64,000 nucleotides of DNA from Streptomyces sp. BHT-5-2 (GTDB lineage: Bacteria > Actinomycetota > Actinomycetes > Streptomycetales > Streptomycetaceae): contig NZ_CP081496.1 of NCBI RefSeq assembly GCF_019774615.1, positions 5,270,001 to 5,334,000 on the forward strand, in the 5' to 3' direction. Below are positions 1 through 64,000 of the stretch, piece by piece. The position numbers were made by a program, and so were the translations under genes. Under the pieces are notes generated by a model. It was given only the letters and a program-made list of their open reading frames with translations. It had not been told where the DNA came from and made no database searches. Numbering within the stretch: the first letter of the stretch is position 1; each line of letters begins with the position of its first letter.

Positions 1-174
1 AGCGCGCAGACGCTGCTTCTCCAGCAGTCGGACCTTGTAGTCACTGGTCTGCTTGCGGCCACGGCCGTGCTCGCCGGGCGGGTAGGGGCGGGCCTCGAAG
101 TACTTGACGGCCTTGGGCGTCAGCGCGATGCCGAGCGCACGGGACTTCTTGACCTTGGGACGCGACTGGTTCAC
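1..174 (-). CDS. rpsD: 30S ribosomal protein S4 (5' part, cut by window edge)
   Basis: The first 58 codons of S4, a primary 16S rRNA-binding protein of the small subunit, run off the left edge. The N-terminus reads [18 protein letters not shown] and continues with [11 protein letters not shown] and [14 protein letters not shown], which match the actinobacterial S4 N-terminus. The start is GTG at 174-172, with GGAGG at 185-189 about ten bases upstream. The next gene is divergent, with only 56 bases between the two start codons, so the rpsD promoter must lie in or beyond the iron-box region or inside the neighbouring gene. Confidence 0.93.
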
Positions 175-196
175 GTGGAACGTTCCTCCATGTAAG

Positions 197-215
197 TTAG
201 GTGAGGCTTACCTTA
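197..215 (+). promoter_or_regulatory. Iron box (DmdR/IdeR/DtxR-type operator)
   Basis: TTAGGTGAGGCTTACCTTA matches the 19-bp DtxR/IdeR consensus at 16 of 19 positions and is an interrupted palindrome. It lies 16 bases upstream of the ATG of the DUF2470 gene, where a bound iron-loaded repressor would block transcription. The family rule is that iron-replete DtxR-type repressors bind such sites. That this copy is bound is inference. Confidence 0.75.
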
Positions 216-230
216 GCGCGAGGAGAACGC

Positions 231-1151
231 ATGTTTCGACCTGGGATCCACCTGCCCGGCGCGGACCGCACCGGGACGGGTCAGCCGCGTCCCACGGAAG
301 ACGCCCAGCGGCCCTCGGCGGCTGAGCGCGTACGAACTCTCGTCGAATCCCATGGTATGGCGTCGCTGGACATCCCCGGAGTCGAGGATCCGGACGAGAC
401 CGGCCTCTCGGCTCCCGTCTGCCGGACCGCGACCCCCGAAGGAGACGTGCTGCTGCTGGTTCCTGGGGACTCCGCGGCCGCCCGGGCCGCCGCGCACGCC
501 CAGGACGACGACCTGCCCGCCGTGATGGAGATCACGGATGTGGCACCGATCGCGGTGCCGCACCGAGTCCGCGGCCGCGCCTGGGTCGCCGGCTGGCTCA
601 CCCCCGTACGGAACGAACAGCGGGCCCGGGCCGCGATGCTGCTCGCCGAGCGGCACCCGGTCGGCGAGCTGCTGGGCATCGGCGAGGCACTGGCGCCGGA
701 CCCCGCGCCGGGCCAGTACGGGCGGCCCGCCTGGATGCTGCTGCGCCTGGAGGTCGGCGAGGGCGCGGTGGACGACCTGTGGGGCGCGGAGACCTTCGAA
801 CCGGAGGAGTTCGCCGCCGCGGCGCCCGACCCGCTGGTCTCCCACGAGGCGGAGCTCCTCCAGCACCTGCACGCCGCCCACTCCGCGCAGGTCCGGGGGC
901 TGTGCGCGCTGCTCGGCGAGCGCGGCGACGAGGTCTGCGGGCTGCGCGGCCAGGCCGTGCCGGTGGGCCTGGACCGCTTCGGGCTGCGGGTCCGCTTCGT
1001 TCGCGGCAGCGGGGATCGGGCCCAGGGGGGCGGCGGGGCCGACGGCGTCCTGCGGACCTTCGACGCCCGCTTCGACTTCCCCGAACCCGTCCGGGACGTA
1101 GTCGAGCTGCGCCGGGCGATGCACGTCCTCTTCGAGGCCGCGGCCGGCTGA
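231..1151 (+). CDS. DUF2470-domain protein, probably iron-regulated, HugZ-like architecture
   Basis: A soluble protein of 306 aa. Its last hundred or so residues form a DUF2470 domain, visible as LLQHLHAAHSAQVRGL, then VGLDRFGLRVRF and FPEPVRDVVELRRAM. In HugZ-type haem oxygenases this domain follows a split-barrel FMN-binding-like domain. The N-terminal 170 residues here (AERVRTLVESHGMASLDIP onward) look like a diverged barrel, but I see no decisive haem ligand. The start is ATG 231 with AGGAG at 221-225; an upstream in-frame GTG lies inside the iron box and is not used. The gene is convergent with rarA, 22 bases apart. A role in haem or iron handling is inferred from domain plus operator, and the catalytic activity is unknown. 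Confidence 0.8.
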   Translation: MFRPGIHLPGADRTGTGQPRPTEDAQRPSAAERVRTLVESHGMASLDIPGVEDPDETGLSAPVCRTATPEGDVLLLVPGDSAAARAAAHAQDDDLPAVMEITDVAPIAVPHRVRGRAWVAGWLTPVRNEQRARAAMLLAERHPVGELLGIGEALAPDPAPGQYGRPAWMLLRLEVGEGAVDDLWGAETFEPEEFAAAAPDPLVSHEAELLQHLHAAHSAQVRGLCALLGERGDEVCGLRGQAVPVGLDRFGLRVRFVRGSGDRAQGGGGADGVLRTFDARFDFPEPVRDVVELRRAMHVLFEAAAG

Positions 1152-1173
1152 CCCGCCGCGGCACCCGGCCCCG

Positions 1174-2532
1174 TCAGTCGCCGCTCTCGCCGCGCAGCCG
1201 GGCCCGGACCCGCTCGGCGACATCGGCGTAGCGCGCCTCGGCGCCGTGCCGGGTGGGGGCGTAGTAGCGCGTGCCGTGCACCGCGTCGGGGGCGTACTGC
1301 TGGGCCGCGATGCCGCCCGGCAGGTCGTGCGGGTACTGGTAGCCCTTGCCGTGGCCCAGCTTCTGGGCGCCCTGGTAGTGACTGTCGCGCAGATGCGGGG
1401 GCACCGGCCCGGCCTTGCCGGCGCGGACGTCAGCCAGTGCGGCGTCTATCGCCAGATACGCGGCGTTCGACTTCGGGGCGAGGGCGAGCGCGATGGTGGC
1501 CTGGCTCAGCGTGATCCGGGCCTCGGGGAAGCCGATCAGGGCGACCGCCTGGGCCGCGGCCACCGCCGTCTGCAGCGCCGACGGATCGGCCAGGCCGATG
1601 TCCTCGCTCGCCGAGATCATCAGGCGGCGGGCGATGAACCGGGGGTCCTCCCCCGCCTCGATCATCCGCGCCAGATAGTGCAGCGCGGCGTCCACATCGG
1701 AACCGCGGATGGACTTGATCAGTGCGCTGGCGACGTCGTAGTGCTGGTCGCCGGCCCGGTCGTACTTCACCGCGGCGCGGTCGACCGCCTCCTCCAGCGT
1801 CCGGAGGGTGATCTCCTGCTCCCCCTTGGCCAGCGCGGAACCGGCACCGGCCTCCAGGGCCGTCAGCGCCCGCCGGGCGTCACCGCCCGCGATCCGCAGC
1901 AGATGGGCCTCGGTGTCCTCGGGGAGGGCGACCGTCCCGCCGAGCCCGCGCTCGGCGGTCAACGCGCGGTGCAGCAGGCCCCGCAGGTCGTCGTCGGTGA
2001 GCGGTTCGAGGGTCAGCAGCAGGGAGCGGGAGAGCAGCGGGGAGATCACCGAGAAGTACGGGTTCTCGGTGGTGGCGGCGATCAGCGTGACCCAGCGGTT
2101 CTCCACCGCGGGCAGCAGGGAGTCCTGCTGGGCCTTGCTGAAGCGGTGGATCTCGTCGAGGAAGAGGACGGTCTCCTTGCCGTAGCCCCCCGAGGCGCGG
2201 CGGGCGCCGTCGATGACCGCGCGGACCTCCTTGACGCCGGCGGTGATCGCGGAGAGCTCGACGAAGCGCTTGTTGGTCGCCTGGCTGACGACGTACGCCA
2301 GGGTCGTCTTGCCGATGCCGGGCGGGCCCCACAGGAACACCGACGACGGGCCGGCCGGTCCACCGCTGCCCTCCCCCACCAACCGCCGCAGCGGCGAGCC
2401 GGGCTTGAGCAGATGCTGCTGGCCGACGACTTCGTCGAGGGTGCGGGGGCGCATGCGTACGGCGAGAGGGGACCCCGCGGGGTCCTTCTCCTGACGGTCT
2501 TCCGCGGCGGCGGTGAACAGGTCGGGCTCCAC
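1174..2532 (-). CDS. rarA: Replication-associated recombination protein A (MgsA/RarA AAA+ ATPase)
   Basis: A 452-aa clamp-loader-like AAA+ ATPase that acts at stalled forks with SSB. After [16 protein letters not shown] come Walker A in [14 protein letters not shown] (about residue 70) and Walker B in [15 protein letters not shown] (about 120). The C-terminal RarA oligomerisation domain contains [13 protein letters not shown] and a [11 protein letters not shown] motif. Length and motif order are normal for the family. It stands alone on the minus strand between a VKOR gene upstream and the convergent DUF2470 gene. Its functional partners ruvABC lie about 14 kb away. Confidence 0.95.
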
Positions 2533-2563
2533 GTCTACGGAGCCTATGCCACCCCACTGACAA

Positions 2564-2595
2564 CGCCCCGGCCGCCGAGGTGGCGGACCGGGGCG
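2564..2595 (-). terminator. GC-rich hairpin downstream of the VKOR gene
   Basis: CGCCCCGGCCGCC and GGCGGACCGGGGCG form an interrupted stem with one bulged A and a four-base loop. It lies between the VKOR stop and the rarA start, both on the minus strand. There is no T-tract, as is common for Streptomyces terminators. Confidence 0.45.
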
Positions 2596-2653
2596 AGCGA
2601 CGGCTTCCGGACGGCTCCGGGCTGCCGCGGGCAGCGCGGGCGGCTGCGGGGCT

Positions 2654-3295
2654 TCAGAGCAGGCTGCTCCAGTACGACCACCAGCGGGTCAGGATCAGCA
2701 GCCCGATCACGCCGTACCAGAGCACCGGGACGACCCAGTGGAACTCCAGCACCGCGTTGCGCAGTCCCCGGGGCACCGGGACGATGCCGTGCTTGATGTT
2801 GTGCACGGTGGTGTACCAGAACATCAGGACGGTCACGCACCAGGTCAGCGTGCACCACAGGCAGAGCGCGTTGATGTCGTAGAGCGACTGGGTCATCAGC
2901 CACATGCAGAAGACCGCGGCGAGGCCGGTGCCGACGTTCAGCCCGAGCCAGTACCAGCGGCGGAAGCGGGCGCCCGCCAGCAGGGCCATGCCGATCGCGA
3001 CGACCACCCCGAAGCCGACCAGTCCGGCCATCGGGTTGGGGAAGCCGAAGACCTCCGCCTGCTTGCTCTGCATCACGCTGCCGCAGGAGATGATCGGGTT
3101 GAGGCTGCAGGCCGGCTTGAAGTTCGGGTCCTTGAGCAGCTCGAACTTGTCCAGCGTGATGACCCAGGCGGCCAGTCCGCCGAGCGCGCCGGTGATCACC
3201 AGGAGCAGGGCCAGCGCGCGACCGGAGCCGATGAGCTCCGCGGCGCTCACGTGGTCGTCGTCGGTGGACACGTCGTCAAGCGCTGTCGTCGTCAT
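2654..3295 (-). CDS. Vitamin K epoxide reductase (VKOR) family membrane protein
   Basis: A 213-aa integral membrane protein with four to five hydrophobic segments. It carries the VKOR loop-cysteine region [19 protein letters not shown] followed by [10 protein letters not shown], and the redox CxxC in CLWCTLTW near residue 150. Bacterial VKORs reoxidise DsbA-like partners using menaquinone, so this is probably the membrane end of a disulfide-forming pathway. A thioredoxin-fold protein lies at 39599-40150, but a partnership is not shown. I chose ATG 3295 over the longer frame because the extra N-terminus (PGPPAGRHLPRDRRNGH) is unlike a VKOR start. Confidence 0.9.
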
Positions 3296-3430
3296 ATGGC
3301 CGTTCCGTCGGTCCCGTGGGAGGTGTCGCCCGGCCGGCGGGCCCGGCCGCAACCTTCATTGTGCCGCACCTCCTTGTGGGACCGGGGTGTCGTGCCCGGA
3401 TCCGGGGTGATTCGCGCCCGGCGTTGACGC

Positions 3431-3467
3431 GAGGGGCCCGGACGGCGCGCTGCCGTCCGGGCCCCTC
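3431..3467 (-). terminator. Strong hairpin after hisS
   Basis: A perfect 16-bp stem, GAGGGGCCCGGACGGC with its complement, separated by a short loop. It sits 38 bases past the hisS stop on the minus strand and before the VKOR start. Confidence 0.75.
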
Positions 3468-3504
3468 GTGGTCCGTCATGACCGGGTGGTCCGTCGTGAC
3501 CGGC

Positions 3505-4767
3505 TCAGCCCAGCGCCCGCCGGACCTCCTCGACCACCGCGTCCAGCGCGACCGGGGTCTGCTCGCCGCTGGTGAGGTCCTTGAGCTGGACCACGCCCTC
3601 GGCCAGATCCCGCTCGCCGGCCACCAGGGCCAGCCGCGCACCGGAGCGGTTGGCGGACTTCATGGCGTTCTTCAGGCCCTTGCCACCGAAGGCGAAGTCG
3701 GTGGCGACGCCGGCCAGCCGCAGCTCGGTGACCTTGCCGAACAGCACCCGGCGGGCCTCCTCGCCGAGCGGGACGGCGTAGACGGAGGTGGCGGCCGGAA
3801 TGTCGAGGGTCACGCCCTCGGCCTCCAGGGCCAGCACCGTGCGGTCCACGCCCAGCGCCCAGCCGACGGACGGCAGCGCGGGGCCGCCGATCATCTCCGA
3901 CAGGCCGTCGTAGCGGCCGCCGCCGCCCACCGCGGACTGCGAGCCCAGGCCGTCGTGGACGAACTCGAAGGTGGTGCGGGTGTAGTAGTCCAGGCCGCGG
4001 ACCAGCTTCGGGTCGTCCTCGAAGGCCACACCCGCCGCGGTCAGCAGCTCGCGGACCTGCTCGTGGTAGGTCTTGCACGCCTCGCAGAGGTAGTCGCGCA
4101 GCATCGGCGCGCCGATCAGCTGCTCCTGGACGGCCTCGCGCTTGTCGTCCAGGACCCGCAGCGGGTTGATCTCGATCCGGCGGCGGGTGTCCTCGTCCAG
4201 CTGGAGCCCGCGCAGGAACTCCTGGAGCGCGGCGCGGTAGACGGGGCGGCACTCCTTGTCGCCGAGCGAGTTCAGCAGGATGCGGAAGTCGCGCAGGCCC
4301 AGCGAGCGGTACGCCTGGTGGGCCAGGATGATCAGCTCGGCGTCCAGCGCCGGGTCCTCGGCGCCGATCGCCTCGGCACCGACCTGCGAGAAGTGCCGGT
4401 AGCGGCCCTTCTGCGGGCGCTCGTAGCGGTAGTACGAGCCGGAGTACCAGAGCTTGACGGGGAGGTTGCCGCCCTTGTGGAGGTTGGCCTCCAGCGCGGC
4501 GCGCAGTACGGAGGCGGTGCCCTCGGGGCGCAGCGCGAGCTTGTCGCCGCCCTTGGTCTCGAAGGCGTACATCTCCTTGGTGACGATGTCGGTGGACTCA
4601 CCGACACCGCGGGCGAACAGCTCGACGTTCTCGAAGCCGGGCGTCTCGACGTAGCCGTAGCCGGAGTTCCTCAGCGGTGCGGCGATCGCCTCGCGCACCG
4701 CGAGGTACGTCGCGGAGTTCGGCGGGATCAGGTCGTAGGTGCCCTTGGGTGCCTGAAAGGTGCTCAC
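3505..4767 (-). CDS. hisS: Histidine--tRNA ligase
   Basis: A 420-aa class II aminoacyl-tRNA synthetase that charges tRNA-His in the cytosol. It begins [16 protein letters not shown]. Motif 2 is seen in [19 protein letters not shown], and the HisA motif [14 protein letters not shown] is near residue 260. The anticodon-binding domain follows. The start is GTG 4767, with a weak leader. The upstream metallo-hydrolase gene ends 12 bases before it, so the two are probably co-transcribed. Length is normal. Confidence 0.97.
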
Positions 4768-4779
4768 GGAAGGTTCTCG

Positions 4780-5496
4780 TCACAATCCTCGTCGCGGAGC
4801 GGCGGTCGGGGTGCCGTCTCCGAGGCCGGCGGCCACCTGCCGGAGGAAGGGGTTGGTGGCGCGTTCGCGGCCGATGGTGGTCTGGGGGCCGTGGCCGGAC
4901 AGGACGACGGTCTCGTCCTCCAGCGGCAGGCACACGCGTGCCAGCGACCGGAGGATCTCGGCGTGGTCGCCGCCCGGCATGTCGGTACGTCCGATGGAGC
5001 CGGCGAACAACAGGTCGCCCGAGAAGAAGACCGGCGGGATGTCGGCCTGCTCGGGCATCCGGAAGGTCACCGACCCCTTGGTATGGCCCGGGGCGTGCGC
5101 GACCGAGAACTCCAGCCCGGCCAGCTCCAGGACGCCGCCGTCGGCCAGCTCCTTGACATCGTCCGGCTCGCCCACCGTCAGCTCGCCCATGAGCCGCTGA
5201 CCGATGGAGCGGCCGAGGGCCTTCTCCGGGTCGCTCATCATGTAGCGGTCCTCGGGGTGGATCCAGGCGGGGACGTCGTGCGCACCGCACACCGGGACGA
5301 CGGACGCGACGTGGTCGATGTGGCCGTGGGTGAGGATCACCGCGACGGGCTTGAGCCGATGCTTCCGGAGCGCGTCCTCGACGCCCGGGGCCGCCTGGTG
5401 GCCCGGATCGATGATCACGCACTCCTCGCCGGCGGCGGGGGCGACCAGATAGCAGTTGGTGCCCCAGGCCCCGGCGGGGAACCCGGCAATCAGCAC
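4780..5496 (-). CDS. MBL-fold metallo-hydrolase (glyoxalase II-like)
   Basis: A 238-aa metallo-beta-lactamase-fold hydrolase of the hydroxyacylglutathione-hydrolase-like group. The zinc motif THGHIDH is at about residue 54. Further ligands are in HAPGHTKGS and FFSGDLLFAGSIGRTD, and LSGHGPQTTIGRE closes the fold. The start is GTG 5494-5496 (VLIAGFPAG), with AAGGAC at 5501-5506 as ribosome site; the much longer open frame upstream is a GC artefact. Its substrate is unknown. It sits directly ahead of hisS on the same strand, a conserved actinobacterial pairing. Confidence 0.9.
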   Translation of the reverse strand: MLIAGFPAGAWGTNCYLVAPAAGEECVIIDPGHQAAPGVEDALRKHRLKPVAVILTHGHIDHVASVVPVCGAHDVPAWIHPEDRYMMSDPEKALGRSIGQRLMGELTVGEPDDVKELADGGVLELAGLEFSVAHAPGHTKGSVTFRMPEQADIPPVFFSGDLLFAGSIGRTDMPGGDHAEILRSLARVCLPLEDETVVLSGHGPQTTIGRERATNPFLRQVAAGLGDGTPTAAPRRGL

Positions 5497-5727
5497 GTTC
5501 GTCCTTAAAGATCGGCGGGGGCGGGCCTGCGCGGCCGCGCCCGGAACATCTCGGCAGCTCCAGAGCCTACCGGCGGGACTCCCGGCAGGGCGAACCCGTA
5601 TACGGTACGGCCACGGCCGGGCCCTGTCACCGGACCCGCCGCCCGCCCGGAGGACCGTCGGCGGGCGGGAGTTGCGACGACCGGGCCCGACGGCAGCGAT
5701 CGACGCTTGAGGACAAGGAGGCGACCG

Positions 5728-6549
5728 GTGGTCAGCAAGGACCGGCGGCGGCGCGAGCTCGCCCGGGAGAAGCACGCGCGCCAGCAGCAGCGGCGGGCCG
5801 AGTCCACGCGGCGGGCCAAGCGCCGCAACGTGATCCTCGCGGGCGTCGTGGCCGTCGCCCTGGCGGCGGGCGCCACCGCCTACGCCTCGGTCACCCTCCT
5901 CGGCGGCGGGCCGGACCGCACCGACGCCGCGGCCTCCCCCTCGCCGGCCGACCCGTGCGCCCGGCCCGCCAAGGGCACACCGTCGACGAAGACCTGGCCG
6001 AAGGAGCCGGCGCTGACGATCGACGCCTCGGCGTCGTACACCGCCCGGCTGGCCACCACCTGCGGGCAGATCACGTTCACCATGGACGCTTCCGAGGCGC
6101 CGCACACCGTCAACTCCTTCGCCTTCCTGGCGGGCCAGGGCTACTTCGACCACAGCCGCTGCCACCGCCTGGTCGACCAGCACATCTACGTCCTGCAGTG
6201 CGGCGACCCCAAGGGCACCGGCGAGGGCACGCCCGGCTACACCCTCCCCGACGAGAACCTCAAGGACCCCCGGATCAAGGGCGATGTGTACCCGGCGGGC
6301 ACGGTCGCGATGGCCAACCGCTACGACGGCAAGGACCCCAAGACCCGCAACTCCGGCGGCAGTCAGTTCTTCCTCGTCTACCAGGACAGCCAGCTGCCCC
6401 CGAACTACACGCCGTTCGGCCGGATCACCGGCGGGATGGACGTGCTGAAGAAGATCGCCGAGGCCGGCTCGCACCCCGAGCCGGAGACCGGCAACACCGC
6501 TCCCAACGCCACCGTCGTCATCAACAGGGCAACGGTCGGGAAATCCTGA
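5728..6549 (+). CDS. Membrane-anchored cyclophilin-type peptidyl-prolyl isomerase
   Basis: A 273-aa protein with a basic N-terminus rich in R and K, one membrane segment (VILAGVVAVALAAGATAYA, about residues 33-52), a P/S-rich linker and an extracytoplasmic cyclophilin domain (about 95-273). Domain motifs include NSFAFLAGQGYFDHSRCHRL and GGSQFFLVYQDS. The domain would catalyse proline isomerisation of secreted or surface proteins. The start is GTG 5728, decided by AAGGAG at 5715-5720. It is divergent from the hisS operon. Confidence 0.9.
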   Translation: MVSKDRRRRELAREKHARQQQRRAESTRRAKRRNVILAGVVAVALAAGATAYASVTLLGGGPDRTDAAASPSPADPCARPAKGTPSTKTWPKEPALTIDASASYTARLATTCGQITFTMDASEAPHTVNSFAFLAGQGYFDHSRCHRLVDQHIYVLQCGDPKGTGEGTPGYTLPDENLKDPRIKGDVYPAGTVAMANRYDGKDPKTRNSGGSQFFLVYQDSQLPPNYTPFGRITGGMDVLKKIAEAGSHPEPETGNTAPNATVVINRATVGKS

Positions 6550-6788
6550 TCGGCGGTGGCCGGGAGGGGGCGCATTCGGTCGTCCTCGCTGCAATTTCGG
6601 TCGTGCTGGATGCGGACAGCCGACCGCCGGTCGCCTAGATTGGCGTTGTGTAGGGTGCCTGCTCCGACGGCCTGCCACCCTCACCGCAATTCAGCCCGTC
6701 GGACCGGCCGGGCGCTGCCCGCCGGACAGAAACTGTGGACGATGCCGGGGGCTGCGCGCCCGGGCCGGCATCATGTGGAGGAGGCGCT

Positions 6789-8018
6789 GTGAGCAGCGAC
6801 CCATGGGGCCGCGTCGATGAGACGGGGACCGTGTACGTGCGTACCGCCGACGGCGAGCAGGTCGTCGGATCGTGGCAGGCGGGCACTCCCGAAGAGGCCC
6901 TCGCCTACTTCGAGCGCAAGTATGAGGGCCTGGTCGTCGAGATCGACCTCCTGGAACGACGGGTCAGGACCACCGACCTCTCGGCGAAGGACGCCCAGAC
7001 CGCCATCGACCATCTGCGCCGGCAGGTCGACGAACACCACGCGGTGGGCGATCTGCAGGCGCTGGGCAAGCGGCTGGACACGCTGGTCGGTGTGGTCGAG
7101 TCGCGGCGCGAGGAGCGCAAGGCGGCCAAGGCCCGGCAGACCGACGAGGCCCGGCAGGCCAAGGAGAAGCTGGTCGTCGAGGCCGAGGAGCTGGCGGCCA
7201 GCGAGCAGTGGCGGGCGGCCGGCGAGCGGCTGCGGTCGCTGGTGGACACCTGGAAGGGCCTGCCGCGGCTGGACCGCAAGACCGACGACGAGCTGTGGCA
7301 CCGCTTCTCGCACGCCCGGTCGGCGTTCTCCAAGCGGCGCAAGGCGCACTTCGCCTCGCTGGACGCGCAGCGCGAGGAGTCCCGCAAGGCCAAGGAGAAG
7401 CTGGTCGCCGAGGCCGAGTCGCTGTCCGGCTCCACGGACTGGGGGGCCACCGCCGCCCGCTACCGCGAGCTGATGCAGGAGTGGAAGGCCGCCGGCCGCG
7501 CCCAGCGCGAGCACGAGGACGACCTGTGGAACCGCTTCCGCGGCGCCCAGGACGTCTTCTTCCAGGCGCGCGGCGAGGTCTTCGCGGAGCGGGACGCCGA
7601 GCAGCGGGAGAACCTGACCCGCAAGGAGGAGCTGGCCGCCGAGGCGGAGAAGCTGCTCCCGGTCACCGACCTCAAGACGGCCCGGGCCGCGTTCCGGGGG
7701 ATCAACGAGCGGTGGGAGTCCATCGGCCATGTGCCGCGGGACGCCCGCCCCAAGATCGAGGGCCGGATGCACGCCGTGGAGCGGGCCATCCAGGACGCCG
7801 AGGAGGCCGAGTGGCGGCGGACCAACCCCGAGGCGCGGGCCCGCGCCGCGGGGCTGACCGGCCAGCTCCAGGACGCCGTCGACAAGCTGCAGAAGCAGAT
7901 CGACACCGCCCGGGCGGCCGGCAACGACGCCAAGGCCGACAAGCTCGGCCGCGAGCTGGAGGGCCGCAAGGCGCTGCTGGACCAGGCCCTGAAGGGGCTT
8001 GAGGAGTTCGGCGGTTGA
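6789..8018 (+). CDS. DUF349 coiled-coil protein
   Basis: A 409-aa cytosolic, highly charged helical protein. Three tandem DUF349 repeats are visible, each of the form W-x-R-L-x-W-K/E with following D-x-L-W-x-R-F: around WRAAGERLRSLVDTWKGLPR, WGATAARYRELMQEWKAAGR and LKTARAAFRGINERWESIG. Coiled-coil flanks are rich in A, E and K. The GTG start at 6789 is fixed by the GGAGGAG at 6778-6784. Function is unknown. The gene is a conserved neighbour of relA in Streptomyces and converges with it across a shared terminator. Confidence 0.88.
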   Translation: MSSDPWGRVDETGTVYVRTADGEQVVGSWQAGTPEEALAYFERKYEGLVVEIDLLERRVRTTDLSAKDAQTAIDHLRRQVDEHHAVGDLQALGKRLDTLVGVVESRREERKAAKARQTDEARQAKEKLVVEAEELAASEQWRAAGERLRSLVDTWKGLPRLDRKTDDELWHRFSHARSAFSKRRKAHFASLDAQREESRKAKEKLVAEAESLSGSTDWGATAARYRELMQEWKAAGRAQREHEDDLWNRFRGAQDVFFQARGEVFAERDAEQRENLTRKEELAAEAEKLLPVTDLKTARAAFRGINERWESIGHVPRDARPKIEGRMHAVERAIQDAEEAEWRRTNPEARARAAGLTGQLQDAVDKLQKQIDTARAAGNDAKADKLGRELEGRKALLDQALKGLEEFGG

Positions 8019-8061
8019 GTTTTTTGCGCCTGAGCCGATGAGCGGCTGAAGTGCGGTACGA

Positions 8062-8095
8062 ATACGGCCCGCCGGGTTTTCCCGGCGGGCCGTAT
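8062..8095. terminator. Bidirectional terminator between DUF349 gene and relA
   Basis: A perfect 15-bp stem (ATACGGCCCGCCGGG and its complement) with a TTTT loop, placed between two convergent stop codons. It should serve both strands. Confidence 0.85.
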
Positions 8096-8121
8096 GCGTG
8101 TGTTCCCGTGTGCCGGTGCGC

Positions 8122-10662
<2,541 letters not shown>

Positions 10663-10774
10663 GGGCACTCCTCATGCGGGTACGGACCCCAGGGCCTCGA
10701 AGCGGCCGGGGTGCCATGGTATCGAGCCCATGGCCATGACTGCCGCGCGGCCAGGGGTCCGTACATGACACAGC

Positions 10775-10810
10775 GGTGGGGGCACCCGGAATGTTCCGGA
10801 TGCCCCCGCC
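10775..10810 (-). terminator. Hairpin between apt and relA
   Basis: GGTGGGGGCACCCGGA and TTCCGGATGCCCCCGCC form a long GC stem with small mismatches, 36 bases past the apt stop and about 110 bases before relA. It may end or attenuate transcription from the secDF-apt operon into relA. Confidence 0.6.
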
Positions 10811-10845
10811 GTCGCCAGAAGTGCCGGACGAGGCCGGCGGCGGAC

Positions 10846-11394
10846 TCAGACCGTGATCAGGGCCTCCAGCGGAGCGCCCTTCAGGCCCGCCTCCAGCCGC
10901 TGCCGGCCGTCCAGGAAGCCCAGCTCCAGCAGCACCGCCAGGCCGGCCACCTCGCCGCCGGCCCGCCGGATGAGCTGTAGCGAGGCGTCCGCGGTGCCGC
11001 CGGTGGCCAGCACGTCGTCGATCACCAGGACCCGGTCGCCGGGCGCCAGCGCGTCGGCGTGCATCTCGATCTCGGCGCTGCCGTACTCCAGCTCGTACGC
11101 CTGGCCGAGCGTGGCGCCGGGCAGCTTGCCGGCCTTGCGGACCGGGACGAAGCCGATACCGGCGGCCACCGCGACCGGTGCGGCGAGGATGAAGCCGCGG
11201 GCCTCCAGGCCCACGACCTTGTCCGCCCGGAAGCGCTCGCACAGGTCGACGAAGGCGCCGGTCAGCGCGCGGAACGCGGCCGGGTCGGCGAGCAGCGGGG
11301 TGATGTCCTTGAACATCACGCCCGGCTGCGGGTAGTCCGGGACGTCCGAGATCCGGCTGAGGAGCAGCTCGCGCAGTTCGGTGGAGGTGCTCAT
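10846..11394 (-). CDS. apt: Adenine phosphoribosyltransferase
   Basis: A 182-aa purine-salvage enzyme converting adenine and PRPP to AMP. The start MSTSTELRELLLSRISDVPD leads into YPQPGVMFKDITPLLADP, and the PRPP-binding loop VLVIDDVLATGGTADAS is near residue 120. Its ATG overlaps the secF stop by four bases (ATGA), so it is translationally coupled to secDF. It also precedes relA, an order conserved in streptomycetes that places nucleotide salvage beside the stringent-response gene. Confidence 0.96.
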   Translation of the reverse strand: MSTSTELRELLLSRISDVPDYPQPGVMFKDITPLLADPAAFRALTGAFVDLCERFRADKVVGLEARGFILAAPVAVAAGIGFVPVRKAGKLPGATLGQAYELEYGSAEIEMHADALAPGDRVLVIDDVLATGGTADASLQLIRRAGGEVAGLAVLLELGFLDGRQRLEAGLKGAPLEALITV

Positions 11395-12506
11395 CGGCGC
11401 TTCCCGGGGGTGCGTCCGCGGCCGCGGTTGCGGGCCGCGGGCTGGGGGCGCGGGCCGACGACGGCGGCGCCCTCGGCCTCGTCGTCCGGGCCCTCCGACT
11501 CCGCGGTCTCCTCCTGGCGGGCCGCCTCCTTGGCTGCGGCCGAGGCCCGCTTGGCGGCGACCCGCTTGGCCAGCGCCTTCATCTGCGGCTCACCGTTCTT
11601 CAGGTCGGCGACCAGCGGCGTCGCGATGAAGATCGAGGAGTAGGCACCGGCGGCCAGACCGACGAACAGGGCCAGCGAGATGTCGTTGAGCATGCCCGCG
11701 CCCAGCACGCCGCCGCCGACGAAGAGCAGACCGGCGACCGGCAGCAGCGCCACGACCGTGGTGTTGATCGAGCGCACCAGGGTGCCGTTGATGCTGCGGT
11801 TGGCGATCTCGCTGTAGGTGAAGCGGGACTGCTTGGTGATGTCCTTGGAGGCTTCCTTCAGGCTGTCGAAGACGACGACGGTGTCGTAGAGCGAGTAACC
11901 GAGGATCGTCAGCAGGCCGATGACCGTGCCCGGGGTGACCTCGAAGCCGATCAGGGCGTAGACACCGACGGTGATCGTCAGGTCGTGGATCAGCGCCACC
12001 AGTGCGGCGACCGCCATCCGCCACTCGAAGGCCACGGCGAGATAGAGCACCACCAGGACCATGAAGATCCCCAGGCCCAGCCACGCCTTGTCGGCGATCT
12101 GCTCGCCCCAACTCGGGCCGACCAGCTGGGTGTTGACGTCCTTGGCCGGGACCTTGAGGTCCTTGGCGATCTCCTCCTGGACGGGCAGCGCCTGCTTGGT
12201 GTCCAGACCGCTGATCTGGACGCGCAGCGTGCCGTTGCCGAGCTTCTGCACCATGGCCTGGTGGCCGGGTGCGGCCGACTCGGCGTGGTGCTGGGCCTCC
12301 GAGGTGGAGACCGAGGTCTTCGGGGTGGTGAAGACCGCGCCGCCGGAGAACTCGATGCCGAAGTTCAGGCCCCGCACCGCCAGGCCGACGATGGCCGTGA
12401 TGGTGATGAGGATCGAGATGCCGTACCAGATCTTCCGCTTGCCGATGAAGTCGTAGCCGACCTCACCGCGGTAGAGCCGGGCGCCGAGGTTGCCGAGCTT
12501 GGACAT
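11391..12506 (-). CDS. secF: Protein translocase subunit SecF
   Basis: A 371-aa six-helix RND-type membrane protein that works with SecD and YajC to use the proton gradient during late steps of Sec export. The first helix is IWYGISILITITAIVGLAVR. The SecF signature FGIEFSGGAVF follows, and LIHDLTITVGVYALIGFEV and LTILGYSLYDTVVVFD mark the conserved transmembrane core. The C-terminal 50 residues are charged and rich in A, E and K. The ATG lies one base after the secD stop, so the two are tightly coupled. Confidence 0.96.
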   Translation of the reverse strand: MSKLGNLGARLYRGEVGYDFIGKRKIWYGISILITITAIVGLAVRGLNFGIEFSGGAVFTTPKTSVSTSEAQHHAESAAPGHQAMVQKLGNGTLRVQISGLDTKQALPVQEEIAKDLKVPAKDVNTQLVGPSWGEQIADKAWLGLGIFMVLVVLYLAVAFEWRMAVAALVALIHDLTITVGVYALIGFEVTPGTVIGLLTILGYSLYDTVVVFDSLKEASKDITKQSRFTYSEIANRSINGTLVRSINTTVVALLPVAGLLFVGGGVLGAGMLNDISLALFVGLAAGAYSSIFIATPLVADLKNGEPQMKALAKRVAAKRASAAAKEAARQEETAESEGPDDEAEGAAVVGPRPQPAARNRGRGRTPGKRR

Positions 12507-12507
12507 C

Positions 12508-14256
12508 TCACGCCTCCTTCGTCTGGGTGGGGGCGGTGCGACGGCGCCGCAGCGGCGGCCGGGCGCCCAGGCGCTTGGGATCGAGCCCGGACCACGGGTG
12601 GCCCTCGGCGAAGAACTTCCGCCGGGCCAGCAGCGTCATCAGCGGCTTGGTGAAGAGGAAGACCACGACCACGTCGAGCAGGGTGGTCAGGCCCAGCGTG
12701 AACGCGAAGCCCTGCACCTTGCCGACGGTGACGGTGAACAGCACCGCCGCGGCCAGGAACGACACGAAGTCGGAGACCAGGATCGTGCGCCGGGCCCGCG
12801 GCCAGCCGCGCTCGACGGCCGGGCGCAGGGTGCGGCCCTCGCGGATCTCGTCCCGGATGCGCTCGAAGTAGACGATGAACGAGTCTGCGGTGATACCGAT
12901 CGCGACGATGGCGCCGCAGACCGCCGGCAGGTTCAGCGCGAACCCGATGGCCGGACCGAGCAACGTCATGATCGTGTACGTCAGGATCGCCGAGACCCCG
13001 AGGCTCGCCAGCGCGACCAGCGCCAGCCCGCGGTAGTAGGCGACGAGGTAGACGACGACCAGCGCGAGGCCGATGGCGCCGGCGATCAGACCGGCGTGCA
13101 GCTGCTCGCCGCCGAGCGCCGCGGTGACCGTGGTCTCGTCGTCGATCTTGAACGAGAGCGGCAGGGCGCCGTAGGACAGCATGTTGCCGAGGTCCTCGGC
13201 GGACTGCTGGGTGAAGCCGCCGGAGATCGTGGCGTTGCCGCCGTTGAGCCGCTCGCTGACGCGCGGGTCGGAGACCACCGCGCCGTCCAGCACGATCGCG
13301 AACTGGTTCTGCGGCGGCGCCTTGGCGGCGAGCTTGCCGGTGACGTCCGCGAACTTCTTGCCGCCGTCGGAGGTGAAGTCCATCTGGACGATCCAGCCCT
13401 GGCCCTGCTGGCTGTCGAAGACCGCCTTGGCGTCCTTGACGTCGGTGCCCTCGACGCCGACCGGGCCGAGCACGTACTTCTGGGCGCCGTCGTCCTTGCA
13501 GGCCACGACCGGATCGGTGGGCTTGGCGCCGGCGGCCTGCTCACCGGCCTGGGCACGGCCCGCCTTGGTGGAGCAGTCCAGTGCCGCGAACTGCTTCTGC
13601 AGGGCGGGCGGGATGTCCGCGCCACCGGGGACCGGCGGCGTCTGCTGCGCCGAGGGCTTGTCCGAGGCGGAGGCGGACGGCGGGGCGGACGGTTTCTTCA
13701 GCGCATCGGTGACCGCGCGGCCCTTGGTGGTGGGGCTGGCGCTCGGGGTCGGCGCGGCGCTCTGCTGGGAGCCCTTGCCGCCGGTGGCCTTCTCGCCGGC
13801 CTTGCCGCTCGCGGAGGGGCTGGGCTTGGGCTCGGGGGTCTTGGCACCCGCGGCGGTGGTCAGCACCGGCCGGAACGCGAGCTGGGCGGTGGTACCGACC
13901 TGCTGGCGGGCCTGCTTCGCGTCCGTCCCCTTGGGGATGTTCACGATGATGTGGTTGCTGCCCTGCGTCTGGACCTCGGACTCGGATACACCCAGACCGT
14001 TGACCCGCCGCTCCATGATGCCGGCGGCGGTGTTCATGTTGGTCTCGTTGATCGCGTTGGGCTTGCCCGGCTGGTTCTGCGCGGCCAGCGTGAAGCTGGT
14101 GCCGCCCGCGAGGTCGATGCCCAGTCGTGGGGTCAGTGTGCCGGAGTAGAACATGCCTCCGACCAGCGCCGCCATCGCGATCAGGACCAGGATCAGGGTG
14201 CGCCCCGGATGCCCTTGGTTCGCGGGCGCCCTGCGGCCCTTCTTCGGTGCTGCCAC
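12508..14256 (-). CDS. secD: Protein translocase subunit SecD
   Basis: A 582-aa partner of SecF. The first helix is TLILVLIAMAALVGGMFYSG and the SecD signature LGIDLAGGTSFTL follows. The periplasmic P1 region contains a long low-complexity insertion (about residues 140-225) rich in P, S, A and K, typical of Streptomyces SecD. Five C-terminal helices carry FALNLPAVCGAIVAIGITAD. The start is GTG 14256. It lies downstream of yajC with a 150-base gap, so the two may have separate ribosome loading but common transcription. Confidence 0.96.
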   Translation of the reverse strand: MAAPKKGRRAPANQGHPGRTLILVLIAMAALVGGMFYSGTLTPRLGIDLAGGTSFTLAAQNQPGKPNAINETNMNTAAGIMERRVNGLGVSESEVQTQGSNHIIVNIPKGTDAKQARQQVGTTAQLAFRPVLTTAAGAKTPEPKPSPSASGKAGEKATGGKGSQQSAAPTPSASPTTKGRAVTDALKKPSAPPSASASDKPSAQQTPPVPGGADIPPALQKQFAALDCSTKAGRAQAGEQAAGAKPTDPVVACKDDGAQKYVLGPVGVEGTDVKDAKAVFDSQQGQGWIVQMDFTSDGGKKFADVTGKLAAKAPPQNQFAIVLDGAVVSDPRVSERLNGGNATISGGFTQQSAEDLGNMLSYGALPLSFKIDDETTVTAALGGEQLHAGLIAGAIGLALVVVYLVAYYRGLALVALASLGVSAILTYTIMTLLGPAIGFALNLPAVCGAIVAIGITADSFIVYFERIRDEIREGRTLRPAVERGWPRARRTILVSDFVSFLAAAVLFTVTVGKVQGFAFTLGLTTLLDVVVVFLFTKPLMTLLARRKFFAEGHPWSGLDPKRLGARPPLRRRRTAPTQTKEA

Positions 14257-14409
14257 CTTGTCGTTTCTCCCTGTCCAACCCCTCGGCCTGGGATGTCTGC
14301 CGAGCGGCCACGAAGTCTTGTGGGGACGTGCCCCCGCCGGAGCCTAGACCGTCCGGGGACCGCGGTGCGCCCGATCGGGGGCGCGCCGCGGTCCCCACCG
14401 CGGAACGGA

Positions 14410-14961
14410 CTACTTCGCGTCGGCCTCGCCGGTCTTCTTGCCGTCCTTGGCGGCCTCGGCCTCGTCGGCCGCCGGCTTGTCGGCCTTGCCGGCCTGGTCG
14501 TCCTCGGCCTTGTCGGCCTTCTCGGCGGTGGGCTCGGCGCCCTCGCCGGCCTCGGCCTTGCCCAGGTCGATCGTGCCGGCCTTGTCACCCTTTTCGGTGG
14601 CCTTGTCGGCCTCGTCACCGGTCAGCGACGAGACGTCGTCCGGAACGACCGGGCGGTCCTCGGAGACGACCGGGTCGGCACCGTCCAGAATGCGGTTGTA
14701 CTCCTCGTCCGCGAGCACCGCGCCGATGGCGTTCTTCGCGTAGATGGCGTGCACACCGGGAGCGACCTCCAGGAGGACGGTGTCCTCGTGGATTTCCTTC
14801 ACGGTGGCGTACATGCCGCCGATCGTCCGGACGCCGGTGCCGGGCTGCATCTCATTGCGCATCTGCTGGGCCGCCTGCTGCTTCTTCTTGGCGGACCGCG
14901 TCATCAGGAACATGGCCCCGATGAGGACGATGAAGGGGAGGAGAGTCACGATATTGGGCAC
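14410..14961 (-). CDS. yajC: Preprotein translocase subunit YajC
   Basis: A 183-aa single-span membrane protein, accessory to SecDF. The N-terminal helix (IVTLLPFIVLIGAMFLMTRS) is followed by KKKQQAAQQMRNEMQPG and GVRTIGGMYATVKEIHEDTV, the YajC core. The last 70 residues are an acidic A/D/E/K-rich tail beyond the usual length, common in streptomycetes. The GTG at 14961 is chosen because AAGGA lies about ten bases upstream and the hydrophobic helix starts at once. The longer frame adds a polar leader without a ribosome site. Confidence 0.9.
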   Translation of the reverse strand: MPNIVTLLPFIVLIGAMFLMTRSAKKKQQAAQQMRNEMQPGTGVRTIGGMYATVKEIHEDTVLLEVAPGVHAIYAKNAIGAVLADEEYNRILDGADPVVSEDRPVVPDDVSSLTGDEADKATEKGDKAGTIDLGKAEAGEGAEPTAEKADKAEDDQAGKADKPAADEAEAAKDGKKTGEADAK

Positions 14962-15125
14962 GGGACGGAAATCCTTCGCACGACCGCTGCTGTCGGCGGT
15001 CTCGTATAGCGGGGGTGGGTATGCCGGCCCTACGGACGGCATCGGCGGAGTCTAAGCGAGTCCGCACCACAGGAACAACGCCCAGCATCGCACCGCAGTT
15101 CCTGACCGGGCGAGTCTCCGCGCCG

Positions 15126-16214
15126 TCACGCCTCGAACAGGCCCGCCTGGCTGCCTCCGCCCACGGCCTGCGGCGGTACCAGCTCCATGTGCGCCCAGGC
15201 CGCAGGCGTCGCGATCCGGCCACGCGGCGTGCGGGCGAGCAGGCCCTCCCGCACCAGGAACGGCTCGGCGACCTCCTCGACCGTCTCGCGCTCCTCCCCC
15301 ACCGCGACGGCCAGGGTGGACAGCCCCACCGGTCCGCCGCCGAACAGCTTGAGCAGGGCGGTGAGCACCGCGCGGTCGAGCCGGTCCAGGCCGCGGGCGT
15401 CGACCTCGTAGACCCCCAGGGCCTGTGCGGCGATCTCGCGGGTGATCACGCCGTCGGCCTTGACCTGGGCGTAGTCGCGGACCCGGCGCAGCAGGCGGTT
15501 GGCGATCCGGGGCGTGCCACGGGAGCGGCCGGCGATCTCGGCCGCGCCGTCGGGCTCTATCGCCACGTCGAGCAGGCCGGCGGAGCGGTGGATCACGCGC
15601 TGGAGCTCGGCCGGGGCGTAGAACTCCATGTGGCCGGTGAAACCGAACCGGTCGCGCAGCGGCGGCGGCAGCAGGCCCGCCCGGGTCGTGGCCCCGACCA
15701 GCGTGAACGGCGGGAGCTCCAGCGGGATGGCGGTGGCGCCGGGCCCCTTGCCGACGATCACGTCGACGCGGAAGTCCTCCATCGCCATGTAGAGCATCTC
15801 CTCGGCCGGCCGGGACATCCGGTGGATCTCGTCGAGGAAGAGGACCTCGCCCTCCTGGAGGGAGGAGAGGATCGCCGCCAGATCGCCGGCGTGCTGGATG
15901 GCGGGCCCTGAGGTGATCCGGATCGGGGCGCCCATCTCGGCCGCGATGATCATGGAGAGGGTGGTCTTGCCGAGACCGGGCGCGCCGGACAACAGGACAT
16001 GGTCGGCGGTGGCGCCGCGGGCCCGGGCGGCCTTCAGCACCAGGTCGAGCTGCTCGCGGACCCGCTCCTGGCCGACGAACTCGTCCAGGTCCTTGGGCCG
16101 CAGCGCGGCCTCGACGGCGTTCTCCTCGCCGTCGGCGTCGGCCGCCACCAGCCGGTCGGCCGGGGCGCCGGCGGTCTCCTCGGCGGCGGACGGTGCGGTG
16201 TCGTCCCAGTTCAC
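15126..16214 (-). CDS. ruvB: Holliday junction branch-migration ATPase RuvB
   Basis: A 362-aa AAA+ motor that drives branch migration on a RuvA-bound junction. Walker A is [14 protein letters not shown], Walker B is [10 protein letters not shown], and sensor 1 region contains [12 protein letters not shown] winged-helix domain ends the protein with [18 protein letters not shown]. The start is GTG 16214 (VNWDDTAP), with GAGG about nine bases upstream. The start given by the longer open frame is basic low-complexity translation of the ruvA-ruvB gap. Confidence 0.96.
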
Positions 16215-16290
16215 TGCGGAATGCCTCGCGGGGTCGGGGCGGCCGGGCCGCCTACGTGGTCGTACGGTCGGGGGCGCCGGGGCGCGTGGG

Positions 16291-16911
16291 TCATCGGGCC
16301 CGGTTGAGGGTCCGGAGGGCCGCCTTGAGCAGCTGCGGCACCTGCGGCGTGCCGCCCTCGGCGGCGGCCGCCTCGGCCTGCGGCGCCACCGCGGCGACCG
16401 CCTCGTCGGCCTCCCTCGCGGCATAGCCCAGGCCGACCAGCGCGGCCTGCAGCTGATCGCGCCAGCCGGCCGGCGCCGATGCCCCGGCGGGCGGACGGGC
16501 ACCGCCGACCGGCGCGCCGAGCCGGTCCTTGAGCTCCAGCAGCAGCTTCTGCGCGCCCTTCTTGCCGATGCCCGGGACGGCCGTCAGCGCCTTCTCGTCC
16601 CCCGTGGACACCGCGAGCCGCAGCGCGTCCGGCGAGTGCACCGCGAGCATCGCCTGGGCGAGCCGGGGGCCGACGCCGCTGGCGGTCTGCAGCAGCTCGA
16701 AGGTCTGCCGCTCGTCGTCGTCGGCGAAGCCGTAGAGGGTGAGGGAGTCCTCGCGCACCACGAGGGAGGTGGCGAGCTTGGTGCGCTCGCCGAGGCGGAG
16801 GCCGGAGAGGGTGTTCGGCGTGCACTGGACGGCCATGCCGACACCGCCGACCTCGACGACGGCGGCGTCCGGTGCGAGGGCCGCGACCGGGCCGGAGACA
16901 AAGGCGATCAT
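16291..16911 (-). CDS. ruvA: Holliday junction branch-migration protein RuvA
   Basis: A 206-aa junction-binding protein. The OB-fold N-terminus reads [25 protein letters not shown]. HhH motifs follow in [17 protein letters not shown] and [20 protein letters not shown] flexible P/A-rich linker leads to the C-terminal RuvB-contacting domain ([19 protein letters not shown]). Its ATG overlaps the ruvC stop by four bases, so the two are coupled. The ATG at 16911 is the family start; the 377-aa open frame covering it is a GC artefact running through ruvC. Confidence 0.96.
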
Positions 16912-17459
16912 CGGGTGCCCTTCGGCGTGCGAGCGGGGACGGAGGTACGGCGGGCCGCGGCCTGCGCCTGCTGGAGGCGGTTGACCGCGGGGGAGCGCCA
17001 GATGTGACAGATGGCCAGGGCGAGGGCGTCGGCGGCGTCGGCCGGCTTGGGCGGCGCGGCGAGCCGCAGCAGGCGGGTGACCATCGCGCCGACCTGCGCC
17101 TTGTCGGCCCGGCCGGAGCCGGTGACCGCGGCCTTGACCTCGCTGGGGGTGTGCAGCGCGACCGGCAGCCCGCGGCGGGCGGCGCACAGCATGGCGACCG
17201 CGCTGGCCTGTGCGGTGCCCATGACCGTACGGACGTTGTGCTGGCTGAAGACCCGCTCCACGGCGACGTATTCGGGGCGGTGGGTGTCGAGCCACTCCTC
17301 TATGCCGCGCTCGATGAGCACCAGACGGTGTGCGACGTCCGCGTCCGCCGGCGTGCGCACGACGCCGACGCCGACCATGGTCAGCGGCCGTCCCGCGACC
17401 CCGTCCACCACGCCGACCCCGCACCGCGTCAGCCCCGGGTCCACCCCCAGCACCTTCAT
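16908..17459 (-). CDS. ruvC: Crossover junction endodeoxyribonuclease RuvC
   Basis: A 183-aa Holliday junction resolvase with an RNase-H fold. The first catalytic aspartate is in [20 protein letters not shown]. Others are in [12 protein letters not shown] (Glu), and near the C-terminus in [15 protein letters not shown] (Asp pair). All acidic catalytic positions are present. It is first gene of ruvCAB and follows yebC, the usual bacterial neighbour. Confidence 0.97.
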
Positions 17460-17532
17460 CGGGCCCGCCCCTCGCCGTCGTTCGGTCGTCTGTTCCTTAC
17501 GTTCCGCAGGTTAGTGGCTGCCACTGACAAAC

Positions 17533-17569
17533 CGACGGGCCGGCGGGGTGTGTCCCCGCCGGCCCGTCG
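17533..17569 (-). terminator. Hairpin after yebC
   Basis: A perfect 16-bp stem, CGACGGGCCGGCGGGG with its complement, around a five-base TGTGT loop. It lies 24 bases past the yebC stop and upstream of ruvC. Confidence 0.75.
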
Positions 17570-17592
17570 TGCGACCGGTAAGCCCGCGACCG

Positions 17593-18345
17593 TCAGGCGT
17601 CGACCTTGGCCATGACGTCGTCGGACACGTCGAAGTTGGCGAAGACGTTCTGCACGTCGTCGCTGTCCTCCAGGGCGTCGATCAGCTTGAAGATCTTGCG
17701 CGCGCCCTCTTCCTCCAGCTCGACCTGCATGGTCGGGACGAAGTTGGCCTCGGCCGAGTCGTAGTCGATGCCGGCCTCCTGGAGCGCGGTGCGCACCGCC
17801 ACCAGGTCGGTGGCCTCGCTGAGCACCTCGAAGGACTCACCGAGGTCGTTGACCTCCTCGGCACCGGCGTCCAGGACCGCGCCCAGGACGTCGTCCTCGC
17901 TCAGCTCGCCCTTGGGGACGATCACCACGCCCTTGCGGTTGAAGAGGTAGGACACCGAGCCCGGGTCGGCCATCGAACCGCCGTTGCGGGTCATCGCGAC
18001 GCGGACGTCGGAGGCGGCGCGGTTGCGGTTGTCGGTGAGGCACTCGATCAGGACGGCGACGCCGTTGGGGCCGTAGCCCTCATACATGATCGTCTCGTAG
18101 TCGGCGCCGCCTGCTTCGAGACCGCCACCGCGCTTGATCGCGGAGTCGATGTTCTTGTTCGGAACCGACTGCTTCTTCGCCTTCTGGACGGCGTCGTACA
18201 GCGTCGGGTTGCCTTCCAGATCGACGCCGCCCATCCGCGCCGCGACCTCGATGTTCTTGATCAGCTTCGCGAAGAGCTTGCCGCGCTTGGCATCGATCAC
18301 GGCCTTCTTGTGCTTCGTCGTAGCCCATTTAGAGTGGCCGGACAT
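17593..18345 (-). CDS. yebC: YebC/PmpR family protein (TACO1-like)
   Basis: A 250-aa three-domain protein. The N-terminus [20 protein letters not shown] and [18 protein letters not shown] are hallmarks of the family. The middle holds [19 protein letters not shown]. Members are described as transcriptional regulators or as ribosome-associated factors that ease translation of difficult motifs, so the name regulator is not certain here. It stands between pdxT and ruvC with terminators on the ruvC side. Confidence 0.95.
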
Positions 18346-18408
18346 CCGCCTGTCTCCTTCGCGTAACCCATTTCAGAAACGATCGCCCCAGATCCTACCG
18401 GGATCTCG

Positions 18409-19002
18409 TCAGGCCCCCGCACGCACCATGTCCACGAAGAACGCGTGGATACGGTGATCGCCGGTCAGCTCCGGATGGAACGACGTGGCCAGGACGTTAC
18501 CCTGCCGCACCGCCACCGTATGCCCACCGTACGTCGCCAGGACGTCCGCGGAGGCGCCGACCGACTCGACCCAGGGGGCCCGGATGAAGACGCCCTCCAC
18601 CGGCCCGCCGTCGATCCCGGCGACCTCGACGGCCGCCTCGAAGGACTCGTTCTGCCGCCCGAAGGCGTTGCGGCGCACGATCATGTCGATGCCGCCGAGC
18701 GTCTCCTGGTCCTCCCGGGCGTCCAGCAGCTTGTCGGCGACCATGATCATGCCGGCGCAGGTGCCGTAGACCGGCCGCCCCGCCCGGACGAACGCGCGCA
18801 GCGGCTCCAGCATGCCGAACACGACCGCCAGCTTGGACATGGTGGTGGACTCGCCGCCCGGTATCACCAGGCCGTCGACCTCGGCGAGCTCCTCGGGGCG
18901 ACGGACCGGCAGCCCCCGGGCGCCGGCGTCCGCGAGCGCCTTGAGGTGCTCGCGGACGTCGCCCTGGAGCGCCAGCACACCGATCGTGGGTGTGGTGCTC
19001 AT
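18409..19002 (-). CDS. pdxT: Pyridoxal 5'-phosphate synthase glutaminase subunit PdxT
   Basis: A 197-aa class I glutaminase that releases ammonia for PdxS. It starts [16 protein letters not shown]. It shows the PdxT segment [14 protein letters not shown], the nucleophile cysteine in YGTCAGMIM (about residue 82), and the His-Glu pair in ATSFHPEL (about 175). The ATG at 19002 fits the family length; the longer frame reads into pdxS. It follows pdxS by 14 bases and both are needed for vitamin B6 synthesis. Confidence 0.96.
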
Positions 19003-19016
19003 CAGTTTCCGGATCC

Positions 19017-19928
19017 TTACCAGCCGCGGTTGGCGTAGCGCTCGGCCTCGGGGAGGGTGTCGCAGTTGATGCCGACCATGGCCTCGCCAAGGTTGCGGGA
19101 GACGTCCGCGATGACCTTCGGGTCGTCGTAGAAGGTGGTGGCCTTCACGATCGCGGCGGCGCGCTTGGCCGGGTCGCCGGACTTGAAGATGCCGGAGCCG
19201 ACGAAGACGCCCTCGGCGCCGAGCTGACGCATCAGCGCGGCGTCGGCCGGGGTGGCCACACCGCCGGCGGAGAACAGCACGACGGGCAGCTTGCCCAGCT
19301 CGGCGACCTCCTTGACCAGCTCGTAGGGGGCGCGCAGCTCCTTGGCGGCGGCGAACAGCTCGTTGTGGTCGCAGCCGCGCAGCTTGGCGATCTCGCCCTT
19401 GATCTGGCGCAGGTGACGGACCGCCTCGACGACGTTGCCGGTGCCGGCCTCGCCCTTGGAGCGGATCATCGCGGCGCCCTCGGCGATACGGCGCAAGGCC
19501 TCGCCCAGGTTGGTGGCACCACATACGAACGGGGTGGTGAAGGCCCACTTGTCGGAGTGGTTGACCTCGTCGGCCGGGGTGAGGACCTCGGACTCGTCGA
19601 TGTAGTCCACGCCGAGCGACTGGAGCACCTGCGCCTCGACGAAGTGGCCGATCCGCGACTTCGCCATGACCGGGATGGAGACGGCGTTGATGATGCCGTC
19701 GATCATGTCCGGGTCGGACATCCGGGCCACGCCGCCGTCCTTGCGGATGTCGGCCGGGACCCGCTCCAGGGCCATGACGGCGACGGCACCGGCGTCCTCG
19801 GCGATCTTCGCCTCTTCCGGCGTGACGACGTCCATGATCACGCCGCCCTTGAGCTGCTCGGCCATACCGCGCTTGACGCGCGCGGTTCCGGTCTCGGGGG
19901 TCTGGGGCGTGGTGGGCGTGCTGGACAC
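19017..19928 (-). CDS. pdxS: Pyridoxal 5'-phosphate synthase lyase subunit PdxS
   Basis: A 303-aa TIM-barrel enzyme that builds PLP from ribose 5-phosphate, glyceraldehyde 3-phosphate and PdxT-supplied ammonia. It carries [19 protein letters not shown], the catalytic-lysine region [16 protein letters not shown], and the phosphate-binding stretch [19 protein letters not shown]. The start is GTG 19928, fixed by GAGG in GAGGTCAAC just upstream. A GC-poorer stretch of about 145 bases separates it from the LemA-like gene and probably holds its promoter. Confidence 0.97.
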
Positions 19929-20074
19929 GTTGACCTCACTCAGTGCGGGTGGTTGCGCTTCGGCGCCCACACAACCGTTGGCCGGTACCTCGCGAAAAGG
20001 GCCAATTGGAGGCCGGTGGCTTGCGACACCGATCATCTCGGAATCCGGACGTTCCGCTTCCGCCTTGTGGTCGC

Positions 20075-20620
20075 TCAGTTCCCCGCCGAGCGGTCGTCCA
20101 GGACGGCCGGCGGCTCGTCGTCCATCTCGAAGGCCATCGGGAACGGCGCGTGCCCGGCCAGCCGCAGATAGCGCACCAGCCGGTGGCGGCGCACCGCCCG
20201 CGCGGCCCGTACCGCGTCGTTGTGGAACCGGCGCGCCATCGGCACCCGGCGCACCGCCGCCGTCAGCTCCACGACCGTGCGCTCCCCGCCCGGCGCCTCC
20301 CGCACCGCCTCCAGCTGCTCCTCGTCCTCGAAGACGGCCCGGAGCGCCTGGCTCAACTCGCTCTCCGCGACCTCCCGGTGGTCCTCCGCAGCCTGCCGGG
20401 CCTCGTGCGCGGCCTGGTAGAGCACGATCGACGCCGCCGGATCGAGCACCCCGGAGGTCCCCACCTCCTGCGCCACCGAGGCCCGCCGCAACAACTGCGC
20501 GTCCAACGCGGCCCGCGCGGCGTCGATCCGCGCATGCAGACGGTCGAGCCGACCGGCCGTCCAACTCAGGTAGACGCCGACGAGGACGATCGCGGCAGCG
20601 ATCCAAATAAACGTGCTCAC
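20075..20620 (-). CDS. LemA-like membrane-anchored protein
   Basis: A 181-aa protein with an N-terminal membrane helix ([17 protein letters not shown]) followed by a long helical domain: [20 protein letters not shown], then RRASVAQEV, and a C-terminal [16 protein letters not shown] with [12 protein letters not shown]. This order resembles LemA-family proteins (an N-out helix then an antiparallel four-helix domain), including the late R-F/Y-N-D-x-V signature. Function of LemA proteins is unknown. It lies between pdxS and the giant inverted repeat. Confidence 0.7.
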
Positions 20621-20654
20621 GGCCGGTCACGCTATCGCCTCCGGCGGGGTGCCC

Positions 20655-20910
20655 CCCACGTTGTCGGCTTTCCCGCCGTAGGGGTTCGCCTTGCTTGCGC
20701 CTGGCGGCGCGTTGCCGGTCCGCTGCGCGGGGGCTGTTCCGGCCCGCTTCGCGGGCGTTGTTGGTCCGCTGCGCGGGGCTGTTGGGTGCGGTGACGGGCC
20801 TCCGGGGCAGGGGGTGTGTCCGGACTGCTGCGCTTTACGTCCGGACACACCCCCTGCCCCTCCGACCCGTCCCCTCCCGTTGTGGGTCATGAAAACCCAT
20901 AGACGGGGCA
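20655..20910. repeat. Left arm of giant imperfect inverted repeat
   Basis: About 256 bases that match, in reverse complement, the block 21012-21306. The outer end (CCCACGTTGTCGGCTTTCCC and on to TAGGGGTTCGCC) is nearly identical to its partner. It contains the recurring unit GGTCCGCTGCGCGGGG, the variant GGCCCGCTTCGCGGGC, and a 22-bp perfect hairpin. No credible gene is present; frames through it are just translated repeats. Confidence 0.9.
20804..20860. repeat. Perfect 22-bp hairpin inside the left arm
   Basis: Stem 20804-20825 (GGGGCAGGGGGTGTGTCCGGAC) pairs perfectly with 20839-20860. The 13-base loop is TGCTGCGCTTTAC. The loop is the exact reverse complement of the loop in the right-arm hairpin, while the stems differ. 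Confidence 0.92.
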
Positions 20911-21011
20911 ACGGTTGCCGGGCTCCTGCGGGCTCTGGACTGATGGGCGGCCGTCCCTCAACGAGTGACCGTCAGCCCTCGACAAGCGACCGTTGGCGGA
21001 CCAGCCTGCTC

Positions 21012-21306
21012 AGCCCCTACCCACCGTCTTATGACCACTCACGGGAGGGGACGGGCCGGAGGGGGTGGTGTGTCGGACGTAAAGCGCAGCAGTCCGACAC
21101 ACCACCCCCTCCGGCCCGGCACCGCACCCAACAGCCCCGCGCAGCGGACCGGCAACGCCCGCGAAGCGGGCCGGAAACGCCCCGCGCAGCGGACCGGCCC
21201 CGCGCAGCGGACCGGCAACACAATCAATGCGCCGCAGGCGCAAGGGCGAAGCGCCGCCAGGCGCAAGAAAGGCGAACCCCTACGGCGGGAAAGCCGACAA
21301 CGTGGG
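21012..21306. repeat. Right arm of giant imperfect inverted repeat
   Basis: About 295 bases complementary to 20655-20910. Compared with the left arm it carries one extra copy of the unit CCCCGCGCAGCGGACC and an extra stretch of about 30 bases containing CAATCAATGCGCCGCAGGCG near 21220-21250. It ends 18 bases before the pimA stop codon. The roughly 100-base centre between the arms (20911-21011) has no repeat structure that I can see beyond two related CGAGTGACCGT/CAAGCGACCGT words. Confidence 0.9.
21053..21117. repeat. Perfect 26-bp hairpin inside the right arm
   Basis: Stem 21053-21078 (beginning GGGCCGGAGGGGGTGG, ending TGTGTCGGAC) pairs perfectly with 21092-21117. The loop GTAAAGCGCAGCA is the reverse complement of the left-arm loop. 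It may act as a terminator for the pgsA-acyltransferase-pimA operon. Confidence 0.92.
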
Positions 21307-21324
21307 AAGGGCTGCCCTTCGGGC

Positions 21325-22485
21325 TTAGCCCTTCGCCAGCCACCGACGCCCCCGTACCCCCACCCGCTCGTCCGTCGCGACGGCCGAGGCGCCGGCCGCC
21401 ACGGTCTCGTAGACGGCGAGGATGTCCGCGCCGACCGTCGACCAGTCGAAGCGACGTACGTGCTTGGCGCCGCGTTCGCCGAGTTCGGCCAGCCGGTCGG
21501 GGGCGTTCAGGAGGCGGATCGCGGTGGCGGCGAGCGCGTCCGCGTTCTCGTTGGTGAAGAGTTCGCCGGCCTCGCCCTGGTCCAGGACCTGGGCGAACGC
21601 GTCGAGATCGCTGGCCAGTACGGGCGCGCCGGCGGACATCGCCTCCACGAGGATGATGCCGAAGGACTCGCCACCGGTGTTGGGCGCGACATAGACGTCC
21701 ACGCTGCGCAGCAGCCGCGCCTTGTCCTCGTCGGAGACCATGCCGAGGAACTCGACCCGGGAGCGCAGTTCGGCGGGCAGGCCGGCGACCGCCTCGTCCT
21801 GGTCGCCGCGGCCGGCGACCAGCAGCCGGGCGTCGGGGACCGCGGCGAGGATCGCGGGCAGCGCCTTCATCAGGATCGGCAGGCCCTTGCGGGGCTCGTC
21901 GATCCGGCCGATGAAGCCGATGGTGCGGCCCTGCCACGCGGGCTCGGGCTCGGCCCGGGCGAAGAAGTCGACGTCCACGCCGTTGGGGATCACCACCGCG
22001 TCGCCGCCGAGGTGCTCGACCAGGGTGCGGCGGGCGTACTCGCTGACCGCGATCCGGGCGCTGATCTTCTCCAGGGCGGGCTGGAGGATCGGGTACGCGG
22101 CGATCATGGCGCGGGAGCGCGGGTTGGAGGTGTGGAAGGTGGCCACGATCGGGCCCTGCGCCGCCCAGCAGGCGAGCAGGCCCAGGGAGGGCGAGGCGGG
22201 CTCGTGGATGTGGATGACGTCGAAGGCGCCGTTCTGCAGCCAGCGGCGGACCCGGGCGGCCGAGAGGAAGCCGAAGTTCAGGCGGGCGACCGAGCCGTTG
22301 TAGGGCACGGGGACGGCGCGGCCGGCCGGGACGACGTAGGGCGGCAGCGGGGTCTCGTCGTCGGCGGGGGCCAGGACGGAGACGTCGTGGCCGAGCCGGA
22401 TCAGGTGCTCGGCCAGATCTCGGATGTGGAACTGCACGCCGCCGGGGACGTCCCAGGCGTACGGGCAGACGATGCCGATCTTCAC
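21325..22485 (-). CDS. pimA: Phosphatidylinositol alpha-mannosyltransferase (PimA-type, GT4)
   Basis: A 386-aa GT-B glycosyltransferase that adds the first mannose from GDP-mannose to phosphatidylinositol on the inner membrane face. The N-terminus KIGIVCPYAWDVPGGVQFH and the lines VPYNGSVARLNFG and DVIHIHEPASPS are very close to mycobacterial PimA. The donor site includes IGFIGRIDEPRKGLPIL and the E-x7-E motif in GGESFGIILVEAM. The start is GTG 22485, overlapping the acyltransferase stop by four bases (GTGA). Confidence 0.93.
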   Translation of the reverse strand: MKIGIVCPYAWDVPGGVQFHIRDLAEHLIRLGHDVSVLAPADDETPLPPYVVPAGRAVPVPYNGSVARLNFGFLSAARVRRWLQNGAFDVIHIHEPASPSLGLLACWAAQGPIVATFHTSNPRSRAMIAAYPILQPALEKISARIAVSEYARRTLVEHLGGDAVVIPNGVDVDFFARAEPEPAWQGRTIGFIGRIDEPRKGLPILMKALPAILAAVPDARLLVAGRGDQDEAVAGLPAELRSRVEFLGMVSDEDKARLLRSVDVYVAPNTGGESFGIILVEAMSAGAPVLASDLDAFAQVLDQGEAGELFTNENADALAATAIRLLNAPDRLAELGERGAKHVRRFDWSTVGADILAVYETVAAGASAVATDERVGVRGRRWLAKG

Positions 22486-23420
22486 GCGGGCTCCGTTCCG
22501 GGGGCGTCGCCGCGCGGCTCCAGGTCGGCGAGCCACAGCCGCTGGAGCATGTGCCAGTCCGCGGGGTGGTCGGCGATGCCGGAGGCGAAGGCGTCGGCGA
22601 GGTCCTGGGTCATGTGGGCGGCCTTCTCGGTACGGGTGCCGGTCTGCGGCACCTCGATCTCCGGGTGGACCCGGCCGCGCATGATGGGGGTGTCGTCGTA
22701 CCAGAGGGTGACCGGCAGCAGCATCGCGCCGGTCTGGAGGGCCAGCATCGCGGGTCCGGCCGGCATCTTCGCGGCCTCGCCGAAGAACTTCACCGGCAGC
22801 CCGGAGCTGGACAGGTCGCGGTCGGCGACCAGGCAGACCAGGCCGCCGGCGCGCAGCCGCCGGGCCAGCGTGCCGAACGCGGCGCCGCCGGTGTGCGGCA
22901 GCACCTCCATGCCCAGGCCCTCGCGGTAGGCGACGAACCGGTCGTAGAGGGACTCCGGCTTCAGGCGCTCGGCGACGGTGGTGAACGGGACGCCGAGCTT
23001 GGTGGTGACCCAGACACCGGCCAGGTCGTAGTTGCCCATGTGGGGCAGGGCCAGGATCACCCCGCGGCCGCTCTTGAGGCCGTCCTCCAGGTGGTGCACG
23101 TCCTGGGGTGTGAAACCGGCCTTTATCCGCTCCGGGCTCCACACCGGCAGCCGGAAGGACTCCATCCAGTACCGCATGTAGGAGCGCATCCCGGCCCGGG
23201 AGAGCGCCGCCAGCCGCTGCGGGGAGGCGTCCGGGACGACCCGGGCGAGGTTGCTCTCCAGGCGCTGGACGCCCTTGCCGCGGCGCCGCCAGGCGAGGTC
23301 CGCGAGCCGGCGGCCGAGCTGCACCGCGACGCCTTCGGGCAGTCGCTTGACGGTGCTCCAGCCCAGGCCGTACAGGCCGTCGGTGAGCTTGTCGACGTCG
23401 ATCGGTGTGCGGCTGCCCAT
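22482..23420 (-). CDS. patA: Phosphatidylinositol mannoside acyltransferase (LpxL/HtrB-like, PatA-type)
   Basis: A 312-aa membrane-associated acyltransferase of the lauroyl/myristoyl transferase family. The catalytic H-x4-D box is HMGNYD in GVILALPHMGNYDLAG, and RLKPESLYDRFVAYREGLGM follows. In mycobacteria the orthologue acylates the mannose of PIM1. The gene sits between pgsA (one-base TGATG overlap) and pimA (GTGA overlap), the same order as in mycobacteria, which supports this role over a generic acyltransferase. Confidence 0.9.
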   Translation of the reverse strand: MGSRTPIDVDKLTDGLYGLGWSTVKRLPEGVAVQLGRRLADLAWRRRGKGVQRLESNLARVVPDASPQRLAALSRAGMRSYMRYWMESFRLPVWSPERIKAGFTPQDVHHLEDGLKSGRGVILALPHMGNYDLAGVWVTTKLGVPFTTVAERLKPESLYDRFVAYREGLGMEVLPHTGGAAFGTLARRLRAGGLVCLVADRDLSSSGLPVKFFGEAAKMPAGPAMLALQTGAMLLPVTLWYDDTPIMRGRVHPEIEVPQTGTRTEKAAHMTQDLADAFASGIADHPADWHMLQRLWLADLEPRGDAPGTEPA

Positions 23421-24073
23421 CAGCCGTTCCCCCCTTGTGCGAGGGCGTCGGCCTCGGCCGACTCCCGGCGGACCGTCACCACGCGCTGGCCGAGGGTGAC
23501 GGCACTGCCGACGGCGACCACCCACAGGGCGATCGGCAGCAGGACCTGGACGCCCGGCACGCCGAACGCGTGCAGCCCGGAGAGCCCGCAGGCGACCAGC
23601 GAGATGACCAGCCGCTCGGCCCGCTCCACCAGGCCGTTGACGGCCACCGGCAGCCCGATGGCCTCGCCGCGCGCCTTGGTGTACGAGACGACCTGGCCGC
23701 TGGCGAGGCAGAAGATCGCGACCGCGCAGAGCGCCAGGCTGTCGCCGCGCCCGGCGTACCACAGGGCCAGCCCGCCGAAGATCGCCGAGTCCGCGACCCG
23801 GTCGAGGGTGGAGTCCAGGAAAGCGCCCCACCGGCTGGACCGCCCCAGCTGCCGCGCCATGTTGCCGTCGACCAGGTCGGAGAAGACGAACAGCGTGATG
23901 ACGACCGTGCCCCAGAAGAACTCGCCCCGGGGGTAGAAGACCAGGGCGCCGGCCACCACACCGCCGGTCCCGACGAGGGTGACCGCGTCCGGGCTGACCC
24001 CGAGACGGATGAGCAGGGCGGCGAACGGTGTGAGAACACGCGTGAAGAAAGCACGCGCGTACTTGTTCAGCAT
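23420..24073 (-). CDS. pgsA: Phosphatidylinositol phosphate synthase (CDP-alcohol phosphatidyltransferase)
   Basis: A 217-aa protein with six predicted membrane helices. The CDP-alcohol transferase signature D-G-x2-A-R-x8-G-x3-D-x3-D is intact in DGNMARQLGRSSRWGAFLDS plus TLDRVAD (about residues 68-95). In actinobacteria this enzyme joins CDP-diacylglycerol with inositol phosphate to start PI synthesis. As first gene of the pgsA-acyltransferase-pimA operon it supplies the lipid acceptor for the next two enzymes. A phosphatidylglycerophosphate synthase is the alternative but context argues for PIP. Confidence 0.92.
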   Translation of the reverse strand: MLNKYARAFFTRVLTPFAALLIRLGVSPDAVTLVGTGGVVAGALVFYPRGEFFWGTVVITLFVFSDLVDGNMARQLGRSSRWGAFLDSTLDRVADSAIFGGLALWYAGRGDSLALCAVAIFCLASGQVVSYTKARGEAIGLPVAVNGLVERAERLVISLVACGLSGLHAFGVPGVQVLLPIALWVVAVGSAVTLGQRVVTVRRESAEADALAQGGNG

Positions 24074-24309
24074 GACCTTCCCGGTTGGTCGATACGGGCC
24101 GCGCGGTCAAGGGGCCACCGGCTGGCCCATCGTAGCCAGGCGGCCACGGGGCACCGCGAACGCATCGCGGCGCGGGGTGCATCCCGGGGCCCCGCGGCGC
24201 GTCCGGCCGGATCGCAGGCGGCGGGAGGCGGACGCGCCACGTATGGACGCATCATGAACCCGGTGGAAAGCTCGAAACACCGCAAAGTGTCGACCTGGAG
24301 GCGAGACAC

Positions 24310-26508
24310 ATGAGCGAGAAGTCGAGTACGAACCCAGGAGCCGCCGGAAGGGCACCGGCGGCCGACCGGCCCGCGGACCTGCGCAATGTGGTGCTGGTCG
24401 GCCACAGCGGAGCGGGAAAGACGACCCTGGTCGAGGCGCTCGCGCTGGCATCCGGCGCGGTCAACCGGGCCGGCCGGGTCGAGGACGGCGGCAGCCTGTC
24501 CGACTACGACGAGATCGAGCACCGGCAGCAACGCTCCGTACAGCTCTCCCTCGTCCCGGTCGACTGGGGCGGAATCAAGATCAATCTGTTGGACACCCCC
24601 GGATACGCGGATTTCGTCGGGGAACTCAGGGCCGGTCTGCGCGCGGCGGACGCGGCCCTTTTCGTCGTCTCGGCGGCGGACGGCGTGGCCGGCGCGACCC
24701 GGATGGTGTGGGACGAGTGCGCGGCCGTGGGCATGCCGCGCGCCCTGGTGGTGACGCACCTGGAGGCCGCCCGCGCCGACTTCGACGAGATGACCCGGCG
24801 CTGCGCGGTGACCTTCGGGGGCGACGACGTGGACGCCGTCCTGCCCCTCTACCTCCCTCTGTACGGCACCCCGGGCGCCGACGGCCACGCCCCCGTCGAG
24901 GGCCTGATCGGCCTGCTCACCCAGCGGGTCTTCGACTACTCCTCCGGGGAGCGCACCGAGCGCGCGCCCACCGACGAGGAGCTGCCGCTGATCGAGGCGG
25001 CCCGCAACCGCCTCATCGAGGGGATCATCGCCGAGAGCGAGGACGAGACCCTCATGAACCGCTATCTCGCGGGCGAGGAGATCGACGTCAAGACGCTCGT
25101 CGGCGACCTGGAGACCGCGGTCTCCCGGGGTTCCTTCCACCCCGTCCTGGCCGCCGCACCGGCCACCGGGGGCGCCCGGCAGGGGCTGGGCACCGTCGAG
25201 CTGCTGGAGCTGATCACCGGCGGTTTCCCGACGCCGGCGGAGCGTGAGGCGCCGGCGGTGACCGGCCCGGACGGCTCGCCGCGGCAGAGCCTGAGCTGCG
25301 ACCCCGAGGGCCCGCTGGCCGCCGAGGTGGTCAAGACCTCCTCCGACCCGTACGTCGGCCGGGTCTCGCTGGTCCGGGTCTTCTCCGGCACCCTGCGCCC
25401 CGACGAGACGGTGCACGTCTCCGGCCACGGCCTGGAGGACCGCGGTCACGAGGACCACGACGTCGACGAGCGGGTCGGCGCGCTGTCCGCGCCCTTCGGC
25501 AAGCAGCAGCGACCGCTCCCCCGGGCCGTCGCCGGCGACCTGGCCTGCGTGGCCAAGCTCACCCGCGCCGAGACCGGCGACACCCTGTCCGCCAAGGACG
25601 ACCCGCTGCTGATGGAGCCGTGGGCGATGCCCGACCCGCTGCTGCCGGTCGCCATCCGGGCGCACAGCAAGGCCGACGAGGACAAGCTCTCCCAGGGCCT
25701 GGCCCGTCTGGTCGCCGAGGACCCCACGATGCGCCTGGAGCACAACCAGGACACCCGCCAGGTCGTCCTGTGGTGCATGGGCGAGGCGCACGCCGACGTG
25801 GCGCTGGAGCGGCTGCGTTCCCGCTACGGCGTCCAGGTCGACACCATCGACCACAAGGTGGCGCTGCGGGAGACCTTCGGCGGGTCCGCCGCGGGCCGCG
25901 GCCGGCACGTCAAACAGTCCGGCGGCCACGGCCAGTTCGCGATCTGCGAGATCCAGGTCGAGCCGCTGCCGGGCGGCTCCGGCATCGAGTTCGTCGACAA
26001 GGTCGTCGGCGGCGCGGTCCCCCGGCAGTTCATCCCGTCGGTGGAGAAGGGCGTCCGCGCCCAGGCCGCCCGCGGCATCGCCGCCGGGTATCCGCTCGTC
26101 GACATCCGGGTCACCCTGCTCGACGGCAAGTCCCACTCGGTCGACTCCTCGGACGCCGCGTTCCAGACGGCGGGCGCGCTGGCCCTGCGGGAGGCCGCCG
26201 CGCAGACCACCGTCGACCTGCTGGAGCCGGTCGCCGACGTGCAGGTGCTGGTGCCGGACGAGTACGTCGGCCCGGTGCTCAGCGACCTCTCCGGCCGCCG
26301 CGGACGGGTCGTCGGCACCGAGCAGTCCGGCGCCGGCCGCACCCTGGTCCGCGCCGAGGTGCCGGAGATCGAGATCGGCCGCTACGCCGTCGATCTGCGC
26401 TCGCTCTCGCACGGCACCGGCCGCTTCGGCCGCGGCTATCTGCGGCACGAGCCGATGCCCGGCCAGCTCGCCGCCAAGGTGCGCCAACAGGAGGCGGTCG
26501 TCGCCTAG
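24310..26508 (+). CDS. Elongation factor G-like GTPase (EF-G2-type)
   Basis: A 732-aa translation-factor-like GTPase with all five EF-G domains. G1 is GHSGAGKTTL and G3 is DTPGYADF. The G4 guanine-recognition box, normally NKxD, reads THLE in VVTHLEAARADF. Domain IV contains GGHGQFAICEIQVEPL and AVPRQFIPSVEKGVR; domain V ends with YLRHEPMPGQLAAKV. It differs from housekeeping EF-G and belongs to the EF-G-like class whose task is unclear. The ATG has GGAGG eight bases upstream. It is divergent from pgsA. Confidence 0.9.
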   Translation: MSEKSSTNPGAAGRAPAADRPADLRNVVLVGHSGAGKTTLVEALALASGAVNRAGRVEDGGSLSDYDEIEHRQQRSVQLSLVPVDWGGIKINLLDTPGYADFVGELRAGLRAADAALFVVSAADGVAGATRMVWDECAAVGMPRALVVTHLEAARADFDEMTRRCAVTFGGDDVDAVLPLYLPLYGTPGADGHAPVEGLIGLLTQRVFDYSSGERTERAPTDEELPLIEAARNRLIEGIIAESEDETLMNRYLAGEEIDVKTLVGDLETAVSRGSFHPVLAAAPATGGARQGLGTVELLELITGGFPTPAEREAPAVTGPDGSPRQSLSCDPEGPLAAEVVKTSSDPYVGRVSLVRVFSGTLRPDETVHVSGHGLEDRGHEDHDVDERVGALSAPFGKQQRPLPRAVAGDLACVAKLTRAETGDTLSAKDDPLLMEPWAMPDPLLPVAIRAHSKADEDKLSQGLARLVAEDPTMRLEHNQDTRQVVLWCMGEAHADVALERLRSRYGVQVDTIDHKVALRETFGGSAAGRGRHVKQSGGHGQFAICEIQVEPLPGGSGIEFVDKVVGGAVPRQFIPSVEKGVRAQAARGIAAGYPLVDIRVTLLDGKSHSVDSSDAAFQTAGALALREAAAQTTVDLLEPVADVQVLVPDEYVGPVLSDLSGRRGRVVGTEQSGAGRTLVRAEVPEIEIGRYAVDLRSLSHGTGRFGRGYLRHEPMPGQLAAKVRQQEAVVA

Positions 26509-26692
26509 TTAACGGCCGGTCAGCCGCCGTCCCGGACCGCCCACTTGGGCCGGGGCGGCGGCGGTACGCTGGGACTCCACCGCCGCGCCGCGCGTTCCGG
26601 GCCAACCTGCGGGCACGGCGGGCCGGCAGGTGTGCGCGTCGGCGCAGTCGGGTAGAGCGCATCAGCGGATACGTGCGTGATGGGGGCGGGTA

Positions 26693-28351
26693 GTGGTGGA
26701 CGGCTTCGACTTCAGTCCGGGGGCGCAGGTCCCCATCTCGGGGGGCGCCGGGCAGACGGCGGCGACCCAGGCCCTGGCCTCGGCCGCCTATCGCGACAGC
26801 CCGTTGACCGACATCTCCAAGGCGGACTCCGACTCCGGCACCTCCGAGGTCAAGAAGCCCAAACTGTCGCTGTTCGCGCCCAACCTCGGCGAGGCGTTCT
26901 CCCGCGCGGTGCAGGTGCGGATGCTCGGCGGCGGCCGCAAACCGCTGATCCAGTCCTTCGGCACCGAGCCGCAGACGATCGTCGAGCACTGCCTGTCGGC
27001 CACCCGCATCCGCAAGCAGCGCGACACCCGGCTGACGGTCCTGATGGTGGTGTGCGGGCTGCTCTTCCTGCCCGGTGTGCTGCTCTGGCTGGGCGCCTTC
27101 CAGCTCCGGAAGATCTTCTCCAAGGACGGCGAGGGCAACGGCATCTCCCTGCTGGGCGGCACGATGCTGACCCTGCTCGCCGGCGCCGGCCTGTTCTTCA
27201 TGGTCAAGCTGCCGTTCACCGGCTTCTGGCCGCTGTACGCCCGCGGCATGGTCATCGCCCCGATGGTGGGCTGGTGGCTGGCCAAGCAGATCTGCGAGCG
27301 GACCGCGGTGACCCTGCGGGAGGCGTGGAAGGGGCTGCTGGAGGGCGGCGGCGTCGCCGCGAAGATCCCCGAGGCGGTGCCGCAGAACCCCGACCACACC
27401 TCCGCCGAGACCCTCCGGCACAACCTCGCCAAGGTCTCCGCCGAGCAGCGCAGCAACGTCATCTTCTACGCCGGCCCCAAGGGCATACTCGGGATGGGCA
27501 CCCGCTGGGGCAGCTGGCAGCTGGCCGAGGAGCTCCGGCCCGCCCAGGAGGGCACCGACATCCACCCGTTCCGCAGCTGGGACGTCATCCGCGCGATCCA
27601 CGACCGGCTGCGCCTGCTGGAGCGCAGCCCGCTGCACACCGGCGGCTTCCAGCAGCCGCCGTCCGTCCGCCACTGGATCGTCTCCCCGGTGGGCGAGAAG
27701 GCCAAGGCCGTCGCCCGCCCGGACGGCAGCCACGTCGACGGGTACGAGGTCCGCGGCCACGAGATAGAGCGGATCTGCAACGAGCAGCAGTTCGGCGCCG
27801 GCAACCGCCACTACCTCGGCGTCCAGTTCGTCCTGTGGGACGGCCAGTTGGTGCTCACGCTGATGATCACCGTCACCGTGCTGCACGAGACGCTGCGCAT
27901 CGAGGTCAGCGGCTACGCCCTCGGCCCGGTCAACTCCCTGTTCACCAGCAAGCCCGAGCCCAAGACCAAGGACGTCGCCAAGGTCGTCCGGTTCTGGGAG
28001 ACCAAGACCCAGACGCTGCCGCTGATCGAGCCGTCGGAGGTGGTGCGGCTCGCCGCCCGCGCCCCGCTGACGTGGTTCCCGCCGGTGCTGGACTTCCTCG
28101 GCGGCAAGCTCGCCCTCCCCGAGCCGTTCGGCCTGCGCCACGTCTGGGCCGACAAGCCCTGGCGCCACCGCTTCATGGCCGACGACGCGCTGCGCGCCGC
28201 GACCCCGGTGCTGCGGGCGGTGCACGCCGCGGCGCTGAACGTCCTCAAGGAGCACGGCGTGAACACCGAGCGGTTCGACAACCGCTCCCTGGTCCTCAGC
28301 GGCATGGTCCAGGGCGCCGAGCCGCACAAGGCCGACGAGTACAACGCGTAG
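26693..28351 (+). CDS. Conserved membrane protein of unknown function
   Basis: A 552-aa protein I cannot assign. A polar N-terminus (about 110 residues) precedes two clear membrane helices (LTVLMVVCGLLFLPGVLLWL and LTLLAGAGLFFMVKLPFTGF, about 115-185) and probably a third short hydrophobic stretch. A large C-terminal domain (about 220-552) contains NVIFYAGPKGILGMGTRW, HYLGVQFVLWDGQLVLTLMI and LIEPSEVVRLAARAPLTWFP. The start is GTG 26693, followed at once by a second GTG. It lies 184 bases after the EF-G-like gene on the same strand and ends at a strong hairpin. Confidence 0.8.
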   Translation: MVDGFDFSPGAQVPISGGAGQTAATQALASAAYRDSPLTDISKADSDSGTSEVKKPKLSLFAPNLGEAFSRAVQVRMLGGGRKPLIQSFGTEPQTIVEHCLSATRIRKQRDTRLTVLMVVCGLLFLPGVLLWLGAFQLRKIFSKDGEGNGISLLGGTMLTLLAGAGLFFMVKLPFTGFWPLYARGMVIAPMVGWWLAKQICERTAVTLREAWKGLLEGGGVAAKIPEAVPQNPDHTSAETLRHNLAKVSAEQRSNVIFYAGPKGILGMGTRWGSWQLAEELRPAQEGTDIHPFRSWDVIRAIHDRLRLLERSPLHTGGFQQPPSVRHWIVSPVGEKAKAVARPDGSHVDGYEVRGHEIERICNEQQFGAGNRHYLGVQFVLWDGQLVLTLMITVTVLHETLRIEVSGYALGPVNSLFTSKPEPKTKDVAKVVRFWETKTQTLPLIEPSEVVRLAARAPLTWFPPVLDFLGGKLALPEPFGLRHVWADKPWRHRFMADDALRAATPVLRAVHAAALNVLKEHGVNTERFDNRSLVLSGMVQGAEPHKADEYNA

Positions 28352-28374
28352 GCACCGCCCCGCGCACCGCACGG

Positions 28375-28412
28375 ACGGGCGCGCGCACGGCTTCCGCCGG
28401 GCGCGCGCCCGT
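28375..28412 (+). terminator. Terminator of the 26693-28351 gene
   Basis: ACGGGCGCGCGC and GCGCGCGCCCGT form a perfect 12-bp stem with a 14-base loop, followed by TTCC. It is placed 24 bases beyond the stop codon. Confidence 0.65.
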
Positions 28413-28467
28413 TTCCGTCCCCCGGCCGGAACGACCGGACCCGGCGGGCCGGCCGGACCCGGCGGGC

Positions 28468-29664
28468 CTAGCGGAAGATCCCGGTGTGCCCCAGCGAGTA
28501 CCGCCCCGGCTGCGGATAGACCGCCAGCCCGTGCGGCCCCTCCCCCACCCGGATCTTCGACAGGGTCTTCCCCGTACGGGTGTCGAGCGCGTACACCTCG
28601 GAGTTGTAGCGCCCGGACAGCCACAGCACCTTGCCGTCCGCCGAGACCCCGCCCATGTCCGGGCTGCCGCCGCCGCGGATGTGCCACTTGTCGACGAGCT
28701 TCCCGGTCCTGAAGTCCAGCAGCGAGACGGAGCCCTCGCCCCGGTTGGAGACGTACATGGTGCGGGAGTCGCGGCTGACGTAGAGGCCGTGCGTCCCCTT
28801 GCCGGTCGGCAGCAGCTTCGGCCGGCCGAAGGCGTCGCCGTCCAGGATCCACACGCCGTCGGCCATCATGTCGGCGATGTACCAGGTCCGGCCGTCCGGC
28901 GAGATCTTCACGTCCTGCGGCATCGCGCCCTCGAACGGCAGCTTCTGCTGGGCGACCACCTTCATCTTCGCGGTGTCGACCTTGAGCAGTTCGCCGGAGA
29001 ACTCGCAGGAGACGATGAAGTACTTCCCGTCCGGCGAGAAGTCGGCGTGGTTGACGCCCGCGCAGTCGACCGGCAGGGTCTTGCGGATCTCCATGGTGTG
29101 CGGGTCCCGGAACACCAGCTGCCGGTCCATCGACGCCATCACCACGGCGTACTTCCCGTCCGGCGTGAAGTAGAGGTTGTACGGGTCGTGGACCTTGACC
29201 GGCTTGCCGGCCTTGCCGGTGGACGGGTCGATCGGGGTGAGGTCGTGCCCCCGGTTGTTGTTGACCCACAGCGTCTTCATGTCCCAGGACGGCACCACGT
29301 GCTGCGGCTGCACGCCCACCGGGATCGTCTCGATCACCTTGTACGTCCTGGGATCGATGACGCTGACCGTGTCGGAGCCGGTGTTGGGCACGTAGATCCG
29401 CGACGGGTAGTTCCTGACCTGCGGCGCCAGCCGGTTGGGCCGGTCCGCGGCGTACAGGTCGTGCTGGTCCAGCAGCGGCGGCATCCCGGGCAGGCCCTGG
29501 GCGACGGCCTTGTGGGGCGAGGGTCCGGCGGGCTGCGAGGCGGACTGCTCCCCGCCGCCGGCGCAGCCCGCCGCCATCAGGGCGCAGGCCGCGAGGAGCA
29601 GCGCCGCCCGGCGGTCGGGGCGGGAGCCGGTCGGGCGGGGGTGGGTACGGTTCCGGTCAGCCAT
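28468..29664 (-). CDS. YVTN/YncE-type beta-propeller lipoprotein
   Basis: A 398-aa exported protein. A signal peptide with lipobox (RRAALLLAACALMAAGC, Cys at about residue 34) precedes a beta-propeller whose blades repeat phrases such as SRIYVPNTGSDTVSVIDP, YNLYFTPDGKYAVVM and RTMYVSNRGEGSVSLLDF. Such propellers bind partners or act on surface ligands; the substrate is unknown. Its ATG overlaps the stop of the upstream NodB-like gene by one base (TGATG), so the two lipoproteins are made together. Confidence 0.85.
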   Translation of the reverse strand: MADRNRTHPRPTGSRPDRRAALLLAACALMAAGCAGGGEQSASQPAGPSPHKAVAQGLPGMPPLLDQHDLYAADRPNRLAPQVRNYPSRIYVPNTGSDTVSVIDPRTYKVIETIPVGVQPQHVVPSWDMKTLWVNNNRGHDLTPIDPSTGKAGKPVKVHDPYNLYFTPDGKYAVVMASMDRQLVFRDPHTMEIRKTLPVDCAGVNHADFSPDGKYFIVSCEFSGELLKVDTAKMKVVAQQKLPFEGAMPQDVKISPDGRTWYIADMMADGVWILDGDAFGRPKLLPTGKGTHGLYVSRDSRTMYVSNRGEGSVSLLDFRTGKLVDKWHIRGGGSPDMGGVSADGKVLWLSGRYNSEVYALDTRTGKTLSKIRVGEGPHGLAVYPQPGRYSLGHTGIFR

Positions 29665-30473
29665 CAGGTCACTAGCTCCGTTGTCGTCACCGCGCGCAGA
29701 CCGCGCCGGCGGAGGCCGTCGAGGATCGGGGGCAACGCGGCCACCGTGCCGGCGTGCCCGAGGTGGAGACTGACGACCGACCCCGGGCGGATGCCGTCCA
29801 GGACCGTGCGCTGGACGGCCGGGGCACCGGGGTCGTTCGCGTCGAGGGAGTCCACGTCGTACGACAGGACGTGCGGGTAGCCCGCCCGGCGGGCCAGCTG
29901 GATCACCTGCCCGGTGGCCCGCCGGGTCTGCGACGGGCGGAACCAGCTGCCGATGCTGCCGGTGAGTTTTTGCAGTCGGTCGGCGCACTGGCGGATCTCG
30001 GCGTAGGCGGCGTCGGCGGGCAGCGCGCAGATGTTGCGGTGGTGCATGGTGTGGTTGCCCAGCTCATGGCCGCCGTCCAGGACGCGGCGGGCCATCGCGG
30101 GCTGCTCGTCGAGCCAGTCGCCGACCGCGAGCACGGTGACCCGGGCACCGGCCCGCTCGGCCTCGCCCAGCAGCGCCTTCGCCAGCCCGGGGTCGCCCCG
30201 GCCGTGGAAGGTGAGGGCGACCGCGTGGCCGTTCCGCGGTCCGTGGTCGATCTCGGGGGGCAGGCCGGGTGCACGGGTCGGCGGCCGGGCGGCGGGGTGC
30301 CGGGCGGGCGCGGGCCGGCCCGTCCCTTGGGGGCTCGGTCCGTCGGCGGCCCGTGCGGCGGTGGCGGCGGAGTCCGCCGACCGCTGCCGGTCGCAGCCCG
30401 ACACAAGCGCACCGGCGGCCGCGGCCGAGGCGGCCGCGCGCAGCACGGAGCGACGATCCAGGGAGGTCACCAC
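29664..30473 (-). CDS. NodB-homology lipoprotein, probably inactive polysaccharide deacetylase
   Basis: A 269-aa protein with a twin-arginine-like lipoprotein signal (LDRRSVLRAAASAAAAGALV then SGC). The NodB domain follows (about 85-269). The histidine metal motif NHTMHH is intact, and FRPSQ, DVDSLD and SLHLGHAG fill later motifs. The first motif, normally TFDDG with the catalytic Asp, reads TFHGRG, so the usual deacetylation chemistry may be lost. The start is one of two consecutive GTG codons at 30473/30470. It is coupled to the beta-propeller gene. Confidence 0.82.
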   Translation of the reverse strand: MVTSLDRRSVLRAAASAAAAGALVSGCDRQRSADSAATAARAADGPSPQGTGRPAPARHPAARPPTRAPGLPPEIDHGPRNGHAVALTFHGRGDPGLAKALLGEAERAGARVTVLAVGDWLDEQPAMARRVLDGGHELGNHTMHHRNICALPADAAYAEIRQCADRLQKLTGSIGSWFRPSQTRRATGQVIQLARRAGYPHVLSYDVDSLDANDPGAPAVQRTVLDGIRPGSVVSLHLGHAGTVAALPPILDGLRRRGLRAVTTTELVT

Positions 30474-30562
30474 CCCATTAGAGGGGCAAGATTTCCCAAT
30501 CGGGGCGATTTATACGATTCATCCGGGCGCGTGTCGCCCCGTTCACCCGGCGTGCACGGCGC

Positions 30563-31108
30563 CTACTCCGGCCAGGCAGCGGCCAGCATCGACCGGGTGT
30601 CGGCGAGGAGTTGGGGCAGCACCTTGGTGTGCCCGACCACCGGCATGAAGTTGGTGTCACCGCCCCAGCGGGGGACGACGTGCTGGTGGAGGTGGGCGGC
30701 GATACCGGCGCCGGCCACGCTCCCCTGGTTCATCCCGATGTTGAAGCCGTGCGCCCCGGAGGCGGTGCGCAGCGCCACCATCGCCCGCTTGGTGAAGTCC
30801 GCCAGCTCCGCGGTCTCCCGCTCGTCGAGCTCGGTGTAGTCGGCGACATGGCGGAACGGGACGACCATGAGGTGCCCGCCGTTGTACGGATAGAGGTTGA
30901 GCACCGCGTACACCCGCTTGCCGCGGGCGACGACGAGGCCGTCCTCGTCCGACTTCGAGGGAATGGTGCAGAACGGACAGCCGTCGTCGGCGCCCGGGCC
31001 GCTCGGCTTGTTCTCCCCCTGGATGTAGGCCATCCGGTGGGGCGTCCACAGGCGCTGGAAGGCGTCCTGGGTCCCGACTCCGATCTGCTGTTCCGGCTCG
31101 CTTGTCAT
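30563..31108 (-). CDS. HIT-family hydrolase/phosphorylase (AP4A-type)
   Basis: A 181-aa cytosolic histidine-triad protein. The triad HLHQHVVPRW is near residue 135, preceded by GFNIGMNQGSVAGAGI. The CPFCTIPSK motif near residue 40 may bind zinc. This group hydrolyses or phosphorolyses dinucleoside polyphosphates. I chose the ATG at 31108 (MTSEPEQQIG), the sequence conserved in streptomycetes, over the ATG at 31120. It sits beyond thrS, as commonly seen in the thrS-HIT-pgsA order of actinobacteria, although here pgsA is 6 kb away. Confidence 0.92.
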   Translation of the reverse strand: MTSEPEQQIGVGTQDAFQRLWTPHRMAYIQGENKPSGPGADDGCPFCTIPSKSDEDGLVVARGKRVYAVLNLYPYNGGHLMVVPFRHVADYTELDERETAELADFTKRAMVALRTASGAHGFNIGMNQGSVAGAGIAAHLHQHVVPRWGGDTNFMPVVGHTKVLPQLLADTRSMLAAAWPE

Positions 31109-31206
31109 ACGGGCCAGCATATTGCTTCGCCGTTCGGCGGCGGGCCGTTGGGGCGGGCCTCATCGGGCACCCCGCGCGAAGGCCCCGGGGAGCGGATGCT
31201 CTCCCG

Positions 31207-31293
31207 GGGCCCAACCCCGCTTACGCGGGGACAACGGCACCTTGGCCTTGTGCGCCTTCCGAATCGGATCACCCCCGCTTACGCGGGGCACAC
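31207..31293. CRISPR. Two-unit CRISPR-like remnant (type I-E-like repeats)
   Basis: Two units at 31207-31235 and 31265-31293 share the 16-base palindromic core CCCCGCTTACGCGGGG. The second has the look of a 29-base type I-E repeat, with CGGATCAC before and CACAC after the core. The first unit is degenerate outside the core. The unique interval is 29 bases and the period is 58, close to the 61 expected. No cas gene is in the window. The cores are also short hairpins and may act as thrS terminators, since the second unit ends one base before the thrS stop codon. Confidence 0.45.
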
Positions 31294-31294
31294 C

Positions 31295-33277
31295 TCACAG
31301 CTGAATCCGGCGCTCCACCACATCAACGAGCTTCCGCAATGCCTCGTCACGCGGGATGCCGTTCTCCTGCGACCCGTCGCGGTAGCGGAAAGACACCGCC
31401 CCGGCCGCCATGTCCTCATCACCCGCGAGGATCATGAACGGCACCTTGCTGCGCTGAGCGTTCCTGATCTTCTTCTGCATCCGGTCCGAGGAGGAGTCCA
31501 CCTCGACCCGCAGCCCCTTGGCCTTCGCCTCCGCGGCGAACTCCGCCAGGTACGGGACGTGGGCGTCGCCGATCGGGATGCAGGTGGCCTGCACCGGGGC
31601 CAGCCACGCCGGGAAGGCACCCGCGTAGTGCTCCAGCAGCACCGCGAAGAACCGCTCGATGGAGCCGAACAGCGCCCGGTGGATCATGACGGGCTGCTGC
31701 TTGGAGCCGTCCGCCGCGGTGTACTCCAGGCCGAAGCGGGCGGGCTGCTGGAAGTCGACCTGGATCGTCGACATCTGCCAGGACCGGCCGATGGCGTCCT
31801 TCGCCTGCACCGAGATCTTCGGGCCGTAGAACGCGGCGCCGCCCGGGTCCGGGACCAGCGGCAGCCCCTGCTTCTCGGCCGCCTGGCGCAGCGCCTCGGT
31901 GGCCTCCTCCCACTCCGCGTCCTCGCCGATGAACTTGTCGGACTCCGGGTCGCGGGTGGAGAGTTCCAGCTCGAAGTCGTTCAGGCCGTAGTCGCGCAGC
32001 AGGTCCAGGACGAAGGTCAGCAGGCTGTCCAGCTCGTCCGGCATCTGCTCCTTGGTGCAGTAGATGTGCGAGTCGTCCTGGGTGAAGCCGCGGGCCCGGG
32101 TCAGACCGTGCACCACGCCCGACTTCTCGTAGCGGTACACCGTGCCGAACTCGAAGAGCCGCAGCGGGAGTTCGCGGTACGAGCGGCCGCGGGCCTTGAA
32201 GATCAGGTTGTGCATGGGGCAGTTCATCGCCTTGAGGCGGTAGTTCTGCCCGTCGAACTCCAGCGGCGGGAACATCGCCTCGCCGTAGTTCGGCAGGTGC
32301 CCCGAGGTCTCGAAGAGGGCTTCCTTGGTGATGTGCGGGGTGTTCACGAACTCGTAGTCCGACAGCTCGTGCCGCTTGCGGGAGTAGTCCTCCATCACCC
32401 GGCGGACGACACCGCCCTTGGGGTGGAAGACCGCGAGGCCGGAGCCCAGCTCCTCCGGGATGGAGAAGAGGTCCAGCTCGGCACCGAGCTTGCGGTGGTC
32501 GCGCTTCTCGGCCTCGGCGAGGAAGTCCAGGTACGCCTTGAGCTCGTCCTTGGTCGGCCAGGCGGTGCCGTAGATGCGCTGGAGCTGCGGGTTCTTCTCG
32601 CTGCCGCGCCAGTAGGCGGCGGCCGACCGCATCAGCTTGAAGACCGGGATGGCGCGGGTGCTGGGCAGGTGCGGCCCGCGGCACAGGTCCTTCCAGCACA
32701 GCTCGCCGGTCTTGGCGTCGAGGTTGTCGTAGATGCTCAGCTCGCCGGCGCCGACCTCGGCGGAGGCGCCCTCGGCGGCGTCCGCGGCGGAGCCCTTGAG
32801 GCCGATCAGCTCCAGCTTGTACGGCTCGTCCGCCAGCTCGGCGCGGGCGTCCTCGTCGGTCACCACGCGGCGGGCGAACTTCTGGCCGCGCTTCTGGATC
32901 TCCTGCATCTTCTTCTCGATGCGCTTGAGATCGTCGGGGTGGAAGGGCTTCTCGACGTCGAAGTCGTAGTAGAAGCCGTCCTTGATCGGCGGGCCGATGC
33001 CGAGCTTGGCCTCGGGGAAGAGCTCCTGGACGGCCTGGGCCATCACGTGCGCGGTGGAGTGCCGCAGGATGTTCAGGCCGTCCTCGGAGGTGATCTCCAC
33101 GGGCTCGACCTCGTCGCCGTCGGCCAGCTCGTGGGTGAGGTCCTTCAGCTCACCGGCCACCCGTGCGGCCACCACGCTGCGCTCGCCCTGGAAGAGGTCG
33201 GCGGCCGTAGTGCCCGTGGTCACCACGCGTTCTTCCCGCTCGGAATCACGCTGGACGGTCACACGGACGTCTGACAC
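31295..33277 (-). CDS. thrS: Threonine--tRNA ligase
   Basis: A 660-aa class II synthetase. The TGS domain comes first ([18 protein letters not shown]), then the editing domain with [16 protein letters not shown] (zinc-binding H-x3-H), then the catalytic core with [20 protein letters not shown] and [14 protein letters not shown], and the anticodon-binding domain with [13 protein letters not shown] at the end. The GTG at 33277 is preferred because AGGAG lies seven bases upstream; the ATG six codons earlier has none. The stop abuts the CRISPR-like unit. Confidence 0.96.
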
Positions 33278-33380
33278 CGGTCTCTCCTGACTCATGTCTT
33301 CACTCGCGTCAGCGTTTGCTGCGCCTCCGAATCGTACCGAGCCGCAGGACCGCACCGCGAAACGGCTTCGCCCCGGCCGC

Positions 33381-34637
33381 TCAGGCATCCGCCGCCGGCC
33401 CGCCGCACACCTCGCCGTCCTCGCCGTATCCGCCGTCCCCGGTGCCCCCGGGCCCCGCGGGGTCCGTCCAGAGCGCCTTCAGCAGCCGGTCCCGGTCGGC
33501 CGGATCGACCTGTACGGGGGTGACGTCCCGGCCGCCGGTGATCCGCCGGAAGCCGCCCCGGCGCTCCAGTCGGCCGCTGACCCGGATCGGCAGCCCGGCC
33601 AGGTGCGCGTGGCCGGCGATCCGGTAGTCGTCCTCCCCCAGGGCCGCCCGCACCTGCCCCACGTCCGCCCCCGTGATCACCCGCAGCCGCACCGACCCCG
33701 GGCCGTCCGGCCGCTCCCGGCGCAGCCGTACGACGGTGCCGGTCACCCGCACCGGCAGCGACGGCTCGGCGCGGACGTAGCGCTGGGCGGCCTGCTGGAG
33801 CGCGGGAAGGTCGCCGGGCGAGAACTCGACGGGTTCCGGGCGGGCCGCGAACCCGGCCGGGGTGCCGGCCGCCGGCGACCAGGCGATGGTGATCCGCACC
33901 CCCTCCGCCCCCCGCACCAGCGCGATCAGCGCCTGTGCCAGCTCGTGGCAGACGCCCAGCCCGACCGCCGCGTCGAACGCCTCCATGCCGCCGGTGGCCC
34001 GCTGGTAGTCGGTGGCGTCCCGGGCCGCGTGCAGCGCCCGCTGGAGCCCGGCGACCGCGCCGCGCCCGGCCCGGACGGGGACGAACGCGGCCAGCCGGCG
34101 GCCGGCCGGGGCCGGACCGACCAGCACCTCGCCCAGGAAGCCGGCGGCCCGCCGCTGGTACCGGGCGCCGTAGTAGCCGGCGCGGGCATAGCTGCCGAGC
34201 GCGCCGGCCGTCAGCAGGGCGCGGGCCGCGCCGCGCAGCTGCTCCTGCGCCACCCAGTGCGCGGTCCCGGGACCGCCGTCGGGGACCTCGCGCTCCCAGC
34301 GGACCTCGTCGCTGGGCACCGCCAGCCCGACCAGCACCTCGCGGGCCGAGGGCGCGGCGCTCCGCTCCAGCGCCGCCAGCGCCTCGGCCAGCAGCTCGGC
34401 GCTGTCGGGGAACCGGCGGTCGTGCGGCACCAGCAGGCTGGTGCCGGCCGCCCCGTCCGGTGGGGTCCAGCGGGCGCAGCGGCCGACCGCCGCGCCCCGG
34501 CGCCGCCAGCCGTGCCGGGCCAGCAGGGCGCCGAGCACCGCCGGATCGAGCCGTGCGGGGTCCGGCGGCGGCGCACCGTAATCGTCGGTGGGGCCGTAGT
34601 CGTCGGTCGGGCCGTGGTCGTCGGTCAGCCGGTCCAT
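33381..34637 (-). CDS. Conserved protein of unknown function, coupled to DUF4365 gene
   Basis: A 418-aa soluble protein that I do not recognise. It starts with a hexapeptide repeated three times (GPTDDY type, encoded by an 18-base tandem repeat). The N-terminal half has [20 protein letters not shown] and [20 protein letters not shown]. The C-terminal half (about 280-390) is beta-rich with [34 protein letters not shown] and [16 protein letters not shown], suggestive of an OB-like or beta-barrel fold but not diagnostic. Its ATG overlaps the DUF4365 stop by one base (TGATG), so the pair is made together. thrS follows 103 bases downstream. Confidence 0.72.
34576..34629. repeat. 18-base tandem repeat, three copies
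   Basis: Three units of the form CCGTAGTCGTCGGTCGGG lie inside the start of the 33381-34637 gene and encode three GPTDDY-like hexapeptides. Copies differ by one to three bases. It is likely a slippage-generated, variable-length segment. Confidence 0.8.
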
Positions 34638-35224
34638 CAGGGTCTCCCTCCCGCCCCGACCCGCGTCATGATCTCGCGCAGCGCACGGTCGTCGAAGATC
34701 CGCGTGGTCGGGATCCGCACGGTGGTCCTGCGCCGGCCGGTCACCGGATGGCCGGCGAGGTTGATCCAGTAGCAGCAGTGCCGCAGTTCGAGGTGGTCGT
34801 GCCCGGCCCGCAGCCAGTCGTCCGGATCCCGCGGGACGAGCATCACGACGAGGATCTTGTGCACCGCCACCGGAGTGCGGGCCAGCTTGACCAGGTGGTC
34901 GTTGTCGAGCGTGAAGCCGAAGGTGGGCCCGGGCGGGCGCGGGGCGGTCTGGTAGGTGCACTTGAGCTGCACCTTGATGGTCACCTCGTCGTCGACGGTG
35001 TGGCCGGGCGCGGCATGGCTGACGTGCCAGTCGATTCCGTTGTCCGGGAAAGGCTGTGCCAGTGAGCACCCGGAGGCGGCGGCGACCGCGTGCAGGTAGC
35101 CCACCTGGAGGGTTTCCATGCAGGCGGTGGTGGCCAGGCCACCGCGCCGCGGGGTGAGGGAGGGCCGGGGGTACCGCCCGCTTGCGGGGGACAGCCCGCC
35201 CGGTTCGGGCTGCGCGAGGGTCAT
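34637..35224 (-). CDS. DUF4365 nuclease-like protein
   Basis: A 195-aa protein with a DUF4365 domain, a member of the PD-(D/E)XK nuclease-like clan. It shows METLQVGYLHAVAAASGC, then PFPDNGIDWHVSH with the acidic residue in GID, and VTIKVQLKCTYQT, which supplies the Q-x-K half of the active site about 25 residues later. The C-terminal region is KILVVMLVPRDPDDWLRAG and HCCYWINLAGHP. The ATG at 35224 has GGAAGG eight bases upstream. It is coupled to the next gene. DUF4365 domains are often found in defence or mobile contexts, but here both neighbours are housekeeping genes. Confidence 0.78.
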   Translation of the reverse strand: MTLAQPEPGGLSPASGRYPRPSLTPRRGGLATTACMETLQVGYLHAVAAASGCSLAQPFPDNGIDWHVSHAAPGHTVDDEVTIKVQLKCTYQTAPRPPGPTFGFTLDNDHLVKLARTPVAVHKILVVMLVPRDPDDWLRAGHDHLELRHCCYWINLAGHPVTGRRRTTVRIPTTRIFDDRALREIMTRVGAGGRP

Positions 35225-35450
35225 CGCGGATGCCTTCCGGGCCGTGCCGAATCGATGTGTCCGGGCGGCGGGGGCGGAGCCCGGCGTGGGAAGCCGCCGG
35301 ACCGCGCGGTGCGCGCCGTCCCGTCCTCTGTGGTTGTCTCCGCGTCAAGCGGCCCGCAAACAAGGGCGGTTCGAGCCGTCCTCACCCCGGGTATCACCAG
35401 CTCGGGTGACGTGCACCGTCATCCCCCGTACGACCGCGAGGAGTTGGATG

Positions 35451-36176
35451 ATGCCGCGCTGGTATGACGGTCCACTTGCCGCCTTCGACACCGAGACGAC
35501 GGGCATCGACGTCGAGCGCGATCGCATCGTCTCCGCCGCCCTGGTCGTCCAGGAGACCCCGCGCGCCGCCCCGCGCATCACCCGCTGGCTGGTCAACCCC
35601 GGGGTGGAGATACCGGAGGCCGCGACGGCGGTGCACGGCCTGACGGCCGATCACCTCGCGCGGCACGGCCGCTGGCCGGCACCGGTACTGGAGGAGGTGG
35701 CCCGCGCGCTGGCCGCCCAGGCGGTGGCCGGCCGCCCGCTGGTGGTGATGAACGCCCCGTTCGACCTGACGCTGCTGGAGCGGGAGTTGAAGCGCCACCG
35801 CGCCAGCTCCCTGAACGCCTATCTGGGCGCACACCCGCTGCACGTCCTCGACCCCCGCGTCCTGGACAAGCACCTGGACCGCTACCGCAAGGGCCGCCGC
35901 ACCCTCACGGACCTGTGCGCGCACTACGAGATCGAGCTGACCGACGCCCATGAGGCGGCCGCGGACGCGGTGGCCGCGCTGCGGGTGGTCCGGGAGCTGG
36001 GCCGGCGCTTCGCCGCCCGGCTGGAGGGCCTTCAGCCCGCCGAGCTGCACACCCGGCAGGCGGTCTGGCACGCGGCCCAGGCCCGCGGCCTCCAGGCGTG
36101 GTTCGCCCGCAGCGGCACCCCCGAGCCCGTCGACCCGCACTGGCCCCTGCGACCGGAACTCCCCGCCGCGGCCTGA
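35451..36176 (+). CDS. DEDDh 3'-5' exonuclease (DnaQ-like)
   Basis: A 241-aa exonuclease of the epsilon-subunit/RNase T fold. ExoI is FDTETTGID near residue 12, ExoII NAPFDLTLLER near 99, and ExoIII HEAAADAVAA near 166, so the DEDDh residues are all seen. Between them YRKGRRTLTDLCAHYEIELT is typical. The second of two adjacent ATG codons is taken because GAGGAG (35438-35443) is then seven bases away. It could proofread or trim DNA ends; no polymerase domain is attached. Confidence 0.92.
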   Translation: MPRWYDGPLAAFDTETTGIDVERDRIVSAALVVQETPRAAPRITRWLVNPGVEIPEAATAVHGLTADHLARHGRWPAPVLEEVARALAAQAVAGRPLVVMNAPFDLTLLERELKRHRASSLNAYLGAHPLHVLDPRVLDKHLDRYRKGRRTLTDLCAHYEIELTDAHEAAADAVAALRVVRELGRRFAARLEGLQPAELHTRQAVWHAAQARGLQAWFARSGTPEPVDPHWPLRPELPAAA

Positions 36177-36266
36177 TTCCCCCTCGGAAATTCCGGCGGA
36201 ATTCCCAACTCCGCTGCAACCGAACCGAATTGACTGTTCGTGAAGTGCCACTGCCGGCACACCGAC

Positions 36267-36303
36267 AAAAAAAGAACCGGACCGTCTTCCGACGGTCCGG
36301 TTC
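36267..36303 (-). terminator. Intrinsic terminator of tRNA-Val(CAC) copy 1
   Basis: A perfect 13-bp stem (GAACCGGACCGTC with its complement, TTCC loop) at 36274-36303, followed on the minus strand by seven T residues. This is one of the few classical U-tract terminators in the window. Confidence 0.85.
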
Positions 36304-36313
36304 ATGATCCCGG

Positions 36314-36385
36314 TGGGCGATACTGGGTTCGAACCAGTGACCTCTTCGGTGTGAACGAAGCGCTCTCCCACTGAGCTAATCGCCC
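36314..36385 (-). tRNA. tRNA-Val (CAC), copy 1
   Basis: A 72-base cloverleaf. Acceptor GGGCGAT pairs with ATCGCCC, discriminator A, no encoded CCA. The anticodon arm is CTTCG-TTCACAC-CGAAG, anticodon CAC. The T-arm has GGTTCGAACCC. An identical copy lies at 37024-37095. Confidence 0.97.
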
Positions 36386-36420
36386 GGGTCCCCGCGAGGT
36401 TTCCCCCGCGAACGACCTGA

Positions 36421-36450
36421 ACAATACAGGCCGCCAGGCCCTTCCATCAA
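36421..36450 (-). promoter_or_regulatory. Candidate promoter of tRNA-Val(CAC) copy 1
   Basis: Minus-strand TTGATG (36445-36450), an 18-base spacer, then TATTGT (36421-36426). The implied start is about 28 bases ahead of the mature tRNA. It overlaps the intergenic tail of the SRPBCC gene. Confidence 0.45.
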
Positions 36451-36466
36451 ATTCCGTTCCGGACCC

Positions 36467-36937
36467 TCACCCACGGGCCAGCCAGGCCGCCAGCCCGCGC
36501 CGCCCGGCCCGCATCATCAGCACGTGGTTGAGCCGGAACAGCGGCCGCCCCAGCAGCACCCAGCGCCGCAACCCCGGCTTGCGCACCTCCACGTCCTGCT
36601 CGAACACCGCCCGGGTGCCGCCCTCGCCGGGCACGATCGTCCACCGCGCCCAGCCGGCCAGGTCCCCGCGCATCCCGATTTCCAGCACCCCGGCACCCGG
36701 GTCCCGCCGGGTCTCGCTGGCCACCACGACCAGGTCGTACGGCAGGAAGGACCGGAAGCGCGCGATACCGCTGCGCTCGTCGAGCGAGGCGACCTCGCGC
36801 ACCTGCGGCCACCAGCGGGGATACGCCTCGACCCGCTCCAGCACCGCATAGACGACGGTGGGCGGGGCGTTCAGCAGCCAGACGCTGCGGAAGCGGTAGC
36901 GGTGCAGACGGCACGGCCGGCGTGACGTGTCGGGCAT
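36467..36937 (-). CDS. SRPBCC-family protein (polyketide cyclase/START-like)
   Basis: A 156-aa helix-grip protein of the SRPBCC superfamily, which binds hydrophobic ligands. Visible are FRSVWLLNAPPTVVYAVLER, AYPRWWPQVREV and a C-terminal GRPLFRLNHVLMMRAGRRGL. Ligand and role are unknown; no polyketide genes are nearby. It stands alone between two identical tRNA-Val genes on the same strand. The start is ATG 36937 (MPDTSRRP) with a weak leader; the longer frame reads the tRNA itself. Confidence 0.82.
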   Translation of the reverse strand: MPDTSRRPCRLHRYRFRSVWLLNAPPTVVYAVLERVEAYPRWWPQVREVASLDERSGIARFRSFLPYDLVVVASETRRDPGAGVLEIGMRGDLAGWARWTIVPGEGGTRAVFEQDVEVRKPGLRRWVLLGRPLFRLNHVLMMRAGRRGLAAWLARG

Positions 36938-36986
36938 GATCCCAGTGTGCGCCCCGACGCCCCGGGAAAGGCCCAACAACCGCGAA

Positions 36987-37012
36987 GGCCCGGAGACTTG
37001 AGTCTCCGGGCC
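36987..37012 (-). terminator. Hairpin after tRNA-Val(CAC) copy 2
   Basis: GGCCCGGAGACT and AGTCTCCGGGCC form a perfect 12-bp stem with a two-base turn, just past the tRNA on the minus strand. There is no T-tract. Confidence 0.65.
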
Positions 37013-37023
37013 GTCGTCCGGGG

Positions 37024-37095
37024 TGGGCGATACTGGGTTCGAACCAGTGACCTCTTCGGTGTGAACGAAGCGCTCTCCCACTGAGCTAATCGCCC
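37024..37095 (-). tRNA. tRNA-Val (CAC), copy 2
   Basis: Identical over all 72 bases to the copy at 36314-36385, same strand, about 710 bases apart. The anticodon is CAC. An upstream TAATGT at about 37110-37115 may be its -10 box. Confidence 0.97.
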
Positions 37096-37472
37096 GGGCG
37101 CACCGCCAACATTACCGCACGTCGGAGGCGCTCCCGACCACGGCGGCGGCCCCGGCCAATCTTGCGCCGGCACGGACCGGCCGGCCCCGCACCCTCGTCC
37201 GTGCACCGAGGCCAGGAGCCCGGCACGCCGAGCCGACGGAGATCATCGCGAAGCGCTCCCCGCTCCATTACTCTGCGTATTCGTGCCGCCCACGCAACGG
37301 ACATGATCCGCTGGCCGAAATACCGCCGGGGACGATCACGCAATCCGCCGTAAGAGGTATCTGAAGCCACCCAAAACCGGCAGAGGGGTTTACAACGGCA
37401 CCGTAGGTGGCATGTCGATTTCGCCGACGTGCGAATCCCCGAGCGCACACTGAGCGAAAGGCCCTGGCGCTT
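37096..37472. other. Gene-free region between tRNA-Val copy 2 and ssgB
   Basis: This 377-base stretch holds the divergent promoters of tRNA-Val and ssgB. ssgB expression in S. coelicolor is reported to depend on the stress sigma factor SigH. GTTTAC at 37388-37393 resembles a SigH -35 element, but the matching -10 (GGTGGC, 37406-37411) is poor, so I do not assign it. I see no further gene. Confidence 0.4.
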
Positions 37473-37886
37473 ATGAACACCACGGTCAGCTGCGAGCTGC
37501 ACCTGCGCCTCGTTGTGTCGAGCGAGTCCTCACTGCCTGTACCCGCGGGCCTGCGGTATGACACGGCCGATCCGTATGCCGTGCACGCCACCTTCCACAC
37601 CGGAGCCGAGGAAACGGTTGAGTGGGTCTTCGCCCGCGACCTCCTCGCGGAGGGCCTGCACCGGCCCACGGGCACCGGAGACGTCCGCGTCTGGCCGTCC
37701 CGGAGCCACGGACAGGGCGTCGTCTGCATCGCCCTGAGCTCCCCGGAGGGGGAAGCCCTCCTGGAGGCCCCGGCGCGGGCGCTGGAATCCTTCCTGAAGC
37801 GAACGGACGCCGCCGTACCGCCCGGTACGGAGCACCGGCACTTCGATCTCGACACCGAGCTCTCCCACATCCTGGCGGAGAGCTGA
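37473..37886 (+). CDS. ssgB: Sporulation-specific cell division regulator SsgB
   Basis: A 137-aa SsgA-like protein. The sequence MNTTVSCELHLRLVVSSESS and on through YDTADPYAVHATFHTGAEET to DLDTELSHILAES is that of SsgB, which is nearly invariant in streptomycetes. SsgB recruits FtsZ to future septation sites in aerial hyphae together with SsgA, so it is a marker of sporulating actinobacteria. The ATG at 37473 is the known start, and the in-frame extension upstream is basic and lacks a ribosome site. Confidence 0.97.
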   Translation: MNTTVSCELHLRLVVSSESSLPVPAGLRYDTADPYAVHATFHTGAEETVEWVFARDLLAEGLHRPTGTGDVRVWPSRSHGQGVVCIALSSPEGEALLEAPARALESFLKRTDAAVPPGTEHRHFDLDTELSHILAES

Positions 37887-38110
37887 GACGCAGTACGCAC
37901 ACTTTCCGCATCCATCCGCTCACGCTTGCGACCGTCCGACTCGGGGAGACGGCGCAGGACCGACAAGTTCACACGGCACACTTCGGCGCCGTCGCCGCGG
38001 ACCACCGCGGGGACGGCGCCGAGGCTTGTCCCAGGCGCTAGAGTCGGCGACCACTCGCCAACGACACCGGGGCGGCACCGGCCGACCCCACCCGGCCAGG
38101 GAGCGGAACC

Positions 38111-38677
38111 GTGCTGATCACCCATGACACCCGGTGCGCGCTGGACGCGGTCGTCGACCTGCTGAACACCGCGCCCGAGGGGGACTCCCCCGGCGCCCCG
38201 GACAGCCTGACCGACCTCGCGACGCTCGCGGAGTTCGTCCGGCGCAACCAGGTCAGCGACGTGGGCTCCCTCGGGCCGGGCGACCTGGCGGCCGTGCGGG
38301 CCGTCCGGGCGCGCTTCGCGGAGATCTTCGCGGCCGGCGACGACCGCACCGCGGCCGCCCGGCTGAACACACTGGTGGCTTCGGCGGGCACCACCCCGCA
38401 GCTGACCGACCACGACGGCTACAACTGGCACGTCCACTACTTCGCACCCGGCGCCTCGGTCGCCGAGCACCTGGCCGCGGACGGCGGGATGGCGCTGGCC
38501 TTCATCCTCGTCGCCGGGGAGCGCGAGCGGCTGCGGCGCTGCGAGGCACCGGACTGCCGGCACGCCTTCGTCGACCTCTCCCGGAACCGCTCGCGGCGCT
38601 ACTGCGACAGCCGGACCTGCGGGAACCGGCTGCACGTCGCGGCGTACCGCGCCCGGCGGCGGGAAGCGGCGGGCTGA
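38111..38677 (+). CDS. ABATE/CGNR zinc-finger transcriptional regulator
   Basis: A 188-aa probable DNA-binding protein. The N-terminal ABATE stress-sensing domain begins with ALDAVVDLLNTAP and includes LATLAEFVRRNQVSD. The C-terminal CGNR zinc finger is clear: RRCEAPDCRHAFVDLSRN then YCDSRTCGNRLHVAAYRARR, with four cysteines. The start is GTG 38111; GGAGCGG lies about six bases upstream. TAGAGT at 38039-38044 is a possible -10. Target genes are unknown. Confidence 0.9.
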   Translation: MLITHDTRCALDAVVDLLNTAPEGDSPGAPDSLTDLATLAEFVRRNQVSDVGSLGPGDLAAVRAVRARFAEIFAAGDDRTAAARLNTLVASAGTTPQLTDHDGYNWHVHYFAPGASVAEHLAADGGMALAFILVAGERERLRRCEAPDCRHAFVDLSRNRSRRYCDSRTCGNRLHVAAYRARRREAAG

Positions 38678-38754
38678 GCGACGGCGGCCGGGGCCGGGCA
38701 CACGGCGGGCGCCGGATGCCCGTACGCCGCGACCGGACCGACCCGTGCCGGGCG

Positions 38755-38910
38755 TCAGAGGATGTACAGGTCGTGTACCGCGCCTAGGAGGAGCAGCAGG
38801 CCGATCACGGCCAGGAAGAGCATCAGCGGCGGCTGGGACAGCGCGAACAGGCAACCGCGGGGCTCGGGGGACGTGGCGTCGTCTTGGGCGAGGGCGCACT
38901 CATCGTTCAT
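38755..38910 (-). CDS. Small single-span membrane protein (51 aa)
   Basis: A short gene reading MNDECALAQDDATSPEPRG, then a hydrophobic helix (LMLFLAVIGLLLLLGAVHDL) and the end YIL-stop. Acidic N-terminus, one membrane span near the C-terminus, no long tail. The clean start-to-stop frame, the sharply hydrophobic segment and the lack of another gene on the opposite strand argue that it is real; the ribosome site GCGCGAG is modest. Function unknown. The next minus-strand gene upstream is also a membrane protein. Confidence 0.65.
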   Translation of the reverse strand: MNDECALAQDDATSPEPRGCLFALSQPPLMLFLAVIGLLLLLGAVHDLYIL

Positions 38911-38978
38911 CTCGCGCGCATCATCGCGCAGATGATCGGCCCGGAACCCGCAATGGGCCGCTCAGCAGCGGGAGTTCA

Positions 38979-39425
38979 TCAGATCCCGTGCTTTTTCAGG
39001 ATCGCTTCGATGTCCGAGAAGTCATCCTTCGGAGCACTGTCCGAGGCCGGGGCCGCCGTGCTCCCGGGGGCCTTGCGGCCGGCACCGAGGGAGGGCACGG
39101 AGGCGGCCGGCGCCACCGCCGGCGCCTCGGAGGCGGCCGCTGCCCGGCGCTCCTTGCGGCCCGGTATCCCGCGGCGCCGCTCCGCCAGCCGGCTGATCAT
39201 GAACAGCACCGCGGAGAGCGCCAGCACCCCGAATCCGGCCCAGACCGTGGGATTGAGGACGAGACTGGTGACCCAGTCGATGAGTCGCGTCATCGCCAGG
39301 CCGATCGGGATCAGAGCGAAGGCGGCGATCCGGGTCGCGGCCAGGAAGCGCTTGCGATAGGCGGTCAGCGCGGCGATGCCCAGGCCCGCTGCCGAGACCG
39401 CGGCACAGATCGTCGAGGTCAGCAT
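38979..39425 (-). CDS. Membrane protein of unknown function with cytosolic tail
   Basis: A 148-aa protein with three hydrophobic segments: STICAAVSAAGLGIAALTAY, AATRIAAFALIPIGLAMTRL and TVWAGFGVLALSAVLFMISR. A basic stretch (RLAERRRGIPGRKERR) leads to an A/P/S-rich tail ending KDDFSDIEAILKKHGI, a conserved-looking acidic-amphipathic end that could be a docking peptide. The ATG at 39425 follows AGGAGG by six bases. I do not recognise a family. It is divergent from the thioredoxin-fold gene. Confidence 0.78.
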   Translation of the reverse strand: MLTSTICAAVSAAGLGIAALTAYRKRFLAATRIAAFALIPIGLAMTRLIDWVTSLVLNPTVWAGFGVLALSAVLFMISRLAERRRGIPGRKERRAAAASEAPAVAPAASVPSLGAGRKAPGSTAAPASDSAPKDDFSDIEAILKKHGI

Positions 39426-39598
39426 CCGGTCCTCCTGCCGGTCGAAGGGGCGAGCGGGCGTTCCGCGCTCCCCTCCATCCTGCCCCCTCCGGCCCTGCAC
39501 AGGCCATGTCCCGGCCCGGACCTCAGGGAGATCTCCGGGTCGCCCTCCTCCGCAGGTCCGGGTTCTTCCCCAGGCCGACGGGCTGGAAGACTGGCCGC

Positions 39599-40150
39599 AT
39601 GAACGACGCCGCCGCCTCCGGCCCCACCAACCCCGTCAGCCCCGCCCGTCCCGTCCTCGACGTGTGGTGCGACCTCCAGTGCACCGACTGCACCACCGCC
39701 CTGAGCGACGTCCGGGCGCTGCGCGAGCGCTTCGGCGACCGGCTGGAGATCAGGCTGCGGCACTTCCCGCTGGCCAAGCACAAGCACGCCTACGCGGCCG
39801 CCCAGGCCGCCGAGGAGGCGGCCGAACAGGGCCGGGGCTGGCCGTACGTCGAGGCGGTGCTGGCGCGCGCCGAGGAGCTCGGCAGGCGCGGCGAGAGGGT
39901 GCTGCTGGACGTCGCCGGGGAGCTCGGGCTGGACGCCGAGGAGATCGACACCGCGCTGGTCGACGGCCGGCACCTGCTGACCGTGGACGCGGACGAGGCC
40001 GAGGGCAAGGCGATCGGGGTCACCGGCACCCCGACGTACGAGATCGGCGGCGAGCGGCTGGACGGCGGCAAGAGCCAGGAGGGCCTGCGGGCCCGGATCG
40101 AGGAGATCGCCGACCGGCTGCTGGCCGGACAGGACACCGCGGCGGGCTGA
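39599..40150 (+). CDS. DsbA-family (thioredoxin-fold) protein
   Basis: A 183-aa cytosolic protein; no signal peptide is present. The active-site region is VLDVWCDLQCTDCTTALSDV, with CTDC as the CxxC pair, and the cis-proline loop is VTGTPTYEIGG near residue 145. The helical insertion with LPLAKHKHAYAAAQAAEEA fits the DsbA/FrnE-like group. It may be an oxidoreductase or isomerase acting on cytosolic thiols. The ATG at 39599 has GGAAGA about seven bases upstream. Confidence 0.85.
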   Translation: MNDAAASGPTNPVSPARPVLDVWCDLQCTDCTTALSDVRALRERFGDRLEIRLRHFPLAKHKHAYAAAQAAEEAAEQGRGWPYVEAVLARAEELGRRGERVLLDVAGELGLDAEEIDTALVDGRHLLTVDADEAEGKAIGVTGTPTYEIGGERLDGGKSQEGLRARIEEIADRLLAGQDTAAG

Positions 40151-40158
40151 GCCGTCAC

Positions 40159-40181
40159 GGCCCGGCGGTTCCGGCCGGGCC
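40159..40181. terminator. Hairpin between convergent genes
   Basis: GGCCCGG (40159-40165) pairs with CCGGGCC (40175-40181) around a nine-base loop, between the stops of the DsbA-family gene (+) and the GNAT gene (-). Confidence 0.45.
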
Positions 40182-40212
40182 CGCAGGAGACCGGGCCGGT
40201 CGGCGGACCGCG

Positions 40213-41043
40213 TCAGAGGATCGGCTTCCACAGGCGGTACGCCGTGGGCCGGTAGCCCAGCGAGCGGTAGAGGCCCAACGCCGGGGCGTTGTCGGCCTGC
40301 ACGTTGAGCGCCAGGGAGGAACGGCCCGCGGCCAGGGTCTCCCGCTCGGCGACGAGCATCAGGCTGCGGCCGTGCCCCTCGCCCCGGTGCTCGGGCGCCA
40401 CCCGCACGTCCATGACGTAGCCGCCGGGCTGCCCGGGCAGCCGCAGGGCCAGCCACAGCGTGCCGACGTCGGTGCCCTCGTGGGCGAGGACCCGCAGCAC
40501 ATGGCCCGGGGTGGCCGCGCCCTCGGGGAGCAACGCGTCGTGCTCGGCGGGCACGGTCTCCTCGGCGCGTTCCCGGGACATCCCCTGGGCGGTCTGGTGC
40601 CCGACCCGCTCGGCGATCGCGGCCTCCCGCCAGGCCGGGTACCCGGCCTCGTCCAACGGCCGGTCGGTGCTGCCGTCGGGGAGTCCGCCCGGGCGGGTCA
40701 GGGCCCGGGACAGGATGCGGCCGCGTTCGGTGTAGCCCAGGGCCGCCGAGAGCCGTACCGCGGCCTCGGCCTCGGCGGGCACGGTCAGTTCGATCTGCCG
40801 GCAGCCCCAGCCGCGCAGCACCTCCTCGGCGGCCAGCGCGGCGACCGTGGCGCGGCCGCGGTGCCGGTCCGGGGCCGCCACGCCCAGGGCCTCGATCCGG
40901 CCGGCGGTGGGCCCGAACCGGGCGTCGGTGGCCAGCTGGATCCCGCCGACCCGGCGGCTGTTGACGCAGATGTCGTAGGGGCGGGACCGGCGGCCGTCGT
41001 CGTGTCGTACTTCGGGGCCCGCGGGGCGCAGCGTAGTGGTCAC
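40213..41043 (-). CDS. Tandem GNAT acetyltransferase
   Basis: A 276-aa protein with two GNAT folds. The first (about 20-125) has IEALGVAAPDRHRGRATVAA and the second (about 165-276) has DVRVAPEHRGEGHGRSLMLV, each a Q/R-x-x-G-x-G/A acetyl-CoA loop. The last residues LGLYRSLGYRPTAYRLWKP are a typical GNAT end. The substrate is unknown; tandem GNATs of this type resemble mycothiol synthase in layout, but I do not see enough to claim that. The start is GTG 41043. Confidence 0.82.
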   Translation of the reverse strand: MTTTLRPAGPEVRHDDGRRSRPYDICVNSRRVGGIQLATDARFGPTAGRIEALGVAAPDRHRGRATVAALAAEEVLRGWGCRQIELTVPAEAEAAVRLSAALGYTERGRILSRALTRPGGLPDGSTDRPLDEAGYPAWREAAIAERVGHQTAQGMSRERAEETVPAEHDALLPEGAATPGHVLRVLAHEGTDVGTLWLALRLPGQPGGYVMDVRVAPEHRGEGHGRSLMLVAERETLAAGRSSLALNVQADNAPALGLYRSLGYRPTAYRLWKPIL

Positions 41044-41080
41044 GAGGACTTTCTACTCGCCCGCCGCGGGCCCGTCACCC

Positions 41081-41905
41081 TCAGCGCGGGTCGAAGTCCG
41101 CGGCCGACTCCCGGTCGAAGATCCGCATCGCCTCGGCGGTCACCGGGCCCGGTTCGTCGGCGAGTTGGCGGCCGTCGATCCGGGTCACGGCCTGGACGTC
41201 GCGCAGGGTGGAGGTCAGGAAGATCTCCTCGGCGCTCTCCAGGGCGTCCAGCGGCAGGTCGGTCTCCTTGGCGCCGGCCCAGGCGACGGTCAGGGCGCGG
41301 GTGATGCCGGCCAGGCAGCCGGAGTGCAGCGGCGGGGTGTGCAGTTCGCCGTCGAGGACGACGAAGACGTTGGAGCCGGTGCCCTCGCAGAGCGCGCCGA
41401 CGGTGTTGGCGAACAGCGCCTCGGAGGCGCCCCGTTCGCGCGCGCGGGCCAGGGCCACGACATTCTCGCCGTACGAGGTGGTCTTCAGGCCGGTCAGGGC
41501 GCCGCGTTCGTTGCGGGTCCAGGGGACGGTGACGGCCGCGGTGGTGTCCGGGCGGCGGCCGGCCTCGGAGGCCGCGACGACCAGGGTCGGGCCGGCCTCG
41601 CCGCGGTCCGATCCGAGCGGGGAGATGCCGCCGGTGTAGGTGATCCGCAGCCGGCCCAGCGCCATCGGGTTGGCCTCCAGGACGGCCGCGCAGCCGCGCC
41701 GCACCTCGTCGAGGTCGGGGTCGGGCAGTCCGAGCCCGCGGGCGGAGTGGGCCAGGCGCTCCAGGTGGCGGGTGAGGGCGAAGGCGCGCCCCCGCTCGGC
41801 CTTGAGCGTCTCGAAGACCCCGTCGCCGACCGTCAGGCCGTGGTCGAAGACCGAGACCCGGGCGCCGTCGGCGTCCCGTAGTTCCCCGTCGAGCCAGATC
41901 TTCAT
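41081..41905 (-). CDS. pabC: Aminodeoxychorismate lyase (class IV aminotransferase fold)
   Basis: A 274-aa PLP enzyme that releases p-aminobenzoate from aminodeoxychorismate. It has DHGLTVGDGVFETLKAERGR, the PLP-lysine in TGLKTTSYGENVVA, and EALFANTVGALCEGTGSNVF. The family also holds branched-chain and D-amino-acid aminotransferases; context decides: its ATG overlaps the stop of a PabB-type gene by four bases (ATGA). A dedicated glutaminase PabA is not in the window. Confidence 0.88.
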   Translation of the reverse strand: MKIWLDGELRDADGARVSVFDHGLTVGDGVFETLKAERGRAFALTRHLERLAHSARGLGLPDPDLDEVRRGCAAVLEANPMALGRLRITYTGGISPLGSDRGEAGPTLVVAASEAGRRPDTTAAVTVPWTRNERGALTGLKTTSYGENVVALARARERGASEALFANTVGALCEGTGSNVFVVLDGELHTPPLHSGCLAGITRALTVAWAGAKETDLPLDALESAEEIFLTSTLRDVQAVTRIDGRQLADEPGPVTAEAMRIFDRESAADFDPR

Positions 41906-42972
41906 CGCTTGGGTCCTCCGCTCACTTCGTGCTCACCGGACGCTACCGCGAGCAGTCGGCGCGCCTTCAACTCGGTCTCGGCCCACTCCCGCTCCGGATC
42001 CGAGTCCCAGATGATCCCGGCGCCCGCGCCGAAGCGGAGCGCCGGTCCCTCGGGGGCGGCACGGTCGATCCAGAACGTGCGGATGCCGACGTTGAGCCAG
42101 CCGGTGCGGCGGTCGGCGTCCACCCACCCGATGCCGCCGCAGTAGGGGCCCCGTGGGGCGGTCTCCAGTTCCTCGATGATCCGCAGGGCGCTGGACTTGG
42201 GGGCGCCGGTGACCGACCCCGGCGGGAAGGTGGCCCCGAGCAGATCGGCCCACGCCGTCTTCTCGTGGGCCTCGGCCAGTTCGCCGCGCACGGTGGAGAC
42301 GAGGTGGACGAGGCCGGGGTGTTCCTCCACGGCACACAGGGCGGGGACGGTGACCGAGCCGGTGGCGCAGACCCGCCCCAGGTCGTTGCGGACCAGGTCG
42401 ACGATCATCACGTTCTCCGCACGGTCCTTCTGCGAGAGGTCCGCCGGGGTGCAGCCGGTGCCCTTGATGGGGCCGGACTCCACGGTGCGGTCGTCGCGGC
42501 GCAGGAAGAGCTCCGGGGAGGCGGTGGCGATCTCGACGCCGTGGTCGGGCAGACGAATCGTTCCGGCGTAGGGCGCGGGGTTGCCGCGGGCCAGGACGGC
42601 GGAGAGCGCGTCCACGTCGGCGCACAGCGGGTCGGGCAGCGGTGCGGTCAATACCCGGCAGAGGTTGACCTGGTAGACCGTGCCGGCCGCGATGTGGGCC
42701 CGGATGCGCCGGACGCCGTCCGTATAGGCCGCGCGGTCCAGGGAACTGCGCCAGTCCGCCGGTGCGGGGCCGCGCCAGGCGCCGGGCGCGGGGGCGTCCG
42801 CGGCCGTGGCGGGGCGTACGTCCGCGAAGCGGGCGCAGACCACTCCCCCCTCGAAGTCGGCGGTCACCGCCCACCAGCCGGCGGAGTCCAGGGCCGCGGG
42901 ATCGCTGGTCACATCGCGCAGGTCGGTGGCTATCAGGCCGCCGAAGCGGGCCATCGGAGCGAAGTCGTGCAC
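41902..42972 (-). CDS. pabB: Aminodeoxychorismate synthase component I (chorismate-binding)
   Basis: A 356-aa chorismate-utilising enzyme without fused glutaminase. The signature PIKGTGCTPADLSQKDRAEN leads to VMIVDLVRNDLGRVC. The metal and substrate region FPPGSVTGAPKSSALRIIEE and PYCGGIGWVDAD follow. With a glutaminase it makes aminodeoxychorismate for folate. Anthranilate synthase I is the alternative, but the coupled lyase gene favours PabB. The GTG at 42972 (VHDFAPMARFGG) has no ribosome site and lies seven bases from a -10-like TAGACT, so the message may be leaderless. Confidence 0.88.
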   Translation of the reverse strand: MHDFAPMARFGGLIATDLRDVTSDPAALDSAGWWAVTADFEGGVVCARFADVRPATAADAPAPGAWRGPAPADWRSSLDRAAYTDGVRRIRAHIAAGTVYQVNLCRVLTAPLPDPLCADVDALSAVLARGNPAPYAGTIRLPDHGVEIATASPELFLRRDDRTVESGPIKGTGCTPADLSQKDRAENVMIVDLVRNDLGRVCATGSVTVPALCAVEEHPGLVHLVSTVRGELAEAHEKTAWADLLGATFPPGSVTGAPKSSALRIIEELETAPRGPYCGGIGWVDADRRTGWLNVGIRTFWIDRAAPEGPALRFGAGAGIIWDSDPEREWAETELKARRLLAVASGEHEVSGGPKR

Positions 42973-42979
42973 GTCAGTG

Positions 42980-42985
42980 AGTCTA
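42980..42985 (-). promoter_or_regulatory. -10 element of pabB, leaderless arrangement
   Basis: Minus-strand TAGACT ends seven bases before the GTG start codon, the usual -10 to start-site distance. No good -35 box is seen. Confidence 0.4.
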
Positions 42986-43048
42986 TGGCGGGGCCCCCTC
43001 GATCGCCCGGCCCGAACGAGCAGCGCAGCACGCTGCACAAACGCGTTT

Positions 43049-43076
43049 TTGTACTGGCCCCGGAATCCGCTAAAGT
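43049..43076 (+). promoter_or_regulatory. Promoter of the tRNA-Gly/Cys/Val cluster
   Basis: TTGTAC (43049-43054), 16 bases, TAAAGT (43071-43076). The predicted transcript start is about 67 bases ahead of tRNA-Gly. It fits the primary sigma factor consensus of streptomycetes. Confidence 0.55.
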
Positions 43077-43149
43077 TCAACACGTCGCCGGGACGCGGAA
43101 GCGCCCCGGAGGCCAGGGAGCTTCCCGACGTAGTCTGGGAGAGCCTCCC

Positions 43150-43222
<73 letters not shown>

Positions 43223-43262
43223 CGATGTGGGGGATCATCCCGAACCCCCTGCACGCACTCCT

Positions 43263-43333
43263 GGTGGAGTGGCCGAGAGGCGAGGCAACGGCCTGCAAAG
43301 CCGTCTACACGGGTTCAAATCCCGTCTCCACCT
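43263..43333 (+). tRNA. tRNA-Cys (GCA)
   Basis: A 71-base cloverleaf. Acceptor GGTGGAG pairs with CTCCACC, discriminator T. The anticodon arm is ACGGC-CTGCAAA-GCCGT. Confidence 0.97.
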
Positions 43334-43337
43334 CCAA

Positions 43338-43409
43338 GGACGATTAGCTCAGCGGGAGAGCGCTTCCCTGACACGGAAGAGGTCACTGGTTCAATCCCAG
43401 TATCGTCCA
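43338..43409 (+). tRNA. tRNA-Val (GAC), copy 1
   Basis: A 72-base cloverleaf. Acceptor GGACGAT pairs with ATCGTCC. The anticodon arm is CTTCC-CTGACAC-GGAAG, anticodon GAC. It starts four bases after tRNA-Cys. Confidence 0.97.
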
Positions 43410-43433
43410 CTGACCTGGTCACACCAGGTCCCC

Positions 43434-43505
43434 GCGCGATTAGCTCAGCGGGAGAGCGCTTCCCTGACACGGAAGAGGTCACTGGTTCAATCCCAGTATC
43501 GCGCA
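43434..43505 (+). tRNA. tRNA-Val (GAC), copy 2 with altered acceptor stem
   Basis: Identical to copies 1 and 3 except in the acceptor stem, which reads GCGCGAT with ATCGCGC: positions 2 and 3 and their partners changed together, so pairing is kept. A GACCTGG/CCAGGTC hairpin (43412-43430) fills the gap before it. Confidence 0.97.
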
Positions 43506-43545
43506 CGCAGTACCCGCGGTGATCTTGCGAGAGCCGCGGACCCGA

Positions 43546-43617
43546 GGACGATTAGCTCAGCGGGAGAGCGCTTCCCTGACACGGAAGAGGTCACTGGTTC
43601 AATCCCAGTATCGTCCA
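43546..43617 (+). tRNA. tRNA-Val (GAC), copy 3
   Basis: Identical to copy 1 over 72 bases. It is the last tRNA of the cluster and is followed by a terminator hairpin. Confidence 0.97.
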
Positions 43618-43626
43618 CACCGAGGG

Positions 43627-43658
43627 CAGAGGGCCGGAGCAGCAGCTTCGGCCCTCTG
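43627..43658 (+). terminator. Terminator of the tRNA cluster
   Basis: CAGAGGGCCG pairs with CGGCCCTCTG around a partly paired GAGCAGCAGCTT loop, ten bases after the last tRNA, followed by TCGTTGTGT. Confidence 0.7.
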
Positions 43659-43724
43659 TCGTTGTGTCCGAACGTCGTGGCGGCCAACTCCGCCGTGCGG
43701 CCCGGAAGTTCCGGAAAAAGCCAG

Positions 43725-43756
43725 ATGGCCGGGCATCTCCCCAGATGCCCGGCCAT
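43725..43756. terminator. Second hairpin, toward the small minus-strand gene
   Basis: ATGGCCGGGCATCT and AGATGCCCGGCCAT form a perfect 14-bp stem with a four-C loop. It lies between the tRNA cluster and the stop of the 69-aa membrane protein gene and may serve both strands. Confidence 0.65.
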
Positions 43757-43840
43757 TCGTGCCGTCCGCCGCACCCCCGTCCCCACGGGGTTTCGGCCGG
43801 CAGCCGTCCCGGACCGCTCTTCCGGGACCGGGGCGTCCGC

Positions 43841-44050
43841 TCAGTGCCCCAGCATGCCGGCCACGGACGACGCCTGTGTGACGACGGCCTCCCAGCCGCC
43901 GAAGACCACGGCCAGGAGGACCGCCAGCGGCAGCACCATGGCGACCGCTATGAGGGGATGGCGGGTACCGGCGGGCCGGCTTCCGCCGAACGCGGTGCCA
44001 GCCCTGCGGCCCCGCGTCCGGAGGGCCGTCCGCCCCGTGCTCTCCGCCAT
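43841..44050 (-). CDS. Small single-span membrane protein (69 aa)
   Basis: A 69-aa protein with a basic N-terminus (TALRTRGRRAGTAFGGSRPA), one strong membrane helix (PLIAVAMVLPLAVLLAVVFG) and a short tail ending SVAGMLGH. The ATG at 44050 follows GGGAG by about seven bases. It matches the small conserved membrane proteins often found in Streptomyces; no function is known. Confidence 0.7.
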   Translation of the reverse strand: MAESTGRTALRTRGRRAGTAFGGSRPAGTRHPLIAVAMVLPLAVLLAVVFGGWEAVVTQASSVAGMLGH

Positions 44051-44660
44051 CGCCCCGCTCCCGTCGTGATCCAGGGCGGCGGGCGTCTGACCTCGGGGGA
44101 CGAGTGCTGCGCCCGCCGCTTGACCTCAAGCCTAGGCGCGCGGAGGGGGCCCGGGCGTCATGCCGTCGTACCGCTTGGCGGGCCTCCAGGAGGATGACGG
44201 CCGGGGCCCCGGCGTACTCCCCTGGGTGGAGAGAGGCGGGACCGCACCCGGAGAGATCCCCGTGAGGGGCGCCAGGAGCGGGGATGCGGCGCGCGGGAGG
44301 TACACAGGTCCGCCGCGGGCGGGGATGCCGAAACGGTGACTTCGATCACTAGGGGATCTCCTGTGTGCACGACCGTCCCGGCCGTCGCGCGGGGCTCGCG
44401 CAAGACGGGGCCCGCGCCGTTTCCGCACCTTTCGCTCCGTCAAAGTCCGTTGGGGAAGGGATCATTGGGGCTCGGTGCGGGTAGCGGGGCCGGGGGGCGG
44501 GCCGAATTCCCTCCGTGCGGCGGGGATCGGGGCGGCCACCGGTAATCCGGTTGCCGACGCATGCGCGGCCTCTCAGCACAGCGAGCCGTCAATCCGTAAG
44601 CTGTGCCACGTCAGACGGTTGAGCGGAGTGGGGCCTCCCCACCGCAGGCAGGGGACGGAC
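44051..44660. other. Gene-free region upstream of the kinase gene
   Basis: No convincing gene lies in these 610 bases; the open frames have no ribosome site and read as arginine- and proline-rich sequence. A GTGA-N6-TCAC dyad at 44336-44349 is the only operator-like motif I see, similar in outline to CRP-type sites, but no promoter can be placed firmly beside it. Confidence 0.4.
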
Positions 44661-46013
44661 ATGGCGATGATGCGGCTCCGGCGCGAGGACCCGCGTGTCG
44701 TCGGATCGTTCCGACTGCACCGCCGGCTCGGCGCGGGCGGGATGGGCGTGGTCTACCTCGGCTCGGACAAGCGCGGGCAGCGGGTCGCATTGAAGGTGAT
44801 CCGGCCGGATCTGGCGGAGGATCAGGAGTTCCGGTCGCGGTTCGCCCGCGAGGTCTCGGCCGCCCGGCGGATCCGCGGCGGCTGTACGGCGCGGCTGGTG
44901 GCGGCGGACCTGGACGCCGACCGTCCGTGGTTCGCGACCCAGTACGTCCCCGGTCCCTCGCTGCACGACAAGGTGAACGAGGAGGGACCGCTCTCCCCCG
45001 CGCAGGTCGCCGCCATCGGGGCGGCGCTGTCCGAGGGGCTGCTGGCCGTCCACGACGCGGGTGTGGTGCACCGGGATCTGAAGCCGTCCAACATCCTGCT
45101 GTCGCCCAAGGGTCCGCGGATCATCGACTTCGGGATCGCCTGGGCGACCGGGGCCAGCACGCTGACGCACGTCGGAACGGCCGTCGGGTCGCCCGGCTTC
45201 CTGGCACCGGAGCAGGTGCGCGGCGCGGCGGTGACGCCGGCCACCGACATCTTCTCGCTGGGCGCCACCCTCGCGTACGCCTGCACCGCGGACTCGCCGT
45301 TCGGGCAGGGCAGTTCGGAGGTCATGCTCTACCGCGTGGTCCACGAGGAGGCGCAGCTGGCCGGGGTGCCGGACGCGCTGGCGCCGCTGCTCGCGTCATG
45401 CCTGGCCAAGGACCCGGCGGACCGGCCCAGCACGCTGTCGCTGTCGCTGCGGCTGAAGGAGATCGCGGCCCGCGAGGCGCACGGGCACTCGGCCGGGGCG
45501 TGGGAGAACTCGCCGGGCGACGAGGACGGCTGGGGCCGCGCGGAGCGGCGGCCTGCGGAGCGTCCGACCGGGCGGCGCGCCGAGGAGTACGCGCGTCAGC
45601 GGACCGAGCGGGGTACGGGGGGTACGTCCGCGCCGCGGCCGGCCCGGCCCGCGGGGTCGCGGGACGCGGCGGCGCGGGATCGGGGTCCCGCGTCGTCGGG
45701 CGGCGCCGCGCGGACCGGTGGACGGGCCACCGGGCAGCGGCCGGCCTCGCGGCCCACGGGGCGAAACGGTTCGCGTACGCCGCCGCGCACGGGTGCGGGC
45801 GGCCGGCGGCCGGGTCCGGACCGGCGGCTGCTGCGGCAGCGCGTGGTGGTGTTCGTGGTGGTGACGTTGCTGGTGGCGCTGGGGATCGCGGCGGCCCAGG
45901 GATGCCAGGGCCCGACCCGTGGGCTCGGCGGCGAGCGGCCGGTGAGCGTGGCGTCGCATGACGCCGGGAGCGCGGCCGGTGGTACGGCCGGTGGCGGGGC
46001 ACGGCGGCACTGA
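44661..46013 (+). CDS. Membrane-anchored Ser/Thr protein kinase (PknB-like, no PASTA)
   Basis: A 450-aa Hanks-type kinase. The kinase domain (about 12-275) has GAGGMGVVYLG, catalytic Lys in VALKVIRP, HRDLKPSNILL near residue 137 and DFGIAW for metal binding, with APEQVRG as activation-segment end. A long disordered linker rich in R, G, P and A (about 285-390) leads to one membrane helix (VVVFVVVTLLVALGIAAA) and a 35-residue outer tail without PASTA or other sensor domains. The signal it senses is not evident. The ATG at 44661 follows AGGGGACGGAC. Confidence 0.92.
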   Translation: MAMMRLRREDPRVVGSFRLHRRLGAGGMGVVYLGSDKRGQRVALKVIRPDLAEDQEFRSRFAREVSAARRIRGGCTARLVAADLDADRPWFATQYVPGPSLHDKVNEEGPLSPAQVAAIGAALSEGLLAVHDAGVVHRDLKPSNILLSPKGPRIIDFGIAWATGASTLTHVGTAVGSPGFLAPEQVRGAAVTPATDIFSLGATLAYACTADSPFGQGSSEVMLYRVVHEEAQLAGVPDALAPLLASCLAKDPADRPSTLSLSLRLKEIAAREAHGHSAGAWENSPGDEDGWGRAERRPAERPTGRRAEEYARQRTERGTGGTSAPRPARPAGSRDAAARDRGPASSGGAARTGGRATGQRPASRPTGRNGSRTPPRTGAGGRRPGPDRRLLRQRVVVFVVVTLLVALGIAAAQGCQGPTRGLGGERPVSVASHDAGSAAGGTAGGGARRH

Positions 46014-46159
46014 GGGTACGCGGCCGGGGCGTGAGGGGCGCCGTTCCCGTGCGTGCGGCTCCGAAGGGGGCGGGTGGTGGGCCTTAGGGGGTGGGGGAAC
46101 GGATTCCCTAGGGGGTGCGTGGGCCCCCTGCGGGGCCACAACGTGGGGTGGGTGGGGGG

Positions 46160-47113
46160 TTATTCCGGCGTGTGCGGCGGGTCGGCGACCGGTGTGTGGG
46201 GAGGAGCGGTGGCCGGTGGGTGGGGAGCAGCAGCGGCCGACGTGTGGGGAGGAGCGGTGGGCGGCGTTTGGGGAGAGGCGGTGGGCGGTGTCGTGGCCGG
46301 TGTGTGGGGTGTGGCGGTGACCGCGTAGAAGGCGACTGCGGCGGCGGCGCCGACGTTGAGGGAGTCGACGCCGTGGGCCATGGGGATGCGGACCCATTCG
46401 TCGGCGGCGCGCAGGGCGCCCGTGGTCAGGCCGCCGCCCTCCGCGCCGAGCATCAGCGCGGCCCGTTCGAGGGTGTGCGGGGCGACCTCGTCGAGGGCCC
46501 GGGCCCCGTCGGCCGGGGTCAGCGCGAGCAGGCTGAAACCCGCCTCCCGGACGACGGCCAGGTCCCGCGGCCAGGTCTCCAGACGGGCGTACGGGACCGA
46601 GAAGACCGCGCCCATGGAGACCTTCACCGAGCGGCGGTAGAGCGGGTCGGCGCAGTCCGGGGAGAGCAGCACCGCGTCCATGCCCAGGGCGGCGGCGCTG
46701 CGGAAGATGGCACCGATGTTGGTGTGGTCGTTGACCGCTTCCATGACCGCGATCCGGCGGGCGCCGGTGAGGAGTTCGGCGGCCGTCGGCAACGGCTTGC
46801 GCTGCATGGAGGCGAGGGCGCCGCGGTGCACGTGATAGCCCGTCACCCGCTCGGCGAGGTCCGGGCTGACGGCGTAGACCGGGGCCGGGACCTCGTCGAT
46901 GACGTCCCGCATCACGTCGACCCACTTGGCCGAGAGCAGCATGGAGCGCATCTCGTAGCCGGCGTGCCGGGCGCGGCGGATGACCTTCTCGCCCTCGGCG
47001 ATGAAGAGTCCTTCGGCCGGTTCGCGGCGGCGCCGCAGCTCGACGTCGGTGAGGCCGGTGTAGTCGCCCAGCCGCGGGTCGTCCGGGTCGTCGACGGTGA
47101 TGATTTCTGCCAC
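46160..47113 (-). CDS. TrmH/SpoU-family RNA 2'-O-methyltransferase with repetitive C-terminal tail
   Basis: A 317-aa SPOUT methyltransferase. The N-terminal substrate-binding domain has GLFIAEGEKVIRRARHAGYE. The SAM-binding knot has NDHTNIGAIFRSAAALGMDA (motif 1), ALMLGAEGGGL (motif 2) and VRIPMAHGVDSLNVGAAAAV (motif 3). The family normally ends here, near residue 268. About 50 extra residues form a P/T/H/A-rich repetitive tail (phrases like APPHTP and TPPTA). rRNA or tRNA target is unknown. The start is ATG 47113. Confidence 0.9.
   Translation of the reverse strand: MAEIITVDDPDDPRLGDYTGLTDVELRRRREPAEGLFIAEGEKVIRRARHAGYEMRSMLLSAKWVDVMRDVIDEVPAPVYAVSPDLAERVTGYHVHRGALASMQRKPLPTAAELLTGARRIAVMEAVNDHTNIGAIFRSAAALGMDAVLLSPDCADPLYRRSVKVSMGAVFSVPYARLETWPRDLAVVREAGFSLLALTPADGARALDEVAPHTLERAALMLGAEGGGLTTGALRAADEWVRIPMAHGVDSLNVGAAAAVAFYAVTATPHTPATTPPTASPQTPPTAPPHTSAAAAPHPPATAPPHTPVADPPHTPE
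46165..46322. repeat. Degenerate tandem repeat in the methyltransferase 3' end
   Basis: Units around GTGTGGGGAGGAGCGGTGG recur every 18 to 36 bases, diverged by small indels in multiples of three so that the minus-strand reading frame stays open. They encode the P/T/H-rich tail. Confidence 0.75.
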
Positions 47114-47180
47114 GGGGAGATAGTGCCTTGTCGGTGTCGAGGAGGCTGGGCCGGGAAGCGGTTTCGGTCGGTGGTTCCGG

Positions 47181-48419
47181 TCAGTGCGACGGGGCGGCGG
47201 GGGTGAGGCCGACGACGTCGCCGATGACGATGACGGCCGGCGGGCGGACGCCCTCGGTGCGTACGGTCTCGCCGAGGGTGGCGAGGGTGGCGTCCACGCG
47301 GCGCTGGGCGGCGGTGGTGCCCTCCTGGACGACGGCGGCGGGGGTGTCGGCGGGGCGGCCGCACTCTATGAGCTTGGCGGCGATGGCGCCGCTGTTCTCC
47401 ACGCCCATCAGGACGACGAGGGTGCCGCGGAGCGCGGCCAGTGCGGGCCAGTCGACCAGGGAGCGCTCGTCGTCGGGGGCGACATGGCCACTGACGACGG
47501 TGAACTCGTGGGCGACGCCGCGGTGGGTGACGGGGATGCCGGCGGCGCCGGGGACGGAGATGGTGCTGGAGATGCCGGGGACGACGGTGCAGGGGATGCC
47601 GGCGTCGGCGAGTGCCTGGGCCTCCTCCATGCCGCGGCCGAAGACGAACGGGTCGCCGCCCTTGAGCCGGACCACGGCCTTGCCGGCCTTGGCGTGCTCG
47701 ATCAGGGCGTTGTTGATCGCCTCCTGGGCCATGAACCGCCCGTAGGGGATCTTGGCGGCGTCGATGACCTCGACGTGCGGCGGGAGTTCGGCGAGCAGAT
47801 CGCGCGGGCCGAGCCGGTCGGCGATGACGACGTCGGCCTCGGCGAGGAGGCGGCGGCCGCGAACGGTGATCAGGTCGGGGTCGCCGGGGCCGCCGCCGAC
47901 CAGCGCCACACCGGGGGTGTGCGGGCGGCGGTGGTGCGGGGCGGCGATGCTGCCGTCGCGCAGGCCCTCGACGATGGCGTCGCGGACGGCCGCGGAACGG
48001 CGCGGGTCGCGGCCGGTGAGGACGGCCACCGTGACGCCCTCGCTGCGGCCGGTGGCCGGCGTCCAGGCGGTGGCGGCCTCGGCGTCGTCGGAGCGGACGG
48101 CCCAGACGCGGCGCTCCTCGGCCTCCTGGGAGGCGGCGGCGTTGGCCTCGGGGTCGTCGGTGGAGATCAGCGCGTACCAGGCGCCGTCGAGGTCGCCGGG
48201 GCGGTAGCGGCGGCGCTCCCAGCGGAGTTCGCCGGCGTCGACCATCGCCTCGACGGAGGCGGTGGCGGACGGGGAGACCAGCAGGACGTCGGCGCCTGCG
48301 GCGAGGAGTGCGGGGAGCCGGCGCTGGGCGACCTGGCCCGCTCCCAGAACGACCACACGGCGGCCGGACAGCCGCAGTCCGACGGGGTAGGCAGCGGGTT
48401 CGACGACGGGTTCGGCCAT
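47181..48419 (-). CDS. cobA: CysG-like uroporphyrinogen-III C-methyltransferase with dehydrogenase-like N-domain
   Basis: A 412-aa protein. The N-terminal 155 residues are a siroheme-synthase-like Rossmann domain (LSGRRVVVLGAGQVAQRRLP, WYALISTDDPEANAAASQEA). From about 160 a SUMT domain follows: VALVGGGPGDPDLITVRGRR, then VVRLKGGDPFVFGRGMEEAQ and CTVVPGISSTISVPGAAGIP. It makes precorrin-2, the branch point to siroheme and cobamides, and may also dehydrogenate it. The start is ATG 48419 with AAGGAG upstream. Corrinoid genes lie next to it on the same strand. Confidence 0.92.
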   Translation of the reverse strand: MAEPVVEPAAYPVGLRLSGRRVVVLGAGQVAQRRLPALLAAGADVLLVSPSATASVEAMVDAGELRWERRRYRPGDLDGAWYALISTDDPEANAAASQEAEERRVWAVRSDDAEAATAWTPATGRSEGVTVAVLTGRDPRRSAAVRDAIVEGLRDGSIAAPHHRRPHTPGVALVGGGPGDPDLITVRGRRLLAEADVVIADRLGPRDLLAELPPHVEVIDAAKIPYGRFMAQEAINNALIEHAKAGKAVVRLKGGDPFVFGRGMEEAQALADAGIPCTVVPGISSTISVPGAAGIPVTHRGVAHEFTVVSGHVAPDDERSLVDWPALAALRGTLVVLMGVENSGAIAAKLIECGRPADTPAAVVQEGTTAAQRRVDATLATLGETVRTEGVRPPAVIVIGDVVGLTPAAPSH

Positions 48420-48593
48420 GGCGGGGTGGCTCCTTGTGCGGTGATGCGGGTTCGACGACCGTTCAGTCGCTGCGGCACCGGAGCGGCTGAGGGGTGGTAC
48501 GGCCCTGCCGGGACGTACGCCCCGGCCCACAGCCTATGAGGCTGCGGGCCGGGGGTCATGCGGGGGCGGCCCGGTCTTCGGGCCGGCCCGGTG

Positions 48594-51500
48594 TCAGCTC
48601 TTCTCGGTGACTCCGGCGGAGTCGAAGGTGGCGACCTCGTGCATCGCGCGGGCGGCGCTCTGCACGACGGGCAGCGCGAGCAGTGCGCCGGTGCCCTCGC
48701 CGAGCCGCAGGTCGAGGTCGACCAGCGGGCGCAGGCCCAGCTTGTTGAGGGCCGCGACATGGCCCGGTTCGGCGCTGCGGTGGCCGGCGATGCAGGCCGC
48801 CAGCGCCTCGGGGGCGATGGCCCGGGCCACCAGGGCGGCGGCGCCGGCGCTGACGCCGTCCAGGATCACCGGCGTGCGCAGCGAGGCGCCGCCGAGGATC
48901 AGACCGATCATGGCCGCGTGCTCCAGGCCGCCGAGGGCGGCGAGGACGGTGATCGGGTCGGCCGGGTCGGGCTGGTGGAACTCCAGGGCGCGGCGGACGA
49001 CCTCGACCTTGCGGGCGTGCGTCTCGTCGTTGATGCCGGTGCCGCGACCGGTGACCTCGGCCGGGTCGACGCCGGTGTAGACGGCGATCAGGGCGGCCGA
49101 GGAGGTGGTGTTGGCGATGCCCATCTCGCCCGTCAGCAGCGCCTTGTTGCCGGCCGCGACGAGGTCCCGGGCGGTCTCGATGCCGACCTCGATGGCCTTG
49201 AGGGCCTCGTCCTGGGTCATCGCCGGGCCCTGGGTGAAGTCGGCGGTGCCGGGGCGGACCTTGCGGGGCAGCAGGCCGGGGGTGGCGGGCAGGTCGCCGG
49301 CCACGCCGACGTCGACCACGCAGACCTCGGCGCCGACCTGGTTGGCGAAGGCGTTGCAGACCGCTCCCCCGCCCAGGAAGTTGGCGACCATCTGGCCGGT
49401 GACCTCCTGGGGCCAGGGGGTCACGCCCTGGGCGTGCACACCGTGGTCGCCGGCGAAGATCGCGACCGCGGCCGGCTCCGGGATGGGCGGCGGGCACTTC
49501 CGGGACAGGCCGCACAGCTGCGCGGAGATGATCTCCAGCATGCCCAGCGCGCCGGCCGGCTTGGTCATCCGCTTCTGCCGCTCCCACGCCTCGCCGAGCG
49601 CCTTGGCGTCCAGCGGGCGGATGCCGGCGAGGGTCTCCTGGACGAGGTCGTGCGGGTCCTCGCCGGGCAGGGCGCGGCGGCCGTAGGTCTCCTCGTGGAC
49701 GACCCAGGAGAGCGGGCGGCGCTTGGACCAGCCGGCCTGGAGCAGCTCGGGCTCGTCCGGGAACTCGTCGACGTAGCCGACGCAGAGGTAGGCGACGATC
49801 TCCAGGTGTTCGGGCAGGCCCAGTTCGCGGACCATCTCGCGCTCGTCGAAGAAGCTGACCCAGCCGACGCCCAGGCCCTCGGCGCGGGCGGCCAGCCAGA
49901 GGTTCTCGACGGCGAGCGCGGAGGAGTACGGGGCCATCTGCGGCTGGGTGTGCCGGCCGAGGGTGTGCCGGCCGCCGCGGGTGGGGTCGGCGGTGACGAC
50001 GATGTTCACCGGCGTTTCGAGGATGGCCTCGATCTTCAGCTCGCGGAACTGCTTGGCGCGGGCCTTGGGCAGCGACTTGGCGTAGGCGTCGCGCTGCCGC
50101 ATGGCCAGCTCGTGCATCTTGGCGCGGGTCTCGTCCGACCGGATGACGACGAAGTCCCAGGGCTGGGAGTGGCCGACGCTGGGGGCGGTGTGGGCCGCCT
50201 CCAGGACGCGCAGCAGGACGTCGTTGGGGATCGGGTCGGGGCGGAAGCCGTTGCGGATGTCGCGGCGTTCGCGGATGACGCGGTGGACGGCGGCGCGCTC
50301 GGAGTCGTCGTAGCCGGGCGCGGGGGCCGTCGTGGGCGCGGGCTCGGCGGCGGGGGACTCGGCCGGGTGTGCGTCGTCGCCCTCGGCGTGCTCGACGAAC
50401 TGGGCGTCGTCCTGCTGGTGCGGGAGGGCGTCGGCCTCGGCCGGGGCGGCGTCGGTGGCCGCGGGGGCCTGCGGTGCCGGGTCGGCGGCGGACTCCTGCG
50501 GGGCGGGCACCGGCTCGGCGGTCGCCTGGGCGGGGATCTGCGGGGTCGCCGCCTCGGGGTGGACGGGGGCCTCCTCGGCGGCCGGCGGGGCCGGGGCCTC
50601 GGCCGGCTCGGCGGCGTGCTCCTGGGCGTCGGCGGCGGCAGGCGCGGGCTGCTCGCCCTCGGGGGCGGGCTGCGGGGCCTCCGCCTCCGGGGCGGGCTGC
50701 GGGGCCTCGGCGTCCTCGGGAGCGGCGGCCTGCGGGGCTCCGGTGTCCTGCGGCTGCGTCTCCGCCTCTATGACGGGCTGCTGGGGCGCCTCCGCCGGGG
50801 CCGGCGGGGCGTCGGCGGCCTGCGGGGCGGTGGCGGCGTCGGCGGGGGCGTGCTCGGCTGCGGGGGCGGTGGTGCCCTCGGCCGGGGCGATCACGGCGGC
50901 CTCGGCGGGCTGCGGCTCGGCGGCCGGCTCCTCGGCGGCGGGCTGGACCGCGACGGGCTGCTCGGGCTGCACCGCCGGCGCCTCGGGGGCGGCCGGGGCG
51001 GCCTCGGGGGCGGCGGGCTGTACGGCGGGGGTCGCGGCCTGCGGCTGGTCCGCCGCCGGGGCCTGAGCCGGGGCGTCGGGCGCCGGCTGAGCATCAGCGG
51101 GCTGGGCCGTGTCCTGCGGGGACTGGACCGCCTCTGCGGGGGCCGCCGCCTGCTCCGGCTGCCGGCCGGCGGCCTCGGGGGTCGCGGGAGCGTCCTCCTG
51201 CGCCGGCGCCTCGGGCTGCGCGGGCGCGGCCTCGGGGACGTCCTGGGCCGGGGCGGGGGCTTCGGCGGCCGGCTGCGCGACCGCGGCGTCCGGAGCGACG
51301 GCCTGCTCGGGCGCGGGCTGCCGGACGGCCGCCTCCGCGGCAGGAGTTGCCGCGGCCTCGGTCGTCGCGGCCTCGGTGGCCACCACGTCGACGGGCTGCG
51401 GCCGCTCGGCCGGGGCCTCCGGCGCCGGAGCCTGGGCCGCGGCCTCCTGGACGGGCTCGCCCGGCTCCGCGACAGCGGCGGCTACGGGAGCGGCAGGGGC

Positions 51501-52610
51501 GACGGCCTCGTCGGCCACCGTGCCCTCGGCGGGCGCCGCCGCGGGCCGCGGCTGCCCGGCCGGTGCCTGGTCGGTGGGCAGTCCGGCGGGCGGCTGCTCG
51601 GCGGGCGGTGCGCCGTCCTGGGCGGGCGGCCGGGCCTCCGGCACGACCGCTTCCGCGCCGGCCTCGGGGACCGGGGCGGCCGGCACGGCGGTCGGCTCCG
51701 CGACGGGCACCGCGGCCTGGACGGGTGTGCCGCCCCACGGCTGCGCCTGGGCCGGCGTGTGGGACGGGATCTCGCCCAGCTGCGGGCCCGGCAACGGGCC
51801 CTGGCCGGCGGCCCCGTAGGACTGCTCGGCGTACGTCTGGCCTTCGTAGGGCTGCCGGCCGTACGGCATCGCCACGGGCTGCTGCTCCTGCCGCACGGCC
51901 GCCGGGGCGACGGCCTCGGGGTGCGGCTGGGCGGGGGCGGCCTGGGCCTGCACCGCGGCGGCCGCGGCGTCGACCGGCGGTGCGCCGACGGGCTGCGGCG
52001 CGACCGGCCGGGCGGCGTCGGTCGGCACGGCGTCGGTCTGCTCGTCGGGGAGCGGGACGTCGAGGTATTCGGGGCCAGCGGCCGGCGGGGCGGGCTGCCG
52101 GGCGGCCTGCTGGGGCGCCTCGGCGGGCCCCCGGTCGGCCAGCGAACGCACCACGCCGCCGGTCGCCTCGGGGACCGGCGGGCCCATGTGGAGCGGGCGG
52201 CGCGGGGCGGCCGCACCGTGGGCGCGCGCCTGCTGGGGGACGACCGGCTGCTGGGCACGGACGGCGCCGAGGTCGACGGAACCGGAGTCCCGGCCGCCGG
52301 TCTCGTGGTCGCCGGCCGGGGCGTGGCCGGCGGCGGGGTCGAACGGCGCACTCTGCTGCGGCGGTACGGCCTGCGGCTGGGCGGGCTGCGGCGGCTGCTG
52401 GGCGCCCTGTTCGCTCCAGGCGCCCTGGGCGCCGGGCATCAGCAGGTCGTCGTCCTCGACGGTGCCGTCGGCCGGGCCGAGGTAGGGGTACTCGCCCGGT
52501 TGCTGGGTGGGTCCGGCGTCGGCAGGGGTGGGAACGGCCTGCGGCTGCCCGCGGTGTCCGCCTGCGTTCTCCGGCTGTCCCTGACCCGGGACCTGGCCGG
52601 TGTCGGTCAT
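48594..52610 (-). CDS. cobT: BluB-CobT fusion with very long disordered N-terminus
   Basis: A 1338-aa protein in three parts. Residues 1 to about 760 are P/A/Q/E-rich, low complexity and probably disordered. About 763-975 is a BluB-type flavin nitroreductase domain: ERRDIRNGFRPDPIPNDVLL, AAHTAPSVGHSQPWDFVVI, GVGWVSFFDEREMVRELGLP. About 985-1338 is CobT: IFAGDHGVHAQGVTPWPQEV, LLTGEMGIANTTSSAALIAV, ILDGVSAGAAALVARAI. BluB makes 5,6-dimethylbenzimidazole from FMN, and CobT activates it with nicotinate mononucleotide, so one chain joins successive steps. The ATG at 52610 begins MTDTGQVPG. Confidence 0.93.
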   Translation of the reverse strand: MTDTGQVPGQGQPENAGGHRGQPQAVPTPADAGPTQQPGEYPYLGPADGTVEDDDLLMPGAQGAWSEQGAQQPPQPAQPQAVPPQQSAPFDPAAGHAPAGDHETGGRDSGSVDLGAVRAQQPVVPQQARAHGAAAPRRPLHMGPPVPEATGGVVRSLADRGPAEAPQQAARQPAPPAAGPEYLDVPLPDEQTDAVPTDAARPVAPQPVGAPPVDAAAAAVQAQAAPAQPHPEAVAPAAVRQEQQPVAMPYGRQPYEGQTYAEQSYGAAGQGPLPGPQLGEIPSHTPAQAQPWGGTPVQAAVPVAEPTAVPAAPVPEAGAEAVVPEARPPAQDGAPPAEQPPAGLPTDQAPAGQPRPAAAPAEGTVADEAVAPAAPVAAAVAEPGEPVQEAAAQAPAPEAPAERPQPVDVVATEAATTEAAATPAAEAAVRQPAPEQAVAPDAAVAQPAAEAPAPAQDVPEAAPAQPEAPAQEDAPATPEAAGRQPEQAAAPAEAVQSPQDTAQPADAQPAPDAPAQAPAADQPQAATPAVQPAAPEAAPAAPEAPAVQPEQPVAVQPAAEEPAAEPQPAEAAVIAPAEGTTAPAAEHAPADAATAPQAADAPPAPAEAPQQPVIEAETQPQDTGAPQAAAPEDAEAPQPAPEAEAPQPAPEGEQPAPAAADAQEHAAEPAEAPAPPAAEEAPVHPEAATPQIPAQATAEPVPAPQESAADPAPQAPAATDAAPAEADALPHQQDDAQFVEHAEGDDAHPAESPAAEPAPTTAPAPGYDDSERAAVHRVIRERRDIRNGFRPDPIPNDVLLRVLEAAHTAPSVGHSQPWDFVVIRSDETRAKMHELAMRQRDAYAKSLPKARAKQFRELKIEAILETPVNIVVTADPTRGGRHTLGRHTQPQMAPYSSALAVENLWLAARAEGLGVGWVSFFDEREMVRELGLPEHLEIVAYLCVGYVDEFPDEPELLQAGWSKRRPLSWVVHEETYGRRALPGEDPHDLVQETLAGIRPLDAKALGEAWERQKRMTKPAGALGMLEIISAQLCGLSRKCPPPIPEPAAVAIFAGDHGVHAQGVTPWPQEVTGQMVANFLGGGAVCNAFANQVGAEVCVVDVGVAGDLPATPGLLPRKVRPGTADFTQGPAMTQDEALKAIEVGIETARDLVAAGNKALLTGEMGIANTTSSAALIAVYTGVDPAEVTGRGTGINDETHARKVEVVRRALEFHQPDPADPITVLAALGGLEHAAMIGLILGGASLRTPVILDGVSAGAAALVARAIAPEALAACIAGHRSAEPGHVAALNKLGLRPLVDLDLRLGEGTGALLALPVVQSAARAMHEVATFDSAGVTEKS

Positions 52611-52845
52611 GCGTACCCCTCGCCCACTGCTAGTGCTCCTTCCACGCGCTCGTGCGACGCGTCGACCGGTGCGCACCGACGCCCCGATAGCGAGAACGAG
52701 CGAGCACGTCTCCCGGCACGTCCGCACCCAAGTGCTTCATTTTCGTCCAAAACCACGGCATTTTCCGGATATTGGCGTACGAAGCCGAACGCGGAACGGC
52801 GGCGCAACGATCCGCCAGCCTACCTCGCGCGGGTGGTCTTCCTGG

Positions 52846-54075
52846 TCACGGGTGAGGAACGCGATAGCCGCTCAGCAAAAACACCACAGAGCGTTCACGT
52901 TCGACCCAAACGGAAGTGTCGAGTTCCACGGACTGCAGCAGCGCGCACTCGACTTCGTAGCCGCCGTCGGCGAGTGCCCGGCCGAGCGTCTCGGCCTCGT
53001 CGCGGGTCGCGGCGTGGGTGACGATCCGCTCGGGGCGGCGGGCCGCGCAGGCGGTGACCACGTCCGCTCCCCCGACGCCGATGCGGACCACGTCGGGCTC
53101 CGGGAGGTCCTCCAGGATCTGCGGCGCACGGCCGTGCACGGCCTGGAGTTGGACGCCGTGCCGGCGGGCCAGGGCGGCGGCGCGGTCGCAGGCGTCGGGG
53201 TCGGCGTCGACCGCGATGACCGCGGCGCCGAACCGCGCGGCCTCCACCGCGGCCGCGCCGCTGCCCGAGCCGATGTCCCAGACCAGGTCGCCCACCCGCG
53301 GCCCGAGGCGGGCGAGTTGGGCGGTGCGCAGCTGCACGGACTCGCCCTCGCCGAGGGCGCCGCCGTAGGCCCGGCCGGGAAGTCCCCAGCCGCGCGGGCC
53401 GGTCGGATCGCCGGCCCTGTTGACGGGGGCTCCGGCCATCCAGCCGGTGCCCTGGGCGGCGGCACCGGAAGGCGAACCGCCCACGACGATGACGACGTTG
53501 GGGTCGCGCCAGACGTGGTCGGCGACCTTGTCGGATGTGAGGACCGTCACCTGTTCCCGTTCGGTGCCGAGGTCCTCGCAGATGACGAAGGTGCGGTGCA
53601 CACCTTCCAGGAGGAGGGCGAGTTCGGCGGGTCCGGCGCCGGGCGAGGTGAGCACCGCGACCTTGGTGTGGGCGCGGCAGACGTTGACCGCGCGGCGCAG
53701 GTCGCGGCTGTGGGCGACGACGACCTGGGCGTCGTCCCAGGGCATACCGGCCCGGGCGAAGGCGGCGGCGACGGAGGAGACGGCCGGCACCACCTCGACC
53801 TCCAGGCCGTATTCGGGGGCGCGCAGGGTGCGGACGACGCCGAAGAAGCCGGGGTCGCCGTCGGCGAGGACGACGGCGGTGCCGCGGTGCTGGGCGATGC
53901 GGCGGGCGGCCAGGGTGACGCTGCCGAGCCGGATGCGTTCGGCGGCCGGCGGGACCTCGGGCAGCGCGAGGTGGTGGGCGGCGCCGGCGACGAGGGTCGC
54001 GGCACCGAGGGCGGAGCGGCCGGCGGCGGTCAGCGGAGAGCCGTCCCAGCCGATCACCGTGACCCGGTCGGCCAT
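52846..54075 (-). CDS. cobL: Precorrin-6Y C5,15-methyltransferase, decarboxylating (CbiE-CbiT fusion)
   Basis: A 409-aa two-domain enzyme of the corrin ring pathway. The CbiE half (about 1-195) has VTVIGWDGSPLTAAGRSALG and TAVVLADGDPGFFGVVRTL. The CbiT half (about 230-409) is a class I SAM methyltransferase with GDLVWDIGSGSGAAAVEAAR and VIAVDADPDACDRAAALA. Together they methylate C5 and C15 and decarboxylate C12. It lies 235 bases upstream of the BluB-CobT gene on the same strand, with probable separate promoters. Confidence 0.94.
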   Translation of the reverse strand: MADRVTVIGWDGSPLTAAGRSALGAATLVAGAAHHLALPEVPPAAERIRLGSVTLAARRIAQHRGTAVVLADGDPGFFGVVRTLRAPEYGLEVEVVPAVSSVAAAFARAGMPWDDAQVVVAHSRDLRRAVNVCRAHTKVAVLTSPGAGPAELALLLEGVHRTFVICEDLGTEREQVTVLTSDKVADHVWRDPNVVIVVGGSPSGAAAQGTGWMAGAPVNRAGDPTGPRGWGLPGRAYGGALGEGESVQLRTAQLARLGPRVGDLVWDIGSGSGAAAVEAARFGAAVIAVDADPDACDRAAALARRHGVQLQAVHGRAPQILEDLPEPDVVRIGVGGADVVTACAARRPERIVTHAATRDEAETLGRALADGGYEVECALLQSVELDTSVWVERERSVVFLLSGYRVPHP

Positions 54076-54247
54076 GCTCGTCAGTCTCCTGGGGGGAAGG
54101 TGCGGTTCCGGGGGGCGGTCGACGGGTGCGGTGGCCGCCGTCCGGGGGTGCTGCGGGGTGCCGGTCCGCGCTGGTCGGGACGGTCCCGGGCGCCGTCCGG
54201 CAGGCCGAGGGTACCCCGGCGGCCGCGGCCGGGAGGTGCTGTGGGGG

Positions 54248-54883
54248 TCAGTTCCACTCGGGGTAGGCGAAGCCGCTCGCGCCGACGGTCTGGTCGGGGA
54301 GTCCGTCGAGGTCCTCGGGGAGCAGGCTCCAGACGATCTGGTCGGTGCGGAGGTCGCTCCAGGTGCCGTCGTCCGCGCGGGTCCGGGCTATGCAGGCGCT
54401 GCGGAGCACTCCCTCGCTGATGCAGCCGATCTTCTGGGCGACCTGCTGGGAGGCGGTGTTGCCGGCGGCGGTGCGGAGTTCCAGGCGCTCGAACTTCTGG
54501 TCCTGGAAGAGCCAGCGGGCGGTGGCCAGGGCCGCCTCGGAGGCGTAGCCCTCGCCGCGGGCCCAGGAGCCGACGATGTAGGAGAGCTCGGTGGAGCGGA
54601 CCCGCCAGTTGGTGTTGCCGAGCTGGACGATGCCGACCAGGCGCTGGGTGAGGAACTCGGTGACGGCGAGGTCCAGGCCGCGTCCGGCGATGCGTTCGGT
54701 GGGCGCGTAGCGGGTGACCCAGTTGCGGGCGGCGTCCTCGGTGAAGGGCTGGGGCACCGCGGTCCAGGCGGCGACCAGTTCGTCGTTCATCATCGCGGCC
54801 AGGGCGGGGATGTCGTCCTCGTCGAGCGCGCGCAGCACCAACCGGTCCGTGCTGAGGGAGATGTCCGGAAAGGTGGATGTCAT
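54248..54883 (-). CDS. GNAT acetyltransferase, RimJ/RimL-like
   Basis: A 211-aa single-domain acetyltransferase. The start LSTDRLVLRALDEDDIPALA is typical of RimJ/RimL proteins that acetylate N-termini or small amines. The acetyl-CoA loop SYIVGSWARGEGYASEAALA and the later LELRTAAGNTASQQVAQKIG fit the family. The ATG at 54883 (MTSTFPD) has GGAG eight bases upstream; the 36-residue extension in the longer frame is dropped. Substrate unknown. Confidence 0.88.
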   Translation of the reverse strand: MTSTFPDISLSTDRLVLRALDEDDIPALAAMMNDELVAAWTAVPQPFTEDAARNWVTRYAPTERIAGRGLDLAVTEFLTQRLVGIVQLGNTNWRVRSTELSYIVGSWARGEGYASEAALATARWLFQDQKFERLELRTAAGNTASQQVAQKIGCISEGVLRSACIARTRADDGTWSDLRTDQIVWSLLPEDLDGLPDQTVGASGFAYPEWN

Positions 54884-55015
54884 GCCGATGCTCCAACGCC
54901 GTTGACTGGGGTGCTCCGGGGCGTCGCGGGCCGTTTGCTCCGCGAGGCCGGGAACCGTCCTGACCGTCTTGAATGCACCAGCATGCAGCATCGGCAGGTG
55001 GGCGTGCCACGCGCA

Positions 55016-55052
55016 GGGGCCCCGGTCGCGCGGGTGGCGCGGCCGGGGCCCG
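55016..55052 (-). terminator. Hairpin after metQ
   Basis: GGGGCCCCGGTCGCGC pairs with GCGCGGCCGGGGCCCG (14 of 16 positions), 45 bases past the metQ stop on the minus strand. Confidence 0.55.
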
Positions 55053-55096
55053 TCGGCCGTACCCGCCCTCCCCCGCAGGGGCCGGGCGGTGGGGCG

Positions 55097-55945
55097 TCAG
55101 CTCTTGACCGGGCCGAAGGCCGGGATGACCGAGCCGTCCTTGTAGGTGTTCTCGATGAACTTCTTGACCTCGTCGGAGTTGAGGAGCTGGGCGAGCTTCT
55201 TGATCCGGGGGTCGTTCTCCTTGCCCTGCTTGACGGCGAGGAAGTTGGCGTAGGGGTTGCCCTTCGCCTTCTCCAGGGCCAGCGCGTCGGTGGAGGGCTT
55301 GAGCTTGGCGCCGACGGCGAAGTTGCCGTTGATGACGGCGGCGTCGACGTCGGTGAGGTGGGGCGCGGTCTGGGCGGCCTCCAGCTCGGTGATCTTGATG
55401 CCCTTGTTGTCCTTGACGTCGGTCAGCGTGGCGTCGGAGCCGACGCCCGGCTTGAGGGTGATGACGCCGTTGTCGGCGAGCAGCTTGAGCGCGCGGCCCT
55501 CGTTGGACGGGTCGTTGGGGACCGAGACGGTGGAGCCGGGCTTGAGCTCGGAGAGCTTGTGGATCTTCTTGGAATAGACCCCCAGCGGCTCGATCTCGAC
55601 GTTGACGACCGGGACGATGTGGGTGCCGTTCTCCTTGTTGTAGGTGTCCAGGAACGGCTTGTGCTGGAAGAAGTTGGCGTCGACCTCGCCGTCGTCGGTG
55701 ACCTTGTTGGGCAGCTTGTAGTCGTTGAAGGTCTTCACGACCAGCTTGAGGCCCGCCTGCGGCGCCAGCTTCTCCTTGACGTAGTCGAGGATCGTGGCGT
55801 GCGGGGTGGGGCTGGCGGCGATGACGAGCGGGGCGTTCTTGTCGCTGCTCGCGGAGGTGTCGGAGGGGGCGCTGCACGCGCTCGCGCCGAGGGCGACGGC
55901 GGAGGCGGCGGCTATGGCCGCGGTGATCTTGATGGTGTTGCGCAC
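55097..55945 (-). CDS. metQ: Methionine ABC transporter substrate-binding lipoprotein
   Basis: A 282-aa NlpA/MetQ lipoprotein. The signal peptide ITAAIAAASAVALGASAC ends in a lipobox. Mature-domain landmarks are IAASPTPHATILDYVKEKLA, LPNKVTDDGEVDANFFQHKP and GVYSKKIHKLSELKPGSTVS. It captures methionine outside the cell and hands it to MetI. The start is GTG 55945 with GAGG eight bases upstream. Third gene of metN-metI-metQ, 101 bases after metI. Confidence 0.95.
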   Translation of the reverse strand: MRNTIKITAAIAAASAVALGASACSAPSDTSASSDKNAPLVIAASPTPHATILDYVKEKLAPQAGLKLVVKTFNDYKLPNKVTDDGEVDANFFQHKPFLDTYNKENGTHIVPVVNVEIEPLGVYSKKIHKLSELKPGSTVSVPNDPSNEGRALKLLADNGVITLKPGVGSDATLTDVKDNKGIKITELEAAQTAPHLTDVDAAVINGNFAVGAKLKPSTDALALEKAKGNPYANFLAVKQGKENDPRIKKLAQLLNSDEVKKFIENTYKDGSVIPAFGPVKS

Positions 55946-56046
55946 GAAGAGTGCCTCTTTCCTGTGCACACGGGGGTTCCGTGTGGGCTGCGCCCGGCAA
56001 AGGGTCCGGGCCTTGGGGGTGCGGGTGACGCGGGTGGTCCAGGGGG

Positions 56047-56781
56047 TCAGGCGGCCTCGGTGACCGGGGCCGGCTCCTCGCTGCGGACCCGGCGCAGGCC
56101 GACCCGCAGGGAGGAGGCACGGGCGCCGCGGCGGGCGAGCCGGCGGACGATCAGATCGCCCAGGAGCTGGGCGACGGTGACGATGACGATCAGCTCGACC
56201 ACGGTGATGATCATGAGCGAGGTCTCGTACCGGAGATAGCCGTAGTTGTAGGCGAGGGCGCCCAGCCCGCCGCCGCCGACCGCGCCGGCGATCGCCGAGT
56301 AGCCGATCAGCGTGATGACGGTGGTGGTGACGGCGGCGACCAGGGCGGGCAGCGCCTGCGGGAGCAGCACCTTGAAGATGACGGTCCAGGTGCCGCCGCC
56401 CATCGCCTGGGCCGCCTCGACGAGCCCGTGGTCGACCTCGCGCAGTGCGGCCTCCACGAGGCGGGCGAAGAACGGGATGGCCGCGATGGTGAGCGGGACC
56501 ACCGCGCCGGTCGGGCCGATGGCGACGCCGACCAGGAGGCGGGTCAGCGGCATCAGCACCACGATCAGGATCAGGAACGGGAAGGACCGCCCGATGTTCG
56601 CTATCGCGCCGAGGACCTTGTTGACCACGACGTTCTGGAGCATGGCGCCGCGGTCGGTCAGGTGCAGCAGGACGCCGACGGGGATGCCGACGAGGACCGC
56701 GTAGAACGTGGACCACCACACCATGAAGAGGGTGTCGAGGGTGGCGTCGGAGAGCAGCGGCTGCATGTCGTGCCAGCTCAC
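56047..56781 (-). CDS. metI: Methionine ABC transporter permease
   Basis: A 244-aa inner-membrane protein with five or six helices, such as LDTLFMVWWSTFYAVLVGIP and FPFLILIVVLMPLTRLLVGV. The EAA loop that docks the ATPase is EAALREVDHGLVEAAQAMGG. The start is GTG 56781, preceded by GGAAGG; it overlaps the metN stop by four bases (GTGA). Its C-terminus is basic and cytosolic. Confidence 0.95.
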   Translation of the reverse strand: MSWHDMQPLLSDATLDTLFMVWWSTFYAVLVGIPVGVLLHLTDRGAMLQNVVVNKVLGAIANIGRSFPFLILIVVLMPLTRLLVGVAIGPTGAVVPLTIAAIPFFARLVEAALREVDHGLVEAAQAMGGGTWTVIFKVLLPQALPALVAAVTTTVITLIGYSAIAGAVGGGGLGALAYNYGYLRYETSLMIITVVELIVIVTVAQLLGDLIVRRLARRGARASSLRVGLRRVRSEEPAPVTEAA

Positions 56782-57845
56782 TGGGCACCTTCCTTCCGGA
56801 GCGGGGCGGCGGTCGCCGGGGTGGTGTCCTCGCCGACGATATCCACCTGGAGGCCCTGCTCGCGCAGGAAGCCGATGGGGACGACGTTGTCCTCGAAGCG
56901 GCCGGGCAGCTCGATGCGCATCCGGCCGACCTGCTTGCCGCCGACGGTGTCCATGGCGGCGCCGAGGATGGAGATGTCGACGTTGTAGGTGCGGGCCAGC
57001 TCCGAGATCACCGGGCGGGTGGCGGCCGCGCCGTGGAAGGTGACGTCGACGACGGTGCGGTCCTCGGCGGAGGGCTCGCCGCCGACCGGGAACAGCTCGC
57101 GGGCCAGCTCGGAGCCGGGGGTGGCGAGGAGTTCGGCGACGGTGCCGTGTTCGACGACCCGGCCGCCCTTCATCAGCGCGGCGGAGTCGCAGATGGTCTT
57201 GACGACGTCCATCTCGTGCGTGATGAGGACGACGGTCAGGCCCAGCTGCCGGTTGAGGTCGCGCAGCAGCGTCAGGATGGAGCGGGTGGTCTCGGGGTCG
57301 AGGGCGCTGGTGGCCTCGTCGGAGAGGAGCACCTTGGGGTCGCCGGCCAGGGCGCGGGCGATGCCGACGCGCTGCTTCTGGCCGCCGGAGAGCTGGGCGG
57401 GGTACGCCTTGGCCTTGTCGGCGAGGCCGACCAGGTCCAGCAGCTCCAGCGCCTTGCGGGCGCGGTCGTGGCGGCCGACCTTGAGGATCTCCAGGGGCAG
57501 TTCGACGTTGTCCTGGACGGTGCGCGAGGACAGCAGGTTGAAGTGCTGGAAGACCATGCCGATGTGGCTGCGCGCGGCGCGCAGGGCGGCGCCCGCGCGC
57601 AGTCCCCGTCCGCCGAGGGCGGTGAGGTCCTGGCCGGCGACGGTGACCGTGCCGGAGGTGGGGCGCTCCAGGAGGTTGAGGCAGCGGATGAGGGTGGACT
57701 TGCCGGCGCCGCTCTGGCCGATGACGCCGTACACCTCGCCCTCTCGGACGTGCAGGTCGACGCCGTCCAGGGCGGTGACCTCGCGGCCTCCCGACCGGTA
57801 GACCTTGGTCAGGCCCGTTGTGGTGATCACAGGGAATTCCGTCAC
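56778..57845 (-). CDS. metN: Methionine ABC transporter ATP-binding protein
   Basis: A 355-aa ABC ATPase. Walker A is GQSGAGKSTLIRCLN, the signature LSGGQKQRVGIARAL, Walker B VLLSDEATSALDPET, and the H-loop LITHEMD. The C-terminal NIL/ACT-like regulatory domain (about 265-345), which in MetN binds methionine and inhibits transport, contains DRTVVDVTFHGAAATRPVIS. I take GTG 57845 (VTEFPVITTTGLTKVYRSG); a GTG five codons later is possible. First gene of the operon, preceded by a Met/Cys leader peptide. Confidence 0.93.
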   Translation of the reverse strand: MTEFPVITTTGLTKVYRSGGREVTALDGVDLHVREGEVYGVIGQSGAGKSTLIRCLNLLERPTSGTVTVAGQDLTALGGRGLRAGAALRAARSHIGMVFQHFNLLSSRTVQDNVELPLEILKVGRHDRARKALELLDLVGLADKAKAYPAQLSGGQKQRVGIARALAGDPKVLLSDEATSALDPETTRSILTLLRDLNRQLGLTVVLITHEMDVVKTICDSAALMKGGRVVEHGTVAELLATPGSELARELFPVGGEPSAEDRTVVDVTFHGAAATRPVISELARTYNVDISILGAAMDTVGGKQVGRMRIELPGRFEDNVVPIGFLREQGLQVDIVGEDTTPATAAPLRKEGAQ

Positions 57846-58005
57846 TGTCGAGTGCTCGGTGGCTGGCCCACCGGGCACGGGGCATGCTGGCGAGTGCGGC
57901 AGGGGGGAAACGGGGAGCTGCGGTGGGCGCGGGGCCCGGCTCCGGGTTCCGGTGACGCGGGGCGGCCGATGGCGCCGGGGGGCGGCGTTCGACTCATGAT
58001 GGGGT

Positions 58006-58031
58006 CCCCCTGCTCCGTCAGAGCTTGGGGG
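58006..58031. repeat. Hairpin of a dispersed Streptomyces-type intergenic element
   Basis: CCCCCTGCTC and GAGCTTGGGGG form a stem around CGTCA, with GGGGT and AAGGG flanks. From memory, near copies of this word (CCCCTGCTC...GAGCTTGGGGG) are scattered between genes in many streptomycetes. Here it lies between the leader peptide and metN and could act as terminator or attenuator. Confidence 0.5.
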
Positions 58032-58071
58032 AAGGGTCTCGCTTCGGGGCGCGAGGCACAGGCGGGGGCCC

Positions 58072-58158
58072 TCAGCGGTCACACATTCGACACATGCGAC
58101 GAGCACCGGGCGCGGTGAACGCCTCGGTCGCGGGGGTGCGGCGGCTCGTCGTGGTCAT
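58072..58158 (-). CDS. Met/Cys-rich leader peptide upstream of metNIQ
   Basis: A 28-codon frame whose last eleven residues are GARRMCRMCDR: two Met-Cys pairs just before the stop, in a sequence otherwise of T, A, R and P. Ribosome stalling at these codons when Met or Cys is short could control the downstream hairpin and metN. The ATG has no ribosome site but lies seven bases from a -10-like TTTACT, as expected for a leaderless message, common in actinobacteria. The metN start is 227 bases downstream. The role is inferred from position and composition. Confidence 0.55.
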   Translation of the reverse strand: MTTTSRRTPATEAFTAPGARRMCRMCDR

Positions 58159-58165
58159 GGCGGCC

Positions 58166-58196
58166 AGTAAACCAGACAGCGGCGTGGCCCGATCAA
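58166..58196 (-). promoter_or_regulatory. Candidate promoter for leader peptide and metNIQ
   Basis: Minus-strand TTGATC (58191-58196), a 19-base spacer, TTTACT (58166-58171), then seven bases to the ATG of the leader peptide. The spacer is one to two bases longer than ideal. Confidence 0.4.
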
Positions 58197-58472
58197 GCCC
58201 GTCCGCATACCGGACAGCGGTGCCCGCCCCGTGGACCGCGGCCCGCCGGACCGGATGATCTCGGGCGGGCGGGCGTGGCCTGCGCCGATGCCACCGGCCG
58301 GGCGGGGCCCGGCGACCGGAGGGGCACGCCGGTGCGGGGGCGGCTGTGGCCAACACCACGGCCGGCGGGCGAGGACGGGGCCGGGCGCGGTGACCGGCCC
58401 GGCGCCGATTAGCATCGGGCCCATGCCCCACAACCCCACGGCGCGCGGCCGCCGCGCCGCCCGGAGGCCGCG

Positions 58473-58841
58473 GTGATCGACGCGCTGACGCTCGCGGTCG
58501 GCGTGGCCGCTCTCGCGCTGGCCGCCTGGTGCGGCTTCGCCGCGTACCGCAACGAACCCACCAAGGACTGGCACTTCATCGGCATGGCCGTGGTGTCCGT
58601 GCTGGCCGTGGTCCAACTGGTCGTCGCGTTCGTGCAGTTGGCGCGCGGGCAGTCCCCGGACAAGGGGACCGCGCTGTTCCTGGCGTATCTGCTCGGGGCG
58701 GCCGCGTGCGTCCCGGCGACCGGGTTCATGTCGCTCTCCGAGCGGACCCGGTGGGGTTCGGCCACCGTCGCCGCGGGCTCCGTGGTGCTGGCCGTTCTGG
58801 AAGTTCGGCTCTTCGACATCTGGGGAGGCGGCAGTGCCTGA
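58473..58841 (+). CDS. Small integral membrane protein, four helices
   Basis: A 122-aa protein made almost wholly of hydrophobic helices, for example LTLAVGVAALALAAWCGFAA, VVSVLAVVQLVVAFVQLA and ALFLAYLLGAAACVPATGFM. The start is GTG 58473 with GGAGG upstream. The next gene overlaps it by eight bases and is also a small membrane protein, so they probably form one complex. No family recognised. The roughly 310 bases between it and the leader peptide hold only the divergent promoters. Confidence 0.75.
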   Translation: MIDALTLAVGVAALALAAWCGFAAYRNEPTKDWHFIGMAVVSVLAVVQLVVAFVQLARGQSPDKGTALFLAYLLGAAACVPATGFMSLSERTRWGSATVAAGSVVLAVLEVRLFDIWGGGSA

Positions 58842-59295
58842 GGCTGCCCCGAAGACCGCGGCGGCCGGGGCCGCCGAGGACACCATCGACCGGGATCCGG
58901 TCACGAGGCTGGGCGCGGGCCCCGGGCGGTTGCTGGTCACCGTCTACGGCGTGTTCACCGTGGCCGCCGCGTCCCGCTCGCTGTACCAGCTGATCGCCCA
59001 GTTCGACCGCGCCCCGCTGGCGTACGTGCTGTCGGCGGTCTCCGCGTTGGTCTACGGCTTCATCACGGTCTCGCTGGTGCGCGGCGGCGAGGGGGCCCGC
59101 CGGGCGGCGGTGGTCTGCTGCGCGCTGGAGCTGCTCGGGGTGATCGGCATCGGCGCCTGGACGGTGGTGGACCCGGCGGCGTTCGCGGACTCCACGGTCT
59201 GGTCGTACTTCGGCATGGAGTACCTCTTCATCCCGATCGCGCTGCCGGTCACCGGGCTGCTGTGGCTGCGCCGGAACCGCGCGGCCGCGGCGTAG
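58834..59295 (+). CDS. Small integral membrane protein coupled to the preceding gene
   Basis: A 153-aa protein with a polar N-terminus (about 45 residues) and three to four helices: LLVTVYGVFTVAAASRSLYQ, AYVLSAVSALVYGFITVSLV, AAVVCCALELLGVIGIGAWT and LFIPIALPVTGLLWL. It starts at GTG 58834 with GGAGG upstream, overlapping the previous gene by eight bases. The pair looks conserved in streptomycetes; function unknown. Confidence 0.75.
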   Translation: MPEAAPKTAAAGAAEDTIDRDPVTRLGAGPGRLLVTVYGVFTVAAASRSLYQLIAQFDRAPLAYVLSAVSALVYGFITVSLVRGGEGARRAAVVCCALELLGVIGIGAWTVVDPAAFADSTVWSYFGMEYLFIPIALPVTGLLWLRRNRAAAA

Positions 59296-59312
59296 CGCAC
59301 ACGGTGGGAGCT

Positions 59313-59340
59313 CCGGGCCCGCCTTTCGGTGCGGGCCCGG
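59313..59340. terminator. Bidirectional hairpin between convergent genes
   Basis: CCGGGCCCGC and GCGGGCCCGG form a perfect 10-bp stem with an eight-base loop, between the stops of the membrane protein gene (+) and the GNAT gene (-). Confidence 0.6.
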
Positions 59341-59347
59341 TCCGGCG

Positions 59348-59836
59348 TCACGAGGCCGGGGTCAGCTCCTTCTCCAGCGTGACCAGGGCGAGCCGGCGGG
59401 TCAGCTGCTCGGTGCCGACGGGGGCGTAGCCGTGGCTGCGGTAGAGCCGGAGGTTGCCCTCGCTGCGGTCGCCGGTGAAGAGACGGTAGCGCGTGGCGGA
59501 GCGCTCCTGCGCCAGCCGCTGCTCGACGGCGGCCAGCAGCCGCCCGCCGAGCCCGTGCCGCTGGAGCCGGGGGTGCACGATCAGTTTGCCGATCCGGGCC
59601 GTGCCCTCGGCGTCGACCGTGCCGCGCACCGAGCCGACGACCTCCTGGCCGAGTCTGGCCACCATGACGCAGCCCTCGGCGAGTTCGGCGCGCAGCGAGT
59701 CCAGGGTCTGGGTCAGCGGCTCGATGCCGTAGTCGTCGTAGAGCGCGGCCTCGGTCTGGTAGCAGAGGTACTGGAGTTTGAGGATCTGCTCGGCTTCGCC
59801 GTCGGTCGCCGTCGAGATGGTCACGCTCGTGCCCAT
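59348..59836 (-). CDS. GNAT acetyltransferase
   Basis: A 162-aa single-domain acetyltransferase. The acetyl-CoA loop is VHPRLQRHGLGGRLLAAVEQ. The end YRSHGYAPVGTEQLTRRLAL is typical of the fold. The ATG at 59836 (MGTSVTIST) is preferred since GGAGG lies ten bases upstream; an ATG six codons earlier would overlap that site. Substrate unknown. A 212-base gap upstream separates it from the phosphodiesterase gene. Confidence 0.85.
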   Translation of the reverse strand: MGTSVTISTATDGEAEQILKLQYLCYQTEAALYDDYGIEPLTQTLDSLRAELAEGCVMVARLGQEVVGSVRGTVDAEGTARIGKLIVHPRLQRHGLGGRLLAAVEQRLAQERSATRYRLFTGDRSEGNLRLYRSHGYAPVGTEQLTRRLALVTLEKELTPAS

Positions 59837-60048
59837 GCCTGTGTGCCTCCCCATTCAGTTCGATGTGCGCTGCGGTTCGCTGTCCGCTTCCGGACTCCCC
59901 GGTATACGGCAGCGGCAATCTCCGCCCGGTGCATTCTGCGGGGGCATAGGGGACAAGCGGAACGGACCGGCGCCAAGCTCCCCTGTGACATTCCCAACTC
60001 AGATGAGTACGGGGGCGGGTGGCACGGCGCCGGTCCCAAGGCGCGGCG

Positions 60049-61212
60049 TCAGTGCCGGCGGAACTCCTGGGCGGCCAGCACCGCGGTGTCCGGGTTGTCG
60101 GAGAACAGGCCGTCGATGCCGGTGGCGAAGAGCGCCTTGAAGTACGCGAGCGAGTTGCCGTAGTCGCCCGGGTTCTTGCCGACCTGGAAGTCCAGCGGCA
60201 GGAAGCTGTTCTCGTTCCGCACGGTGTACGGGTGGACGACCAGTCCGGCGGCGTGCGCGTCACGGACCAGGGTGGTGGGCTTGCCGAGCTTGCCCTTCTC
60301 GTCCTGCGCGATGATCTGCGGCAGCCAGGGGCCGATGCCCTGGGCGATGCCGGCGATCCACTTGAGCCCCTCGGGCTTGAGCAGGTCGGCGGTGGTGCGC
60401 GGGTCGCCGGCCTCGACGAAGTCCGCGGGCCGGACGGAGGGCTCGTCCAGCAGGACGACCTTCGGGCACTTCACGCCGAGTTCGCCGAGCCGCTTGAGGC
60501 TGCTGGGCTCGAAGGACTGCAGGAAGTTCGGGGCGTGCGCGGTGTGCCGGCCGTAGCGGCGCAGCAGCTTGGCGAGCCGCTCCTCCAGACCCAGGCCCAG
60601 CTTGCGGAAGTAGGTGGGGTGCTTGGTCTCGATGTGCAGCCAGACCGGGCGGCCGCGCTCGCGCCCCTTCTTCTCGGCCCACTGCAGGGCCTCTTCGAAG
60701 GTGAGGACGGGCCAGACGCCGTTGTAGAGGGTGTTGTGCTGGCGCACGTCCGCTATGCGCTCCGTGGCGCGCAGCGTCTTGATCTCGGCGAGCGTGAAGT
60801 CCTCGGTGAACCAGCCGGTGATCTTCTTGCCGTCGATGGTCTTGGTCGTCTTGCGGCCGGCGAACTCCGGGTGCCGCGCGACGTCGGTGGTGCCGCTGAT
60901 GTCGGGCTCGTGGCGCAGGATCAGGTGCCCGTCCTTGGTGGGGACGAGGTCACCGGCCTCGATGACGTCCGCGCCCATCGCGAGGGCCAGTTCGTAGGAG
61001 CCCAGGGTGTGTTCGGGGCGGTAGCCGCTGGCGCCCCGGTGGCCGACGACCAGCGGGACCGGCAGCTTCTCCGGCCGCCCGGCGGGTGCCGGCCGCTTCG
61101 CCCGGCCCGCCGGGGCCGCCTGGGCCTCTCCCGCGCCGGCCAGTACCGCCGCTCCGCCCAGGGCCGCGGCTCCCAGTACCGTCCGCCGTCCCGGTTCGTG
61201 CCGCTTCTCCAT
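60049..61212 (-). CDS. Tat-exported glycerophosphodiester phosphodiesterase
   Basis: A 387-aa secreted enzyme that cleaves deacylated phospholipids to glycerol 3-phosphate and alcohol. The signal GRRTVLGAAALGGAAVLAGA has the twin-arginine motif and ends near AQA. The GDPD barrel has VVGHRGASGYRPEHTLGSYE with the catalytic His-Arg and Glu, and VPTKDGHLILRHEPDISGTT. HIETKHPTYF and NFLQSFEPSSLKRLGELGVK are further family blocks. The ATG at 61212 has GAGGAG nine bases upstream. A role in phosphate scavenging is likely. Confidence 0.93.
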   Translation of the reverse strand: MEKRHEPGRRTVLGAAALGGAAVLAGAGEAQAAPAGRAKRPAPAGRPEKLPVPLVVGHRGASGYRPEHTLGSYELALAMGADVIEAGDLVPTKDGHLILRHEPDISGTTDVARHPEFAGRKTTKTIDGKKITGWFTEDFTLAEIKTLRATERIADVRQHNTLYNGVWPVLTFEEALQWAEKKGRERGRPVWLHIETKHPTYFRKLGLGLEERLAKLLRRYGRHTAHAPNFLQSFEPSSLKRLGELGVKCPKVVLLDEPSVRPADFVEAGDPRTTADLLKPEGLKWIAGIAQGIGPWLPQIIAQDEKGKLGKPTTLVRDAHAAGLVVHPYTVRNENSFLPLDFQVGKNPGDYGNSLAYFKALFATGIDGLFSDNPDTAVLAAQEFRRH

Positions 61213-61529
61213 GCCCGCGCTCCTCGTTCTGCGTCGTGTGCCCCGGTCGGCCCGGTGATGTTCCGGGCGTTCCAGGACGTTCCGGTGTATCAAGGTGTCC
61301 CGCGAGGCGTGTGCGCCCCTCTCCCGGGACGGCACTGATCGTAAGCACGGACGGGTGATGTCGGCGAGACGTGCAGGGATACCGCGCGGAACATGGAAGT
61401 AACGCATGTCAACTCTGCGTATCGGCCCGGTGAACCCGATGTGCGCGCCGTAGTGACCCGCGAGTATGGTCCTGGGCTGCGGAGCGCTGCGCCGCCCTGA
61501 ACCTGACCACCACGACCCGGAGGGCCCTG
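61213..61529. other. Divergent intergenic region with a small inverted repeat
   Basis: This 317-base region separates the phosphodiesterase (-) and PlsC-type (+) genes. ACGCA (61402-61406) and TGCGT (61416-61420) form an operator-like dyad around TGTCAACTC. A single GTTCACC-like half site near 61430 is not enough for a PhoP box. I see no gene here. Confidence 0.35.
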
Positions 61530-62198
61530 TTGTCCCGCATTGTGCTGAAGGCGATCCTCGGACTTCTGATGCGTGTCCTGTTCCGCCCGAAGGTCGAGGG
61601 CATCGAGCGGATCCCGGAGACCGGCCCGGTCATCATGGCCGGCAACCACGTCACGTTCATCGACTCGATCTTCCTGAGCCTGGTGGTCGAACGCCCGGTG
61701 TTCTTCATCGGCAAGGACGAGTACGTCACCGGCAAGGGGATCAAGGGCCGGTTGATGGCCTGGTTCTTCACCACCGCCGGCATGGTCCCGGTGGACCGCG
61801 ACGGCGGGCACGGCGGGGTCGCGGCGCTGATGACCGGCCGGCGGATCCTGGACGAGGGCCACGCCTTCGGCATCTACCCGGAGGGCACCCGCTCCCCCGA
61901 CGGCCGGCTGTACCGCGGCCGGACCGGTGTCGCCCGGCTCGCGCTGATGACCGGCGCCCCGGTCGTCCCGTTCGCCATGATCGGCACGGACAAGGTGCAG
62001 CCCGGCGGCAAGGGCCGCCCGCATCTCGCCCCGGTGACCGTGCGGTTCGGTGAGCCGCTGGACTTCTCGCGCTACGAGGGCATGGACCGCGACCGCTACG
62101 TCCTGCGGGCGGTCACCGACGAGGTGATGAGCGACGTCATGGAGCTGTCCGGCCAGGAGTACGTGGACGTCTACGCCACCAAGGCCCGCGCCGCCTGA
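61530..62198 (+). CDS. 1-acyl-sn-glycerol-3-phosphate acyltransferase (PlsC family)
   Basis: A 222-aa membrane-associated acyltransferase for phosphatidic acid synthesis or related lipids. The catalytic H-x4-D box is NHVTFID near residue 40, the second block FIGKDEYVTGKGIKGRLM, and the substrate-binding block GIYPEGTRSPDG near 113. The start is TTG 61530, chosen because GGAGG at 61519-61523 is six bases away and no other start codon lies near. Confidence 0.92.
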   Translation: MSRIVLKAILGLLMRVLFRPKVEGIERIPETGPVIMAGNHVTFIDSIFLSLVVERPVFFIGKDEYVTGKGIKGRLMAWFFTTAGMVPVDRDGGHGGVAALMTGRRILDEGHAFGIYPEGTRSPDGRLYRGRTGVARLALMTGAPVVPFAMIGTDKVQPGGKGRPHLAPVTVRFGEPLDFSRYEGMDRDRYVLRAVTDEVMSDVMELSGQEYVDVYATKARAA

Positions 62199-62217
62199 CC
62201 CTCCCCGCGCATGACGA

Positions 62218-62249
62218 AGGGGCCCTGTCCGCAGCCGGACGGGGCCCCT
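62218..62249. terminator. Bidirectional terminator after the PlsC-type gene
   Basis: AGGGGCCCTGTCCG and CGGACGGGGCCCCT form a nearly perfect 14-bp stem with a CAGC loop, between convergent stops. Confidence 0.75.
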
Positions 62250-62294
62250 CGCCGTTCCCGGCCCGGCCGGCGGGCGCGGGCGCTGCCGGGCCGG

Positions 62295-64000
62295 TCAGCA
62301 GGGCACCTGGAAGCCGCCGGGCGCGCGTTGGCCCTCGGCGTCGCCGGTCAGCGCGGTGCGCAGGGCGACCTCCGGGCGCGGCGACAGGGTCGCGTCGAGC
62401 TGGAGGAGCTGCTGGTGCTCGGCGACGGAGCCGACGCGGGCGCCGGGGAGGTGGCCGTTGCGGGCCGTGACGCGGTCGGGTTCGGTCGGCGAGAGCCGGC
62501 GTCTGGTGCGGATGTAGGCGATGAAGCTCTCGAAGTCGCGGGCGTGCCGGACGGGTTCGGTGAAGCCGGTGAAGGCGCTGAACCCGTCCTGGTTGATGAG
62601 GGTGTACGAGGGCGCGGCGAGGCGGTAGCGGCGGGAGACGTCGAGCGGGCGGCCGTCTACGAGGATCTCGTCGGGGTCGATGCGGTGCCCGGCCGGGCCG
62701 GAGGCGTCGAAGGTGTAGCGGACGTTGCCGGAGACGGCCAGCGGGGAGAAGGAGATGCCGCCGCCGGCGGTCGGGGCCCACTGCTGTTCCAGGGCGTCGT
62801 GGATCTGCCGGCCGGTGACCGTGACGGTCATGATCGGGTCGCCGTAGCCGACCGCGCTCCACGCCTGTCCGAAGGTGACCGCGCCGCCTGACGCTTCGTC
62901 ATGTACCAGGTCCCCGGCGATGATCGCGGCGCCGACCCGCGGGGCCAGCGCGATGACGGCGAGTTCGGCGGGGACGTTGCGGTGCCCGCCGGGGTCGTCC
63001 ATCGGGCCGTGCGGCCGGCGGCCCGCCCACAGCGCCCAGTCGGCGACGAGGTTGCCCATGGTGGACTCCCCCACCTCGTTGCGGCGCCGGGTGAAGGAGG
63101 CGGTCTGGGTGCCGATGCGGGTGCGGGCACGGCGGGCGCCGTAGCCGGCCCAGTAGTCGGCGATCGACTTCAGCTCCGGATCCGGCGTCACGTCACGGGT
63201 GTTGGGGTGGTTGACGGAGGTGGTCAGGGCGCGGACGACCTTGCCGGTGGACGGGTCCAGCCGCAGGTTGATCTCGTTGATGATCTGGCCGTAGCAGCCG
63301 GCCTCGACGAACGGGCGGGGCTCGCCCTTGGGGTCGGGCAGCATCATGGTGAAGGCGCAGTGCCAGTGGCCGGTGACGATGGCGTCGATGTCGGGCGAGA
63401 CCCGAAGCGCCAGTTCGTAGGCCGGGCCGGAGGGGTTGCTGCCGCTCTGGAAGTCTCCGCCGGCGACCGCGCCGTCGTGCATGCTGAGGACGATCGCGTT
63501 GACGCCCCGTCTCTTGAGGGCGGCCGCACAGCGGTTGGCGGTCTCCAGTTCGTCCAGGGTGCGCAGTCCGGGCTGGTAGGAGCCGGGGAAGGACTCGGTT
63601 CCGATGGCGGTCAGGTGGATGAAGCCGATCGGCAGCCGGCGGCCGTGGCCGGCGTCCACGTGGACGATGTTGTAGGGCGGCAGCACCCGCCGGCCGGTGT
63701 CGTGCCGGACCATGTTGGCGCTGTAGTAGGGGAAGTTCGCGCCGCGGAAGCGGTGGCCGGTGGAGTCGGTGAAGGAGACGTCCCGGCCGACCTCCGGGAA
63801 CGGCTCGCCGCGCTCCATGTGCTCGCGGAGGAAGACCGTCGACTTGTCGAACTCGTGGTTGCCGGCCGAGGCGAAGTCCAGGCCCAGCGCGTTGAGGGCC
63901 TCGATCGTCGGCTCGTCGGCGAAGGAGGCGGCGTCGAACTCCCAGCCGGAGAAGAGGTCGCCGGGGGCGAAGAAGAGGGAGTTGCGCCGCCCGGCGCGCA
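62295..64000 (-). CDS. 5'-nucleotidase/metallophosphoesterase, 5' end beyond window
   Basis: The C-terminal 568 residues of a UshA-like phosphoesterase. The frame stays open to the right edge with FFAPGDLFSGWEFDA and SAGNHEFDKSTVFL, so the ATG at 63816-63818 is internal. The metal motifs GDLFSG, GNHEFD and GHWHCAF are present. The 5'-nucleotidase C-terminal domain has RNEVGESTMGNLVADWAL and VTVTGRQIHDALEQQW. Such enzymes hydrolyse nucleotides or cyclic nucleotides outside the cell; the signal peptide would lie off-window. Confidence 0.92.
   Translation of the reverse strand, partial: RAGRRNSLFFAPGDLFSGWEFDAASFADEPTIEALNALGLDFASAGNHEFDKSTVFLREHMERGEPFPEVGRDVSFTDSTGHRFRGANFPYYSANMVRHDTGRRVLPPYNIVHVDAGHGRRLPIGFIHLTAIGTESFPGSYQPGLRTLDELETANRCAAALKRRGVNAIVLSMHDGAVAGGDFQSGSNPSGPAYELALRVSPDIDAIVTGHWHCAFTMMLPDPKGEPRPFVEAGCYGQIINEINLRLDPSTGKVVRALTTSVNHPNTRDVTPDPELKSIADYWAGYGARRARTRIGTQTASFTRRRNEVGESTMGNLVADWALWAGRRPHGPMDDPGGHRNVPAELAVIALAPRVGAAIIAGDLVHDEASGGAVTFGQAWSAVGYGDPIMTVTVTGRQIHDALEQQWAPTAGGGISFSPLAVSGNVRYTFDASGPAGHRIDPDEILVDGRPLDVSRRYRLAAPSYTLINQDGFSAFTGFTEPVRHARDFESFIAYIRTRRRLSPTEPDRVTARNGHLPGARVGSVAEHQQLLQLDATLSPRPEVALRTALTGDAEGQRAPGGFQVPC

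Follow-up and report, generated by a model that had tools for sequence, protein, structure and literature searches.

An inverted repeat in Streptomyces sp. BHT-5-2 belongs to a clade-specific family of hairpins at gene ends

Between a GT4 glycosyltransferase gene that we take to be pimA-like (pimA below) and the next gene, Streptomyces sp. BHT-5-2 carries a 652-bp inverted repeat at 20655-21306 of the window, the whole 64,000-nucleotide stretch of DNA that was analysed. What is this element, and what keeps its structure in place? A preliminary description had noted two inner hairpins whose stems appeared to covary, and had named a replication structure, mobile palindromes and an operon-end element as candidates. 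We conclude that the window element belongs, as one of many copies, to a clade-specific hairpin family that sits at gene ends in some members of Streptomyces. The family is apparently undescribed; no title or abstract start describing it was found in the open-access literature searched (subscription papers lie outside that scope).

Pairing between the arms falls into three stretches: 20655-20723 against 21238-21306 (69-nt end arms, 91% complementary), 20730-20807 with 21106-21183 (90%) and 20857-20890 with 21031-21064 (85%). This bears out the giant inverted repeat with two inner hairpins first described (Table 1). Hairpin 1 has exactly the perfect stem given at first; that of hairpin 2 is also perfect, and measures 27 bp at 21052-21118 rather than 26 bp at 21053-21117. 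The two 13-base loops are exact reverse complements, and the arms differ in their number of CCGCTGCGCGG units, both as originally stated. Hairpin 1 is extended by a 3x3 internal loop and an outer stem, and we infer that its working fold is that of the strand bearing GNA/GNA; as RNA, 20790-20874 folds at -66.8 kcal/mol on the plus strand and -74.0 kcal/mol on the minus strand. Hairpin 2 of the window copy has no internal loop. Folded as one DNA strand, the whole element reaches -343 kcal/mol, compared with -171 (sd 5.3) in 20 dinucleotide shuffles (z = -32).

This copy is of the co-directional kind, with one end behind pimA, 18 bases past the stop codon (21325-21327), and the other ahead of the next gene. 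The element was said to lack a gene, and indeed none was called inside it (ORFs there were not called as genes) and the called genes end short of it on both sides. Genes were called with a home-made codon-usage finder and checked by eye within the window; a GC-frame finder had missed pimA. When the window was searched against Rfam 15, tRNAs alone scored above a gathering cut-off, with nothing of the element among them. Sub-threshold matches numbered 40, 38 of them to microRNA hairpin models and the other two to the Streptomyces RNA Scr6106 (27.2 and 26.0 bits, cut-off 52.5).

Table 1. Features of the inverted repeat and its flanking genes (window positions).
Feature	Position	Strand	Description
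Flanking gene, 181 aa	20075..20620	-	no Pfam family; start 34 bases from the element
Whole element	20655..21306	.	inverted repeat, ends CCCACGTTGTCGGCTTTCCCGCCG and its reverse complement
Left outer arm	20655..20789	+	end motif, short palindromes GCGCCTGGCGGCGC, CCGCTGCGCGG x2, CCCGCTTCGCGGG
Hairpin 1 with 3x3 internal loop and outer stem	20790..20874	-	TCC/TCC on +, GGA/GGA on -
Hairpin 1	20804..20860	+	perfect stem 22 bp, loop TGCTGCGCTTTAC at 20826-20838
Centre between hairpins	20875..21030	.	within the core (loop to loop plus 30 bases)
Hairpin 2	21052..21118	-	perfect stem 27 bp, loop TGCTGCGCTTTAC on - (21079-21091)
Right outer arm	21119..21306	-	CCGCTGCGCGG x3, CCCGCTTCGCGGG, GCGCCTGCGGCGC, GCGCCTGGCGGCGC, then end motif
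Flanking GT4 glycosyltransferase gene	21325..22485	-	

The loop TGCTGCGCTTTAC occurs exactly 44 times in this genome. Five further family members have the loop TGCTTCGC; they are among eight loops with one mismatch, the other three places being left outside the count. The genome total is 49 hairpins with the same 13-base loop and one variable base, none of them within a called gene. Perfect pairing extends over at least 15 pairs in 46 of the 49, and over 4, 5 and 10 pairs before the first mismatch in the other three. Stem types such as GGGGCAGGGGGTGTGTCCGGAC and GGGGGTGGTGTGTCGGAC recur at many places. The hairpins occupy 32 gaps, 17 of which hold two or more hairpins (inverted pairs), and 12 of 16 facing pairs are 251-254 bases apart. 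Copies that consist of arms only exist too. In two pairs, L083 (G000:C1:6197195-6198271) and L084 (G000:C1:847298-848121), the loops are separated by 1064 and 811 bases, where about 254 is usual; by eye, one of these pairs encloses an apparent whole gene and the other apparent gene fragments.

The preliminary description had pointed to relatives as the place to look for the loop with paired stems, and copies were counted there. With a search pattern that fixes four stem pairs beside the loop, the loop core was found in 14 of 392 genomes of the genus, eight of which have ten or more copies of the exact pattern. Matched with two free bases and up to one mismatch, the end motif is present in 12 of the 392 and occurs 28 times in this genome. 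An order-wide sample of 60 genomes had the loop pattern in two, both of the same genus, and in none of the 15 from other genera. Among 60 other genomes of the genus, six matched the core DNA, all of them weakly and in part. In a scan of named genomes with the same four-pair pattern, the matches listed (at least 120 stretches) are from Streptomyces only, and they include S. noursei, S. lydicus, S. albospinus, S. sioyaensis, S. kronopolitis, CT34 and MspMP-M5. Draft contigs start or stop within about 35 bases of the hairpin loop at L098, L127, L144, L134 and L161; thus, draft assemblies may be interrupted at the hairpins, and draft copy numbers may be too low. A long-loop form, whose loop of about 63 bases has the same 13 bases first and is conserved across different stems, was seen at L117, L119, L216 and L280, and its motif also at L291 and L292. 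It is possibly the ancestral form or the result of an insertion into the loop.

The family keeps its places between species. Gap pairs in which both flanking genes match numbered 47 in a first set, which excludes hairpins near contig ends, and 76 after the genome G080 was added (both flanking proteins, of 60 aa or more, matching at 1e-20). A hairpin-bearing ortholog exists in at least one sampled species for 17 of the 32 gaps of this genome. Seven of the 32 are occupied in G080 too, where about one would be expected; this expectation, and the Poisson values with it, rest on a rough estimate of gap numbers.

The pimA gap itself holds a two-hairpin element in this genome, G080, NRRL F-4489, G191 and G405, and the stems differ between these genomes while being paired. 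G210 has a two-hairpin element beside the same downstream gene, its pimA side being cut off by a contig end. Extra bases are present in one loop of G405, one of F4489 and both of G210. A short-hairpin element occupies the gap in G310 and G153, half an element in G102 and arms only in G363; in G281, where the gene lies at a contig end, the end motif is present. No element was seen at this gap in G279, G060 or G319, in which the called neighbour is not always pimA. In G207 the gap is 62 bp long and has no element, yet 24 copies are found elsewhere in that genome. An assembly artefact, a doubt raised at the outset, is very unlikely because an equivalent element lies in the same gap of separately assembled genomes. 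The family must be dispensable, since most of the genus is without it.

In the G080 copy at pimA (L250) the outer arm ends are nearly identical up to the pimA stop codon, unlike those of the other compared copies, possibly as a result of a local arm-copying event. General arm-to-arm homogenisation of the outer arms was considered and rejected (permutation p = 0.21, 27 elements with both tips found).

Comparison of the same places answers whether the stems covary. The two stems of one element, from which covariation was first read, are no test by themselves, because left and right hairpins are separate stem types that each recur genome-wide; the covariation does appear at the same place in other species. 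The 104 hairpin pairs from orthologous gaps give 1040 positions, of which 426 have changed on both sides, versus 191 expected for independent arms, and 39 on one side only, in an ungapped comparison where one indel may count as several changed positions. Of those doubly changed positions, 413 are paired in both species. Among 97 distinct stems, 94.5% of 1552 cells are paired versus 66.0% in shuffles, and 391 cells have changed on both sides versus 135; the four loop-side pairs are largely fixed by construction in both stem tests because the search pattern fixes them. Sliding the helix lowers the covariation score from 0.628 to at most 0.152. Counted by pairs in the 97 stems, neither those with a both-side change (13 versus 11.6; 31 of 500 shuffles as high) nor further pair types (39 versus 37.1; 136 of 500 as high) are clearly above the shuffles. 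The covariation figures come from all 97 distinct stems; alignment A1 consists of 62 hand-picked stems and is biased to well-paired ones. Structure is thus kept while sequence changes, as had been proposed. Hairpins that are alike within a genome and different yet paired between species suggest a working structure and not a chance palindrome.

Copies are homogenised within most genomes compared. The mean core identity of double elements is 0.806 within genomes (n=315), 0.726 at orthologous places (n=24) and 0.686 in other between-species pairs (n=2007), the last only a little below the orthologs. The core of the window copy has an identity of 0.66 to its G080 ortholog versus a median of 0.91 to paralogs in its own genome. 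Within-genome identity is low in CT34 (0.68) and CB02959 (0.64). In a second subfamily (L088, L089) a trace of place persists, with 0.66-0.74 between orthologs and 0.58-0.66 in other pairs; for S. albospinus L123 and CT34 L215 the values are 0.88 against 0.68. Sequences with N were excluded from these identities and, together with hairpins near contig ends, from the orthologous-stem, fold and internal-loop counts. Genomes also differ as wholes. The fifth loop base is G in 44 of 49 hairpins here and T in 49 of 50 in G080, and facing hairpins lie 201-211 bases apart in 11 of 17 G080 pairs versus the 251-254 typical of this genome. Short forms occupy the same slot between the same flanks and retain the TCC/TGC internal loop: GGACTTCGTCC is present at all nine G153 sites (L293-L301) and a GGACTCCGTCC form at six of seven G106 sites (L302-L307), in both cases among sites picked by the end motif alone. 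Of the long-hairpin loop core, G153 has a single copy and G106 none, and the short forms seem to have replaced most long hairpins in these two genomes. Long and short hairpins stand side by side at two of four G310 loci (L310-L311). The overall pattern suggests gene conversion between copies.

In this genome 16 of 32 hairpin gaps are convergent and none is divergent, versus 3 and 19 of 58 in the baseline, which consists of neighbouring gaps that span 150 bp or more and lack hairpins. The corresponding counts are 13 and 0 of 33 versus 1 and 19 of 40 in G080, and 37 and 3 of 74 versus 17 and 91 of 241 in other species; all Fisher tests on these counts are below 1e-4. Where the end motif faces a gene 3' end it starts a median of 17 nt past the stop codon (n=95), and where it faces a 5' end it is a median of 67 nt off (n=28). 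The element is inherited at fixed places beside gene 3' ends. Among the roles suggested at first, that of an operon-end element fits best, given the position of the outer end and the enrichment in convergent gaps. A replication structure is not supported: the 16 single hairpins in G080 show no mirror arrangement of strands on either side of the chromosome middle (6 minus and 3 plus in the left half, 6 minus and 1 plus in the right), and no replication-strand bias is evident among them.

A perfect palindromic stem is identical on both strands, so it is the imperfections that tell which strand matters. Distinct cases of A.C versus G.T mismatches number 16 to 2, the 16 being G.U on the GTAAAG strand (p=0.0013, a value too small because copies share ancestry, as with all polarity p-values here, so that the numbers give direction more than significance). 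The raw count of wobble-type mismatches is 18 to 2, with 215 of 248 hairpins free of any. Folded as RNA with a neutral loop, the GTAAAG strand has the better fold in 134 of the 173 distinct hairpins compared and its complement in 28, with 11 equal; 21 of 24 species lean to the GTAAAG strand. In 95 of 171 distinct hairpins the stem has a 3x3 internal loop that is TNC/TNC when read on the TGCT strand and hence GNA/GNA opposite; the reverse occurs in none, and 38 of the 171 have an unbroken stem of at least 24 bp. The polarity favours the strand read from the inner side of each half toward the neighbouring gene end. Strand-biased mutation could mimic it, and the test is the same for RNA and for single-stranded DNA and does not separate the two.

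We tentatively favour an RNA-level barrier at gene 3' ends, a terminator or insulator, which on the sequence evidence has perhaps not quite an even claim to be right; template-switch repair would help pairing and gene conversion would level the copies. Each hairpin, as RNA, would end or trim transcripts arriving from its far side, which might otherwise enter a convergent gene in antisense or continue into the next gene, and the two halves, back to back, would form a two-way insulator. Template switching from arm to arm together with gene conversion between copies would let stems change in both arms and then spread, while selection would discard copies that had lost their fold. This reading fits the position at gene ends, the strength of the fold, the inheritance of places and the polarity. 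A stable hairpin after the stop codon is present, as judged by fold energies and stop-codon distances. Against it, a U tract after the stem is absent: past the inner 22 bp, the 12 nt on the two sides hold a mean of 1.5 and 0.7 T. To our knowledge, terminators also need neither a conserved 13-base loop nor an internal loop, and most of the genus does without the family. From the patterns of change we infer maintenance by template switching and gene conversion, and repair bias alone could keep the pairing.

The family may instead be mobile but non-autonomous, either MITE-like or dependent on an enzyme that went unrecognised; it would have spread in an ancestor of the clade and now be mostly fixed, its gene-end sites being what was left after harmful insertions were purged. 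We regard this as unlikely. It would account for a repeat family with inverted ends and single and double forms, for the arms-only remnants, for the unoccupied pimA gap of G207 and for the adjacent long and short hairpins of G310. However, no positive evidence of mobility was obtained. A search of the genome for a Y1 transposase (RAYT, Y1_Tnp; profile PF01797) gave no match at E <= 0.001, while the same search was positive in 5 of 14 control genomes; a REP/RAYT origin was rejected on this ground. The tips of 29 two-hairpin elements have a longest direct repeat with a mean of 1.14 versus 0.90 in shuffles (99 of 500 as high) and give no sign of target-site duplication, with the tips located by one pattern, which could miss a displaced duplication. 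Carriage on plasmids or phages was rejected, no match of the element being found in plasmids and none of the core in phages. In two copies of this genome, the 0.8-1.1 kb between the hairpins holds apparent ordinary genes or fragments and, by eye, no transposase. The places common to species, including the shared G080 gaps with their roughly estimated expectation, count against this explanation. The mobile palindromes proposed at first are thus unsupported as far as ongoing transposition is concerned.

Alternatively, the element may be a functionless palindrome that maintains itself: template switching would keep the arms complementary, gene conversion would spread the current version, and selection would merely tolerate it away from promoters and genes. 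The preliminary description had attributed the kept structure to selection or to a repair mechanism, and flipped loops support the latter. Loop direction could be judged in 180 of 201 hairpins (those with a recognisable inner flank) and is the usual one in 176, reversed in three and unclear in one. One loop of L094 (G000:C2:558996-559262) is inverted, at C2:559250 of this genome on a 36-bp perfect stem, and CT34 L104, a family member, also has a reversed loop; the third match, in S. klenkii, is probably not a family member. Inverted loops and multiple compensating changes are marks of the template-switch model according to passages of PMC8794818. Deletion, extension and long-loop forms fit active remodelling, and homogenisation within genomes is as this account would have it. 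The same passages of PMC8794818, however, describe compensating change with loop inversion as rare and not enriched and a role in maintenance as less clear. Polarity in mismatches and internal loop would also be unexpected from arm copying alone, the 13-base loop is nearly fixed and the short form keeps the same internal loop. We consider this explanation unlikely.

In a structure-guided homing process, some machinery would recognise the GNA-strand hairpin and use the hairpin of one fixed gene-end site as the model for rewriting that of another, so that a new stem, loop base, spacing or short form could take nearly all sites of a genome. Such a process is suggested by the GGACTTCGTCC form throughout the G153 sites, the GGACTCCGTCC form at nearly all G106 sites and the almost uniform T in the loop of the G080 long form, and we judge it rather improbable. 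The GNA strand might also serve as a processing or binding site: as RNA it would be a substrate of RNase III or the target of a protein, or else as single-stranded DNA it would be recognised by a nuclease or a chromosome protein. This would suit a stem of about two helical turns, an internal loop of purines and a terminal loop with almost no variation (loops of the G.A type are stable in RNA as well as in DNA), but strand bias was not mirrored about the chromosome middle in the 16 G080 single hairpins, and we hold it to be decidedly improbable.

How does the family compare with known systems? REP, BIME and RAYT systems are extragenic palindromes with many copies per genome, in single and inverted-pair forms and as mosaics of modules. 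The Streptomyces family shares these features with them and with the REPIN (as treated in passages of PMC3116915), our comparison system for extragenic palindromes. It differs from them in that no Y1 transposase was found, the element is 652 bp long and most stems reach at least 17 bp, the stem varies around a conserved loop, and places are common to species. ERIC, NEMIS/Correia and RU elements are MITE-like: intergenic, inverted and non-coding, with strong folds. The hairpin family is like them in each of these respects and in its terminal inverted repeats, and unlike them in that no target-duplication signal was found, nor, in the two copies read by eye, a parent transposon, and in that copies of one genome are homogenised at places that stay the same. 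With template-switch hairpins, as far as passages of PMC8794818 describe them, it has compensating changes, stem extension and loop inversion in common, and it differs in that its many copies are dispersed, show strand polarity and conserve the loop. Of 535 highly structured 3' ends in Streptomyces clavuligerus, 353 are HS-U-lack, according to passages of PMC8269248, and the family resembles such I-shaped and HS-U-lack intrinsic terminators in its strong GC-rich hairpins at gene ends. Unlike those U-tract-less terminators, the hairpin family is far longer and has a fixed loop, a common internal loop and the character of a repeat family.

Bacterial intergenic repeats are usually explained as mobile debris. 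This family stands in contrast, with old shared places, concerted sequence turnover within genomes and pairing kept with polarity. Two questions become testable in it: how dispersed short repeats stay uniform within one bacterial genome, and whether selection or template switching is the source of compensating changes in long hairpins. The elements are also candidate natural two-way insulators for Streptomyces engineering.
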